Shown piece after piece: positions 1 through 51,032 of a stretch of DNA of 51,032 bases. The stretch lies in assembly GCA_900016875.1 (NCBI GenBank), contig FCNR01000077.1, positions 1 through 51,032 of the forward strand, written 5' to 3'. Origin of the DNA: Eubacteriaceae bacterium CHKCI004. Lineage in GTDB: Bacteria; Bacillota; Clostridia; Lachnospirales; Lachnospiraceae. The notes beneath the pieces were generated by a model. That model was not told the origin of the DNA and did no database searches. It worked only from the letters and a program-made list of their open reading frames with translations. A program made the translations under genes and the position numbers. Numbering within the stretch: position 1 is the stretch's first letter; every line of letters begins with the position of its first letter.

Positions 1-75
1 GATCAGTGCGCTTTTTCAGCAGCGCAAGCGCTGTAATTGTAGCCAAAGCAAACAGATTCTGCTGAAAATGCGCAC

Positions 76-121
76 AAAAAGTCCGTCAGCAGTTACGGTC
101 GTTAGACCGTTACTGCGACGG
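76..121 (-). terminator. rho-independent terminator after gldA
   Basis: Arms 83-100 and 105-121 pair almost completely, with single mismatches, around a 4-nt loop. On the minus strand the hairpin is followed by a T run (complement of 76-80). It lies about 50 bp past the gldA stop codon. Confidence 0.8.
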
Positions 122-173
122 AACCTTTTCTTTATAAAATCATAAATTCTTTCTCTGTTAATCTTCTGCGATA

Positions 174-1271
174 TTACAGCCCTTTATAATATCTTCCCAG
201 AGCGTCTGCTCCTACCATGGCTGCGTAAACTTTCTCCGGTGTAATCTCGAAAGGCTCATTGCCCAGAGTATCGGTCGGAGCTGCTGCCAGTGTAGCCGCT
301 TCCATGAGCGCCTCCTTGTCCGGATTCTCAATTCCCAGATCTGCAAATGTAGTAGGCAGTCCCACTTCCATGCAGAAGGAAATTACTTCATCCAGTAAGT
401 CTTCGTCTGCATTTTCCAGAACGAGCTGAGTCAGAGTACCGAAAGCAACCTTTTCACCATGATATAAATGGTGACATTCTTTAATGCAGGTAAGACCATT
501 GTGAATAGCGTGAGCGCCTGCCAGCCCGCCGCTCTCAAATCCGATACCGGAAAGAAGGGTGTTGGCCTCGATGATCTTCTCCACTGCCGGAGTGCATACA
601 TCCTGCTCTACTGCCAGTTTAGCCTTTACGCCTTCTTCGATCAGAGTATCGTAGCAGGCCTTTGCCAGTGTCATGGCTGCAACAGTCACATTGCCGCCCG
701 CGCAGCTTGTAGCGTTGGAGATCTGACATGCTTTTGCTTCAAAATAAGTAGCCAGAGCGTCGCCCATACCGGATACAAGAAGTCTTGCCGGAGCTTTTGC
801 GATGATGTCGGTATCCACCAGAACCACATTCGGGTTAGCCGGCAGCCACAGATATTCTTCAAATACGCCGTCTTCTGTGTAAACAACTGTCAGTGCGGAG
901 CAAGGAGCGTCCGTTGCCGCGATGGTCGGGCAGATGATAACCGGCGTCTCTGTGTAGTAAGCAACAGCCTTTGCCGTATCAAAAATCTTTCCGCCGCCGA
1001 CACCGATCACCAGATCGCAGCCTTTTTCTTTTACGATGGCAACCAGACGATCGATCTCTTTTTTGGAACACTCACCGTTGAATGTCTCAAATACCAGTTC
1101 GCATCCGGTATCCTTGAAGCTGTCCTCAATGATGCCGCCGACACGTTTGCGTCCGCCTTCACTGATCAGGATAAACGGTTTCTTACCTAACTTCACCGCG
1201 TATTCCGCTACGTTTGCCAGTTCTCCCGGGCCCTGCACATATTTTGATGGGCTGATAATTACATTTGCCAT
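174..1271 (-). CDS. gldA: glycerol dehydrogenase (iron-type/GldA family)
   Basis: NAD-dependent glycerol dehydrogenase, which interconverts glycerol and dihydroxyacetone in the cytoplasm. The product has 365 residues, the usual family length. The nucleotide-binding GGGK motif is at about residues 92-95. The three metal ligands of GldA are recognisable as Asp171 (GMGD), His254 (GAHAIHNG) and His271 (YHGE), so the enzyme looks intact. The reading frame extends 15 codons further upstream, but the ATG at 1271 has an AAGGAAGG ribosome binding site at good spacing and begins with the conserved MANVIISPSKY, so it was chosen. The gene has its own promoter and terminator and is probably monocistronic. 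Related polyol dehydrogenases of the family are a possible alternative. Confidence 0.93.
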   Translation of the reverse strand: MANVIISPSKYVQGPGELANVAEYAVKLGKKPFILISEGGRKRVGGIIEDSFKDTGCELVFETFNGECSKKEIDRLVAIVKEKGCDLVIGVGGGKIFDTAKAVAYYTETPVIICPTIAATDAPCSALTVVYTEDGVFEEYLWLPANPNVVLVDTDIIAKAPARLLVSGMGDALATYFEAKACQISNATSCAGGNVTVAAMTLAKACYDTLIEEGVKAKLAVEQDVCTPAVEKIIEANTLLSGIGFESGGLAGAHAIHNGLTCIKECHHLYHGEKVAFGTLTQLVLENADEDLLDEVISFCMEVGLPTTFADLGIENPDKEALMEAATLAAAPTDTLGNEPFEITPEKVYAAMVGADALGRYYKGL

Positions 1272-1363
1272 AATAGAATCCTTCCTTTCCTTATGCACAT
1301 GCAAATATTCCGGCATAGTCTCTATGCCTTAAAGTCTCCTTCGTATCGAAACTTCATGTGATT

Positions 1364-1392
1364 ATTATAACAAACACTTTGCATAAATGGAA
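1364..1392 (-). promoter_or_regulatory. probable gldA promoter
   Basis: On the minus strand there is a consensus -10 TATAAT (1364-1369) and a weak -35 TTCCAT (1387-1392), separated by 17 bp. It sits about 90 bp upstream of the gldA ATG. The weak -35 could mean dependence on an activator, but that is inference. Confidence 0.5.
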
Positions 1393-1492
1393 GAAATTAT
1401 TTAAAAAAAATATGTAAAATCTTCTATTTTTCAAATGTCTATCCACATTTTTTTGTACTTTTATACCAAAAATCCCCATTACGAAATAAATC

Positions 1493-1539
1493 AAAAAAAG
1501 CAGAAGTATGTCAAGAAATACAAGAGACATACTTCTGCT
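1493..1539 (-). terminator. rho-independent terminator after pta
   Basis: A perfect 14-bp stem pairs 1499-1512 with 1526-1539 and is followed on the minus strand by a run of seven T (1493-1499). It lies about 20 bp past the pta stop codon. Confidence 0.92.
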
Positions 1540-1559
1540 CTGACAGTCATCTGATAACT

Positions 1560-2519
1560 TTAGCTTAACGCTGCCGTAACAAGAGCCATCTTATATACTT
1601 CGTCTGCGTTGCAGCCGCGGCTTAAGTCGTTGATCGGCGCGTTCAGTCCCTGCAGTACCGGTCCGATGGCTTCGTATCCGCCAAGACGGGCAGCGATTTT
1701 GTAGCCGATGTTGGCTGCGCTGATATCCGGGAAGATAAATGTGTTGGCCTGTCCGGCTACCGGAGAGCCCTGGCATTTGATTTTGGCAACTTCCGGAGAT
1801 ACGGCTGCGTCAAACTGCAGCTCGCCGTCGATGGCCAGATCCGGAGCCTGCTCTTTTACCTTCGCTGTGGCGTTGGCCATCTTTGTCACAGATTCACCTT
1901 TGCCGGAACCTAAAGTGGAGTAGGATAACATGGCAACCTTCGGGTCAATGCCGAATACCTTTGCTGTCTTTGCGCTCTCGATGGCAATCTCCACCAGGTC
2001 GTCCTCGGTCGGATCAATATTGATGGCACAGTCAGCAAACGCAAGCTTCTCGTCGCCCTTCACCATGATGAAGGTGGAGCTTACGATCTTGTTGCCCGGT
2101 TTTGTCTTGATCAGCTGCAGAGCCGGACGAACCGTATCTGCTGTGGAGTATGTAGCTCCGCCCAGCAAGCAGTCTGCCTTACCCATCTTTACGAGCATGG
2201 TACCGAAATAGTTGCCCTGGGATAAAGCGCTTCTTACCTGCTCTTCTGTCATCTTGCCCTTGCGGAGACGAACCATCTCTTCCACCATGGCTTCCATCTC
2301 TTCATAGCCGTCCGGATTCACGATCTGGCATTTGTCAATATGAAAACCGCCTTCCTCGGCTGCTTTTTTCACTGCGGCTTCCTCACCGATCAGAATAACA
2401 CCGAGAATTCCTTCGTTGGTCAGCTTATCGGCCGCGTTGAGGATACGGGCGTCTGTTCCTTCTGTAAATACAATGGTTCTAGGGTTTGCTTTTAACTGTT
2501 CTGCTAATTTTGTAAACAT
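1560..2519 (-). CDS. pta: phosphate acetyltransferase
   Basis: Phosphotransacetylase, which interconverts acetyl-CoA and acetyl phosphate in the acetate fermentation branch. The 319-residue product is the length of the single-domain clostridial/Bacillus enzyme, without the N-terminal regulatory domain of long enterobacterial Pta. The PTA_PTB fold is recognisable throughout: an N-terminal AEQLKANPRTIVFTEG segment, a central GLLGGA-like motif (LLGGATYSTADTVRPALQ) and a C-terminal GYEAIGPVLQGLNAPINDLSRGC segment typical of Pta. The ATG at 2519 is preceded by GGAGGG at good spacing and was preferred to a start 21 codons upstream. The usual partner ackA is not adjacent: gldA lies downstream beyond a strong terminator, so acetate kinase must be elsewhere. 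Confidence 0.95.
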   Translation of the reverse strand: MFTKLAEQLKANPRTIVFTEGTDARILNAADKLTNEGILGVILIGEEAAVKKAAEEGGFHIDKCQIVNPDGYEEMEAMVEEMVRLRKGKMTEEQVRSALSQGNYFGTMLVKMGKADCLLGGATYSTADTVRPALQLIKTKPGNKIVSSTFIMVKGDEKLAFADCAINIDPTEDDLVEIAIESAKTAKVFGIDPKVAMLSYSTLGSGKGESVTKMANATAKVKEQAPDLAIDGELQFDAAVSPEVAKIKCQGSPVAGQANTFIFPDISAANIGYKIAARLGGYEAIGPVLQGLNAPINDLSRGCNADEVYKMALVTAALS

Positions 2520-2590
2520 TCTTTTTGTCCCTCCAATAAAAATATTCTGTGTGTATCCTTTGAGCATGTATACAAAATACATGTAACTCT

Positions 2591-2619
2591 ATCTTAATAT
2601 TGTACCGCCGATATTGCAA
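2591..2619 (-). promoter_or_regulatory. probable pta promoter
   Basis: On the minus strand a -35 TTGCAA (2614-2619) and a -10 TAAGAT (2591-2596) are separated by 17 bp, giving a leader of about 65 nt before the pta ATG. Confidence 0.45.
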
Positions 2620-2657
2620 GCATTTTATGCAATACAAAGGCAAAGCTGTGCCAACTG

Positions 2658-3506
2658 TCAGAGTTGTCCGCATTTCTTCTTATATATATACTGCAGCGTT
2701 CCGTCCACAAACCGTCCTTCCCGGAAGGTTCCTGCCTTCACCATCTCCCAGTCTCCATCTTCCGGCTGTCCGTTCTCCGGCAGGCGGGCAAATCCTTTCC
2801 ACACCTTTCCGTCCTGGAAAACAGCGTCGCAGAGCATGGTTCCGTCTTCTTCATATACCTGATACCGGCTGCCTTCCCAGCGGTAAGCGGTCACACCGGA
2901 ACGATACCGGTTCTTGTACCCGAGACGGAACTTCTTTCCGGTCAGCCGATGGAACAGGTTGAGCATGATCTGATTGAGCAGCGCCGTATATCTGACGCCG
3001 TCCAGCTTGTCGTAATACACCGGATAGAACGGAAGTACCATACGTAAAAATACCTGACGGAGCTTTTCTGCGTCCTGCACCTCTCCCGGCTTTCTTTCCT
3101 CAGAACCCTTCATGTCGATACAGGAAAAGAAATCATTCAGAATATCCGCGGACTGCGGCGTCAGGGACTGTCTGATCTTGTCGTAATGCTTCTGAACTGC
3201 ATCAGAAGGAACATTGACGCGGGTGAGCTTATTCCAGCTGTCTCTCCGGTAATGCATGAACATCTTTTTGATCACCTGTGTCAGATACTGGTATAACTCT
3301 TTCTTGGCTGCGGTCACTTCCGGATCTTCCTTCACCGGTTCTTTCTTCCTCTTCATCTCCACCGCATCCACTTTCAAATCTCTGATCCGGCTCTGGCCGC
3401 TCTCTTCCTGCTCTCCGGACTTCTTTCCGGACGTCCTTGACGCGGCAACAGCCGCTATCGCCACAATAACCACCAGCGCAATGATAATTATCACAATTCC
3501 ACTCAT
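2658..3506 (-). CDS. membrane-anchored protein of unknown function
   Basis: I do not recognise this 282-residue protein. Residues 4-22 form one strongly hydrophobic segment (GIVIIIIALVVIVAIAAVA), likely a signal anchor. A highly charged Lys/Glu-rich linker of about 60 residues follows, then a globular part with many aromatic residues. The C-terminal 80 residues (from about FRLGYKNRYRSG) contain repeated short strands of the form YRWEGSRYQVYEEDGTMLCD and DGDWEMVKAGTFREGRFVDG, suggesting a beta-rich domain. The start has a GGAGGT ribosome binding site. It lies between pta and a divergent envelope gene pair. No catalytic motif is visible, so the role is open. Confidence 0.7.
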   Translation of the reverse strand: MSGIVIIIIALVVIVAIAAVAASRTSGKKSGEQEESGQSRIRDLKVDAVEMKRKKEPVKEDPEVTAAKKELYQYLTQVIKKMFMHYRRDSWNKLTRVNVPSDAVQKHYDKIRQSLTPQSADILNDFFSCIDMKGSEERKPGEVQDAEKLRQVFLRMVLPFYPVYYDKLDGVRYTALLNQIMLNLFHRLTGKKFRLGYKNRYRSGVTAYRWEGSRYQVYEEDGTMLCDAVFQDGKVWKGFARLPENGQPEDGDWEMVKAGTFREGRFVDGTLQYIYKKKCGQL

Positions 3507-3661
3507 TTGCTACCTCCGTCTCTTCTCTCTTTTTTAACATTCTGTACTAATTTTATACAATTCACGTCGAAATTTCAACATAATTCTCTGCTGCAGGAAA
3601 TGCAATCCTGCTTTTTTCGTCATATTTTTTTCGATTTCGTCTGATAAAATAAGAACAGTTC

Positions 3662-3690
3662 TTGTAAAACCGGCATATTAATGGTATGAT
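3662..3690 (+). promoter_or_regulatory. promoter of the HELSH/CDP-glycerol transferase pair
   Basis: A -35 TTGTAA (3662-3667) and -10 TATGAT (3685-3690) are separated by exactly 17 bp. The -10 box overlaps an in-frame ATG at 3686, which argues that this ATG is not the start codon and that translation begins at 3719. Confidence 0.65.
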
Positions 3691-3718
3691 AGGCCATATT
3701 TTCAGCGAGGAAACATAT

Positions 3719-4465
3719 ATGTTTGACTTATTTATCCAATGTAATATCAAAATACTGCTGGTGCTCGTTGTTTTCGGCTTTATCATGGGCCGGGCCAGAC
3801 AATCTGCGTGGCGGAATTTCTCCAAAAATGCCCGGGGATATTTTCTGCTTGATTTTTTTAATCTGATCGGCACGCCGGTTCACGAGCTGTCCCATCTGAT
3901 CTTTGCCCTGCTTTTCGGCTACCACATCGACAAGGTCTGCCTGTACCGGCGGATCAAAACGGCCAGAAAAAACGGCGGCACCCTCGGTTATGTCAAAATG
4001 CACTACGAAGGTCAGGGTCTGCTTCACAGCCTGCGCCGGGACGTGGGGCTGTTTTTTATCGGCGTCGGACCGCTGCTCCTGCCTCCCCTGCTGCTTTTTC
4101 TCGGCGGGCGGCTGCTCCCCGACAGCCTGCAGGCGCTTCCCGCAGCATTTCAGAACGGGACAGATTCTTTTTTTAAAGCCTTGCAACAGCTCGGCGGCGC
4201 TGATATAATAATAATGTTTGCATATTTATATGTTATCATAAGCGTATCAATGAACATGGAGCTGAGCCGCCAGGATCTGCATATGGCCGCGGGAGGCTTG
4301 TTTGTGCTGGAGCTTTTGTTTCTCCTGCTGTCCGTTTTCGCCCATCTTTCCGGGTGGAATCCGGGAGCCTTCATTGATTTTCTTTTTCAGTGGAATCTTT
4401 TGATCGCATCCATCGGAATCATCTGCGGCCTGACTTTTAACCTGATTTCACTGATATCTTCATAA
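3719..4465 (+). CDS. integral membrane protein with HELSH metallopeptidase-like motif
   Basis: A 248-residue, very hydrophobic protein with about five to six predicted membrane segments. The sequence TPVHELSHLIFALLFG (His55, Glu56, His59) is an HExxH zinc motif placed in a membrane helix, as in site-2 proteases (M50) and related M50-like proteins. I do not see a clear distal NPDG-type motif, so proteolytic activity is inferred only. The ATG at 3719 follows GAGG with 8-nt spacing; an upstream ATG at 3686 lies in the promoter -10 box. It is followed after 26 bp by a CDP-glycerol transferase-like gene, so the pair is probably an operon with a cell-envelope role. Confidence 0.7.
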   Translation: MFDLFIQCNIKILLVLVVFGFIMGRARQSAWRNFSKNARGYFLLDFFNLIGTPVHELSHLIFALLFGYHIDKVCLYRRIKTARKNGGTLGYVKMHYEGQGLLHSLRRDVGLFFIGVGPLLLPPLLLFLGGRLLPDSLQALPAAFQNGTDSFFKALQQLGGADIIIMFAYLYVIISVSMNMELSRQDLHMAAGGLFVLELLFLLLSVFAHLSGWNPGAFIDFLFQWNLLIASIGIICGLTFNLISLISS

Positions 4466-4491
4466 AATATATTTAACAAAGGAGTTTCTCA

Positions 4492-5679
4492 ATGGGAGTC
4501 ATTCGAAATATCAAAAAAGCTGTTATCAAACGTCTGAAACTGATTTACAAGCATTACCGCTACAAGATTTATTTTCCGCGTCTCTACCGGCAGTGCTGCA
4601 AGGACAATCCGGTTCACGAAAATAAAATTCTCTTCCTGGAAATGCGCTTTGACAAGCTGTCCAATTCCATGGAATACATGTACCACGTGATGGAAGAGTC
4701 CGGCAAATACGAGCTTGCCACGGCCCACCTGCATTTTAATTTCTCCAGAGGCCGTGAATTCACGGAAAATGTAAAGCATATGATCGAGGAACTGGCTACC
4801 AGCCGGTGCGTGATCCTCGACGAGGCTTCCATCGTTCTCTCCTGTCTTCCTCTCCGGAAAGAGACCATGGCCATCAATCTTTGGCACGGCTGCGGCGCTT
4901 TCAAGAAGTTCGGAAGAAGCACGGCAGAGCTTAAGTTCGGCGCTTCCGCCGCCACCCTGAATAAATACCCGAATTACGGCAACCTGGACGTGGTGACTGT
5001 CAGCAGTCCGGAAGTCATCTGGGCCTATGAAGAGGCCATGAATCTGCCAAAGGGCATCGTGCAGGCCACCGGTATCAGCCGGACGGACTTATTCTATGAT
5101 GAAGAGTTCGTGAACAGCCGCAGGGAGAAGCTCTACGAAGTAATGCCGGAAGCCAGAGGCAAGAAGGTCATCCTCTACGCGCCGACCTTCCGCGGACATG
5201 TGGCCACCGCCACTTCCCCGGACGAGATTGATTTTTACCGGTTCGCAAAGGAACTTGGCGACGAATACGTTCTTGTATGCAAGCACCATCCGTTTGTCAA
5301 ATTCCCGCCGGAGATTCCGGAGGAGCTGTCCTCCTTTGCCAGAGATCTCACTCAGGAATTGACCATCGAGGATCTGCTCTGCTCCGCCGACATCTGTATC
5401 TCCGATTACTCGTCCCTCATCTTCGAGTATTCTCTTTTTGAGAAACCGATGATCTTCTATGCGTATGATTACGAAGATTACTGCGACTGGCGCGGTTTTT
5501 ACTACGATTACTTTGAACTGACGCCGGGACCGGTGGTAAAGAGCCAGGATGAGCTTCTGGACACCATCCACCATATCGACGAGCGGTTTGACAAACAGAG
5601 AGTCGTTGACTTTAAGAATAAGTTTATGGGAAGCTGTGACGGACATGCCACGGAGAGGATTATTTCCATGATAAAGTAA
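4492..5679 (+). CDS. CDP-glycerol glycerophosphotransferase-family protein (TagB/TagF-like)
   Basis: Predicted cytoplasmic or peripheral-membrane enzyme of 395 residues that would transfer glycerol-phosphate or a related polyol-phosphate from a CDP-activated donor in teichoic acid or surface glycan synthesis. Family signatures include NLWHGCGAFKKFG in the first half, KKVILYAPTFRG in the middle and, near the C-terminus, the donor-binding SDYSSLIFEYSLFEKPMIFY. The length fits a single transferase domain without the long N-terminal region of polymerising TagF. An AAGGAG ribosome binding site precedes the ATG. It is the second gene after the HELSH membrane protein. Exact donor and acceptor cannot be told from sequence. 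Confidence 0.88.
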   Translation: MGVIRNIKKAVIKRLKLIYKHYRYKIYFPRLYRQCCKDNPVHENKILFLEMRFDKLSNSMEYMYHVMEESGKYELATAHLHFNFSRGREFTENVKHMIEELATSRCVILDEASIVLSCLPLRKETMAINLWHGCGAFKKFGRSTAELKFGASAATLNKYPNYGNLDVVTVSSPEVIWAYEEAMNLPKGIVQATGISRTDLFYDEEFVNSRREKLYEVMPEARGKKVILYAPTFRGHVATATSPDEIDFYRFAKELGDEYVLVCKHHPFVKFPPEIPEELSSFARDLTQELTIEDLLCSADICISDYSSLIFEYSLFEKPMIFYAYDYEDYCDWRGFYYDYFELTPGPVVKSQDELLDTIHHIDERFDKQRVVDFKNKFMGSCDGHATERIISMIK

Positions 5680-5786
5680 GGCAGTCATGATCCCATACGA
5701 CGACCAGGAAAAAAGTCTGATCCTCTCAGATGGATAGACTACTTTATGAGCAGACTGTCTTCATTAATTTATCTTTACATCCAAAA

Positions 5787-5830
5787 AGAACCGCCGACTC
5801 GAAAAATTCTCCGCGAGGCGACGGTTCTTT
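5787..5830. terminator. bidirectional terminator
   Basis: Arms 5787-5802 and 5815-5830 are complementary over 16 positions with two mismatches, with an A run on the left and a T-rich right side. It lies between convergent genes (the plus CDP-glycerol transferase and the minus-strand riboswitch operon) and can serve both. Confidence 0.75.
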
Positions 5831-5875
5831 GATTGAGAAATGTACAAAGTATAGAGATTGTGAGTTTCTTTTTCT

Positions 5876-7099
5876 TTAATCTACCGACCTCCTTTCCACA
5901 CAGTCTTCATAACTGTAACCTTCTGCCAGTGCCTTCAGGTCTTCAAAATCGGCGTCTGGCGTCATGCTCCGGATCACACCATACAGATCTTCATAATTAT
6001 AGGCGTTGACAGATACGCTTCGGGCAAGGGAATACATCTCATCATATTCCTCTCTGCTTTCCGCTGTCCAGAATCCCTGTTCCAGCCGAAAAGCCCTTCC
6101 GTTTTCCCGGAACATCTCGGCATTACCGGTGACGGCGTTATATAAAGCCGCAAAACCCGGTCCAATCTCTGACTGATATTTGCCAGCCACATAAGAAATT
6201 GTTCCGTTCCGGAATCCATAATAATTATCTTCGGAGAAACAATCTATCGTACCGCAATGGATATCCAAAGCTTCCAGAGTATCCTTAATCGGGCTGACAG
6301 GCACCGTAGACAGAATCGTCGTATACTCGCCGGAAGCTGCCAGATCAGCGGCAGCGTCACTGTTCTCTTTTCTTTCCAGATACCCCGGGAATATGGTAAA
6401 CGTTAAGCCGTCAGTTTCCACGGTTGTCGGCTCGCTGACCACCGCCAGTTCTTCCGAACTCTGCTCAAATTCTACTCCATAAAGCTCCTGTAAGGTATCC
6501 AAAATTCCCAATGTGCGAAGCCGGTGCATTTCATTTCCCTCAGCCGCGCCGCTGGAAAAAATCAGATAAGTCTCCCCTTCTTTTGCCATAGCCTGTGTCA
6601 TGGAAACACCTGTCTGATATTCCAGTTCAGTACCCGGCCCGATTTCGCCGACATAGTATGGATTCGAAGCCACCGCTTCAAAATCCGCATCCGAAGATGT
6701 TGCAGAAGGACGAATCATATACATCCCGTGTTCTGCACAAAACTCCACTTCTTTTTGCAGATCATAGGAGCCGAAGACCATCACTCCTTCCACGCCGTTT
6801 TCCGCACAAAGAGAGAGAAAATCCATCAGATCTTCGCTACCGGAGAGCCCGTCTGAATAGAGAAACGATACGTCCGGAAAACATTCTTTGATATAGCCGT
6901 CCAGATACTCCTTGAACATCATAATCTGCGCGTCCTTGATATTATAAGTCGCCACTCCGATCTTATGGCTTTCCAGACCACTGTCTTTTGCTTCCTGCTG
7001 ATCCTGCGTGGAAATGTCTTCCGTACTCGTGCCGGAGCATCCGACAAACAAAGACAATGACAGAACCAGCGCCAGAAGGAATGTTATGACCCTTTTCAT
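5876..7099 (-). CDS. substrate-binding lipoprotein, type-1 periplasmic-binding-like, last gene of the riboswitch operon
   Basis: A 407-residue secreted lipoprotein. Residues 1-20 form a signal peptide ending in the lipobox FVGC, with Cys21 as lipidation site, followed by a Ser/Thr/Asp/Gln linker. The mature part starts SHKIGVATYNIKDAQIMMFKEYL and contains GVEGVMVFGSYD, which resembles type-1 periplasmic-binding folds (sugar/Bmp/LacI-like) rather than the SBP_bac_5 family of the other binding protein in this operon. Its ATG overlaps the stop codon of the upstream ATPase gene (ATGA), so the two are translationally coupled. A second binding protein may widen the ligand range of the importer or act as a sensor. 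No dedicated permease for a type-1 binding protein is encoded nearby. Confidence 0.75.
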   Translation of the reverse strand: MKRVITFLLALVLSLSLFVGCSGTSTEDISTQDQQEAKDSGLESHKIGVATYNIKDAQIMMFKEYLDGYIKECFPDVSFLYSDGLSGSEDLMDFLSLCAENGVEGVMVFGSYDLQKEVEFCAEHGMYMIRPSATSSDADFEAVASNPYYVGEIGPGTELEYQTGVSMTQAMAKEGETYLIFSSGAAEGNEMHRLRTLGILDTLQELYGVEFEQSSEELAVVSEPTTVETDGLTFTIFPGYLERKENSDAAADLAASGEYTTILSTVPVSPIKDTLEALDIHCGTIDCFSEDNYYGFRNGTISYVAGKYQSEIGPGFAALYNAVTGNAEMFRENGRAFRLEQGFWTAESREEYDEMYSLARSVSVNAYNYEDLYGVIRSMTPDADFEDLKALAEGYSYEDCVERRSVD

Positions 7100-8082
7100 C
7101 CGCGTTCGCCCCCTTCTTTTTCTTCAAACAGATGGCACGCCACTTCGTGTCTTTCGCTAATCTTTCGAAGCATCGGTCGCTCTTTCCGGCAGATTTCCAT
7201 ACAGCGATCGCATCGGTTCTGGAACGGGCATCCGGGCGGAACGTCCAGCGGGCTTGGAATCTCGCTGTCGATGCTCTCAATCTTCTGGGTAAAGTCCATA
7301 TTGGTATCAAAGATAGATCCCAGCAGCGCCACCGAATACGGGTGTTTTGCTGACGCTTTCATCTGCGTGCCCGGAAGAATCTCCACCACATTTCCCAGAT
7401 ACATCACAGCAATCTGATGGGAAATCTGGGATACCAGAGCGATGTCGTGACAGATAAATCCGATGGCGATATTTTTCTCCCGCTGTAATTTTGCCAGAAG
7501 TTCCATGATATTTTTCTGGACGGAAACGTCCAACGCCGACGTGGCCTCGTCGCAGAGGATCACCTCCGGCTCCAGAGCGATAGCTCTGGCGATTCCAACA
7601 CGCTGCCGCTGTCCGCCGCTCATATTGTGGGGATAACGGTCGGCAAATTCTTCCGGCAGTTCCACCAGCCGGAGCAGTCTTTTCGCTTCGGTGTCTTTTT
7701 CTTTTCCGGAAATCAACCCGAAGTTTAAGAGCGGTTCACAGACAATATCTTTAATCTTCATCTTAGGATTAAAGGCAGAAGACGGATCCTGAAACACCAT
7801 CTGAATATGACGGCGGTTCTCTCTCTGTTCTTTTTTCGTCATGGACGCGATATTCTTTCCGTCAAAAAAAATCTCCCCTTCCGTGGGCTGGTCAAGTTGT
7901 ACCAGCATCCGCATGAGCGTGCTCTTGCCGCAGCCGCTCTCTCCCACGATGCCGAGCGTCTGTCCGCGGTACATTTTCAGATTGATATCGTTATTGGCCC
8001 GCAGAAAACGTCCGCCTGAAGCGGGAAACACGCGGGACACATGCCTTGCTTCCAAAATTGGTTCTTCTTTTTGATCAAACAT
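7096..8082 (-). CDS. oligopeptide/nickel-type ABC importer ATPase (OppF/DppF-like)
   Basis: ATP-binding subunit of 328 residues that energises the importer encoded upstream. The Walker A GESGCGKST is at about residues 48-56. The signature MSGGQRQRVGIARA, the Walker B VILCDEATSALD and a C-terminal oligopeptide-type extension with clustered cysteines (PPGCPFQNRCDRCMEICRKE) follow. The ATG at 8082 has GGAGGGAG at good spacing and begins MFDQKEEP; the longer frame upstream lacks support. It overlaps the preceding ATPase gene by 8 bp and the following lipoprotein gene by 4 bp. The family takes up peptides, nickel or metal chelates, and the operon context (cobalamin riboswitch) bears on which. Confidence 0.93.
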   Translation of the reverse strand: MFDQKEEPILEARHVSRVFPASGGRFLRANNDINLKMYRGQTLGIVGESGCGKSTLMRMLVQLDQPTEGEIFFDGKNIASMTKKEQRENRRHIQMVFQDPSSAFNPKMKIKDIVCEPLLNFGLISGKEKDTEAKRLLRLVELPEEFADRYPHNMSGGQRQRVGIARAIALEPEVILCDEATSALDVSVQKNIMELLAKLQREKNIAIGFICHDIALVSQISHQIAVMYLGNVVEILPGTQMKASAKHPYSVALLGSIFDTNMDFTQKIESIDSEIPSPLDVPPGCPFQNRCDRCMEICRKERPMLRKISERHEVACHLFEEKEGGERG

Positions 8083-8857
8083 AACGCTCTCCCTCCAATG
8101 TCGGCACCGCCGCAATCAGGCTGCGGGTGTATTCGGACTGCGGAGAACGGAGAACATGTTCCCGGTCTCCCTGATCCATGATCGTCCCGTGCTGCATGAC
8201 GATGACCTTATCGCCCATATAGGCAGCCACGCCCAGATTGTGCGTCACCATGATAATACTCGTTCCGTATTCCTCCCGCAATTCCATCATCTGACGAACA
8301 ATCTGCGCCTGTGTGGTCACGTCAAGCGCGCTGGTCGGTTCATCTGCCAGCAGCAGTTTCGGCCGAAATGTCATGGCCATGGCGATACCGACCCTCTGGC
8401 GCATACCGCCGGACAGCTGAAACGGATACGACTTCATGATGTTGTTGCCGTCAGGCAGGCGCATGCGTTCAAGCATCTCCACGCCTTTCTCCCAGGCGTC
8501 CTTTTTGCCGATCTTCTCATGGGTGCGTATGTACTCTGTAAATACGCTGCCAATCTTCCGGATGGGATTCATCATGGCTCCGGAATCCTGAAAGATCATG
8601 GAAATATCCGTCCCCCGAAGCTTTCGCCATTGTTCGTTCGTATTTTGAAGCAAAGACTTCTCCTCAAACAGGATATCACCGTCCGTCACCTTCCCCCCAC
8701 CCGGCAGCAGCCCGAGGACGGCACGGATCACCGTGGTTTTTCCGGAACCGGATTCGCCCACCAGTGAAGCAATCTCTCCTTTTTTCAGCGTCATGCTGAA
8801 GTTTTTCACCGTAGGCCGGTCCCCGTAGGAGATCGTCACATTTTTCAGTTCAAGCAT
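8075..8857 (-). CDS. oligopeptide/nickel-type ABC importer ATPase (NikD/DppD-like)
   Basis: The second ATPase subunit, 260 residues. The Walker A GESGSGKT is at about residues 34-41, with the signature [15 protein letters not shown] and Walker [13 protein letters not shown]. At 260 residues it lacks the C-terminal extension of about 70 residues with cysteines found in typical DppD/OppD. It is thus close to the length of the nickel-type NikD subunit. This size match is suggestive, not proof, of a metal substrate. A GGAGG ribosome binding site precedes the ATG. The gene follows the DppC-type permease after an 11-bp gap. Confidence 0.93.
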
Positions 8858-8868
8858 AGCATTTCCTC

Positions 8869-9696
8869 CTACTCATTTTTTGGATCGAGCACGTCCCGCA
8901 GGGCGTCGCCAAGCAGATTAAACACAACTACTACGATAAAAATCGCAGCACCCGGGAAAACCATCATCCAGGATGCGTTCTGGATAAACTGCCGGCCTTC
9001 GTTGAGCATAAGCCCCCATTCCGGCGTCGGCGCTTTCGCGCCAAATCCCAGGAAGGAAAGTCCCGCCAGCTCCAGCATCATGCCGCCGATATCCGTAGCG
9101 CCCGTGATGATCAGAGTCGGAATCACATTGGGAACCATATATTTCCGCAGGATGTATGATGTCTTCGAGCCGGTGACAACCGCAGCCGCCACATAATCCC
9201 GGTTTCGCACCTTTAAGACCAGGCTCCGGGCCAGACGGGCATACTTGGTCCAGCTCACCAGCGCCACGGCAATGACAGCATTGCGGATGCTTGCTCCCAT
9301 GATACCGGCAATGGCCATGGCAAACACCATGCCCGGGAAGGACACCATCAGATCGGCGATACGCATGATCACCGCGTCCACCCATCCGCCAAAATATCCG
9401 GACAGCACGCCCAGTATCGTACCCAGTACGAAGATCAGAATCACGACGGAGAACGCCGCCACGAGACTGGTACGCGCCCCGTAGATCACCCGGGTAAAGA
9501 TATCTCTCCCCAGCTTATCGGTGCCGAAAATGTGCTCGCTACTCGGCGGCTGCAATGCGTCTGTGAGCACCGCCTCCGACGGGCTGACGCCTCCTGTGAT
9601 CACCGGTGCAAAAATGGCGATGAGAATGATCAGTAGGGCAAGAAATGAAAAAACACAAAAGGATTTATTTTTTATGATAAAATTTTTTACTTTCAT
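8869..9696 (-). CDS. ABC importer permease (DppC/NikC-like)
   Basis: Inner-membrane permease of 275 residues. It has the N-terminal OppC_N-like helix (residues about 13-35), then GTDKLGRDIFTRVIYGARTS, which is highly conserved in DppC/OppC/NikC proteins, and a BPD_transp_1 domain with about five more helices. The ATPase-contacting EAA-type loop is near the C-terminal half (ELAGLSFLGFGAKAPTPEWG). An AGGAGGGAG ribosome binding site precedes the ATG. It is 3 bp from the end of the partner permease gene, so the pair is translationally close-coupled. Confidence 0.93.
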   Translation of the reverse strand: MKVKNFIIKNKSFCVFSFLALLIILIAIFAPVITGGVSPSEAVLTDALQPPSSEHIFGTDKLGRDIFTRVIYGARTSLVAAFSVVILIFVLGTILGVLSGYFGGWVDAVIMRIADLMVSFPGMVFAMAIAGIMGASIRNAVIAVALVSWTKYARLARSLVLKVRNRDYVAAAVVTGSKTSYILRKYMVPNVIPTLIITGATDIGGMMLELAGLSFLGFGAKAPTPEWGLMLNEGRQFIQNASWMMVFPGAAIFIVVVVFNLLGDALRDVLDPKNE

Positions 9697-9699
9697 ATC

Positions 9700-10638
9700 C
9701 TATCTCCCTCCTTTCATTCTCGGATCCACCAGATTGTAGGAAATGTCAACAAGCAGGTTGATCACCATATAGATCAGCGAAATCCATAACACATAGCCCT
9801 GAATCAGCGGGTAGTCATACGCCGTGATAGCGGATACCGCCAGATTCCCCATGCCCGGATAGGTGAAGATCACTTCCACCACCGCCGTACCTCCAAGCAG
9901 AGAACCCATGGACAGGCCGAACATGGTAAGAAGCGGCAGCAGCGAGTTGGGAAATACATTGAGCCAGAGAATCTTCCACTCTTTTACGCCCCGGGCTCTC
10001 GCTCCGATGACGTAATCCTGGCTGAGTTCCTCCACGATCGCCGTCCGCACCTGCCTTGTGTACTTGGCCGACATGGCAAAGGCCAGTGTAACAGCCGGAA
10101 GAATCATACTCTTAAAGTCTCCGCCGGAACAGACCACCGGCAGCCAGCCAAGCTGTACGCAGAAAAACATCATGAGAAGGAGTCCCACCCAGAAGTTCGG
10201 CATGGACACGCCAAAAAATGTGATGCCGCGCAGACCGTAATCCAGCAGGCTGTTCTTATGGGTTGCCTGAATCATGCCGAGCGGTACGGACACCACGAGC
10301 ATCAGGACCATGGCAAATAGCGACAGCTTTAGTGTCGGCCACAGGCGGGCAAGCAACAGCGAAGACACCGAACTTCCGTACGCGTAGGAAGTGCCAAAAT
10401 CTCCGTGCAGGCAGTTCCACAGCCAGTCCACATACTGCACCAGTACCGGACGGTTCAGTCCCATGGCTTCCCTTGTCTGCTCTATGATCTCCTCGCTGGG
10501 CATCATGCCGGTGGCCGCGTACATGGTACGCACCGGATCACCCGGCGCCAGATATGTGATCAAAAACGACAGAAAACTGATTCCAATGGCAACGATCACA
10601 ATCTGAATCAGTCTCTTTCCTATTTGTTTTGCAGTCAA
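9700..10638 (-). CDS. ABC importer permease (DppB/NikB-like)
   Basis: Inner-membrane permease of 312 residues, DppB/OppB/NikB family. The N-terminus IGKRLIQIVIVAIGISFLSFLITYLAPGDP is the family hallmark, followed by about five helices and the conserved C-terminal ending LVDISYNLVDPR. The best start is the TTG at 10638, which follows GGAGAG by six bases; an in-frame GTG 7 codons upstream has no ribosome binding site. A 123-bp spacer separates it from the binding-protein gene upstream, which is common because the binding protein is needed in excess. Confidence 0.92.
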   Translation of the reverse strand: MTAKQIGKRLIQIVIVAIGISFLSFLITYLAPGDPVRTMYAATGMMPSEEIIEQTREAMGLNRPVLVQYVDWLWNCLHGDFGTSYAYGSSVSSLLLARLWPTLKLSLFAMVLMLVVSVPLGMIQATHKNSLLDYGLRGITFFGVSMPNFWVGLLLMMFFCVQLGWLPVVCSGGDFKSMILPAVTLAFAMSAKYTRQVRTAIVEELSQDYVIGARARGVKEWKILWLNVFPNSLLPLLTMFGLSMGSLLGGTAVVEVIFTYPGMGNLAVSAITAYDYPLIQGYVLWISLIYMVINLLVDISYNLVDPRMKGGR

Positions 10639-10667
10639 AACGTTCTCTCCTTTCCGCACGGGGCGGA

Positions 10668-10694
10668 CTGCAGTGTTTCTGAACCCGGCTGCAG
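10668..10694 (-). other. intercistronic stem-loop between binding protein and permease genes
   Basis: CTGCAG at 10668-10673 pairs with CTGCAG at 10689-10694 around a 15-nt loop. It lies in the 123-bp gap of the importer operon with no T tract. Such a stem may protect the upstream binding-protein mRNA or attenuate readthrough, which would be consistent with the stoichiometry usual for importers. The stem is short, so this is tentative. Confidence 0.3.
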
Positions 10695-10761
10695 ACTTTC
10701 CCGTACGTTTTCCTCAAACAGCAATTTTCTATCTGTCTGCATACCCTGCATGCAGCCAAAA

Positions 10762-12426
10762 TTATTGAGCGGCAGGATAAATATCCGTTGTCAGCCAATA
10801 ATAATCTGCGGTAGGAATCGCCGCGCCGCCGATGGTCTCATTTCTGGAGATCATGGAGCTGTTATAATAACCATGCACAACAACAGCCGCATCATCAAGA
10901 AGAATCTGCTGCATCTGCTGGATAATATCCCGGCGGGCGTCATTATCAAAGGTCGTGCCTAACTGCTCAAATAATTTGTCATATTCTTCATTCTTGTAAC
11001 CACAGTAGTCAGAACCGGAGGTGGAACACCATGCGGCCAGATACTCGGTCGGATCGCCGGTACCCACTGTCGTCCAGTTGGAACCATTCAGATCAAAATC
11101 ACCGGACTGATAGCTGTCCCACTGACGGGCGGAATCTCCAATCTCCAGATCAACGCCGATGCCGATCTCAGAAAGCTGCTGCTGAATTGCTTCGGCAAAA
11201 TCATCCAGACAACGGTTTTCATAAGTCACATAGTGAAGTACAATTTCCTTGCCATCCAGTTCCCGGGTGCCGTCGCCGTTGGTATCCACGATACCGGCGT
11301 CATCCAGAAGCTTCTTCGCCTCTTCCTGATTATACGGATACGGATCGGTCAGATTCTCATAACCATAATCCAGATTGGATGGAAGCACGGAATAACCGGA
11401 TGTGTACAGTCCGCCTACGGTCACGGAACACATGGTATCATCATCAAGCGCCATGAGCACAGCCTCCCGCAATGTCTTGTTGGACAGCAGTCTTCCCTCG
11501 GACATGTTCATGTGGGCGAGACCTGTACGAACGCCGCTGGCGATGGTCACAGTAAAGTTCGGATCTTCCCGCAACGTATTTAAGTCGTTGATATTCGTCA
11601 CATTTTCTGCCAGATCAAGCTGACCGGACTGAAGCGCCATCGCTTTGGCGGAGGCGTCGCCCATGTAGAGAAGCTCTACCGTATCAAACGGCACATCCCC
11701 GTTCCAGTAATGTTCGTTGGCAACCATCGTATATCCCACTTCCTCCCGGAAATTTGTGGCCACATACGGGCCGGTACCAATCACACCGTGATCATAATCC
11801 GTCGTATGTTCCACATCAATGATCGCCATGACCGGGTACGCCAGGTTCTTCGTAAGGTCTACATACGGCTGGGTCGTCCTGATCGTCACGTTGCCTGTCG
11901 CATTGTCCGCTGTGATCTCCGCCTCGGCTTCCAGATAATTCTGCGGAGCGGAGGAGCCGTTCGGTGCTTCCTCATACAGCCGGTCGAAGCTTGCTTTGAC
12001 CGCTTCCGCCGTCACGTCGCATCCGTCGGAGAATTTCACACCATCCCGGATGTGGAACACCCACTCGGTATGTTCGTCATTGACGGTATATTCGTCACAT
12101 AATGTATTGACCACGTTCATGGAATTATCGAACTTGAACAGGCACTCGCCTACGCCGTAACGGGAAAGATTCCAGGCACAGTTGATCTCCGCTGCCGGAT
12201 CCAATCCGCCGCCGCTGTAATTCTGGATACCAAAGGTCATGCTGGTTCCGGTGGAGATATCCTGTTCCGTCTGATACGCTTCCTGATTGACCTCGTCCTC
12301 CCGGTTGCCGGAAGCCGCGCCCGTATTTCCTTCCTGCGCGCCAGATGACCATCCGCAGCCGGCCACACCTCCGATGACCATCACGGACGTCATTGCTGCC
12401 GCAAGTAATTTTTTCATTTTCTTCAT
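10762..12426 (-). CDS. ABC importer substrate-binding lipoprotein (SBP_bac_5; peptide/nickel family)
   Basis: Extracellular binding lipoprotein of 554 residues. The signal peptide ends in the lipobox VAGC (Cys24). A Gly/Ala/Ser/Asn linker leads to an SBP_bac_5 domain: RYGVGECLFKFD near the start, EWVFHIRDGVKFSDGCDVTAE, the VIGTGPYVATNF segment and the C-terminal DPTEYLAAWCS segment. This family (DppA, OppA, NikA and the metallophore-binding CntA-type proteins) binds peptides, nickel, or metal-metallophore complexes. The ATG follows GAGGAGGT. It is 24 bp downstream of the MATE gene and co-oriented with the permeases. Ligand identity is not readable from sequence; the cobalamin riboswitch suggests a cobalt- or corrinoid-linked ligand. 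Confidence 0.92.
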   Translation of the reverse strand: MKKMKKLLAAAMTSVMVIGGVAGCGWSSGAQEGNTGAASGNREDEVNQEAYQTEQDISTGTSMTFGIQNYSGGGLDPAAEINCAWNLSRYGVGECLFKFDNSMNVVNTLCDEYTVNDEHTEWVFHIRDGVKFSDGCDVTAEAVKASFDRLYEEAPNGSSAPQNYLEAEAEITADNATGNVTIRTTQPYVDLTKNLAYPVMAIIDVEHTTDYDHGVIGTGPYVATNFREEVGYTMVANEHYWNGDVPFDTVELLYMGDASAKAMALQSGQLDLAENVTNINDLNTLREDPNFTVTIASGVRTGLAHMNMSEGRLLSNKTLREAVLMALDDDTMCSVTVGGLYTSGYSVLPSNLDYGYENLTDPYPYNQEEAKKLLDDAGIVDTNGDGTRELDGKEIVLHYVTYENRCLDDFAEAIQQQLSEIGIGVDLEIGDSARQWDSYQSGDFDLNGSNWTTVGTGDPTEYLAAWCSTSGSDYCGYKNEEYDKLFEQLGTTFDNDARRDIIQQMQQILLDDAAVVVHGYYNSSMISRNETIGGAAIPTADYYWLTTDIYPAAQ

Positions 12427-12450
12427 CTCTTGTTACCTCCTCATAAAAAA

Positions 12451-13776
12451 TTAGTTCCTGCGCTTCAAATAGCGCATCGTCACTGTCATAAGAATCACCG
12501 CCATCGCCCAGGACGCCGGATAACTGAACGCCACGCTCTGCACCGATGGATGGAGCGACATGGCCGCCAGCATAAACACAATCCGAAAGCCACAGAAACT
12601 CACCACCGTCACGATCATCGGAGCAACTGCCTTCCCGTATCCGCGGAGATTACCGCTTAACACTTCCAAAATCACATACAGAAAATATAACGGGAAAGTA
12701 ATCCGTATGATATCTGCCGTCTCTGCTATCACCGCCGCGTCTTTTGTAAAAATGTGCAGGTATACCGGGGCTGCCAGCATCAGCAATACTCCCGCCGCAA
12801 AGATTACGAGGGAACCGCCCAGTATACAGATCTGATTGCTCTGCCGGATACGCCCCGGCTTATCGGCGCCATAATTTTGTCCCACGAAAGATACCACCGC
12901 TTGACCAATAGCGAGCATTGGCAGATATAATACCATCTCCGTCCGGAAATATACGGTGAACGCCGCGATGGACGTAACCCCCAGCGTATTGATCTGGGAC
13001 TGAATCAAAATGTTGGAAAACGTGATCACAATGGACTGGATGCCGGCAGGCACACCGACCCGCAGTACATTGCTCAGTTCTCTGATATGCAGTCCGGGCT
13101 GCGACAAACGCAAGGCATAGGGGGTGCGCAGCCAGATCAGATAGACCGTGGCACAGCAGGCGGCCACCGCCTGGGAAATGACCGTCGCAACAGCTGTTCC
13201 TTCTACACCCATGCCCAGCACGGCGATACAGACGTAGTCTCCGACAATATTGAGGACACCTCCCACGCACTGAAAGATCATCGGGTTGCGGGAATCGCCC
13301 AACGCCCGGATCACACCGCTCAAAAGGTTGTACATCACCACCGGCACCATACCGACCATATAGACCCGCAGATAAAGCACAGCCTGCGGCATGATATCCT
13401 GCGGCGTTCCCATGGCTGTAAGAAACAGTTCCGCTCCGCCGATTCCGAGGAACATCAGAATAAGACCACCCCCGATTCCCACCAGAAACATGGCCTGAAT
13501 CAGCCTGTGCAGACTATCCCATTGCTTTGCGCCAAAATACTGTGCTGTAAACACGCTGGTTCCCACCGCCATTCCGGTGAAAAATCCCACCAGACAGGTG
13601 ATGATCAAACTGCTGGCGCCCACCGCCGCCGAAGCCTCTGTGCCAAGAAACTGTCCCACAAACACCAGATCCACGGTGGAGTAGAGTTGCTGGATCAAAC
13701 TGCTTCCCAGAAGCGGCAGTGCAAAAAACACGAGGCTTTTTGCTACATTTCCTTCTGTGAGACCCCCGCTCTTCAC
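12451..13776 (-). CDS. MATE family efflux transporter
   Basis: Integral membrane exporter of 441 residues, with about twelve transmembrane helices arranged as two MatE halves. The N-terminus (SLVFFALPLLGSSLIQQLYSTVDLVFVGQFLG) and GVPAGIQSIVITFSNILIQS at the start of the second half are typical of the DinF/NorM-like Na+ or H+ antiporters. The start is a GTG at 13776 preceded by GGAG, overlapping the TGA stop of the upstream amidohydrolase gene as GTGA, so the two are translationally coupled. Membership of a cobalamin-riboswitch operon next to an importer is unusual for a MATE protein. It could export a small chelator or a hydrolysis product, which is inference. Confidence 0.9.
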   Translation of the reverse strand: MKSGGLTEGNVAKSLVFFALPLLGSSLIQQLYSTVDLVFVGQFLGTEASAAVGASSLIITCLVGFFTGMAVGTSVFTAQYFGAKQWDSLHRLIQAMFLVGIGGGLILMFLGIGGAELFLTAMGTPQDIMPQAVLYLRVYMVGMVPVVMYNLLSGVIRALGDSRNPMIFQCVGGVLNIVGDYVCIAVLGMGVEGTAVATVISQAVAACCATVYLIWLRTPYALRLSQPGLHIRELSNVLRVGVPAGIQSIVITFSNILIQSQINTLGVTSIAAFTVYFRTEMVLYLPMLAIGQAVVSFVGQNYGADKPGRIRQSNQICILGGSLVIFAAGVLLMLAAPVYLHIFTKDAAVIAETADIIRITFPLYFLYVILEVLSGNLRGYGKAVAPMIVTVVSFCGFRIVFMLAAMSLHPSVQSVAFSYPASWAMAVILMTVTMRYLKRRN

Positions 13777-14954
13777 TTGTCGTTCTCCGCGTCCTGCTCC
13801 ATATGGGCAGGTTCCTCACAATGCCGGTGAACGTGAACATGACCGTCCTGATGCTGATGTCCATGTCCACCGTGGGTATGAGGACCATACTCGCCATGGG
13901 TATGTTCTCCATGGAAGAATGTGCCATTTGTCTCATGGCTGTGATCCATACAATCATCCGGAACATGATCGGCCGCTTCCTCTTCCAGTTCATCCACACA
14001 CTCCCCATAATGTCCGTAGGCAATGAGCGGTGAATTTGCCGGGACGGAGTAGGAAATGGTCTGATACAGGATCGTGGCGTCCTCCCTCATCCGCACTTCC
14101 TCGATCACATTGCCGAAATAATCCTTCAATATGCCCACCACTTCATCTTTCCGTACCGCGTCGCCCGCCTTTTTAAACGGATGCCAGCATCCTTCTCTGA
14201 CCGAATCCAGATAATGGACATGGTGCATATGCACCGGAACCTGTCTCTGCGTTTCCGGCTCCGTCATAAGGACGCCCAGATACCGGAGAATGTTCCGGAC
14301 GTCTTTGCGGGACGCCTCCGCTTCCTCCTCGGACCACTGGCCTTTGCAGCCCCGCTCGATGAGCACCGACGGGACGCCCAGTGTTCCGGCGTAATTGTAG
14401 GCGCCCCCGGAGCCGATGCCGGACTTCACATAAAACGGTACGTCCGCCCTTTTCGCCATCTCCTCCGCCTTTGCCACGGTCTTTGGAGCGGCGTTGCCTA
14501 TGGAATAGATAAACGGCGTCAGATCCTCAAACCAGTCCCCGTTATGTACATCAATATAATAATCGATCCGGGAAAAGAGTTCCTTTTCCATAAAGTACGC
14601 CAGCTTATCCGTAAATGTACCGTCCATACTTCCCGGGAACACCCGGTTTAAATTCTTGCCGTCCTCTCTGGATACGCTGACCGTCCGGGCGCGGAATCCA
14701 TTGATATTCACGATGTGAATCAAAATGAGAATTCCCCTCACATCTTTTGGCTCCAGCTGCCGGGCAAGTCTCGTCACGCATTCAATACCAACATACTCCG
14801 CATTGTGAACGCCGCCGGTAATGAGCACGGTATCGCCGTCTTCCTCTCCATAAATAATGGTTGCAGGGAGTCCCTCGTCCGTAAAAGGAAGCGTCAGAAA
14901 ACCGCTGACTTTCTGTCCCTTCCCTACTGTGAAATTTGCCAAATGAAATTCCAT
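13773..14954 (-). CDS. aspartoacylase/succinylglutamate desuccinylase-family zinc amidohydrolase with His-rich C-terminal tail
   Basis: Cytoplasmic M14-type zinc amidohydrolase of 393 residues, first gene of the riboswitch operon. Zinc ligands are visible as His50 and Glu53 (GGVHNAEYVG) and His137 (IDVHNGD), with the likely catalytic Glu200 in VLIERG. Arg/Asn residues of the NLNRVFPG motif (about 101-108) match substrate binding in the family. The last 60 residues form a separate tail with 16 histidines alternating with Gly, Thr, Asp and Val, plus two cysteines. This resembles the metal-storage tails of nickel/cobalt chaperones. The ATG at 14954 has GGAGG with 7-nt spacing and follows the riboswitch. 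The natural amide substrate is unknown; a metallophore or corrinoid side-chain amide are possibilities only. Confidence 0.85.
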   Translation of the reverse strand: MEFHLANFTVGKGQKVSGFLTLPFTDEGLPATIIYGEEDGDTVLITGGVHNAEYVGIECVTRLARQLEPKDVRGILILIHIVNINGFRARTVSVSREDGKNLNRVFPGSMDGTFTDKLAYFMEKELFSRIDYYIDVHNGDWFEDLTPFIYSIGNAAPKTVAKAEEMAKRADVPFYVKSGIGSGGAYNYAGTLGVPSVLIERGCKGQWSEEEAEASRKDVRNILRYLGVLMTEPETQRQVPVHMHHVHYLDSVREGCWHPFKKAGDAVRKDEVVGILKDYFGNVIEEVRMREDATILYQTISYSVPANSPLIAYGHYGECVDELEEEAADHVPDDCMDHSHETNGTFFHGEHTHGEYGPHTHGGHGHQHQDGHVHVHRHCEEPAHMEQDAENDK

Positions 14955-15024
14955 ACAATATCCTCCTGTCACTTACATAAATCCTATATGAAATTGTTGA
15001 AAAATGGGTAAAACACGAAAATAC

Positions 15025-15142
15025 ATTCTAAGACCTTGCTGCATATCAGAAACATCAGAACACTGTACTGGAGGCAGCAAGCTGTTATCAAAAACACAGT
15101 CTTAGAATTCTACCGAAGAAACGGTATAAGAAATTCTAAAGA
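15025..15142 (-). promoter_or_regulatory. expression platform of the cobalamin riboswitch (mutually exclusive hairpins)
   Basis: Two alternative structures share the segment 15099-15108. Downstream hairpin: 15025-15034 pairs perfectly with 15099-15108 and 15035-15042 pairs perfectly with 15074-15081, followed on the minus strand by a T-rich stretch. Upstream alternative: 15100-15108 pairs with 15133-15142 (one bulge), with a small ACCG/CGGT hairpin inside. Forming one prevents the other, as expected for a terminator/antiterminator or sequestering switch. Which state corresponds to ligand-bound is not determinable by eye. Confidence 0.65.
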
Positions 15143-15159
15143 TATACTAATACATACAT

Positions 15160-15382
15160 CGTCCATCGACCGCAGACAGATGCAAATCCCTGACAAGCAG
15201 TTCTCCTGACTTCGGCTTAGCGCTCTCCTGCGCCTTCCCAGAGAACGTCTTCCCCAGTGGCAAATGCAGGCAGCAAACCATTCACAGTGACGGGATCGTA
15301 CCGGACTCTCACCGGTTTCTCTATTAATCCTCGCGGAACTTGCCGGACTGTGCAATTTTCTATGAAATTACCTTTATCACAC
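15160..15382 (-). ncRNA. cobalamin (AdoCbl-type) riboswitch aptamer
   Basis: On the minus strand the conserved core is legible: GGATTAATAGAGAA, then CCGGTGAGAGTCCGG, then GATCCCGTCACTGTGAA (the universal CCC-GCCACTG-type element, here CCCGTCACTG), and the B12 box AGCCGAAGTCAGGAGAACTG followed by CTTGTC. Order and spacing match the cobalamin riboswitch. It begins near the predicted transcription start of its own promoter and ends about 200 nt before the amidohydrolase ATG. It should repress or tune the whole downstream importer operon in response to cobalamin. Confidence 0.93.
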
Positions 15383-15386
15383 CAAA

Positions 15387-15415
15387 ATTGTATCATGATA
15401 TTTTATATATGTAAA
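15387..15415 (-). promoter_or_regulatory. promoter of the riboswitch operon
   Basis: On the minus strand a -35 TTTACA (15410-15415) and an extended -10 TGATACAAT (TACAAT at 15387-15392) have 17-bp spacing. The predicted start site near 15380 coincides with the 5' edge of the cobalamin aptamer, which supports both calls. Confidence 0.75.
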
Positions 15416-15543
15416 TGAATCTTTTTATTATTATACAGACTTGACAAAAAATCATATATTTTGTGCTTTTCTGCAGTAAAAAAATGCAGACTCTGCGCTC
15501 TTTTTTGTTCTAAATTATATTATTTCATGGTTTCGATTTTACA

Positions 15544-15572
15544 TTGCTTAATTTTATTTTCTATTTTATAAT
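15544..15572 (+). promoter_or_regulatory. promoter of the DUF4097-like gene
   Basis: A -35 TTGCTT (15544-15549) and a consensus -10 TATAAT (15567-15572) have a 17-bp spacer and lie about 65 bp upstream of the ATG. The stretch 15416-15543 between the two divergent promoters is AT-rich, with no gene seen. Confidence 0.65.
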
Positions 15573-15637
15573 AATATCAGTATAGGCTTTACGGCCGTGT
15601 TTTATGAAATTTCACTAAAAGAATCGAGGAAATTACT

Positions 15638-16456
15638 ATGAGCAACGAAAATATCTCTAACCCAAAAAATTTTCAGAAAGAAGCTGACAATATCATCTCC
15701 ATGGATATTTCCACTGTAAAAAATCTGCAGCTTGGATATCACGGAGAGACTATTTTTCTGTACAAAGCTGAAGATGAAAACTTCGTGTTAAAAGAATACA
15801 TCGGCGGACTCTCCGGTTCTGAGTACTACGCCAAAGTCACTGCAAACCGGATTAAAACCACGATTCGTTACGGACGCCGGGAAGAAGTCAACCGCAATAC
15901 ATATGTGGAGGTATTTCTGCCGGAAAGCTGGCACGGCGAGCTGCAGCTCTCCAGCCAGTATGGCAACATCATCACGGAGGAAAACTGGTCCTTTGAACGT
16001 TTTGCCGCAGAGACCATGGAAGGCTCTATTTCTCTGAAAGAGATTTCCGCTCCCCGCATCCGCATGAGCTGTCCGGTGGGCAGTATCCGGTTTGATAAAG
16101 CAACCGGTTTCGCTGACCTGCATTCTGTCTCCGGCAGCATCACCGCCGGTCTCATTGACGGCGGAGCTAAACTGGAGACCTCCGGCGGCCCGATCTACGC
16201 GGCGTTCTCTTCTCTCAATAATATTGTAGAGTGCAGCACCCTGAACGGACGCATCGAACTTGTTCTTCCGGCCGGCGCCGGCATCCGCATGGACGGCATC
16301 AGCAAGACCGGAACCATCACCTCGGAGATTGAGGGACTGACGGTACAGACAAAGCCTGGCAACAAACAGTGCATTTCCGGCATCATCGGAGAGAAGCCAT
16401 TTCAGAATGTTCGTATCTCCACCATTAACGGAGATGTGCTGCTTCAGGAAAACTGA
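15638..16456 (+). CDS. DUF4097-like beta-helix/beta-sandwich protein of unknown role
   Basis: A 272-residue protein with no signal peptide or membrane segment. From about residue 90 it is built of short repeated strands with the patterns SSQYGNI, TMEGSISLKEIS, CPVGSIRFDKATG, SVSGSITAGLIDGG and TLNGRIELVLPAG, the hallmark of DUF4097/adhesin-type right-handed beta repeats. Such proteins in Firmicutes often accompany two-component systems or membrane-stress operons. Here an OmpR-type pair lies convergently downstream. GAGGAA precedes the ATG and it has its own promoter. A cytoplasmic location is inferred from the missing signal. No enzymatic motif is present. Confidence 0.8.
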   Translation: MSNENISNPKNFQKEADNIISMDISTVKNLQLGYHGETIFLYKAEDENFVLKEYIGGLSGSEYYAKVTANRIKTTIRYGRREEVNRNTYVEVFLPESWHGELQLSSQYGNIITEENWSFERFAAETMEGSISLKEISAPRIRMSCPVGSIRFDKATGFADLHSVSGSITAGLIDGGAKLETSGGPIYAAFSSLNNIVECSTLNGRIELVLPAGAGIRMDGISKTGTITSEIEGLTVQTKPGNKQCISGIIGEKPFQNVRISTINGDVLLQEN

Positions 16457-16538
16457 TTCCGTTTCCCGCAGATATGTAAAACTACGATGGTATAAAAGAA
16501 TTGCTGGACGATCTGCCGCAGCAAACCGGCGCCGGTTA

Positions 16539-17654
16539 TCACGGCTGCCGGTTCTTTGGGAGTTCTACCCAGAATGCAGTCTCACGGCTGTCGCTCTCCA
16601 CGCGGATCTCTCCCTCGTGGAGTTCCACGATTCTTTTCACAATGGCCAGTCCGATACCTGTGCCTTCCGCAGCGTGGGAAGTATCGGACTGATAAAATTT
16701 ATTAAAAATACGTTTCCGGTCCTCTTCTTTGATCTGAGGGCCATTATTTTTGATGGCAACGGCGACCGTTCCGTCTTCCTGACGCTCTTCGTCAGGATGC
16801 TCCCGGATGAGAACCGTTATCTTTCCTTTCTCCGGCGCAAATTTTATGGCGTTGTCCAGAAGATTTACCCATACCTGCTTCATCATTTCTTCATCTGCCT
16901 GAATCATATGTTCATTGAAATCACAGGAAATCTCCAGCTCCTTCTGGCTCCATTTTTTCTCCAGCAGGAGAACAGAACGCCGAAGCTGTTCTGAAAGATT
17001 GTATTCTTTCACGCCGCTTAAGATCGTCTGATTCTCCACTCTTGTCATATCCAGCACATTGGTAGCCATCTCCGCCAGACGACCGGACTCCTGCTCGATG
17101 ATGGACAGGTATTCCCGGGTCTGCTCCGCTTCCAGATTTCCCCGGCACAAAAGTCTGGCAAATCCATAAATGGAGACAATAGGCGTCTTAAATTCATGGG
17201 AAAAATTATTGACAAAATCAGAACGGAGCATTTCTGTATTGGAAAGCTCTTCTGCCATCTTATTGAAGCTGTCCGCAAGCTTTCTTCCGATTTTCCGTTC
17301 TCCAAAATACAGCCGAACCGAATAATCGCCGTCCGCAAGCTGATTCATGGCGCGGATCAGTTTATTCAGCGGCCGCAGAGAAATACGCCCCACCACAAAG
17401 GAGACGATCGTTCCCACGAAAACACTCGCCAAGGCAAACTCCAGCAATACAAAAGTCAGGCCGTAGCGCGCGGAATGAGGAAAATGAAAAATTCCGGCCT
17501 TAATCAGCAGCCAGGTAACAAACACAACGAACGCCATGGTCACAACCAGAACAAAAAATGCGACGACCGTCACAAGAACAATGAGAGGAAAAGGACTTTT
17601 TGGCTTTCTTTTCCTTCTCGTCCACCCTCTTTTTCCACTGCGCTTCTTCTTCAT
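16539..17654 (-). CDS. sensor histidine kinase
   Basis: Membrane sensor kinase of 371 residues. A basic N-terminus is followed by two transmembrane helices (about 24-51 and 63-89) with only a very short external loop, so signal sensing is probably within the membrane (intramembrane-sensing type). A HAMP domain follows (about 90-140), then HisKA with the phosphorylated His153 in NFSHEFKTPIVSIYG, and HATPase_c with the N box VNLLDNAIKFAP and G box GTGIGLAIVKRIVELHEG. Its ATG overlaps the stop of the response-regulator gene (ATGA). The signal is unknown; short-loop kinases often sense envelope or antimicrobial stress. Confidence 0.93.
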   Translation of the reverse strand: MKKKRSGKRGWTRRKRKPKSPFPLIVLVTVVAFFVLVVTMAFVVFVTWLLIKAGIFHFPHSARYGLTFVLLEFALASVFVGTIVSFVVGRISLRPLNKLIRAMNQLADGDYSVRLYFGERKIGRKLADSFNKMAEELSNTEMLRSDFVNNFSHEFKTPIVSIYGFARLLCRGNLEAEQTREYLSIIEQESGRLAEMATNVLDMTRVENQTILSGVKEYNLSEQLRRSVLLLEKKWSQKELEISCDFNEHMIQADEEMMKQVWVNLLDNAIKFAPEKGKITVLIREHPDEERQEDGTVAVAIKNNGPQIKEEDRKRIFNKFYQSDTSHAAEGTGIGLAIVKRIVELHEGEIRVESDSRETAFWVELPKNRQP

Positions 17655-18325
17655 ACTTTTCTCACCGCCTTATATCCAAGTCCCCGGACAGAGACAATCT
17701 CAAACTCATCCCATCCTTCGAACCGCTTTCGCAGCCGTCCGATATGCACGGTCACCGTCTCCCAGCCCGTATCGCTGTCCATCCCCCAGATTTCGTCCAT
17801 GAGCTGAATCCTGGTAAAAATCTGTCCCGGATAGGAAAGCAGCTTATACAAAAGAAGAAATTCTTTCTGCGGAAGCTCCTGCGTCTTCCCATGGCCTGTG
17901 ACAGTCATGGAATTATAATCAAGAACCACATTCCCTATGACAATTCTCTGCTCGCTGACTATCTTTGCCCGGCGCAGCAGCGCGCGAATGCGCAGCAGCA
18001 TCTCTTCTTCATCCACCGGCTTGGTCATGTAATCGTCCGTCCCGACAAGAAATCCTTTCTTCTTATCAGCCGGGAGCTGTTTTGCTGATACCATCAATAT
18101 CGGAATAGTATCCTGCACATCCCGCAATTCTTTTGTGAGAGTATAGCCGTCCATCTCCGGCATCATAATATCCAGAACAATCAGATCAATATGCTCTCTG
18201 CCCAGAATATCCAGAGCCTGCACACCGTTTTCCGCCGTGGTTACAGTATAGTGCGCCTCTTCCAGCACCGCCTGCATATATCTTCTTGTATTTTTATCAT
18301 CGTCCACAACTAATATACGAAACAT
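17651..18325 (-). CDS. OmpR/PhoB-family response regulator
   Basis: DNA-binding response regulator of 224 residues. The receiver domain spans residues 1-115 with acidic residues VVDDD (8-10), phosphoacceptor Asp52 (VLDIMMPEMDG) and the conserved Lys in YMTKPVDEEE. A C-terminal winged helix (about 130-222) ends GWETVTVHIGRLRKRFEG and VRGLGYKAV. GGAGG precedes the ATG. It is the first gene of a two-gene operon with the sensor kinase, from a good promoter. Target genes are not evident; the neighbouring DUF4097-like gene and ABC exporter are candidates by position. Confidence 0.95.
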   Translation of the reverse strand: MFRILVVDDDKNTRRYMQAVLEEAHYTVTTAENGVQALDILGREHIDLIVLDIMMPEMDGYTLTKELRDVQDTIPILMVSAKQLPADKKKGFLVGTDDYMTKPVDEEEMLLRIRALLRRAKIVSEQRIVIGNVVLDYNSMTVTGHGKTQELPQKEFLLLYKLLSYPGQIFTRIQLMDEIWGMDSDTGWETVTVHIGRLRKRFEGWDEFEIVSVRGLGYKAVRKV

Positions 18326-18358
18326 GGTAGTTCCTCCGCTTTTTGTTTATATATTCTT

Positions 18359-18387
18359 ATTATAGCCGCTCCTCCTTATTCTGGCAA
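18359..18387 (-). promoter_or_regulatory. promoter of the two-component operon
   Basis: On the minus strand a -35 TTGCCA (18382-18387) and consensus -10 TATAAT (18359-18364) have 17-bp spacing, about 30 bp upstream of the response-regulator ATG. Confidence 0.7.
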
Positions 18388-18412
18388 ACCCGCCTTCCCG
18401 GGAAGACGCCAC

Positions 18413-18456
18413 GCGGCGCCGGCACGATATCCCGATTGCCTTCGTGCCGGCGCCGC
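18413..18456. terminator. GC-rich perfect inverted repeat, probable terminator of the cytidylate-kinase-like gene
   Basis: A perfect 15-bp GC-rich stem (18413-18427 with 18442-18456) encloses a 14-nt loop just past the stop of the kinase-like gene. No T tract follows on the minus strand, so it is either a weak terminator or a structural or regulatory element upstream of the two-component promoter. Confidence 0.5.
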
Positions 18457-18473
18457 TGTAAATACATCTGTTT

Positions 18474-19076
18474 TTATTTCCGGAAAAGCCCCTTCAGTAC
18501 TGCCACGCATCCCTCGATACCCAGCTGGGAAGAATCCAGGACAATGTCGTAATTTTTCATATCATTCCAGTGTCTTGTGGTATTGCCATAATAATATTTG
18601 GAACGTTTATTATCATACCTCTTCCGGGTACTTTCCACATCCTGCTCCGGAATATGATAATCCGCCATAATCCTTTTTTTCTTCTCCTCATTATTGGCCC
18701 GAATGAAGACCTTCACAACTCCGCTGTGTTTCTTCAGTGCCTCCGAGGCGCAATGACCAAGAAAAACGGCCGGGCCCTGTCCAGCAAAATACTCAATGGC
18801 CCGCTGTTCCTCGACGAACACCTTGCCTTCTCCGGAAAGCATATCAGAATCGCCGCTCTGAACCTTACTCATGACAAAAAGCGTGTAAAGAAAACTTCCG
18901 GAAACAGACTCCTCCAGATGCTGTATCTGATCGACAGATATACCATTTTTCCTGGAAACCGCTTCCAGAATCTCTGCTCCATAACAGGCGATGCCGCATT
19001 CTTCCGCAAGACGGCGGGCAATCTTGGTGCCGCCGCTGCCGTATTCTCTCTCTATGGTAATATAATTACATTTCAT
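18474..19076 (-). CDS. cytidylate-kinase-like family protein
   Basis: A 200-residue protein of the AAA_26/cytidylate-kinase-like family common in Clostridia. The N-terminus YITIEREYGSGGTKIARRLAEECG carries a modified P-loop (EYGSGGTKIA), and the C-terminal part has RKRYDNKRSKYYYGNTTRHWNDMKNYDIVLDSSQLG, typical of this family. It probably phosphorylates a nucleotide or small molecule, but the true housekeeping Cmk is usually a distinct protein, so the substrate is uncertain. The ATG at 19076 follows AAGGAA; a longer frame of 11 more codons was not used. It follows the ABC exporter genes by about 35 bp, on the same strand, so may be co-transcribed with them. Confidence 0.8.
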   Translation of the reverse strand: MKCNYITIEREYGSGGTKIARRLAEECGIACYGAEILEAVSRKNGISVDQIQHLEESVSGSFLYTLFVMSKVQSGDSDMLSGEGKVFVEEQRAIEYFAGQGPAVFLGHCASEALKKHSGVVKVFIRANNEEKKKRIMADYHIPEQDVESTRKRYDNKRSKYYYGNTTRHWNDMKNYDIVLDSSQLGIEGCVAVLKGLFRK

Positions 19077-19111
19077 AACAATTCCTTCTTTCTTCACAAA
19101 TCCCCACACAG

Positions 19112-20986
19112 TTATGACGCCTGATCAAACTGGCTGTTGTAGAGGTCGGCGTAGAATCCTCCTCTGGCAAGCAGCTCTTCGTGAGTGCCGCTCTCGATGA
19201 CGTCGCCGTCTTTTAAGACAAGAATCAAATCGGAATTCTTGATGGTGGAAAGACGATGGGCGATAACAAAAGAGGTTCTGTTCTCCATCAGCTTATCCAT
19301 GGCGTTTTGAATCTGCAGTTCAGTACGGGTATCCACGGAGCTGGTCGCCTCATCGAGAATCAGCATCGGTTTATCGGCAATCATGGCCCGGGCGATCGTG
19401 AGCTGCTGCTTCTGACCCTGAGAGAGATTCAGCTGATCATTCAGTACGGTGTCATAGCCATGCGGCAGTGTGTGAATAAAATGATCGAGTCCGACGGCTT
19501 TGCATGCCTGTTCCATTTTTTTATCATCGGCATCCGGCGTGCAGTAAATCAGATTTTCCCGCACAGTGCCTTCAAACAGCCAGGTATCCTGCAGTACCAT
19601 GCAGAACTGAGAATGTACATCCTCTCTCTTCATGGATCTGGTGGAAACGCCGTCGATCCGTATATCGCCGCTTTCAATCTCATAAAAGCGCATCAGCAGA
19701 TTGACCAGCGTGGTTTTTCCGGCTCCTGTCGGGCCGACGATGGCGATTTTCTGTCCGGGCTCCGCGTGAGCGGAAAAATCGTGGATGATGGTCTTTCCCG
19801 GATCGTAGCTGAACTTCACGTGGTCGAAATCCACATATCCGCGGGCTTTTTCCAGATGCGCCGTCTTCTCGCTCTCGTCTTCCATCTCTTGAGCTTCCAG
19901 GAACTCAAAGACACGCTCTCCTGCAGCCGCGCCGGACTGTAAGGACTGGGTCGCCTGGGCAATCTGCGAAAGCGGCTGTGTAAAGAAACGCACATACATC
20001 ATAAAAGCAACGATGACTTCAAAACCAATCTGCCCGTTCATGGTGAGAACCGCTCCGACGACGCAGACCGCCACATAACCCAGATTGCCGATAAAAATCA
20101 TCAGCGGCTGCATCAGTCCGGCCAGACACTGCGCCCTGAAAGCGCTGTCCCGCAGAGTACCATTCAGTTCATCAAAGGTTTTCTTCGCGTTTTCCTCATC
20201 GTTATAAGCCTTGACAACGGTATGACCAGAATACATTTCTTCAATATGCCCGTTCAGTTCTCCCAGATGCCGCTGCTGTCGGGCGAAATATTTCTGGGAA
20301 TGGGCGGTGATCACCCGCATCAGCATGAAGCCGATAAAAATTGCCGCAACAGCAGTAAGCGCCATGATCACATTGGTAATGAGCATCATAAATAAGGAAC
20401 CCACGAACAGAGTGATCGCCGATACCAGCATACCGACACTCTGGTTCAGCGACTGCGAAATCATATCCACATCGTTGGTTACCCGGGAAAGAATATCACC
20501 GTGGGAAGTATGGCTGTAAAATCCCATGGGGAGATTGTTGATTTTCCGGGTAATGTCGCTGCGCATCCGTCTGGAAACTACCTGGGCGATGGTCGTCATG
20601 ATAAAATGCTGTATAAAAGACAGCAGAATACTGCAGAGATAAAATCCAATCAGTGTAAACCCTATGCCTGCCACGGCATCAAGATCAATTCCCGTCATCA
20701 TGCCATCGGTGATCACCGCAGTCAGATCTGATAATTTATCCGGTCCGACCAGCGTGAAAATGGTACCGCCCGCAGCACAAAGAACAGCAATTATAATGGC
20801 GATTGAATAATTTTTACAGTAGAGTATCAGTTTCTTCCATGTACCGGTAAAATTTTTGGCTTTCTCACCGCCGCCCCTGCGCATGCCTGGTCCGCGGACG
20901 CCGCTGTTTCTCCCGGCAGCATTGGACGAATGGGCCTGGTTTTCCGTCTGGCCGGAAACATTTGTCTGATATTTCTTATTTTCCAT
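19112..20986 (-). CDS. ABC exporter half-transporter, catalytically complete subunit
   Basis: Permease-ATPase fusion of 624 residues. A 50-residue hydrophilic Asn/Gly/Arg-rich N-terminus precedes six transmembrane helices, then a nucleotide-binding domain with Walker A GPTGAGKTT, signature LSQGQKQQ, Walker B LILDEATSS with catalytic Glu, and switch His in IAHRLSTI. It pairs with the upstream gene, whose stop codon overlaps this start by one base (TAATG). Together they form a heterodimeric multidrug/lipid-type exporter of the LmrCD/BmrCD class. The substrate is unknown. Confidence 0.93.
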   Translation of the reverse strand: MENKKYQTNVSGQTENQAHSSNAAGRNSGVRGPGMRRGGGEKAKNFTGTWKKLILYCKNYSIAIIIAVLCAAGGTIFTLVGPDKLSDLTAVITDGMMTGIDLDAVAGIGFTLIGFYLCSILLSFIQHFIMTTIAQVVSRRMRSDITRKINNLPMGFYSHTSHGDILSRVTNDVDMISQSLNQSVGMLVSAITLFVGSLFMMLITNVIMALTAVAAIFIGFMLMRVITAHSQKYFARQQRHLGELNGHIEEMYSGHTVVKAYNDEENAKKTFDELNGTLRDSAFRAQCLAGLMQPLMIFIGNLGYVAVCVVGAVLTMNGQIGFEVIVAFMMYVRFFTQPLSQIAQATQSLQSGAAAGERVFEFLEAQEMEDESEKTAHLEKARGYVDFDHVKFSYDPGKTIIHDFSAHAEPGQKIAIVGPTGAGKTTLVNLLMRFYEIESGDIRIDGVSTRSMKREDVHSQFCMVLQDTWLFEGTVRENLIYCTPDADDKKMEQACKAVGLDHFIHTLPHGYDTVLNDQLNLSQGQKQQLTIARAMIADKPMLILDEATSSVDTRTELQIQNAMDKLMENRTSFVIAHRLSTIKNSDLILVLKDGDVIESGTHEELLARGGFYADLYNSQFDQAS

Positions 20987-22743
20987 TATGCCAATTCCTC
21001 CTTTGAAAGCTGTGAAAGAGCGATCTGCTGGTAAACGTCACAGGTCTTCATCAACTGGTCATGGGTGCCCATACCTGCTATCTTTCCGTCGTGCAGAACA
21101 ATAATCTTGTCGGCGTCACGGATTGTTCCGATTCGCTGTGCCACGATGATCCGGGTAGCGTCGCCGCATTCCTTTTCCAGCGCTTTACGGAGTACACGGT
21201 CCGTCTTATAATCCAGGGCAGAAAAAGAATCGTCAAAAATAAAGATTTCCGGATGACGGCAGATTGCTCTGGCAATGGACAGACGCTGCTTTTGTCCGCC
21301 GGACAGGTTTGCTCCGCCCTGCGCCACATAGCCGTCATAGGTACCCATCATTTTTTCTACAAAGTCATTGGCCTGCGCCGTGTACACAGCATCTACAATG
21401 TCCTCGTCAGGAAACTCCTCACGTCCGTTGTCTCCAAAGGCGATATTGCTTCGGACAGTTCCGGAAAACAGAGTTGCTTTCTGGGAAACATATCCAATCT
21501 TATTACGGAGTGTCTGTTGATTGTATTCACGGACGTCCACGCCGTCCACCAGCACCTGCCCTTCCGTAACGTCATAAAATCTGGGGATCAGGTTGATAAC
21601 CGTACTCTTGCCGCAGCCGGTGGAACCGATCAGCGCCACGGTCTCCCCCTTATGGGCGGTAAAGGAAATGTTGTGGAGCATGTCGCCGTCAGCATCCGGA
21701 TAGCGGAAACTTACATTGCGAAATTCCACCTCACCCTGCAAATCAGTCTCCGGCTGAGTGACCGGTCCGTCCTTAATGCTCGGCTCGGTATCAAGCACTT
21801 CGTTGATTCGTCTGGCAGCGACCGATGCACGGGGCAGGATAACAAGGATAATAACAAGCATCATGAAGGACATGACAACCTGCATGGCGTACTGGGAAAA
21901 GACGATCATATCAGAAAAAATAGACAGCTTCGCCGGCCCCTGCGCACCGTCCACCAGGTAAGCGCCTATCCAGTACACAGCCAGCGTCAATCCGTTCATG
22001 ACAAGCTGGATACCAGGCATCATGAACGCCATAGTCCGGCTGGCGAACAGCTGCGTCTTTGTGAGCCGCTCGTTGGCGTCCTCAAATTTTTTCTTCTGAT
22101 AGTCTTCTGCATTATAGGCGCGGATGACATTTAATCCGGTCAGATTCTCTCTGGTAATCCGGTTGATATCATCAGTGAGCATCTGCAGCTTTTTAAACTT
22201 CGGCATGGCAATAAGAATACAAGTGCCGACAATAAGCAGGAGAACCACAACAGCAACGCCGGTGCTGAATGTCCACTGCCAGCTCTTTCCCGCAATCTTT
22301 CCTATGGCCCATACCGCCGTGATCGGCGCCTTCAGAAGAACCTGCAGTCCCATAACGATGAACAGCTGCACCTGCATCACGTCGTTTGTGGAACGGGTGA
22401 TCAGGCTTGCTGTGGAAAACTTGCCGATATCCGCCATGGTGAAGGACTGCACCTGATGAAAGAGCATTCCTCGTAAATTGGCAGAAAAATTAGCTGCGAT
22501 CTTCGCAGCGCAGGTCACAGTACACACAGAGGCCGCAAAGCTGCCCAGCGCACAGCCAAGCATTTTTCCTCCGGCGGCAAGAATCTCGCTCATGGCGCTG
22601 CCTTCGGTCTGTACCAAAGTGGTGATTTCCGACATGTAATCCGGAATAGTCAAATCCATCCAAACCTGAAGGATTATGAACAACAATGCCGCAAAAGAGA
22701 GCGTCCACTCTGTTTTTGTAAACTTTTTAAGCAGTTTCAGCAT
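20986..22743 (-). CDS. ABC exporter half-transporter, degenerate-site subunit
   Basis: Permease-ATPase fusion of 585 residues. Six helices are followed by a nucleotide-binding domain with Walker A GSTGCGKST and signature LSGGQKQR. The Walker B ends FDDSFSALD with Asp replacing the catalytic Glu, and the switch His is Gln (VAQRIGTI). This degeneracy is the known mark of the non-catalytic half in heterodimeric exporters, so with the downstream subunit it makes an asymmetric pair. The ATG at 22743 has GGAG at 8-nt spacing and is preferred to one 6 codons upstream. No regulator gene sits directly upstream, unlike the second exporter of this window. Confidence 0.93.
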   Translation of the reverse strand: MLKLLKKFTKTEWTLSFAALLFIILQVWMDLTIPDYMSEITTLVQTEGSAMSEILAAGGKMLGCALGSFAASVCTVTCAAKIAANFSANLRGMLFHQVQSFTMADIGKFSTASLITRSTNDVMQVQLFIVMGLQVLLKAPITAVWAIGKIAGKSWQWTFSTGVAVVVLLLIVGTCILIAMPKFKKLQMLTDDINRITRENLTGLNVIRAYNAEDYQKKKFEDANERLTKTQLFASRTMAFMMPGIQLVMNGLTLAVYWIGAYLVDGAQGPAKLSIFSDMIVFSQYAMQVVMSFMMLVIILVILPRASVAARRINEVLDTEPSIKDGPVTQPETDLQGEVEFRNVSFRYPDADGDMLHNISFTAHKGETVALIGSTGCGKSTVINLIPRFYDVTEGQVLVDGVDVREYNQQTLRNKIGYVSQKATLFSGTVRSNIAFGDNGREEFPDEDIVDAVYTAQANDFVEKMMGTYDGYVAQGGANLSGGQKQRLSIARAICRHPEIFIFDDSFSALDYKTDRVLRKALEKECGDATRIIVAQRIGTIRDADKIIVLHDGKIAGMGTHDQLMKTCDVYQQIALSQLSKEELA

Positions 22744-22862
22744 AGTATTAACTCCTTTCATAATCTTGAGAGTGATAATACAATAAGGTGGAAAAATAAA
22801 CTGAATCTAAACAGAAGAGCTGAATTAAATTACAAAGGATATACAAGAAGTGATCACATCAG

Positions 22863-22891
22863 AAAAGGAAGCTCCATTAATCGGAACTCCC
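22863..22891 (-). terminator. rho-independent terminator after cysK
   Basis: A 9-bp stem (22867-22875 with 22883-22891, including G-U pairs) has a 7-nt loop and is followed on the minus strand by TTTT. It is 10 bp past the cysK stop. Confidence 0.75.
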
Positions 22892-22901
22892 TTTTTATTT
22901 T

Positions 22902-23831
22902 CTACTGAAACAGCGGTGTGGAATAGTACCGGTCTCCGTTGTCCGGCAGCAGCACAACGATGGTCTTTCCTTCGTTTTCCGGCTTCTTCGCCTCTTCCAT
23001 GGCGGCGTAGAGTGCCGCACCGGAGGAAATTCCCACCAGGAAACCTTCTGTTTTGGCGAGTTCTTTGCCATACTCAAAGGCGGCGTCATTCTCCACTGTT
23101 ACAACCTTATCATAGATATCTGTGTCAAGAATCTCCGGCACAAAGCCTGCGCCGATGCCCTGAATCTTGTGCGGGCCGGCTGTGCCCTCCGACAGCATCG
23201 GGGAAGCTGCCGGTTCCATGGCGATGATTTTTATGTCCGGATTCTTTTCTTTCAGATAGCTGCCGATTCCAGTAACCGTTCCGCCGGTTCCCACGCCGGC
23301 CACAAAGATGTCCACCTCTCCGTCGGTATCTTCCCAGATCTCCGGGCCGGTGGTCTTCCGGTGTGCCGCCGGATTGGCCGGATTCTCAAACTGTCCCGGA
23401 ATAAAGCTGTTAGGAATCTCTTTTGCCAGCTCCTCCGCCTTGGCGATGGCTCCCTTCATGCCTTCCGCTCCCGGCGTCAGCACAATCTCAGCCCCGTAAG
23501 CCTTCAAAATATTTCTCCGCTCCACGCTCATGGTATCCGGCATGGTGAGAATCGCCCTATAGCCTTTTGCCACAGCCATGGCCGCAAGACCGATTCCGGT
23601 GTTGCCGGAAGTCGGCTCGATGATCGTCGCTCCCTCAGAGATCAGACCTCTTGCTTCCGCATCCTCGAGCATCTCCTTTGCCACACGGTCCTTGACGCTT
23701 CCCGCCGGATTAAAATACTCAAGCTTCAGGAGAAGCCGCGCCTTCAGGTTCCATTTCTTCTCAAGATTCACCGCCTCCACCAGAGGGGTACGTCCAACTA
23801 AATCAAGAATTCCTCCATATATTTTTGCCAT
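22902..23831 (-). CDS. cysK: cysteine synthase (O-acetylserine sulfhydrylase)
   Basis: PLP enzyme of 309 residues that makes cysteine from O-acetylserine and sulfide. The PLP lysine is Lys47 in NPAGSVKDR, the phosphate/substrate loop is [12 protein letters not shown] (about residues 71-82) and the glycine-rich PLP-phosphate loop is [12 protein letters not shown]. Length and motifs match CysK/CysM type A synthases. GGAGG precedes the ATG. It follows metY by about 100 bp on the same strand, placing two sulfide-fixing enzymes side by side; they may be co-transcribed. No T-box, S-box or other riboswitch was seen in the gap between them. Confidence 0.95.
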
Positions 23832-23934
23832 AATGATTTCCTCCTGTTTTTTCTATAGTATTTCTGCTTTTACCTTCTATTATTATAAATGTTTTGTGAA
23901 TTCTGCGTATTTCTTCCGACACATTTACACCAAT

Positions 23935-25251
23935 TTATAATTCCTCGGCTACCGCCCGGAATGCCTCATCCAGATCCTCGATGATATCGTCGATGTGTTC
24001 TGTTCCGATGGAAAGCCGGATGGTGTTCGGATAGATTCCCTGCTCCAGCAGCTCTTCGGCGTTAAGTTCCGCGTGAGTGGTGGACGCCGGGTGAATCACG
24101 AGAGATTTCACGTCCGCCACATTGGCAAGAAGTGAGAACAGCTCCAGGTTATCGATGAAGGTGCGGGCGGTATCCTCGCCTCCCTTTATCTCAAAGGTGA
24201 AAATAGAGCCGCCTCCCTTCGGGAAGTATTTTGCGTAAAGTCTCTTCTGCTCCTCGTCCTCTGTGGCCAGCGGATGATGAATCGCCTCCACCAGCGGCTG
24301 TTTTTTCAGATACTCGATGACCTTCTGCGTATTTTCTACGTGACGCTCCACCCGGAGGGACAATGTCTCCAGTCCCTGCAGGAAGAAAAATGCGTGAAAC
24401 GGAGAAAGACATGCGCCCGTATCCCGCAGCAGGATGGCACGGATTCTCGCAGAAAATGCAGCGTCTCCTGCCGCGTCCACAAAGCTCAGCCCGTGGTAGC
24501 TTGGGTTCGGTTCCGTAAACTGCGGGAACTTTCCTGACGCTTTCCAGTCAAATCTGCCGGAGTCCACAATGACGCCGCCGATGCTCGTACCGTGGCCGCC
24601 GATAAATTTCGTAGCCGAGTGGATCACGATATCCGCTCCGTACTCGATGGGCCGCAGCAGATACGGTGTGGCAAAAGTTGCGTCGATCATCAGCGGGATC
24701 TGATGGGCGTAGGCAATCTTTGCGATGGCCTCCACATCCGCCACTTCCGAATTCGGATTGCCAAGAGCCTCTATGTACAGCGCCTTTGTATTGTCCTGAA
24801 TGGCCTCCTCAAAGGCCTGCGGACGCAGCGGGTCCACAAAGGTTGTGGTGATGCCGTAATCCGGCAGCGTGTGGGCCAGCAGGTTGTAGCTTCCGCCGTA
24901 AAGATTCTTCGCCGCCACGATGTGTCCGCCGCCCAGGGCGATATTCTGCACTGCGTAGGTCACTGCCGCCGCACCGGACGCTGTGGCAACCGCTGCCACG
25001 CCCCCCTCGAGGGCCGCCATTCTCTTCTCAAAAATCTCCACCGTCGGGTTCGTAAGCCGGGAATAAATATTCCCCGCGTCTTTCAGAGCAAACCGGTCTG
25101 CCGCATGCTCCGAGTTATGAAAAACGTAGGAAGAAGTCTGATAAATCGGCACCGCTCTGGCGTCTGTGGCCGGGTCCGCCTCCTCCTGTCCCACGTGCAG
25201 CTGTAATGTTTCGAATCTGAAATTTCTGTCTTTATAATTTTTTTTCGCCAT
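23935..25251 (-). CDS. metY: O-acetylhomoserine sulfhydrylase (MetY/Cys-Met PLP family)
   Basis: PLP-dependent enzyme of 438 residues that condenses O-acetylhomoserine with sulfide to homocysteine, for methionine synthesis. The N-terminus FETLQLHVGQEEADPATDAR and PIYQTSSYVF are typical of MetY. The PLP lysine is Lys215 in HSATKFIGGHGT. The length of about 430 separates it from the shorter cystathionine gamma-synthase/lyase group (about 380). A strong promoter gives only a 30-nt leader, so no SAM riboswitch fits. Paired with cysK downstream. Confidence 0.94.
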   Translation of the reverse strand: MAKKNYKDRNFRFETLQLHVGQEEADPATDARAVPIYQTSSYVFHNSEHAADRFALKDAGNIYSRLTNPTVEIFEKRMAALEGGVAAVATASGAAAVTYAVQNIALGGGHIVAAKNLYGGSYNLLAHTLPDYGITTTFVDPLRPQAFEEAIQDNTKALYIEALGNPNSEVADVEAIAKIAYAHQIPLMIDATFATPYLLRPIEYGADIVIHSATKFIGGHGTSIGGVIVDSGRFDWKASGKFPQFTEPNPSYHGLSFVDAAGDAAFSARIRAILLRDTGACLSPFHAFFFLQGLETLSLRVERHVENTQKVIEYLKKQPLVEAIHHPLATEDEEQKRLYAKYFPKGGGSIFTFEIKGGEDTARTFIDNLELFSLLANVADVKSLVIHPASTTHAELNAEELLEQGIYPNTIRLSIGTEHIDDIIEDLDEAFRAVAEEL

Positions 25252-25286
25252 AATCTTGTGTATGTCCTTTCATTTAAGTCTTTTGT

Positions 25287-25315
25287 ATCATACATTTCTT
25301 TTCCTACTTTGTCAA
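25287..25315 (-). promoter_or_regulatory. metY promoter
   Basis: On the minus strand a consensus -35 TTGACA (25310-25315), 17-bp spacer and -10 TATGAT (25287-25292). The implied leader is about 30 nt. Confidence 0.8.
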
Positions 25316-25436
25316 TAGGAAAAAGGGTCTTTTTTTCAAAATCTTATTCATCAACAACATTTTTCTCTCATGCATAAATATATTTTTTCCGGAGATACTG
25401 TCCTTATCTATATCTATAACACTAAGGAGTGATACT

Positions 25437-25745
25437 ATGCCAGTTACTGTTACCAATCAAAATTTTTCCCGGATAATTTTCTCCGGCCCGAATCCCGTCC
25501 TTTTATATTTCTCCAGTCCTGAAAACGAAATATCACGCAGGCAGGATACCATTCTTCGGCTTTTTGCCCACGAACATCCGGAGATTGTCATAGGGCGGAT
25601 TAATACACGAAAGGAACCGTCTCTGGCCGCCATGTACGGCATTGAGACGATTCCTTCTATTAAGATATTCAAAAACGGAAAATGTACTGCCACCGCCGCC
25701 GGTCTGCAGGACAAACCGCAGATCTCCCGGCTTCTGATTCAGTAA
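25437..25745 (+). CDS. thioredoxin-fold protein lacking the CxxC motif
   Basis: A small protein of 102 residues with a thioredoxin-like outline: strand VLLYFSSP, helix, strand IVIGRINT, and the conserved cis-proline segment GIETIPSIKIFKNGK (Pro73). Where thioredoxin has WCGPC, this protein has FSSPENEIS, so both active-site cysteines are missing and there is no cysteine before residue 84. It cannot act as a dithiol reductase and may be a binding or chaperone-like variant. GGAG precedes the ATG. It is divergent from metY and ends in its own hairpin terminator. Confidence 0.75.
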   Translation: MPVTVTNQNFSRIIFSGPNPVLLYFSSPENEISRRQDTILRLFAHEHPEIVIGRINTRKEPSLAAMYGIETIPSIKIFKNGKCTATAAGLQDKPQISRLLIQ

Positions 25746-25764
25746 AACATTTTCATATTTGACC

Positions 25765-25800
25765 GCGGGAACGATGACCGGACGATTGGAACGTTCCCGC
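25765..25800. terminator. terminator between thioredoxin-like and ZIP genes
   Basis: A perfect 9-bp stem (25765-25773 with 25792-25800) lies between convergent genes, with T-rich or A-rich flanks on both sides, so it can serve both directions. Confidence 0.7.
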
Positions 25801-25807
25801 AGAAATT

Positions 25808-26593
25808 TTATCCCAAAGCTACATCAAGAACCATCATCACAACAAATCCGACTGCGAAAGCAATGGTTCCCGCATTGGAATGTTCTCCTTCCGCCATCTC
25901 CGGAATCAACTCTTCCACCACAACATAAATCATGGCTCCCGCCGCAAAGCTAAGCAGGTAAGGCAGAGCCGGAACCACCAGTCCCGCCGCAAGAATCGTA
26001 AAAAACGCCGCCAGCGGTTCCACGATTCCCGTGAGCGTGCCGTAAAGGAACGAACGTCCCTTGCTCACCCCCTGGGCTTTTAACGGCATGGAGATGATCG
26101 CCCCCTCCGGGAAATTCTGAATGGCGATTCCCAGAGCCAGCGCTAAAGCACCCATAGCGGAAATATCCACATTTCCCTGTATCCATCCGGCAAAAACCAC
26201 ACCGACTGCCATCCCTTCCGGAATATTGTGCAGTGTCACCGCCAGAAGCAGCATTGTCGTCTTCGAAAGAGATGTCTTTGGTCCTTCTGCTTCCTCGCTG
26301 TTCATATGCAGATGCGGAATCAGCTCATCAAGCAGCAGCAGGAAACCCATACCAAGAAGAAACCCCGCAGCCGCCGGGATAAATCCCCATTTGCCCATGT
26401 GTTCCGACTGTTCCAGAGCCGGAATCAGCAGACTCCACACGGAGGCCGCCACCATAACGCCGGCGGCAAATCCGGTCAGCACCCGCTGCACTCCTTCATG
26501 CAGATCCTTCTTCATGAAAAATACGCAGGCTGCGCCCAGAGTCGTTCCCGCAAACGGCAGCAAAATCCCTCTTATAATCTCAAAATCCAGCAT
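25808..26593 (-). CDS. ZIP family metal transporter
   Basis: Integral membrane divalent-metal (zinc/iron type) importer of 261 residues with about eight helices. Helix IV carries HNIPEGMAVGV and helix V NFPEGAIISMPL, the metal-binding signatures of the ZIP family (His, Asn and Glu ligands). The cytoplasmic loop between helices III and IV has a short His-containing stretch (LIPHLHMNSEEAEG). The ATG at 26593 has AAAGGAAAG in front; the open frame continues 61 codons upstream, but that extension is not ZIP-like. A LysR regulator is encoded upstream on the same strand beyond a terminator. Confidence 0.92.
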   Translation of the reverse strand: MLDFEIIRGILLPFAGTTLGAACVFFMKKDLHEGVQRVLTGFAAGVMVAASVWSLLIPALEQSEHMGKWGFIPAAAGFLLGMGFLLLLDELIPHLHMNSEEAEGPKTSLSKTTMLLLAVTLHNIPEGMAVGVVFAGWIQGNVDISAMGALALALGIAIQNFPEGAIISMPLKAQGVSKGRSFLYGTLTGIVEPLAAFFTILAAGLVVPALPYLLSFAAGAMIYVVVEELIPEMAEGEHSNAGTIAFAVGFVVMMVLDVALG

Positions 26594-26760
26594 AAATCTT
26601 TCCTTTCCCAAACATTTACTCTCCTGCGTCTGCACAGCAATCTGTATACAGTATCCTCCGGACATCTCCGCACTGTACGCCGCAGCAAGAGTATAGGCTA
26701 TTATACCATTTTTCCGGAAAAAAAACAGTTTTTGCACAGTATTTTTTCTGTAATAACAAA

Positions 26761-26794
26761 GAACAGTGAAAACCAACGGCTGTTTTCACTGTTC
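26761..26794 (-). terminator. rho-independent terminator after the LysR gene
   Basis: A perfect 13-bp stem (26761-26773 with 26782-26794) with an 8-nt loop is followed on the minus strand by TTTGTTATT. It lies 12 bp past the lysR stop. Confidence 0.85.
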
Positions 26795-26806
26795 TGTCTT
26801 TTTCTG

Positions 26807-27682
26807 CTATTCTTTTTCGACATAATCCCGAAAAAAATCGATAAATGCCGTGGCTGCCGGAGAAAAAGGCTGTACTTTTTTCCAGACAAGAACCGTGCGG
26901 CTTTCCAGGCGGGGCGCAAGGGGAACAAAACTAATGCCGTCATACCTGCAGTCCAGCCGTATTGTCACCGCGACTCCCACCTTTCCGCTCACCATGGCCG
27001 CCATATTATACTGAAGATTACCGCTGGCAACCAATTTCATCTTATCTGAGCAGGAACCAAACCAGTTGCGTATCTGCTGATGCACCATTTCTCTTTGTCC
27101 AAACAGCAGCGGATAGGAAACAAGGTCTTCCGGTCTGACGCTCTCCTTCCCCGCCAGCGGAGAATCATCCGGCACAAGAACTCCCCATTCCTCTTTTACA
27201 GGAATCTGAATAAATTCGTACTTGCTGATATCCACCGGTTCCAGCAAAATTCCCAGATCCAGCAGCCCTCTCTCCATCCGCTCCTTGATATTATCAGAGT
27301 CTCCGCTGAATATCTCAAACTGAACCAGCGGATGTTTCTCATGGAAAGCAGCGACAACCTGCGAGAGGAACCGGGAGCTTTTCAGCTCACCGCTGCCGAT
27401 GGAAATCTCGCCCATCAGCTCCCCCTCTCTTCTCACAAACTCTCTCTCTGTCTTCTCCGCCAGACTGACAATCTCCTGGGCCCGGCGTTTTAAAAGCATA
27501 CCGTCCTCCGTAAGTATGATCCGGTGCCGGCTCCGCTCAAAAAGTTTCACGCCAAGCTCCTCCTCCAGCTGCATCAGCTGCCGGGACAGCGTCGGCTGCG
27601 TCACATGAAGAAGCTGCGCCGCCTTTGTGATATTTTCTTCTCTTGCCGCCATGAGAAAATATTTCAGTACACGAAGTTCCAT
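26807..27682 (-). CDS. LysR-family transcriptional regulator
   Basis: DNA-binding regulator of 291 residues. The N-terminal winged HTH (residues 1-60) reads MELRVLKYFLMAAREENITKAAQ and LHVTQPTLSRQLMQLEEELG, the standard LysR signature. A C-terminal co-inducer-binding domain follows (about 90-290), including GELMGEISIGSGE and LDLGILLEPVD. The ATG at 27682 has GGGAG; a 15-codon upstream extension was not used. Its own promoter holds a palindrome in an unusually long spacer, consistent with autoregulation. The target is unknown; the ZIP transporter downstream lies beyond a terminator. Confidence 0.92.
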   Translation of the reverse strand: MELRVLKYFLMAAREENITKAAQLLHVTQPTLSRQLMQLEEELGVKLFERSRHRIILTEDGMLLKRRAQEIVSLAEKTEREFVRREGELMGEISIGSGELKSSRFLSQVVAAFHEKHPLVQFEIFSGDSDNIKERMERGLLDLGILLEPVDISKYEFIQIPVKEEWGVLVPDDSPLAGKESVRPEDLVSYPLLFGQREMVHQQIRNWFGSCSDKMKLVASGNLQYNMAAMVSGKVGVAVTIRLDCRYDGISFVPLAPRLESRTVLVWKKVQPFSPAATAFIDFFRDYVEKE

Positions 27683-27768
27683 ACTCTTTCTCCCTTCCGT
27701 ATTAAAGCCGTCGTCCGCCCGGGGCATCTCTCCGACTGCACAGCAGCAATAAAGCTGCCATTTTATTT

Positions 27769-27799
27769 ATTATACCAACCGGTTGTTACAATCGGTCAA
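27769..27799 (-). promoter_or_regulatory. lysR promoter with palindromic operator in a 19-bp spacer
   Basis: On the minus strand a -35 TTGACC (27794-27799) and -10 TATAAT (27769-27774) are 19 bp apart. The perfect 10-bp palindrome CAACCGGTTG (27776-27785) lies inside the spacer. A lengthened spacer with a central palindrome is characteristic of promoters realigned or blocked by a bound regulator. Confidence 0.5.
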
Positions 27800-27851
27800 G
27801 AGAAAAAGTAAAGCAATTCTTTTTTATGCTTTTTTCCGTGTTTCATGCGCG

Positions 27852-30800
27852 TTACTTCACCGTCACCGTAATCTTTTTGCTGACGCCGTTTTGCGCGATG
27901 GCATAGACGGTGGTGGTTCCTTTGCTCTTTGCCTTGATGACGCCTTTTCTGTTCACAGCGGCAATGGTCTCGTCCACTACAACGTAGCGAATTTCATCAC
28001 AGTGCTGCTGGCAGATGCGGTTCTTCGGCAGAACAACGGATGCCTTGATTTTCTTTTTCTTTCCGGCTTTTACGGAAATCTTCGTCTTATTCACTTTTAC
28101 CTTCACCGGGTTGGCGTATCTTGTGCTTCCCGCGGTGACTGCGTGAACCACCGGCGTTTCGCTGATGACAACTCTCTTACCGTTCACCTTCTTAAATGCC
28201 TTGATCTGATATTTGTACCAGGCAGCGCTCTTCAGCTTCTTATGAGTCCAGGTGGTGCGGTCGCCAGAGACGACAGTCTTGACTCTCTTCACCGTCTTTT
28301 CCTGTTTTTTGCTGCGGGTGTTGCAGGTATCGGCCAGAATGATGTATCCGTCCGCGCCGTCCACTTTGTTCCAGGAGAGACGGTTTTTATTTCTTCCCGC
28401 TCTGATCGGTTTTACGACAATCGGCTTCGGAAGCATCTCCGTGCTTTCTGTGTAGCTGTGACCGCAGCGCCGGCAGGTGTAGGTCTTCGTGCCTTCCTTC
28501 TGGGTGGTCGGATCTGTGGACGCTGTCTGCGTGTAATCATGACCAGTGGCTTTGATCACCTGCCCCTTCGCTACCAGCGCGCCGCAATCGGTGCAGTAAG
28601 TATCGCCGGTATATCCGTCTTCGGTACAGGTTGCCTCTTTCGCACCGCGAACCTCTGTGTTCTTGTGCTCGGTCATGGCAAATTCAGCCGACACGGCAAT
28701 ATCTTTCCTGATGTCTGTCAGGGTCACGCTCACAGCTTCTCCGCGATTTGCAGCTTTCGCTTTGGTATTCGCGGCGTCGCCGCCCCATTTTGCAAAACGG
28801 TAATGATTATCCGGCGTTGCGGTAAATGTAACGGCGCTTCCCTCTGCCACAGCGGTGCCGTCGGTGATGACATTGCCGTCATTATCCCGGGCGGTAATGC
28901 CGCCGTGCTCTGTCTGCCCGATAGAGACAGTGTAATAATTTACCGTATCCACCTGGAGACGAATGTCCCTGGTTACATTTTCGATGGTCACCGCGTAGCT
29001 GCCGTCGTCGTTTTTGGTGTAGGATAAACGGTTGCCGGTTTCGCTGCGGGTCTTCCGGCTTTCACCTTCGCCGGCCAGGCGTATATCCGTAATCCACTTG
29101 CCTTCACCCGGCACCAGAGTGAAGCTTACGCTGCCTTTGTCTCGGATTGTGTCTTCGTACTCCGGCTCCTCCGGCAGTGTGTCCGGTATGCGGACAAGGT
29201 TTTCGATATGGTAATCGTTCTTTCCGTCTTCGTCGCTGTCGTAGTCGGTCTCTTCCGGAACGTCCCACGCTTCGATCTCACGGAAGGAAACAGAAACAAT
29301 GGCGTTGCGGTTCAGTCCTTCCAGAAGCAGTGCATTTTCCAGGCCCAGCTCCTGTCCGGTCACGGCAGAGCCGTCGCTGTAAGTGACGGTCCATGCGTCG
29401 ATCATCTGACCGGCCGGAGGCGTCACGGTAAAGCGCACGTTCTTGCCGCTTAATACCTGTACGGATTTGCCCACCGCCTCGATATTCTCATAAGACGTAT
29501 AATCATCGCCGTAACCGGCTGCCACCGCCGGATGGCACTGGTCTTCCAGTCCCTCAGGAATCTCAAAGGATACTTCCACCAGCTCTGCCGGGGAGAACTC
29601 TGCGATGACGCTCTCCGCTCTGGTCACATCTTCGATGGTGTAGGTGAGAGAATCGCTGGCCACACCGTTCCATGCACTCAGGAAACTGTATTCGTCATGA
29701 GGAACAGCTGTGACGCTCACCGTGCTGTGGCGCGGCGCGGTAAATGTACCGTCTTTTATATCCGTCACCGGTTTTCCGTTGAGGGTCACTTCCAGAGTGC
29801 CGCTGCCGGTTCCCGTGGTTCCCACAGTGATCTCGTAGGACGGGATGGCCTCAAACTTCACGTACACCTGCGCGTCCCCGTAGAGAGAATCGATCACGTA
29901 GGTATCCTGTTCATACTGTGTTCCCTCGATTCTTGATTCTTCCGTCATGGACGCATCGGAGTACCAGCCTTCCACCAGATATCCTTCCGCCGGCGTTGCC
30001 TGGAAGGTTACTCTGTTATAGGAAGGAACTGTTGTGCCCGAGGTGATGGCTTCGGCCTCCTGTCCGTCCTTCGCCGTCCTGGCCGTCACTTCTCCCATGG
30101 ACGCATCGTTGCCGCCAAAGGTCACGGTGCCGGTCGCAAGCTCATAGATCACCCTCACCTTGTGGCTTTCTTTGCTGACAGTCAGCGTGTAGCTGTCTTC
30201 GCTTGTCTGGGTGTCAGCGCCGTCCACCATCCAGGTCTTCACGCGGTAATTCTTATCCGGCGCCGCGGTAAAGACAATCTTATCTCCTTTCGCGCCTTTG
30301 TCTCCGCTCCGGAATGGTTCACCGTTCAGGGAAGCGCTCAGACTTCCGCCGGTGTTTTCGCTGCCGCTGATATCCTCCGCACCGAAGGTCACCTGGCAGT
30401 TTGGCTCCTGCGCAAAGACAGCGGTCACCTGTACATTTGCTTCCAGGGTAAGAGTCAGCGGATTCTCTTTCAGGCCATCTTCCGGAACCGTGATTCCGTC
30501 CACCTTCCAGCCGGCAAACTTCATACCGGCGTCCGGTGCGGCGGTAAATGTGATCTCTCTGCCGCCTCTCACACTGGCTCCGTTTGATACCTCATTATGG
30601 TCTGTCACATTTTTGGCAGTTACCGTACCGCCTGTGGCGGACCATGTGACGGTGTACGGCAGCCGGTCAAAGACTGCCTTCACATCGGTGACACTGTCGG
30701 CCTTGATCTCACGGGTAAATGTATTGCCGGTCTCGCCGGATACCATCTCTCCGTCCATCTCCCAGCCCACAACCTCATAGCCGTCTGCAGCCTCGGCAGT

Positions 30801-33800
30801 AAACGTCACTTCCGAATCCGCCGCCAGAGTGTTGCCGGAATAGAACGGTCTTCCGGTACGGTTGTTGACCGCCGTCACCGTGCCGCCGGCCGTCTCGTCG
30901 TCAAGGATGCTCCTTGCGCCGAAGGTCAGCTTGTTTCCTGTCTGTGCCAGCTGCGCCATGACGCGCACCGGCTCTGTATCTTTCTCAGTTACCGTATAAG
31001 TAAATGTATCGTTGTCAGAATTTACCGTGCTGATGCCTTCCGTGACTTCCTCGCCGTTGACAAACCATTTGGCTGCCTCATAGCCTTTGTCCGGCGTCAC
31101 GGTAAATGTGATGACGGAATCCCGGTAAATATCTGTGAGACTGCCGCTCTGTGCCGGTTCTTCTGTAATCTGTCTGTATTCTTCGGCGCCGAAGCGCTCA
31201 ACGGAAACCTCCATGGTTCCGTGTACGCCGTCGCCCAGATCATAGAGACTGTACTCGGTCTTTGTCACCGGAGTGATCGGCTTGAAGGACACGGTCACTT
31301 TTACATCTTCCGTAAAGCCCTGCTCTCCCGGCGTCAGCGTCAGAAGAACATCGGAGCTGTTTTCCACCCGCTCCATGCTGCCGGTCACAGCTTCTGCCGT
31401 ATCTGCAATTACTGTCCCGGCCGCTGCCTCAAGAGTTTCACCATTTATACGAACGGTATCTATCTCATAGCCGTAACCCGGAGATACCGTCAGCACAATG
31501 TCCTCTGTCCGGTATTTATCCAGATAAGCGCCGGACTGCAGTTCCCCGCAGGTTACAGTATTGCCGGCATCCACTCCCGGAATCTCGACCGCCTCGTAGG
31601 TGAGTGTCGGACGTTTTTCCAGATGAACGGTCACCCATGTCTCATCGGAGAGACTGGAAAGAGTGTAGGTTACGGCATCCTTGCCCTCGGCCACAACGGC
31701 TTCCCCGCCGCCGCCCTGCCGGAGCGTCCAGTTCTTCACCTGATATTCTTCCGGAAGACTGGTCGTAAAGTCCACCGGTATGTAGGCGGTGTACGCCGTA
31801 CCGTTCTCAAGCTCCGTGCCATTCCAGGAGGCGCGAAGTACATTTTCCACGTCCACGGTACTTCCGTCTTCGTCAACCGCCGCAAAATGAAGCTGATACG
31901 TCTTCATCTCAGAGACGAGAATCTCCACCCGGAGGTTCTCCTGTACGTTGGATACAGTGTAAGTGCCGGCATTGCCGGAAACCACCTCGTAATCGCCTTT
32001 AGCATCATAGACTCTCCACTCGCGGACGATGTTTGTGTCCGGAAGCTTGGCTGTGAAGGTCAGGGAAGAGCCTCTCCTGGCCGTGCCGTCTTCTGATAAG
32101 CCATCCACGGTAATCTCACAGCCCGGAACCGTGTTGCCTTCGTCATCCACCACGGAAGTCTCCACGGTGTAGAATTCTTCCGGCTCAAACTCCACCTGTA
32201 CGGTGGTATCGGCGGCCAGCCGCTCCAGATCCAGAGTATCGCCTGCATAGATGCTTCCGTCGGCATTGCGCCTGATTACAGGCGTTCCGCTTCCTTCCGT
32301 GACAGTCCACTGTTTTACCACGTAGCCGTTATCCGGTGCTACGCTCAGGCGAACGCTCTTGCCTGCGGCCACAATCTCCGGTGAAGTCAGGGCTGCGCCG
32401 CTTCCCTCGCCGTCTTTTATGTACTGTGCGGTGATGCTGCCGTTATCACCGGCGGAGAATGTCAGTTGGTAGCTGGCTGGCTCAAAGCTTACCTGCACAT
32501 GCATCTCCTTTTTCAGAGCAGGAACGATCAGCCGGTTTCCGCTCACCGTGTAATCTTCCCCTTCGGTCAGCGGCTGTCCTTCTCCGTCTGTCACCGTCCA
32601 TTCCTTCACCTGGAAGTTCTCATGAGCATCTGCCACAAAGGTGATTTTTGTACCTTCCGTGAGAGATGCGCCGGAATCAAAGGCCGCCTGATTATCGCCG
32701 TAGTATCCCCGCAGAGTTCCGTTGGCTCCGGACTCATAGGAGACGCTGCGGACGCCGGCCACGATGTTATAAAGGCCGTTCTCCATGGTTGCGTCATATT
32801 TGTCCAGGAACTGCCGCACAGTCTCGGTATAGGCGGCTTCTCCGTTGCCGCTGCCGCTTCCTGCGCCGGCGTCTTCCGCATCGCTGCCTCCTGCGTCGTC
32901 ATCTCCCGCCTCCGTCTGATAAGCCAGTCCGGTGATATAATCATTGGCTCCGGAGTCCACGGTCAGTTCCGGTCTGCTGGTGATCGTAAGCAGTGTCTCC
33001 GGGCGGAAGGCTTCCGCATCGGTATCAAGGATGGCGGTTTTCTCCGCGTCGCCCGTATAGCTGGTCTTCACCTCGCTGAGTTTCGGAATCTTGTTGGCCG
33101 TATCCGTGCTCGAAATGCCTTTCCTGGACGGTGCCGTAAATGTCACCGGCCGTTTCAGCACATTTACATAGCAGGTAGCTTCATCGTCTCCCACCTGCGC
33201 TGTAAATGTGTAGTCTCCCGGTTTCTCCGGCGTACAGGTCACGCCCGCTGTGCTGCCGGAAAGAGTTTCTTCCTCGATCTTGCCATCGTCCTTCTTATAC
33301 TGCATCTTGTAGACGACAGAGGTACCGGAAGGCAGATCTGTAAGCGTCACATTGCCTGCTTCATCCGTTCTGGCCTCCTTTATAGCAAGGCTGAGGCTGT
33401 CTCCGTAAATGGCGCTGCTCTCTCCCTGCAGCACGTAGCCTACCTTGCCTTCCGGACCGTCCGTGGCAAAATAGCTGGCCGTGCCGGAGGAACTGTTGAG
33501 CATCTCATTGCCGCCGAAGGTAGCCGTTATGGTGTAATTGCCCGCTTTCACCGGCGTCCACGTTGCAGTCGCCGTGCCCTGGCCTTCGCCTGTCACATCG
33601 GCAGAGACAGCGGTGAAATCACCGGTTCTGTTGTTGACCATCTGGAAGGTGACGCCGCCGTCCACCGACTTTCCTTCGCTCAAGGAAGCCACGTTGGCCG
33701 TAAGGGTCACAGAATCGCCGCTCACCGCCGTGTAGACGATTCTTTCCCGCTCTTCCTGTACGGTAACTGCCGATTCTTCCGGAAGCACGTTGTAAGTTTC

Positions 33801-36800
33801 TGAAGCATCAGCCAGTCCCGTCGGCACGATCAGATAGATCTCCTTCATGATGAATCCGGTGACTGGTTCCTCGCCGCCTTCTTCCCCTTCGCCAGTCGGA
33901 GGAATCTCCGGTTCCTCGCCCGAAGAAGTATCTTCCACCTTCTGATAATAGTGAACAACTCCCTGTTCATCGGTCTTCTGATAGAGTCTGACAGCGGAAT
34001 CCTTCCAGTCCTGCCATACCTCATAGATCACACCACCGACGATCTCGGTTCCCGAATTGGAGGAATATACCGGCTCCGGCGCAAGATAGCCGCCCTCATC
34101 GGTCCACTCTTTTACTCCGTCGGTCCATGCCTCTTCTTCGTCAGTCCACAGAGTCATCACGCCGTCGACCATCTGGTACAGGCGCGGACGACCGGAAATG
34201 CCCGCCTCGTTCTTTGCATAGAGGTTCACGAAGACGCCCAGTCCTTCTCCTTCACCGTCTTTTTGTTCTGCCTGCCAGCAAAGGTATTCGGTCGCGGAAT
34301 CGCCGCTTCCCTCCGCCGATTCCGGCCCGTCATATTCGTAGATCTGCTGCTCCGTGCCGGTCAGCCGGTCCGGAGAGAGACCTTCCACGGCCTGGCTTCC
34401 TTCCTCGTCCCAGGCAAAGTAATCGTCCGGCTGGCTCAGAAGGATTCTTCTTGCCGCCGTCTGTCCGGATCCTTCCGAACCGTCCGTGAGGTCTTCGAGA
34501 ATATAGTAGCTGTCGTCGCTCTGGGAGCGGTAAATGTATTCCGGCTGCGCGGTGTTTTCACCTGACTGCACATTTTTATTCTCATAAATCTGATAGGTTT
34601 CCGTTACATTTTCTTCTTTTGTACCGCCGTCTGCACCGACAGTCTCCGGCGTGGTCACCGTCGCCGTGGCGATCACGTTGACGTTTTCTTTTATGGTCTC
34701 TGATATGGAATAATCGGCGCTTCCCGTATTCTTCAATTCATTAAGAGCCGATACGGTCACCTGCGAATCCGCTTTGTCCACGGTGAGCATGCGCGCCTCG
34801 CTGTATGAGTAGGCCCGTCTGCCGTTATGCACCTCTGAGACAACACAGCGGTAACGGTTTCCGTCCATATCTTTTGTGACATTTTTCAGAGTAAGCGTAC
34901 TGCTGCTTCCCCCGATGTTCTCCCACACGGTGGAGTCCGCCGCTCTCTTCTGCCAGGAATAGGTCAGTCCGGTTTCCACGCCCTGGGACGGTGTGGCGTC
35001 CACGGTAAAGGATGCCGTATCGCCCGGCGATACGCGGACGTCGTCGCTGATGCTGTGGATCTCCGGCGCCGGCCCGTCCTTTAAGGTCGTTCCCGTCACC
35101 AGAGACGAATACTCCGACACAACCCGGTCTCCGTTATCATCCACGCCGACGGAACGGATGGCAAAGGTATAATCGCTGCTCGGTTCCAGATCTTCATAGG
35201 TGAAGGAGGTCTCCTCCCCGTCCAGGGTGGCGATAAGAGAATACCCACTGTCCGCCACGCTGTCTTCAAAATACTGATAAATCTCGTAGCTGACCGGTCT
35301 TCTTGCGCCGTGTTCCCAGCTTAATGTAATGGAATCCTGCGTCACCGTATCCACCGCGATATTCTTCGGGAGACTCGGCGGTTCCACCACGTTTCTGACC
35401 AGATATCCGAGCACCGGCACCTCGGTGTCGCCCACATTTGCCCGCCATGTACCGAACTTCCACTGGAAGGAGTACGGATATTCTGTGGACGGAGGGGATG
35501 CCACCGTTCCCGCCTTGGTTACATTATTGTACTCAAAGGTGGTGCTTCCTCCGCCCCAGCCGCCTCCGCCGCTGACGCCGCCCCCGATGGAGAAAACGTT
35601 GTCCTTGCCGCCGGAAAGTCCAACCTTCAGCTCAAAACTGTTGTTGTAGGACTGGCTGGCGCTTGAGGTCTCGCCGGTGGTGATGGACTGGCTTGTCATG
35701 GCCGTCGTGGTGCCGGAAGAACAGGAGACAAAGTCCTTCGCTCCCGTGAAATCCGTAAGCCCCGCGGCGCTTGTCTTATAGGTGGACGGCTGTCCCGGAG
35801 TGGAACCCAGAACGCTGTCGCTGATGACCTTATCCTTCATGGCATCATCCTGTGCGGCCAGCGTATTGTACTCATCCATCTCCATGACGCTGTACACCGG
35901 ATTATCCTGTATGCCCACCGTCATACTGTAAGTCTCTCCGCCTCTGGCCGGGTGGACGTCATAGTAATACAGCGTCACCGGCGTCCGGTACAGAACCACG
36001 CTGTCTTCCATAAAGCCGCCCTCGAAGTTTACGCCGTATTCTATGCTCTTCTCCTGCTCATATTCCCACTCCCATTCATGGCTGTAGGAAGCTTCCGCAG
36101 TAAAACTTAAGATTCCCGGCAGGATGGACTTTTCTCCACTGATATAAGCCCCCGCTGCCGCGGACTTCGTCGTGGATTCACTGCCGCCGGAGCCTTCCAC
36201 CTTCTCAAAGCTGGTGCTTCCCACTCCGTCCGGATATTCATCCATCAGATCCTCAAAATACGGCGCTGCCTGCAGAATCGCCAGTACATTTACATTGGTA
36301 TATGTATATTCCTTGCGGGAATACACCATCGTATCCGTGTCATCGTCGGCGTCCACTGCCGCCAGCGCCACAAAAAGATGATCGCCGCCGCTGTTATGGT
36401 AGCGCACATACTCCCAGAGATTATCGTAATAATTCCCCGGCGCCTGCTGCTCGCCCTCATGCTTCGTTGTTTTCCCCATTACATTTACATTGTAGAAAAA
36501 GTAATTGAGGCTCATCTGTTTGTATCCGGTGGTGTAATATACCTGCTCAATGCCCAGATCATTACCGTCAAAATTGCCGGCCACCGCCGTCTCCATCCAT
36601 GTGTTGCTGATAATATATCCATTGATACCGTCATCAGATTTCGTATATTTATCATAGGTATGTTCATGCGCCCATTCGCTATCCTTAAACTGATACATGG
36701 AACCTTCCAGGAACATTCTCTCACTGTCGTTCCTGCCGTTGATGGCCACACAGGTGAGCGCCGGCGGCGCCTGGATGTTATCGCCCGTGTACAGACCGTC

Positions 36801-37988
36801 TTTTACGAATCCGTTCATGTCCACCTTCAGGGCGGCGCCCTTGCTCATCTTCCCGGTATTCGTGTCATATGCCAGAGTCATCACGGCAAACTGGCTGCCG
36901 TTTAAGCTGTCATTGCTGGCTCCCGTGCTGTAATAGCCGGCCACCACGATCTCCGGAAAGCCGTTGTAGTCGATGTCACCGGCAGCGCAGGAGGCGCTTC
37001 TCAGATAAATCCCTCCGTCGTTCATCCTGAAGGTGTCGCCCCATTTCGCCAGGGTTCCGGAATCATTCATCTTGTAGATGCCGAGGGCCGAACTTCTGTC
37101 CGTGATCTTTTTGGTGTCATCGTTCTCATGAAGATTGGCAAAGGAACCGAGCATCAAAAGCTCATCTTTGCCGTCCCGGTCCAGGTCGGCGGCCTCCAAT
37201 GACGCCTGCACCATGGCCCGTTTGGTTCTTCCGTCATTATTAAATTCGCCGGAAATGTTCGCATCCGCTCCCATAAATGCACTGTAGGAGATCTCATTTC
37301 CCACCTGAGTAAATGTACCGTTGTTATCCTGCAGGATCCGCACTCTCGGATTGCCCTGCTGCGGGATATAGACGGCCACCTCGTCGTCGCCGTCGCCGTC
37401 AAAGTCCCCGGCTGTCAGGTTAAAGAAGCTGGTGTACTCCCACTGGGCGATGTCGTCGAACCAGTCGCTGTTGTCACCGCCGCCCACATCAATGGTATAA
37501 TCCGGCCCCTGCTGTTTGGTCCGGATGTTGTAGTTCCACACCACGATGTCGTTATTCTTAAGCCCCACCATGGCGACCATATAATCGTGTCCCTGCCCGT
37601 CAGGGTTATAAGCCCTGGAAACCACAAAGTCCGCCTCGCTCTGACTGCCGCGGCTGGCAAGGGACACCTGCGTTCCCGCCATCACTCCCTGCTGCGGTTT
37701 TACGTCATTCCAGTAATCCACATTCATGGAACCTTTGGATGACCGGAACACAAAAGGTTCCATGATCGGATTGAGGGCCGTATACCCTTTTCCGTACGGA
37801 TTCTTTCCGTCCTTCGGATTAAATTCCTCCGGTGGTTCCGTGGAGAACCCATACTGGTCCGTCGCCGCCTCCGTCTGTATCGGACTGCGCCAGAGAAGCG
37901 GCGCAACGAGACAGAAGACCAGCAGAATTGCTATGATTCTTTTTCTCACTTTTCTCTCCTTTCCCTTTCTCCTCTTTCCGGACGTCAT
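27852..37988 (-). CDS. giant secreted surface protein: FG-GAP, FnIII, Ig-like, InlB-B-like repeats, Big_2
   Basis: A protein of 3378 residues. A basic N-terminus and hydrophobic core give a signal peptide, cleaved near residue 41. FG-GAP-like calcium-binding blades occur near 193, 264, 334, 467 and 539 (for example DFDGDGDDE, DLDRDGKDE). An unassigned Gly/Ser/Thr-rich region spans about 600-860. A fibronectin-III domain (about 868-970), an Ig-like domain (about 976-1070) and a Big_3-type Ig domain (about 1420-1506) follow. From about 1740 to 3100 there are about 14 InlB-B-like repeats of 80-110 residues sharing ITFTAxPDxGYxVxxW patterns. The end has a Cys-pair module (about 3109-3183), a FnIII-like and a Big_2 domain. 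There is no LPXTG or C-terminal anchor. The ATG at 37988 is preferred to an upstream TTG. Likely an adhesin or matrix protein. Confidence 0.85.
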   Translation of the reverse strand: MTSGKRRKGKERKVRKRIIAILLVFCLVAPLLWRSPIQTEAATDQYGFSTEPPEEFNPKDGKNPYGKGYTALNPIMEPFVFRSSKGSMNVDYWNDVKPQQGVMAGTQVSLASRGSQSEADFVVSRAYNPDGQGHDYMVAMVGLKNNDIVVWNYNIRTKQQGPDYTIDVGGGDNSDWFDDIAQWEYTSFFNLTAGDFDGDGDDEVAVYIPQQGNPRVRILQDNNGTFTQVGNEISYSAFMGADANISGEFNNDGRTKRAMVQASLEAADLDRDGKDELLMLGSFANLHENDDTKKITDRSSALGIYKMNDSGTLAKWGDTFRMNDGGIYLRSASCAAGDIDYNGFPEIVVAGYYSTGASNDSLNGSQFAVMTLAYDTNTGKMSKGAALKVDMNGFVKDGLYTGDNIQAPPALTCVAINGRNDSERMFLEGSMYQFKDSEWAHEHTYDKYTKSDDGINGYIISNTWMETAVAGNFDGNDLGIEQVYYTTGYKQMSLNYFFYNVNVMGKTTKHEGEQQAPGNYYDNLWEYVRYHNSGGDHLFVALAAVDADDDTDTMVYSRKEYTYTNVNVLAILQAAPYFEDLMDEYPDGVGSTSFEKVEGSGGSESTTKSAAAGAYISGEKSILPGILSFTAEASYSHEWEWEYEQEKSIEYGVNFEGGFMEDSVVLYRTPVTLYYYDVHPARGGETYSMTVGIQDNPVYSVMEMDEYNTLAAQDDAMKDKVISDSVLGSTPGQPSTYKTSAAGLTDFTGAKDFVSCSSGTTTAMTSQSITTGETSSASQSYNNSFELKVGLSGGKDNVFSIGGGVSGGGGWGGGSTTFEYNNVTKAGTVASPPSTEYPYSFQWKFGTWRANVGDTEVPVLGYLVRNVVEPPSLPKNIAVDTVTQDSITLSWEHGARRPVSYEIYQYFEDSVADSGYSLIATLDGEETSFTYEDLEPSSDYTFAIRSVGVDDNGDRVVSEYSSLVTGTTLKDGPAPEIHSISDDVRVSPGDTASFTVDATPSQGVETGLTYSWQKRAADSTVWENIGGSSSTLTLKNVTKDMDGNRYRCVVSEVHNGRRAYSYSEARMLTVDKADSQVTVSALNELKNTGSADYSISETIKENVNVIATATVTTPETVGADGGTKEENVTETYQIYENKNVQSGENTAQPEYIYRSQSDDSYYILEDLTDGSEGSGQTAARRILLSQPDDYFAWDEEGSQAVEGLSPDRLTGTEQQIYEYDGPESAEGSGDSATEYLCWQAEQKDGEGEGLGVFVNLYAKNEAGISGRPRLYQMVDGVMTLWTDEEEAWTDGVKEWTDEGGYLAPEPVYSSNSGTEIVGGVIYEVWQDWKDSAVRLYQKTDEQGVVHYYQKVEDTSSGEEPEIPPTGEGEEGGEEPVTGFIMKEIYLIVPTGLADASETYNVLPEESAVTVQEERERIVYTAVSGDSVTLTANVASLSEGKSVDGGVTFQMVNNRTGDFTAVSADVTGEGQGTATATWTPVKAGNYTITATFGGNEMLNSSSGTASYFATDGPEGKVGYVLQGESSAIYGDSLSLAIKEARTDEAGNVTLTDLPSGTSVVYKMQYKKDDGKIEEETLSGSTAGVTCTPEKPGDYTFTAQVGDDEATCYVNVLKRPVTFTAPSRKGISSTDTANKIPKLSEVKTSYTGDAEKTAILDTDAEAFRPETLLTITSRPELTVDSGANDYITGLAYQTEAGDDDAGGSDAEDAGAGSGSGNGEAAYTETVRQFLDKYDATMENGLYNIVAGVRSVSYESGANGTLRGYYGDNQAAFDSGASLTEGTKITFVADAHENFQVKEWTVTDGEGQPLTEGEDYTVSGNRLIVPALKKEMHVQVSFEPASYQLTFSAGDNGSITAQYIKDGEGSGAALTSPEIVAAGKSVRLSVAPDNGYVVKQWTVTEGSGTPVIRRNADGSIYAGDTLDLERLAADTTVQVEFEPEEFYTVETSVVDDEGNTVPGCEITVDGLSEDGTARRGSSLTFTAKLPDTNIVREWRVYDAKGDYEVVSGNAGTYTVSNVQENLRVEILVSEMKTYQLHFAAVDEDGSTVDVENVLRASWNGTELENGTAYTAYIPVDFTTSLPEEYQVKNWTLRQGGGGEAVVAEGKDAVTYTLSSLSDETWVTVHLEKRPTLTYEAVEIPGVDAGNTVTCGELQSGAYLDKYRTEDIVLTVSPGYGYEIDTVRINGETLEAAAGTVIADTAEAVTGSMERVENSSDVLLTLTPGEQGFTEDVKVTVSFKPITPVTKTEYSLYDLGDGVHGTMEVSVERFGAEEYRQITEEPAQSGSLTDIYRDSVITFTVTPDKGYEAAKWFVNGEEVTEGISTVNSDNDTFTYTVTEKDTEPVRVMAQLAQTGNKLTFGARSILDDETAGGTVTAVNNRTGRPFYSGNTLAADSEVTFTAEAADGYEVVGWEMDGEMVSGETGNTFTREIKADSVTDVKAVFDRLPYTVTWSATGGTVTAKNVTDHNEVSNGASVRGGREITFTAAPDAGMKFAGWKVDGITVPEDGLKENPLTLTLEANVQVTAVFAQEPNCQVTFGAEDISGSENTGGSLSASLNGEPFRSGDKGAKGDKIVFTAAPDKNYRVKTWMVDGADTQTSEDSYTLTVSKESHKVRVIYELATGTVTFGGNDASMGEVTARTAKDGQEAEAITSGTTVPSYNRVTFQATPAEGYLVEGWYSDASMTEESRIEGTQYEQDTYVIDSLYGDAQVYVKFEAIPSYEITVGTTGTGSGTLEVTLNGKPVTDIKDGTFTAPRHSTVSVTAVPHDEYSFLSAWNGVASDSLTYTIEDVTRAESVIAEFSPAELVEVSFEIPEGLEDQCHPAVAAGYGDDYTSYENIEAVGKSVQVLSGKNVRFTVTPPAGQMIDAWTVTYSDGSAVTGQELGLENALLLEGLNRNAIVSVSFREIEAWDVPEETDYDSDEDGKNDYHIENLVRIPDTLPEEPEYEDTIRDKGSVSFTLVPGEGKWITDIRLAGEGESRKTRSETGNRLSYTKNDDGSYAVTIENVTRDIRLQVDTVNYYTVSIGQTEHGGITARDNDGNVITDGTAVAEGSAVTFTATPDNHYRFAKWGGDAANTKAKAANRGEAVSVTLTDIRKDIAVSAEFAMTEHKNTEVRGAKEATCTEDGYTGDTYCTDCGALVAKGQVIKATGHDYTQTASTDPTTQKEGTKTYTCRRCGHSYTESTEMLPKPIVVKPIRAGRNKNRLSWNKVDGADGYIILADTCNTRSKKQEKTVKRVKTVVSGDRTTWTHKKLKSAAWYKYQIKAFKKVNGKRVVISETPVVHAVTAGSTRYANPVKVKVNKTKISVKAGKKKKIKASVVLPKNRICQQHCDEIRYVVVDETIAAVNRKGVIKAKSKGTTTVYAIAQNGVSKKITVTVK

Positions 37989-38112
37989 ATTAACGCCGGT
38001 CTCCTCTTTTTTTGTCAAATATTACCCAAAAATCATTACCATCTTCCTGGATAGTATTTGACGTCTTTTTTTACATGTAATATAGTAACATAATCTCTTC
38101 TCCTCCGGTTCT

Positions 38113-38147
38113 ACCACTGGGTCGTCAGAATGAACCACTGAGTCGTC
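38113..38147. repeat. direct repeat, two near-identical 14-mers 21 bp apart
   Basis: ACCACTGGGTCGTC (38113-38126) and ACCACTGAGTCGTC (38134-38147) differ at one base and repeat every 21 bp, two helical turns. Further weaker ACCGCTC and ACCGAAC elements follow at 38184 and 38199. The site lies between the giant surface gene and the LytTR regulator gene. Tandem sites on one helix face are the way LytTR (AgrA-type) proteins bind. Confidence 0.6.
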
Positions 38148-38210
38148 TGACACATGACCTCCGCTCCTGTTTTATCTGACTGAACCGCTCAAAATCTTAC
38201 CGAACAGGTA

Positions 38211-38239
38211 TTGGACTTTTTGTGATTTTTCTATATAAT
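38211..38239 (+). promoter_or_regulatory. promoter of the LytTR two-component operon
   Basis: A -35 TTGGAC (38211-38216), a 17-bp spacer and a consensus -10 TATAAT (38234-38239). It lies 35 bp upstream of the regulator ATG and about 64 bp downstream of the direct repeat. Confidence 0.7.
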
Positions 38240-38273
38240 ACATATATATCATTTTTACATCAGGAGGAGCGTT

Positions 38274-39011
38274 ATGCCGCAAATCGCAGTCTGCGAAGAC
38301 GATAAGACCGATCTGTGTCTGCTGCAGAACACACTAGAATACATACGACAGGAATTTCCTGTACAGACGAATATTGACTATTATCCAAGCGGCGAGGCAT
38401 TGATGGAAGCTGTCCGGCAAAATGTCCGCTATGATCTGCTTCTGCTGGACATTTATCTCACCGGTATGAGCGGCATTGAGACCGCCCGCTGTATCCGAAA
38501 CATTCTCCCGGAAGTACAGATTGCTTTCCTCACTTCTGCCAGGGAGTACGCGCTTGACGCTTTTGATTTATATTCTGTCCATTATCTTATCAAACCAGTA
38601 AACAACGACAGTCTCCGGGAACTGTTTCGACGTTTCTTTCGTCATCTTCACCGCCCGGAAAAATATCTGGAGATTCATTCTGACAGCAAAAATTATACTT
38701 TCCCTCTGGAGCAGGTGCAGAAAATCCAGAGTAATAACAAGGGCGTTGATATTTACCTGAAAAATATCCCGAAGCCACAGCGGATTCCTCTTCCGCTCAT
38801 ACGGGTGGAAGAACAACTGAACCCGGAATATTTCCTCAAAATATCCCGGGGGCTTATCGTCCATATGTCCTACATTCTATATATTGATAAAAATGTATGC
38901 AAATTCCGGGACGGAACGTCTGCGCTGATCAGCCGGGGCGAGAAAGTTTCCGTCCGAAAAAAATATAATGATTACTTATTCGCACATTCACGGAAAGGAG
39001 ATTATTTATGA
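38274..39011 (+). CDS. LytTR-family response regulator (AgrA/ComE-like)
   Basis: Response regulator of 245 residues. The receiver domain (1-125) has acidic residues at EDDK and phosphoacceptor Asp59 (DLLLLDIYLTGMSG). The C-terminal LytTR DNA-binding domain (about 140-240) contains YLEIHSDSKNYTFPLEQVQKIQ and PEYFLKISRGLIVHMSYI, typical of the fold. GGAGGAG precedes the ATG. It overlaps the kinase gene by 4 bp (ATGA). The regulator is divergent from the giant surface protein, with a direct repeat in between, so it is a plausible regulator of it. A homeostatic role in autoinduction cannot be judged, as no peptide gene is visible. Confidence 0.93.
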   Translation: MPQIAVCEDDKTDLCLLQNTLEYIRQEFPVQTNIDYYPSGEALMEAVRQNVRYDLLLLDIYLTGMSGIETARCIRNILPEVQIAFLTSAREYALDAFDLYSVHYLIKPVNNDSLRELFRRFFRHLHRPEKYLEIHSDSKNYTFPLEQVQKIQSNNKGVDIYLKNIPKPQRIPLPLIRVEEQLNPEYFLKISRGLIVHMSYILYIDKNVCKFRDGTSALISRGEKVSVRKKYNDYLFAHSRKGDYL

Positions 39012-40387
39012 CTTACGCGGACTTTATCTGGCAGGCGCCGGGTTTTCTCCTGCAGACGCTTCCCATTGCGCTGCTTTGCTTTGTCCCATTTGAAAAAAAG
39101 GAGCTGCTTCTTCCCCGCAGAACACTTCATTATTTAATAACAGCAGGAGTGCTGATTTTTTCCATCGGTTTTGTTCTGATGCATTTTCTGATTTCCGTGG
39201 TATCCAGAAGAACACATCAATTTTTGCGATCTACTTCCAACCTCTATATGTGTGTCTTCGTCCTGCTTTTCGTTATTTTTTTCTTTTACGTGATTCGCGC
39301 CGCCGCCGCAAAAAAAATACTGGTTCTGACTCTCTTGATTCATTACGAAGCTATTTTATTCACGGCGGTGTCTGTTTTGAACGGCATCATCCAGGATCCC
39401 CTGAAACAGAAGTTTCCGATCATTTACGGTCCTCAGGATATTTTTCTCTATATGACCGGGATTATAATTACATGTCCTGTCGTTTATGTCTTTCTTAAAC
39501 ATGTAGTAAAAGCCGGATTTCCATATATGACCAATCCCATTTTGCACCGTGGATGTATTTACCTGCTCAGCGCGCTCCTGCTGTATAGTTTCTGTATCTT
39601 TTCTTTGACGAACTATGAATTTTATTACGGAGTGACAGGATATCCGCTTCTTCTCTTTTTACTGGCATTTATTTTGACTGACGCCATCCTTTACTACATG
39701 TTTTTCTCTGAGGTACACCTCTCAGCCGAGAATCGTGAGCTGCAGGATCAGCTGAGAACTTTCGATGAGAAATACCGCCAGATCAGCGCCAGCGTCGCCG
39801 AATCCCGCCGGGCCCGCCACGATATCCGCCATCATCTCAATGTTATCGGCGCCCTGCACCGGGAAGGGAAGGACGAAGAGCTCGACCGGTATCTGGAACA
39901 GTACGAGGCCTTCTGCCAGGAACTTGAGAAAATGCCGCTGTCCGGCTATTCCTCGCTGGACAGTATTCTGCGATACTATATCCAGCAGGCCAGAGAAGAA
40001 AAAATCACTGTCCACACAGATCTTCAGCCTCTGCCCAACACAATGCGTTTCGACGCCATAGATCTGACCGTCCTGCTGGGTAATCTGATGGAAAACGCCA
40101 TTGAATCCTGCCGGAAACTTCCGGTGTCAGAAGACCGTTTCCTGCATATCTGGATACGTCTGGAAAATGTATCCCTTCTCATGCAGGTTGAAAACGCCTG
40201 CTCCGCGGAAGGTCCTGATTCTCCCGATTTCTCCGACGGCAGAGAGTTTATTTCCACCAAGCACACCGTACTCCGTGGTCAGGGTTTAAAAAGTATCCGC
40301 TGCATCGCCGGAAAATACGGGGGCAGCGCCGAATTTAAAAAAACGGAAGGCATATTCACCGCACGAATTGTGCTGAACCTTCCGTAG
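39008..40387 (+). CDS. GHKL-type sensor histidine kinase (AgrC-like)
   Basis: Membrane kinase of 459 residues. Six to seven transmembrane helices occupy about the first 235 residues. They are followed by a coiled-coil-like linker and the dimerisation/phosphorylation helix with HDIRHHLNVIGALH (His271 likely phosphorylated). A GHKL ATPase domain has the N box LLGNLMENAIESCRKL and a G-box-like segment GQGLKSIRCIAGKYGG near the C-terminus. The arrangement matches AgrC/BlpH-type peptide-sensing kinases. However, there is no agrB/agrD or small exported peptide adjacent, so the ligand is unknown or encoded elsewhere. Confidence 0.92.
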   Translation: MTYADFIWQAPGFLLQTLPIALLCFVPFEKKELLLPRRTLHYLITAGVLIFSIGFVLMHFLISVVSRRTHQFLRSTSNLYMCVFVLLFVIFFFYVIRAAAAKKILVLTLLIHYEAILFTAVSVLNGIIQDPLKQKFPIIYGPQDIFLYMTGIIITCPVVYVFLKHVVKAGFPYMTNPILHRGCIYLLSALLLYSFCIFSLTNYEFYYGVTGYPLLLFLLAFILTDAILYYMFFSEVHLSAENRELQDQLRTFDEKYRQISASVAESRRARHDIRHHLNVIGALHREGKDEELDRYLEQYEAFCQELEKMPLSGYSSLDSILRYYIQQAREEKITVHTDLQPLPNTMRFDAIDLTVLLGNLMENAIESCRKLPVSEDRFLHIWIRLENVSLLMQVENACSAEGPDSPDFSDGREFISTKHTVLRGQGLKSIRCIAGKYGGSAEFKKTEGIFTARIVLNLP

Positions 40388-40414
40388 CGCAAAGATTGTC
40401 ATACAGATTGTCAT

Positions 40415-40475
40415 AAAAAAGCCCCGGAGACGCCGGAACAGATCATCAATGTTCCGGCACCTCCGGGGTGTATTT
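40415..40475. terminator. bidirectional terminator after the LytTR operon
   Basis: An extended stem pairs CCCCGGAG (40422-40429) with CTCCGGGG (40461-40468) and GCCGGAAC (40432-40439) with GTTCCGGC (40451-40458). It has AAAAAA on the left and TATTTTTGTT on the right. It lies between convergent genes and fits both directions. Confidence 0.88.
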
Positions 40476-40517
40476 TTGTTTCAGTGATTGCCGGGCCGCA
40501 GGCCCGCATTGTATTTT

Positions 40518-42407
40518 CTAATCCAGTTCCAGCTTACCGGTATAAAGCTGATAATATGTTCCTTTCAGCTTCAGCAGCTCGTCGTGAGTTCCCCGTTCGA
40601 TGATACGTCCATGCTCCAGAACCATAATGGCGTCACTGTTCCTTATGGTTGAAAGACGATGGGCGATAACAAATACGGTACGTCCCTTCATCAGGTTATC
40701 CATACCCTTCTGCACGATACTCTCAGTTCTTGTGTCAATGGAGGACGTAGCCTCGTCAAGAATCAGCACAGGCGGGTCCGCAATGGCTGCTCTGGCAATG
40801 GCAAGGAGCTGTCTTTGTCCCTGGGAAAGTTCCTCACCATCACCGCTCAGATGGGTGTTATAGCCGTCCGGCAGCATCCGGATGAATCCGTCGGCATGTG
40901 CCAGTTGTGCTGCTTTATACACTTCCTCATCGGTGGCGTCCAGTTTACCATAACGGATATTCTCCATAATTGTTCCGGTAAACAGATGTGTATCCTGTAA
41001 AACGATTCCCAAAGAACGACGCAGGTCCGCCTTTTTAATCTTGTTGATATTGATACCGTCGTAACGGATCTTGCCGTCCGCAACGTCATAGAACCGGTTG
41101 ATCAGGTTGGTAATGGTGGTCTTTCCGGCTCCCGTGGAACCGACGAAGGCCAGCTTCTGTCCCGGCTTCGCATAAAGGCTCAGATCATGAAGCACCATGT
41201 GATCCGGCACATAACCAAAGGTCATATCATCAAACTGTACGTCTCCCTTCAGCTCAGTGTAGGTCACAGTTCCGTCCGCCTGATGCGGATGCTTCCACGC
41301 CCATAAGCCGGTTCTCTCTTCACACTCGGTGATATTGCCGGCAGCATCTTTCTTTGCGTTGACCAGGGTAACATATCCCTCATCTACCTCCGGCTCCTCA
41401 TCCATCATCTTAAAGATTCGTTCCGCACCGGCCAGCGCCATGATAATGGAGTTGAACTGCTGCGCGATCTGCATAAACGGCTGAGTAAAACTTCTGGTAA
41501 ACTGCAGGTAGGACGCCATAACGCCGAGGGTGATGTTGCCGATTCCCATGACAGAAAGGAATCCGCCGAACACTGCTGTCAGCACAAACAGAAGGTTACC
41601 CATATTTCCTATGATCGGGCCCATAATGCTGGCAAATGTATGTGCTTTGGAGGAACTTTCAAACAGTTCCTCATTAAACTTGTCAAACTCTTCCTCAGAC
41701 ATTTTTTCATGGTTAAATACCTTAACCACTCTCTGCCCGCTCATTCGCTCTTCCACAAAACCGGTGATATTAGCCAGGTCAAGCTGCTGGCGAATGAAAT
41801 ATCTTCCGCTGTTGCCGGATACAATTTTTGATACAAAAAACATCAGAATAATCATCAGCACTGCCAGCACTGTGAGAATCGGGCTCAGCACCAGCATGGA
41901 AATAAATGTGACAACGATGGTAAAGGCTGACATCAGCACCTGTGGAATCGACTGATTGATCATCTGCCTTAAAGTATCTGTATCGTTGGTGTAAAGACTC
42001 ATGATGGAGCCGTTGGTATTCTGGTCAAAATAGCGGATCGGCAGCGTCTGCATGTGAGCGAACATCTCGTCACGGACACGTTTCAGAACGCCCTGTCCGA
42101 TCACAACCATTAACCGGCTGTATACAAATGTGGCGATGACTCCGCAGAGAAAAATGGTTCCCAGCACTGTCAGCGCAAAATAAAGCTCAGAATAATCCGG
42201 ATTCTGCTGTCCAATCAGCGGAATGATATAATCATCCAGCAGGAAACGCAGGGAAAGCGATACGGAGATTGACGCGATGGAGCTCACAAGGATACAGAAA
42301 ATAACAAGAATGAACTGTATCTTATATGTGCTGGTCACATATCTCAGCAGACGCTTCGCTGTCTTGATAGTTCCGCCGGTAACCTTTGGTTTTTCTGATC
42401 TACTCAT
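40518..42407 (-). CDS. ABC exporter half-transporter, catalytically complete subunit (second exporter)
   Basis: Permease-ATPase fusion of 629 residues, with six helices and then a nucleotide-binding domain. It has Walker A GSTGAGKTT, signature LSQGQRQL, Walker B LILDEATSS with the catalytic Glu, and switch His in IAHRLSTI. The domain is preceded by an insertion at about residues 356-386 (NAKKDAAGNITECEERTGLWAWK), seen in this group. It overlaps the upstream partner gene by 8 bp and has a GGAGG ribosome binding site. A small CGGGCC/GGCCCG hairpin lies just past its stop. With the upstream partner and MarR it forms a multidrug-type operon. Confidence 0.94.
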   Translation of the reverse strand: MSRSEKPKVTGGTIKTAKRLLRYVTSTYKIQFILVIFCILVSSIASISVSLSLRFLLDDYIIPLIGQQNPDYSELYFALTVLGTIFLCGVIATFVYSRLMVVIGQGVLKRVRDEMFAHMQTLPIRYFDQNTNGSIMSLYTNDTDTLRQMINQSIPQVLMSAFTIVVTFISMLVLSPILTVLAVLMIILMFFVSKIVSGNSGRYFIRQQLDLANITGFVEERMSGQRVVKVFNHEKMSEEEFDKFNEELFESSSKAHTFASIMGPIIGNMGNLLFVLTAVFGGFLSVMGIGNITLGVMASYLQFTRSFTQPFMQIAQQFNSIIMALAGAERIFKMMDEEPEVDEGYVTLVNAKKDAAGNITECEERTGLWAWKHPHQADGTVTYTELKGDVQFDDMTFGYVPDHMVLHDLSLYAKPGQKLAFVGSTGAGKTTITNLINRFYDVADGKIRYDGININKIKKADLRRSLGIVLQDTHLFTGTIMENIRYGKLDATDEEVYKAAQLAHADGFIRMLPDGYNTHLSGDGEELSQGQRQLLAIARAAIADPPVLILDEATSSIDTRTESIVQKGMDNLMKGRTVFVIAHRLSTIRNSDAIMVLEHGRIIERGTHDELLKLKGTYYQLYTGKLELD

Positions 42408-44133
42408 TGTCAGCGCCTCCTTTCACCTGTGATTCATATACCTCTCTGTATATTTCGTTAGTCCTGAGAAGCTCTTCTGATGTTCCGATGCCATTGATCT
42501 CACCGTTATCCATAACGATGATCATATCTGCATCTTCCACAGAAGACACTCTCTGCGCGATAATAATCTTGGTTGTATCCGGAATCTCCTCCCGGAACGC
42601 CTGACGGATCATTGCGTCAGTTTTGGTATCCACCGCACTGGTGGAATCATCCAGAATAAGAATCTTCGGCTTTTTAAGAAGCGCTCTGGCAATACAAAGC
42701 CTCTGTTTCTGACCGCCGGACACGTTATTACCGCCTTCCACGATCATCGTCTCATATTTATTCGGGAACTCCTGAATAAAACTGTCGGCCTGGGCCAGTT
42801 TACAGACTCTCTGCACTTCCTCATCACTGGCATTCTCATCACCCCAGCGGATATTTTCATATATAGTTCCCGTAAACAGCACGTTTTTCTGAAGCACCAT
42901 GGACACCTGGTCACGAAGCGCCTTCAGGTTATACTTTCGCACATCGACGCCGCCGACCTTCACACAGCCGCCCGTCACATCATAAAGCCTTGGGATAAGC
43001 TGTACCAGAGTGGATTTGGCGCTTCCGGTACCGCCGATCACACCAATGATCTGACCGCTCTTGATATGAAGATTCACATCCTTTAAGGACAGGTTGCCGC
43101 CCTCACCGGAATAACTGAAATCCACATGCTCAAAATCAATATCTCCGCTGGCAACTTCCGTGAGAGCATTCTCATCATCAATCATCTCAGGCACTTCATC
43201 CAGCACTTCCTGAATACGATCTGTGGATGCTTCCGCAATCATGATCATAACAAATACGAAAGTTACCATCATCAATGACATGAGAATCTGGAGGGCGTAC
43301 ACGATAATACTGGTAAGCTCTCCTGTCTGCATGGTTCCCCGGATGATGCTCTCGCCGCCCACTAATACCATGAAAAGCACAACGCCGTAAATGGTAAACT
43401 GCATAACCGGCGAGTTCCACGCCACAATTTTTTCCGCTTTGGTAAAGAGCTTAAATACAATAGTGGAAATCTTTCCAAACTTCTCATTTTCATGATCCTC
43501 ACGAACATAAGCCTTAACCACGCGGGCTGCATTTACATTTTCCTGCACCGTATTATTCAGCACGTCATACTCATCAAACACCTGAATAAAATGCGGATGC
43601 GCCTTCTTGGCAATAAAGATCAGCACGCCCCCCAGAATCGGGATCATGGCAAGCAGAAGAAGCGCGATCGGCACGTTGATGGTGAGAGTCATGACCCATG
43701 ACAAAACGATCATGATCGGCGCACGGGCCAGCAGGCGGATGGTAAACATATACGCCATCTGCACATTGGTGATATCTGTTGTCAGACGGGTCACCAGACT
43801 CGGCGTGGAAAAATGGTCAATGTTTCCAAATGAAAAATCCTGAATCTTATAGAAGATATCATGCCGCAGATTCTTGGCATAACCGGCCGAGGCAATCGCT
43901 CCAAGCTGTCCGGCCTTCGCTCCGAAAAACAGAGCTACCATGGCAAGAAGCACCAGAACGACTCCAAGTCTGATGATATATCCAATATCTCCGTTGGCAA
44001 TGCCAACGTCAATGATATTAGCCATCAGAAGCGGTATGAGCACCTCCATAAATACTTCCAGCGCCACAAAAACAGGCGTCAGTATCGTCTCCCGCTTATA
44101 CTCGCGGACAGAACGAAGTAATTTCCTATTCAT
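42400..44133 (-). CDS. ABC exporter half-transporter, degenerate-site subunit (second exporter)
   Basis: Permease-ATPase fusion of 577 residues. Six helices are followed by a nucleotide-binding domain with Walker A GGTGSAKST (Ala in place of the usual Gly before Lys) and signature VSGGQKQR. Walker B reads LILDDSTSA, with Asp in place of the catalytic Glu, and the switch residue is Gln (IIAQRVSSV). It is the non-catalytic half of a heterodimeric exporter. The ATG at 44133 follows GGAG by 10 bases and overlaps the marR stop by 8 bp; upstream in-frame ATGs would overlap more. The operon order marR-ABC-ABC is typical of drug- or bile-responsive exporters. Confidence 0.93.
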   Translation of the reverse strand: MNRKLLRSVREYKRETILTPVFVALEVFMEVLIPLLMANIIDVGIANGDIGYIIRLGVVLVLLAMVALFFGAKAGQLGAIASAGYAKNLRHDIFYKIQDFSFGNIDHFSTPSLVTRLTTDITNVQMAYMFTIRLLARAPIMIVLSWVMTLTINVPIALLLLAMIPILGGVLIFIAKKAHPHFIQVFDEYDVLNNTVQENVNAARVVKAYVREDHENEKFGKISTIVFKLFTKAEKIVAWNSPVMQFTIYGVVLFMVLVGGESIIRGTMQTGELTSIIVYALQILMSLMMVTFVFVMIMIAEASTDRIQEVLDEVPEMIDDENALTEVASGDIDFEHVDFSYSGEGGNLSLKDVNLHIKSGQIIGVIGGTGSAKSTLVQLIPRLYDVTGGCVKVGGVDVRKYNLKALRDQVSMVLQKNVLFTGTIYENIRWGDENASDEEVQRVCKLAQADSFIQEFPNKYETMIVEGGNNVSGGQKQRLCIARALLKKPKILILDDSTSAVDTKTDAMIRQAFREEIPDTTKIIIAQRVSSVEDADMIIVMDNGEINGIGTSEELLRTNEIYREVYESQVKGGADNE

Positions 44134-44614
44134 GTTTTGTTGTCTCCTTTCCTCTGTCATTCTCATAATCGGCTAAATTTGCAGACATTCGCTCCAGCAC
44201 ATGGATACAAACTTCCAGCTCCTCCCTGGGAATATCTTTTCGAAGGAGAGCCTCCATATAACGGATATTGGAAATAATGTGCCCATGAAGCTCTTTGGTC
44301 TTCTCTGTAGGGACAATCTTTTTCAGCCGTGCGTCCCTTTCCACGGTCTCACGGTAAATGTATCCTTCTTTTTCAAGAAACTGCAGGATACCAGTTGCTG
44401 TCGAGCGGCGAATCTGGAACGCCTTCTCCACATCCTTCTGGTAGATATCCCTCTCCACGGTCTGAAACGCTATGTAATGCAGCACCAGACTCTGCATGTT
44501 GGTCAGACCGCTCTCTTCCTCCAAAGCACACATCTGCCGTTTCAGCTGGTGGGACAAACCATTAATCATCCGCCCCACATGGTAAGTAGAATCGTATTCA
44601 TTCCGACCTTCCAT
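44126..44614 (-). CDS. MarR-family transcriptional regulator
   Basis: Winged-helix repressor of 162 residues. The recognition region reads IYQKDVEKAFQIRRSTATGILQFLEKEGYIYRETVERDARLKKIVPT, with the beta-wing Asp/Arg (RDARLKK) typical of MarR. The start at 44614 has GAGG at 8-nt spacing; the in-frame ATG two codons upstream is too close to the ribosome binding site. It is the first gene of the marR-ABC-ABC operon and probably represses it. A perfect 8-bp inverted repeat in the leader (44649-44685) could be its operator. The inducer is unknown. Confidence 0.93.
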   Translation of the reverse strand: MEGRNEYDSTYHVGRMINGLSHQLKRQMCALEEESGLTNMQSLVLHYIAFQTVERDIYQKDVEKAFQIRRSTATGILQFLEKEGYIYRETVERDARLKKIVPTEKTKELHGHIISNIRYMEALLRKDIPREELEVCIHVLERMSANLADYENDRGKETTKHE

Positions 44615-44648
44615 ATACATACCCTCTTCAATCTCTTCTTTGCAGAAT

Positions 44649-44685
44649 ATTATCAGACGAGACGGAACCCGCCCCGCCTGATAAT
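44649..44685 (-). promoter_or_regulatory. inverted repeat in the marR leader (possible operator or attenuator hairpin)
   Basis: ATTATCAG/CTGATAAT are perfect 8-bp arms. Including inner positions with G-U pairs, the stem extends to 15 bp (44649-44663 with 44671-44685) around a 7-nt loop. It lies between the -10 box and the marR ribosome binding site. It could be a MarR operator or an RNA hairpin. Confidence 0.55.
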
Positions 44686-44704
44686 TAGTTCGGTATCTAA
44701 CAAT

Positions 44705-44733
44705 ATAATATATAGAATAAAAATTATTGTCAA
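44705..44733 (-). promoter_or_regulatory. promoter of the marR-ABC-ABC operon
   Basis: On the minus strand a consensus -35 TTGACA (44728-44733), 17-bp spacer and -10 TATTAT (44705-44710). One of the best promoter matches in the window. Confidence 0.82.
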
Positions 44734-44859
44734 CCCGTTAAAATACACAAGAAACAGAAAGAAAACTTTTAGTTTTTTGACACACATTCTTTCTTTGTTA
44801 CAAAAAAGTGTCATCTGCATTTATATTCTGTAGTCATCACAATATTCCATCCCGCCTTG

Positions 44860-47800
44860 CTAAAAATACCATTTTAACGTTTTGATCTCAAATGGATGGA
44901 AAGTGAGAAGAGCCTCGCTGGTATTCACAGCGTCAGTTTCTGCGCCGGTACTTTCCTCCTTCTGGAAATCCCGTTCCAGAAGATTACATGGCGCCATCCT
45001 TTTTACCGGGAAATCTGACGAAACCACAACCGACGTCCGGCCGCCCCGGCACTCATGCATCCGGACAATGAGACAGTCTTCGTCCTCTGCTTTTTTGACT
45101 GCGTCAATCTGAACGCTGCAGGCGGCAGAAGCCGGATGTCCGGATATTTTCACCAGCCGGCGCTGTTCCGTCATCCTGCCCGCCACGACCTGGGCCGGCA
45201 GATTCAGACGGCATGCCTCCTCAATGACGCCGCCCTCAGTTACTGCTCCTTCATGTGGGAACAGAGCATAAATAAAAGTATGTTCTCCCATATCCGCCTC
45301 CGTGTCCGGATTCTTCGCGCTTTTCAGCAGACTCAGCTTCATAGCGTTGTCCTTGATACTATAGCCGTATTTAGAGTCATTGAGCAGACTGACACCGTAT
45401 CCTGTCTCCGACAGATCCGCCCATTTATGACCACAGACTTCAAATCGGGCCCAATCCCAGCTGGTATTCCAGTGCGTCGGTCTCTCCACATGACCAAACT
45501 GCGTATCATACGCAGCTTTCGTGGCGCGGATATCCGTATAAAAAGCGGTCTTAAGCAGCCGGTGATCTTCCCTCCAGTCTACCCAGGTCTTAAAATCAAT
45601 CCTCTTTGAATCCCGGTACAAAATCATATCCTGCACCAGACGTGACTTCCTGTACCGATACACAAAGCGCAGCACTATCTTGAAGACGTTCTCTTCCACC
45701 AGCCGCACCGGCTCGCAGATGCTCATGGTCTCCATCTTCTGGGTGTAATAAATATCAATATCCCAGGCGTCAAAATCCATCGGCTTATCTTCATAGACTT
45801 CCAGCACATTTCCTTTCTGCCCCTCTCTCAGCACTGAGCGTCCTGCCTTCTTATCATACAATTTTGTCAGCTGGCCGTCCGCATTCCAGGCAAGGAAATA
45901 GAAAGGAGTTTCCAGGGTATTATCTTTATAAATAAATGAAGGCTGTGAAACACCGGAGTTTTCTTCTCTCTTCTCCGAATCAATTTTCACCGAAGTATCC
46001 TCCACAGTAAATGTCACATTCTTGACGGCAAATGGCTCCACATCTACCAGAAGCTCATAGCCTTCCGCTGTTCTGTCCGCTTCCAGCTCATTTCCTTTCC
46101 CGTCATAAAAACGCCCGCTCTCCTTCACCGGCACTGTCACCAGCTCTCTGCCTCCAAAGCTGCAGGCAGAATAGATGGAGAAGTTCTGGCTCTGTTGGTT
46201 GTCTGTCAGCTGGGCAACCAGATTCTGATTCTGGCCGGCCGGCACATCCGGAGTCTCATTCTGTTCCGTCAGCTGCCCCAATACATTTTCAAGCACCTCT
46301 TCCACCCGGCGTTCCGCTTTTCCGTAATTGATTCTGGAATCATCGTACACCTCATGAATGGAGGAACCCGGAATGATATCGTGGAACTGATGAAGCAGCA
46401 CACACTCCCAGCTCTCATGCAGAGCTTTCTGCGGATAATCGCCGCCCAGACACCAGGCCAGAGACGCCAGCCATTCAGTCTTAAGCAGCTTATTCTCCAG
46501 ACGGCGGTTCATTTTCTTATTATATCCCTGCGAAGTGTAGGTTCCCCGGTGATACTCCAGATAAAGCTCCCCGTCCCAGGTATGCACATAACGGTCAGTG
46601 TTCTCCACATTTTCGTGCATTTTCCGGAAAAATGCTCCGGCAGTGCCCGTCTTCACATTTGGCAGCCCCGGAACCGCATCCATGGCACAGCGCATGGCGA
46701 GCATTTCCCGGTTGACACCGCCTCCTCCGTCCCCGTATCCATAAGATATGAGAGTATCCCTGCTGATGTCCTTATTCCGGAACTTCTTCCAGCTTCCAAG
46801 AACCGCCCGCGGATTCATGTACCCGTTATACGTGGAGAACCGGTCCGTCATCTCCCGTCCTTCGTCCGGCGTGTTGACAAAATATGTGAGAATCTCTGTG
46901 CCGTCGATTCCCCGCCACCAGAACAGATCATTGGGAATCGTGTTAAACTGGTTCCAGCTGATTTTTGTCGTCATAAATGTATCAATCTCGCAGAGCTTCA
47001 GAATCTGCGGCAGCGCCCAGCTGTATCCGAACACATCCGGCAGCCACAGATACTCGCATTTCTTCCCGAACTCCCTCTCAAAAAAACGGGTGCCGTGAAG
47101 GAACTGCCGCACCAGCGATTCCCCCGACGGGATATTACAGTCGGCCTCCACCCACATGCCGCCGTCCGGCTCCCATTTTCCTTCCTTTACCTTCCGGCGG
47201 ATTTTCTCATACAACTCCGGGCTGTCCTCTTTGACATACTGATACAACTGAGGCTGCGTCTGCAGAAAAACATAATCATCATATTCTTCCATCAGCCGCA
47301 GCACCGTAGCAAACGACCGCTGCGCCTTCTCTCTCGTATGTTTGAGCCGCCAGAGCCAGGCCACGTCAATGTGGGTATGTCCCACCGCGTGAACCGTGAT
47401 ATCCGTGCTCTTCTTCATGCGGAACAATTCATCCACCAGAACCTGATACGCCCGGTCAACGGAACCATAAAATGAAGATTCCTGTTCCATATTTTCGCAG
47501 GCAGCATCCTCATCCCAGTCAATACACAAAAGCGCCCTGTCGAGAGCCGCCGTAAGCCCGGCGTAATTCACATCATCCTCCGGCAGCAGCCGCAGCGTCT
47601 CCGTTACCGCCTTTGCCAGATGATACATTTCATCGGTATTGCAGTGAAGATATCCGACGTCCGCCTGGCGGCACTGATGATAGAAAGTGCGGTGCGGACC
47701 GCCGCCCTCCAATCCGGTCCAGAGCAGAAAGGCGAGCTTGGCTTTCTCTCCCTCTTTTCCTGTAAAAATAACCTCCTTATGGTTGGTATCCACCCCCTGA

Positions 47801-48144
47801 TACGGATGGCCATCCACATACAGCAGCGACTCAAATCCACTGTTATTTCCATCTCCGGTCTCTCCAAAATCAAAAAGCCCCACGACCCGGCACCCCTCTT
47901 TTGCCGTGGGCAGAACCAGATCTTTTTCCAGCCAGAGATACCGGTCCCTCCCCGAAAAGAAGTCATTTATTCCAAATTTCTCTCCTTCGTCTGCAATTCC
48001 TTCCGGCGGCGCCCCATAATAATGCTCGTCCTCTCCCAGCCTTCCCGGAACAGCTGCAAAGGGGGCAACGCACATAAGCCCAAAATACCTTCTCCTCCCC
48101 AGCTCTTCCACTCTTCTTTCAAACTTTTCCACTGTAAAAAACAT
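44860..48144 (-). CDS. GH38 alpha-mannosidase
   Basis: Glycoside hydrolase of 1094 residues that cleaves alpha-mannosides, with Zn-dependent retaining chemistry. The N-terminal catalytic domain begins with HTHIDVAWLWRLKHTREK (about residue 250) and has the nucleophile Asp near residue 370 in WLPDVFGYSWALPQIL. A middle helical domain contains LLHQFHDIIPGSSIHEVYDDS, with conserved His/Asp, and a C-terminal beta domain follows. There is no signal peptide, so the enzyme is probably cytoplasmic. The ATG at 48144 has AGGAGGAG; the 22-codon extension upstream has no support. No sugar transporter adjoins it. Confidence 0.93.
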   Translation of the reverse strand: MFFTVEKFERRVEELGRRRYFGLMCVAPFAAVPGRLGEDEHYYGAPPEGIADEGEKFGINDFFSGRDRYLWLEKDLVLPTAKEGCRVVGLFDFGETGDGNNSGFESLLYVDGHPYQGVDTNHKEVIFTGKEGEKAKLAFLLWTGLEGGGPHRTFYHQCRQADVGYLHCNTDEMYHLAKAVTETLRLLPEDDVNYAGLTAALDRALLCIDWDEDAACENMEQESSFYGSVDRAYQVLVDELFRMKKSTDITVHAVGHTHIDVAWLWRLKHTREKAQRSFATVLRLMEEYDDYVFLQTQPQLYQYVKEDSPELYEKIRRKVKEGKWEPDGGMWVEADCNIPSGESLVRQFLHGTRFFEREFGKKCEYLWLPDVFGYSWALPQILKLCEIDTFMTTKISWNQFNTIPNDLFWWRGIDGTEILTYFVNTPDEGREMTDRFSTYNGYMNPRAVLGSWKKFRNKDISRDTLISYGYGDGGGGVNREMLAMRCAMDAVPGLPNVKTGTAGAFFRKMHENVENTDRYVHTWDGELYLEYHRGTYTSQGYNKKMNRRLENKLLKTEWLASLAWCLGGDYPQKALHESWECVLLHQFHDIIPGSSIHEVYDDSRINYGKAERRVEEVLENVLGQLTEQNETPDVPAGQNQNLVAQLTDNQQSQNFSIYSACSFGGRELVTVPVKESGRFYDGKGNELEADRTAEGYELLVDVEPFAVKNVTFTVEDTSVKIDSEKREENSGVSQPSFIYKDNTLETPFYFLAWNADGQLTKLYDKKAGRSVLREGQKGNVLEVYEDKPMDFDAWDIDIYYTQKMETMSICEPVRLVEENVFKIVLRFVYRYRKSRLVQDMILYRDSKRIDFKTWVDWREDHRLLKTAFYTDIRATKAAYDTQFGHVERPTHWNTSWDWARFEVCGHKWADLSETGYGVSLLNDSKYGYSIKDNAMKLSLLKSAKNPDTEADMGEHTFIYALFPHEGAVTEGGVIEEACRLNLPAQVVAGRMTEQRRLVKISGHPASAACSVQIDAVKKAEDEDCLIVRMHECRGGRTSVVVSSDFPVKRMAPCNLLERDFQKEESTGAETDAVNTSEALLTFHPFEIKTLKWYF

Positions 48145-48225
48145 TGATATACTCCTCCTGATATATAATAAGTTCCGGCTTATGGCACAACAGGAGTTCC
48201 AACGGAACATCCCCTAAAACACAAA

Positions 48226-48271
48226 AACTCTCCGGATTGCGTAGTTATATCTTACAACAACCTGGAGAGTT
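48226..48271 (-). terminator. rho-independent terminator after the CAT-like gene
   Basis: AACTCTCC (48226-48233) pairs perfectly with GGAGAGTT (48264-48271). On the minus strand it is followed by TTTTGTGTTTT. It lies about 40 bp past the acetyltransferase stop. Confidence 0.8.
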
Positions 48272-48312
48272 ACACAATTTTCTTTTTTTGTTTCTGAGAG
48301 AAAAAATAATCC

Positions 48313-48981
48313 CTATTTTCTGCCGCTCGCCACTGCCCTCCCAATATCATTGACAGACTTCTGCAGCTTCTCAAAAAACAGACCGGAATGATATCCGTCG
48401 CACACCGCATGGGCAATGGTCAGATTCACCGGAGCTGTTGTCTTGCCAGCATCGGTTTCATACTTTCCGATGGTGATAATCGGAAAATACGACGGCTCCC
48501 CGTTTGGCACTCTGCTTGTATAGCTGGTAAACGCCGTCCACGGCGCGCAGGAAATGCAGTAAAAATTAGGCGGCTGATTCTTTCTCGCCTTGATTCCTTT
48601 TACGTCTTTATACTTCTCCATGTCCTCCGTAATGGTCCGGTAAAATGTATCAAAATCTTCACAGTAATCCGACCAGCAGTCGGAAAATGTCTTGTCATCC
48701 TCATGGAAGATGGTATAACTTGGAATCACCCGGTTCCACACGCAGAGACTACCGTCCCCGTCCAGAAACATCCGCAGATTCTCAATCTCATTGACAACCT
48801 TCGTCACAAAATAAATCATCGACGGATAGAATCTGTACCCGTTCGCATGGCAGAAATCCAGCAGTTTTGTGATGTCAATGGAAGTCGTGATGCTGTACTC
48901 CACTTTTAATCTCTCGGTATAATATTTATAATGTTCCCGGCGCGGCCAGGATTCCATGTCTATTTTTCTGTAAGTATTCAT
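48313..48981 (-). CDS. chloramphenicol acetyltransferase-family protein
   Basis: Type-A CAT-family acyltransferase of 222 residues, the standard monomer length of these trimeric enzymes. The catalytic His191 is in the conserved motif IAHAVCDGYHSG, and the N-terminal MESWPRREHYKYY is also family-typical. The product would O-acetylate chloramphenicol or a similar hydroxylated substrate using acetyl-CoA. Not every member confers resistance. The ribosome binding site (AAGGGA) is modest. It lies next to a degraded rhuM gene in an accessory-looking patch. No mobile element was seen beside it. Resistance is plausible but unproven from sequence. Confidence 0.9.
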   Translation of the reverse strand: MNTYRKIDMESWPRREHYKYYTERLKVEYSITTSIDITKLLDFCHANGYRFYPSMIYFVTKVVNEIENLRMFLDGDGSLCVWNRVIPSYTIFHEDDKTFSDCWSDYCEDFDTFYRTITEDMEKYKDVKGIKARKNQPPNFYCISCAPWTAFTSYTSRVPNGEPSYFPIITIGKYETDAGKTTAPVNLTIAHAVCDGYHSGLFFEKLQKSVNDIGRAVASGRK

Positions 48982-49040
48982 ACGTCGTCCCTTCTGTCAT
49001 GTCAAAGCAAATTTCATCATACAGAGCAAAATCAAGCAAT

Positions 49041-49963
49041 CTACTTCTTTGCATTCTCTTCCAATTCCAATATGTATTTATCAAAATCAGACATAAACAA
49101 TCTATCCTGAACAACACGGTATTTTTCAAATTCAGTCTCAGCTTTTACCTTGGCAATCTCTGCTGTGATTTTTCCCGCATCTTGTAAGACTTCTCTATCA
49201 TCTGCCATCAGGAATAAATCCAGTCGTTTCGACCAATCTTCCATCGTCATTGGTATATGGCGCTCTGCACGGTCTTCTGCCAAATCCAGGTAAGCAGATA
49301 CAATACGCTCTAATGAACGACTCTCTTGCTCTGAAAGATAATTCTTCGCAATACTGACATCGCTTTTTACAATCTTACCTTCCGGTGCTGCTGCCCATGT
49401 GGTAAGTCCCATATGTGGTTTCTCTGCATCCGCACGCTCATAAATCAGTTCCGCTGCTGTATGCCCATGTACTGCATAGTGCATTTTATTCTGTACTTTT
49501 GCAAAGAACTGTTTTGTCGTTTTTGCTGTGCGATCATAGTCAAGCGTTCATCATCCATAACCCATCCTTTGATGGTATAGTCCTTCACGATACCGTTGGC
49601 CCATTTACGGAACTGTACAGCTCGTTCATTGTTTACCTTAAAACCAACTGCTATAATCATTTGAAGATTGTAATGCTTAGTATTACGAGTCACCTGACGG
49701 GAACCTTCCGTTTGAACTATCCGGAAATTCCGGATAGTTGAATCTTCTTCAAGCTCTGAGTCCGAATAAATCTTTTTGATATGCTCGTTGATTGTTCGAA
49801 CATCCACATCATACAATGTGGCCATCATCTTCTGTGTCAGCCAAATATTCTCATCCTCATAACGCATTTCAAAGCTATTTTGTTGGCCGCCAACAGAAGC
49901 AACGTAAGTCAAATATTCTGCTGCGCTGGAACGGATGGATATGTCCTCTTTTTTCTTTTTCAA
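49041..49963 (-). pseudogene. RhuM-family (virulence RhuM-like) protein, broken by internal deletion and frameshift
   Basis: Two adjoining frames together make a RhuM-family protein. The first (49963 to about 49510) encodes the N-terminal part (DENIWLTQKMMATLYDVD, HYNLQMIIAVGFKVNNERAVQFRKWAN) through the WVMDDERL segment. The second, in another frame and ending at 49041, encodes the C-terminal part (FFAKVQNKMHYAVHGHTAAELIYERADAEKPHMGLTTW). The two are normally separated by about 50-60 residues, which are missing, so this is a deletion with a frame shift near 49510. The start appears to be TTG. RhuM-like genes occur in defence-associated or mobile islands. Confidence 0.8.
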
Positions 49964-50408
49964 ATTAAATGTCCTTCTCCTTTCTTATTTTGCCGTTTGA
50001 ATCCCTGTGTTAATCTTATTATTTGCAAATACATATCAAATACTTTCATATTTGTATTATACATTATTTAGTAAATCAAGACAATTATCAATCTTCGTTC
50101 TATAAGATATCATTCAGGCAATATACATTACACAGTTTTTATAGAGCATAATCAAATCACTATAGTAAAAACCAGAGGATCTTCCGTACAATTTTATATA
50201 GTTTATATACCTCTGCATGTAACAACCGAACAAACAAAATTTAATATCAGGAAATAAAAAGGATTGATTTTAGAAACCAAATATCATATTATTATCTGGT
50301 TTGTTGTGAAATCGTCCGTGTTTTTTCTTTCAAAAAAGAAGACGACCGATTTTTACGGGCACGGCATTTCACAAACATCTGATTCAAATACTACTTAGGA
50401 GGTGTCTT
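49964..50408. other. AT-rich intergenic region upstream of crcB
   Basis: A 445-bp gap without a gene. It is very AT-rich up to about 50290. I see no confident promoter or riboswitch motif. Only the crcB leader hairpin at 50299-50376 stands out. Confidence 0.5.
50299..50376 (+). other. long imperfect hairpin in the crcB leader
   Basis: GTTTG and TGTGAAAT/CCGTG segments at 50299-50320 pair with CACGG/ATTTCACA/AAC at 50360-50376, with small bulges. An inner TTTTTT/AAAAAA pair (about 50321-50337) sits within the loop. It ends about 32 bp before the crcB start. It does not fit the fluoride-riboswitch consensus as I read it. Confidence 0.45.
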
Positions 50409-50771
50409 ATGCTGGAATGTCTGATCGTGGGAGCCGGAGGTGCGGTGGGAGCAATACTGCGGCATCTGGTGGGAATGGTTCCACTGACTCCGGAAAATGG
50501 TTTCCCTGTGAAAACATTTTTAATCAATGTGATCGGTTCTTTTATTATCGGCCTCGTGGCAGCACTTGCCGCCAAATATACCCTGAACCCGCGACTTGTA
50601 TTGTTCTTGAAGGTTGGAATCTGCGGAGGATTTACGACGTTTTCTTCTTTTGCTCTGGAAACAGACCAATTGCTGGCAAAAGGCGCAGCGACCACAGCGG
50701 CCCCTTACGTTTTGCTTAGCATTATCTGCGGAATTCTGGCAGTGTTCGCGGCACAGAAGCTGGTAATATAG
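50409..50771 (+). CDS. crcB: fluoride ion channel CrcB/FluC
   Basis: Small membrane protein of 120 residues with four helices. The family signatures are GAGGAVGAILRHLVG at the start, PVKTFLINVIGSFIIG (the conserved Asn) in helix 2, and GICGGFTTFSSFALE in helix 3 (the Phe box and Gly/Thr of Fluc channels). It exports fluoride as a dual-topology dimer. GGAGGTG precedes the ATG. Only one copy is in the window, as expected for a homodimeric form, but a second copy could be just outside it. Confidence 0.93.
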   Translation: MLECLIVGAGGAVGAILRHLVGMVPLTPENGFPVKTFLINVIGSFIIGLVAALAAKYTLNPRLVLFLKVGICGGFTTFSSFALETDQLLAKGAATTAAPYVLLSIICGILAVFAAQKLVI

Positions 50772-50858
50772 ATAACTCGTCTATCAAATCCAAAACCACC
50801 GTTTTTATCCATTTATATAATATTTTACATGATAAATATTCTGCTTGACAAGATACTC

Positions 50859-50893
50859 AGGGGAATCGAACAACGTCCATTCCCCTCTTAATT
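50859..50893 (+). terminator. probable rho-independent terminator after crcB
   Basis: AGGGGAAT (50859-50866) pairs with ATTCCCCT (50879-50886) around a 12-nt loop and is followed by CTTAATTT. It lies about 90 bp past the crcB stop. The remaining sequence to 51032 has no gene; a weak promoter-like TTGAAA-16-TATTAT (50963-50990) may belong to something outside the window. Confidence 0.6.
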
Positions 50894-51032
50894 TATACTA
50901 CTTTTTATTATGATGTTGGGGTCGAAACTATATAATTAGTTGCGCCCTGTACCTATAGTACCTTGAAAAATTCATATTTTGTAGTATTATGCTGGGATTT
51001 CTGGCATATATGCCGGGTATATCCATCATTTT

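Follow-up and report, generated by a model that had tools for sequence, protein, structure and literature searches.

Organization of the locus

The window analysed here is a 51,032-nucleotide stretch of Eubacteriaceae bacterium CHKCI004 (contig FCNR01000077.1, positions 1 to 51,032). The host is a gut bacterium related to Anaerobutyricum. Behind a cobalamin riboswitch lie eight open genes, all on the minus strand and running from 14972 down to 5876; an initial annotation had described them as co-directional with short gaps or overlaps, and this description holds, the intergenic distances ranging from −41 to 102 bases (in order −4, 24, 102, 3, 11, −41 and −4, from called starts, with the first gene taken from 14954). 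Reading the sequence gave better starts for two genes, namely ATG 14954 after AGGAGG for the first, which yields 393 residues, and ATG 8082 after GGAGGG for the second ATPase. From the riboswitch onward the genes encode an AstE/AspA-type hydrolase of 393 residues (13773–14954), a MATE family exporter of 441 residues (12451–13776; PF01554, 184.8 bits; TIGR00797, 211.9 bits over a cut-off of 147.4), a cluster-C solute-binding lipoprotein of 554 residues (SBP_bac_5; 10762–12426), permeases of the NikB/Opp2B type (9700–10659) and the NikC/Opp2C type (8869–9696), a 260-residue ATPase of the NikD/OppD type (8075–8857; PF00005), an ATPase of the OppF/DppF type with an oligo_HPY tail (7096–8082, the start chosen by its ribosome-binding site; PF00005 and PF08352), and a second lipoprotein of 407 residues (5876–7099).

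The initial annotation had placed a promoter and a cobalamin aptamer at 15160–15415, and a search with cmscan bears this out: a complete RF00174 cobalamin riboswitch (model positions 1–189) lies at 15179–15358 on the minus strand with 93.5 bits against a gathering score of 31.5 (E = 4.8e-22). It is the sole Rfam match at or above the gathering score in the whole window, and one of two RF00174 sites in the whole genome. The RF00174 family senses corrinoid. Ahead of the aptamer, a promoter-like site (15387–15415, minus strand; TTTACA-17-TACAAT, with TG ahead of the −10 element) is a candidate by sequence alone; the consensus scan that picked it out reported 10 such sites on both strands of a 741-base stretch, compared to a shuffle mean of 2.6. 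Between the aptamer and the first gene, on the same strand, a first hairpin (15101–15140; −12.8 kcal/mol for 15092–15142, z = −3.08) is part of the likely expression platform and may act as either anti-terminator or terminator. A second, larger hairpin (15025–15108; −27.3 kcal/mol for 15012–15112), followed by GUAUUUUCGUGUU, is a putative terminator, and a simple consensus scan of the 741-base stretch returned no terminator on the operon strand. Since bases 15101–15108 belong to both hairpins, the two are mutually exclusive.

Family placement of the importer

To which branch of the Nik/Opp importers does the system belong? Both permeases pass the cut-offs of NCBIfam models labelled nickel (Opp2B, NF045470, 380.5 bits against 350; Opp2C, NF045474, 326.3 against 300), and both fall below the cut-offs of the NikB and NikC models proper (312.1 against 447 and 296.8 against 358.45). 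The binding protein stays under every NikA, CntA, DppA and OppA cut-off in NCBIfam: it scores 222.6 against 600 and 161.2 against 393 with the NikA models NF045468 and TIGR02294, and it was rejected both as a CntA of the opine metallophore type (113 against 800) and as a DppA (72.2 against 1005, and outside the DppA clade). In a binding-protein tree that drew a long-branch warning, with E. coli NikA (EcNikA) among the long branches, it falls inside a 53-row clade (support 100/99) that holds no E. coli row, separately from DppA, OppA and GsiB of that species. Phylogeny thus excludes the placement among dipeptide-binding proteins that would have spoken against the initial annotation, but it excludes the E. 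coli NikA clade as well. Membership of the latter is ruled out by tree position together with missing residues: EcNikA R97, R137 and H416, which we take to be its metal-site residues, align with Asn, a gap and Gly, respectively. Several relatives align an Arg with EcNikA R97, and among 21 alignment rows R137 is kept beyond EcNikA only in L069_4959 and L073_13190. The nearest folds to the binding protein are nonetheless NikA structures. Finally, the 260-residue length of the first ATPase had been read as compatible with a metal-type importer. We do not retain this argument, because the OppD model scores as high (250.6, cut-off 575) as the NikD model (TIGR02770, 242.2, below its cut-off of 318.7), and the length is therefore no evidence for NikD.

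Companion genes and metal neighbours

The first gene had been called a His-rich amidohydrolase. Its tail is indeed His-rich, with 15 His among the last 60 residues, and 11 of the 13 closest relatives carry at least five His there; the family, however, is PF24827, the AstE_AspA catalytic domain (94.6 bits, cut-off 25). The protein carries the HxxE...H motif of AstE/AspA zinc hydrolases, and H56, E59 and H143 (399-residue numbering), presumably the zinc ligands, are invariant across 20 alignment rows. An assignment as DoeB deacetylase is ruled out by a TIGR02994 score of 115.8 against a cut-off of 402.7. The second lipoprotein belongs to no Pfam or NCBIfam family, and a sequence search of the PDB gave no match at E up to 1; its predicted structure matches the type-I (ribose/galactose-like) periplasmic-binding fold over the whole core, and it is probably a binding protein of that type.

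Hydrolase, MATE exporter, lipoprotein and heavy-metal pumps are recurring but optional neighbours of the importer. At the six riboswitch loci fetched by the binding protein, the hydrolase is near two and the MATE exporter near three. Starting from the hydrolase, 45 loci have at least 8 kb of sequence to either side, and at 33 of them the binding protein and the two permeases lie no more than 10 kb away, in several arrangements and on either side of the riboswitch. Heavy-metal P-type ATPases adjoin the cluster at eight loci (L039, L041, L042, L044, L055, L075, L123 and L124). Their motif is CPC, which marks heavy metals generally, rather than the SPC of cobalt pumps, and these neighbours are therefore no sign of cobalt in particular. 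At a further locus (L047), a NiCo riboswitch precedes a CDF efflux pump near the cluster; no NiCo riboswitch turned up in L039, L041, L044 and L075 when Rfam was searched at a relaxed threshold (E up to 0.5). Methyltransferases occur in the sister systems that lack the cobalamin riboswitch, often as fusions with the hydrolase, and PDB searches with two of these methyltransferases returned general relatives that indicate no substrate (best, phosphoethanolamine-type N-methyltransferases).

Riboswitch linkage across genomes

Across the Lachnospiraceae and other Clostridia it is the importer core, and not the eight-gene order, that goes with the riboswitch. Among 51 genomes chosen through the hydrolase, 30 of the 39 binding-protein places above 600 bits are preceded on the same strand by RF00174 at no more than 5 kb (27 found by script, and G300, G307 and G311 by cmscan), three have none and six are undecided; 11 of the 39 were first judged among the best 150 RF00174 matches, and cmscan then decided five of these. 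Some circularity is built into this count: the profile A2 was made from 19 binding proteins, 16 of them picked because a riboswitch precedes them, and its own rows account for 19 of the 39 places, 18 of these with a riboswitch. With A2 members removed, RF00174 is present at 12 of 20 places, absent at two and undecided at six. At the more distant binding-protein places (350–515 bits) the count is 0 of 39, of which 28 were judged among the matches listed, and the 11 with a complete list include one fragment at a contig end (G308:C51). Similarly, in an order-wide draw by binding protein, RF00174 precedes 7 of 11 places above 600 bits (5 of 9 once A2 members are removed) and 1 of the 16 lower-scoring places examined. 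In that draw the riboswitch was sought in 21 of 24 genomes (G496, G542 and G597 left out), covering 27 of 30 places, and flanking sequence was taken for 20 places (G521 left out). The two sets overlap, since two genomes carry two handles each (G263 = G347 and G028 = G337). For the wider collection of 80 loci, cmscan covered 34 loci and the genome search for RF00174 50 of the 80 genomes.

The linkage has exceptions. No RF00174 reaches the gathering score at three close systems with upstream sequence (L057, L066 and L108), none lies in the 5.3 kb upstream of a hydrolase-MATE pair (L038), and none precedes four places above 600 bits in genus g357. Likewise, the eight-gene order does not behave as a conserved unit: order, direction and the presence of hydrolase, MATE and lipoprotein all vary, and the whole order was found elsewhere only in L035. 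Loss of that order had been named at the outset as evidence against the initial annotation, and this evidence is thus partly at hand.

B12 synthesis and cobalt transporters in the genomes

The genome of the window encodes a B12 pathway that includes CbiD and, recognised by eye, a chelatase resembling CbiK. It also holds CbiM, with CbiQ- and CbiO-like neighbours (by eye), and the operon is therefore not its only candidate for cobalt uptake. Some genomes that make B12 and have the riboswitch system lack CbiM as well as NicO, among them the one-contig G600; a 20-genome set in this comparison amounts to 19 at most, at least one genome being doubled. Does the importer then stand in for CbiM? The phyletic picture is mixed. 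In the 51 genomes, a set chosen through the hydrolase and rich in draft genomes, a binding protein above 600 bits occurs in 14 of 14 without CbiM and in 24 of 37 with it (Fisher p = 0.011); two of the 37 are marginal for CbiM (23.3 and 24.4 bits), and its family PF01891 also takes in, we assume, NikM. In the order-wide draw, it is the genomes lacking the riboswitch system that are more often without CbiM: clear CbiM is found in 0 of 14 genomes without the system (G415, 26.1 bits; G524, 21.9 bits), 10 of which have CbiD, compared to 3 of 6 genomes with it.

Discussion

We propose that the operon is a corrinoid-repressed cobalt-acquisition operon importing a cobalt chelate for B12, a reading to which we give a probability of roughly 0.65. 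Where corrinoid is scarce, the leader would let transcription pass, and the importer would take in Co(II) complexed by a small organic molecule, for use in the anaerobic B12 pathway with its CbiK-like chelatase. The strongest part of the proposal is that cobalt is imported under the control of B12, which is highly probable. The initial annotation had envisaged a cobalt-chelate or corrinoid-linked acquisition system, and what stands of it is cobalt under corrinoid control, by virtue of the riboswitch, its linkage in many species, the metal-efflux neighbours and B12 synthesis. More tentatively, the hydrolase might act in the cytoplasm, cleaving an amide of the cobalt ligand and catching the freed metal with its His-rich tail, the MATE pump might export the ligand or its product, and the second lipoprotein might bind or sense a further ligand; such a cycle of ligand hydrolysis and export is possible but doubtful.

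The most serious alternative is simpler: the importer takes up a cobalt-amino-acid complex of the gut, for example Co(His)2, with hydrolase and MATE as unrelated passengers. We consider this quite possible, if well short of probable, since both genes are optional and the nearest folds include S. aureus NikA with a nickel complex of histidine and thiazolidine; the hydrolase would nevertheless have had to travel with the importer at 33 of 45 loci, in several orders and on either side of the riboswitch. A more elaborate version has the hydrolase finish or dismantle a secreted amide chelator, which MATE exports and the importer recovers as the Co complex, the methyltransferase fusions and sister importer serving a methylated version for another metal. 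This pathway is somewhat less likely still.

Could the metal instead be nickel, in an importer brought under B12 control where, for instance, nickel and corrinoid enzymes cooperate in acetogens? NCBIfam types both permeases as nickel, and such clusters occur, among other relatives, in Blautia, Clostridium and Eubacterium callanderi, taxa with known acetogens. However, the riboswitch family senses corrinoid, the riboswitch-less sister systems are free to be the nickel importers, and the EcNikA nickel residues are missing, so that we regard nickel as improbable. Slightly more improbable is that the cargo is a corrinoid or corrinoid fragment from which the hydrolase trims an amide. A cobalamin riboswitch suits the uptake of corrinoid no less than that of cobalt, and the operon does hold an enzyme of an amide-cleaving family, but the closest matches of the binding protein and permeases are nickel-type systems, pumps for metal efflux are found repeatedly next to the cluster, and the second RF00174 site of the genome lies at an apparent corrinoid-salvage locus with CbiZ amidohydrolase-like and ECF S-component-like genes (by eye). 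An importer of N-acyl amino acids or peptides, its cargo opened by the hydrolase for nutrition and its level tuned by the riboswitch for B12-dependent catabolism, is just as improbable: AstE/AspA relatives hydrolyse N-acyl amino acids, and SBP_bac_5 and oligo_HPY are common to peptide importers, but the tree sets the binding protein apart from DppA, OppA and GsiB, riboswitch and metal pumps recur, and of 18 neighbour proteins run against Pfam, a minority of all neighbours, one is possibly catabolic (a PLP enzyme in L057).

How does the corrinoid-controlled cobalt importer that we favour compare with known systems? Like E. coli NikABCDE it has a five-subunit architecture and a cluster-C fold; unlike it, it has a riboswitch, and its binding protein, which lacks R137 and H416, does not fall in the clade of EcNikA. 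Staphylococcal CntABCDF/staphylopine and similar opine metallophore systems combine a Nik/Opp importer with a separate metal-ligand exporter. The window is analogous in pairing a Nik/Opp importer with a putative small-ligand exporter, but its CntA score is far below cut-off, no opine synthesis gene is among the eight, and the exporter is a MATE. CbiMNQO, an ECF importer of cobalt for B12 that can be riboswitch-controlled, resembles the role proposed here with unrelated subunits, and its CbiM is present in the same genome. The hydrolase shares its catalytic domain and motif with DoeB, AstE and aspartoacylase but differs in its His-rich tail and its place beside an importer.

The kind of system is not, as had been suggested, unrecognised. 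For C. tetani and D. hafniense, NikABCDE members had already been predicted to lie behind a B12 riboswitch (PMC2667541), and experiments have made use of a cobalamin riboswitch of S. ovata nikA (PMC9600662). The published systems share with the window a five-subunit Nik/Opp-type importer with a cobalamin riboswitch in front, and the comparison extends to importer and riboswitch only; in the window these two stand with the AstE-type hydrolase, MATE and type-I lipoprotein. With riboswitch and Nik-type importer already in print, it is their frequent companions, the hydrolase, the MATE exporter and the second lipoprotein, that hint at a dedicated cobalt-carrier molecule. Literature searches found, among the matches listed, no paper that places a hydrolase or MATE of this kind with cobalt, and none on cobalt metallophores in a limited collection.

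Finally, gut anaerobes that make B12 depend on a supply of cobalt, and some of the B12 makers in this analysis lack both CbiM and NicO. For such organisms the binding-protein clade described here offers a concrete candidate importer. If the hydrolase, MATE and methyltransferase partners do handle a chelator, that chelator would be a cobalt metallophore.

Results

How is the eight-gene operon controlled? Its leader contains a complete cobalamin riboswitch (RF00174; minus strand, 15179-15358; cmscan 93.5 bits against a gathering score of 31.5, E 4.8e-22), the sole Rfam match at gathering score within the window, and this confirms the initial annotation, which had placed a promoter and cobalamin aptamer ahead of eight co-directional genes. 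A promoter-like site lies just 5' of the aptamer (minus strand, 15415-15387). On its 3' side, a hairpin at 15101-15140 (-12.8 kcal/mol) has bases 15101-15108 in common with a larger one at 15025-15108 (-27.3 kcal/mol, followed by a U-rich stretch), so that the two are mutually exclusive, an arrangement that would fit transcriptional control; a simple terminator scan returned none on the operon's (minus) strand. Eight minus-strand genes follow 3' of the riboswitch down to 5876, with intergenic spacings, computed from the called starts, of -41 (an overlap) to 102 bases. Good ribosome-binding sites make ATG 14954 the most likely start of the hydrolase and ATG 8082 that of the second ATPase. The genome's other RF00174 site (L033, C49:36156-36352) precedes a 190-aa secreted protein, and the genes upstream of it resemble, by eye, a CbiZ-type adenosylcobinamide amidohydrolase and the S-component of an ECF transporter.

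The importer's binding protein belongs to a group linked to this riboswitch. A tree of 71 binding proteins places it within a clade of 53 rows (100/99), outside which lie E. coli NikA, DppA, OppA, and GsiB; the 16 rows then known to lie downstream of a riboswitch fall in two subclades of that clade. We scored 51 genomes with A2, a profile built from 19 binding proteins, and took RF00174 as linked when it shared the strand and lay ≤5 kb upstream. Above 600 bits, RF00174 is upstream at 30 of 39 places (27 by script, three from cmscan); three of the remaining nine are without it (L057, L066, L108) and six are undecided. At 350-515 bits, it is upstream at none of 39 places, 28 of them judged among the matches listed and one more being a contig-end fragment. 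A2 is not neutral: a riboswitch was the reason for choosing 16 of its 19 members, and its members account for 19 of the 39 high-scoring places. With these removed, the riboswitch is present at 12 high places, absent at two, and undecided at six; among decided places the comparison is 12/14 high versus 0/11 low (Fisher p 2e-5), or 12/14 versus 0/10 with the contig-end fragment also out (p 7e-5), figures that are descriptive rather than a test because the species are non-independent. An order-wide draw of 295 genomes gave 30 binding-protein places, and the riboswitch is upstream at eight of the 27 examined: seven of 11 above 600 bits (two of the seven being A2 members, and all four misses being in genus g357) and one of 16 lower-scoring places (genome G521). 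At three g357 loci (L126, L127, L129), the sequence retrieved contains the >600-bit binding protein but none of the importer's permeases or ATPases; a 564-570-aa gene adjoins the binding protein.

Of 299 genomes of the family, 32 (among them that of the window) contain a match to the hydrolase with E ≤1e-20. Its closest relatives are in Anaerobutyricum and 'Eubacterium sp. An11', which makes an Anaerobutyricum species the most likely source of the window. We compared 80 named hydrolase loci. Among the 45 with ≥8 kb on both sides, the binding protein and both permeases lie ≤10 kb from the hydrolase in 33, and MATE is present in 15. The whole eight-gene order recurs in L035 and its first seven genes in L034; L036 is cut at both ends. 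The hydrolase lies ahead of the riboswitch in L044, L075, and L086, 3' of it in L055 and L062, and is divergent in L089. A second, remoter hydrolase paralogue (188-221 bits) shares the cluster in L039, L041, L042, L045, and L086. LysR-type regulators lie in or adjoin four clusters (L055:9069-9998, L062:9066-10004, L071:11699-12631, L113:3375-4283), in two of which the regulator sits between riboswitch and hydrolase. L099, on a contig labelled Deltaproteobacteria, encodes members of this gene set (hydrolase, MATE, permeases, and ATPases), which may reflect transfer or misbinning.

A second kind of system combines class-I SAM methyltransferases with the same kind of importer. In 37 of the 80 loci (e.g., L006, L010, L012, L113), the hydrolase is fused to methyltransferase on one or both sides, giving proteins of ~570 aa or 820-856 aa with one or two methyltransferase domains; a Nik-type importer is near 16 of the 23 fused-hydrolase loci that have 8 kb of sequence to either side. 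By cmscan, the riboswitch is absent from seven such loci (L054, L070, L072, L081, L084, L088, L111) and from L113. Both kinds of system adjoin in Clostridium magnum (L050), where only a 98-aa hydrolase piece was found in the methyltransferase system, between ATPase and MATE (L050:18405-18701). The window's own genome has a second Nik-type importer with a methyltransferase (L120, G000:C52:332500-351500, at about 6282-12200), with no hydrolase, MATE, or riboswitch nearby. In L071, the opposite strand carries another cobalamin riboswitch (5002-5198), which could head a set of genes whose last member is a methyltransferase-hydrolase-methyltransferase fusion (at 9203).

Discussion

Which metal does the importer carry? 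We favor cobalt because corrinoid control suits cobalt supply, and for the importer the cobalt-acquisition reading of the initial annotation is supported. The window's genome encodes anaerobic B12 synthesis, CbiD included, and a CbiK-like chelatase recognized by eye. At eight loci, heavy-metal P-type ATPases adjoin the cluster (L039, L041, L042, L044, L055, L075, L123, L124); all six of the ATPases examined contain CPC, a motif that does not point to cobalt in particular. In L047, a CDF efflux pump (11980-12912) behind a NiCo riboswitch (11887-11964) sits between a hydrolase-methyltransferase pair and a cobalamin-riboswitch importer operon. NicO is absent in all 20 genome handles tested, and B12-making genomes with the riboswitch system that are without CbiM include G600 (a single contig), G261, and G263. 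However, CbiM, with neighbors resembling CbiQ and CbiO, is also encoded in the window's genome; of the six remaining genomes of the order draw that have the riboswitch system, three (G027, G028, G521) contain a clear CbiM; and ten CbiD-bearing genomes of that draw lack both a clear CbiM and the riboswitch system. The phyletic argument is therefore mixed: for genomes in which no other importer is known, this one is a candidate, but it is not a proven CbiM substitute.

How much of this system was already recognized? Zhang et al. 2009 (PMC2667541) report an earlier prediction that a B12 riboswitch precedes the NikABCDE systems of C. tetani and D. hafniense, and separate these from nickel-specific NikABCDE, so the suggestion that the system is unrecognized does not hold for the riboswitch-importer pairing. 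The S. ovata nikA cobalamin riboswitch has been used experimentally (Kennedy et al. 2022, PMC9600662). Cobalt transporters are counted among B12 regulons by Sun et al. 2013 (PMC3766115), whose main text contains neither the term nickel nor nikA, and the examined part of the table in a 2021 review contains no Nik-type cobalt importer (PMC7689651). Among the papers listed, our literature search found none on hydrolase, MATE, or methyltransferase partners.

We propose the following working cycle. Plentiful corrinoid would most likely shut the operon through its leader, and at low corrinoid the importer would most likely take up cobalt. Because the binding protein is missing the EcNikA (E. coli NikA) residues R137 and H416, the metal is probably held there by a small ligand. 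An N-acyl-amino-acid-type hydrolase with a His-rich tail, beside an importer and an exporter, would fit the chelate-hydrolysis idea of the initial annotation, as a possible ligand cycle in which the imported complex would be opened by the hydrolase, the freed metal would be captured, and all or part of the ligand would be exported. Near the six riboswitch loci retrieved from the order draw (L121-L125 and L128, two of one genome), the partners are patchy (hydrolase at two, MATE at three, lipoprotein at four, ATPase at two), and thus the importer must be able to work without the cycle, unless those genomes encode the partners at other sites.
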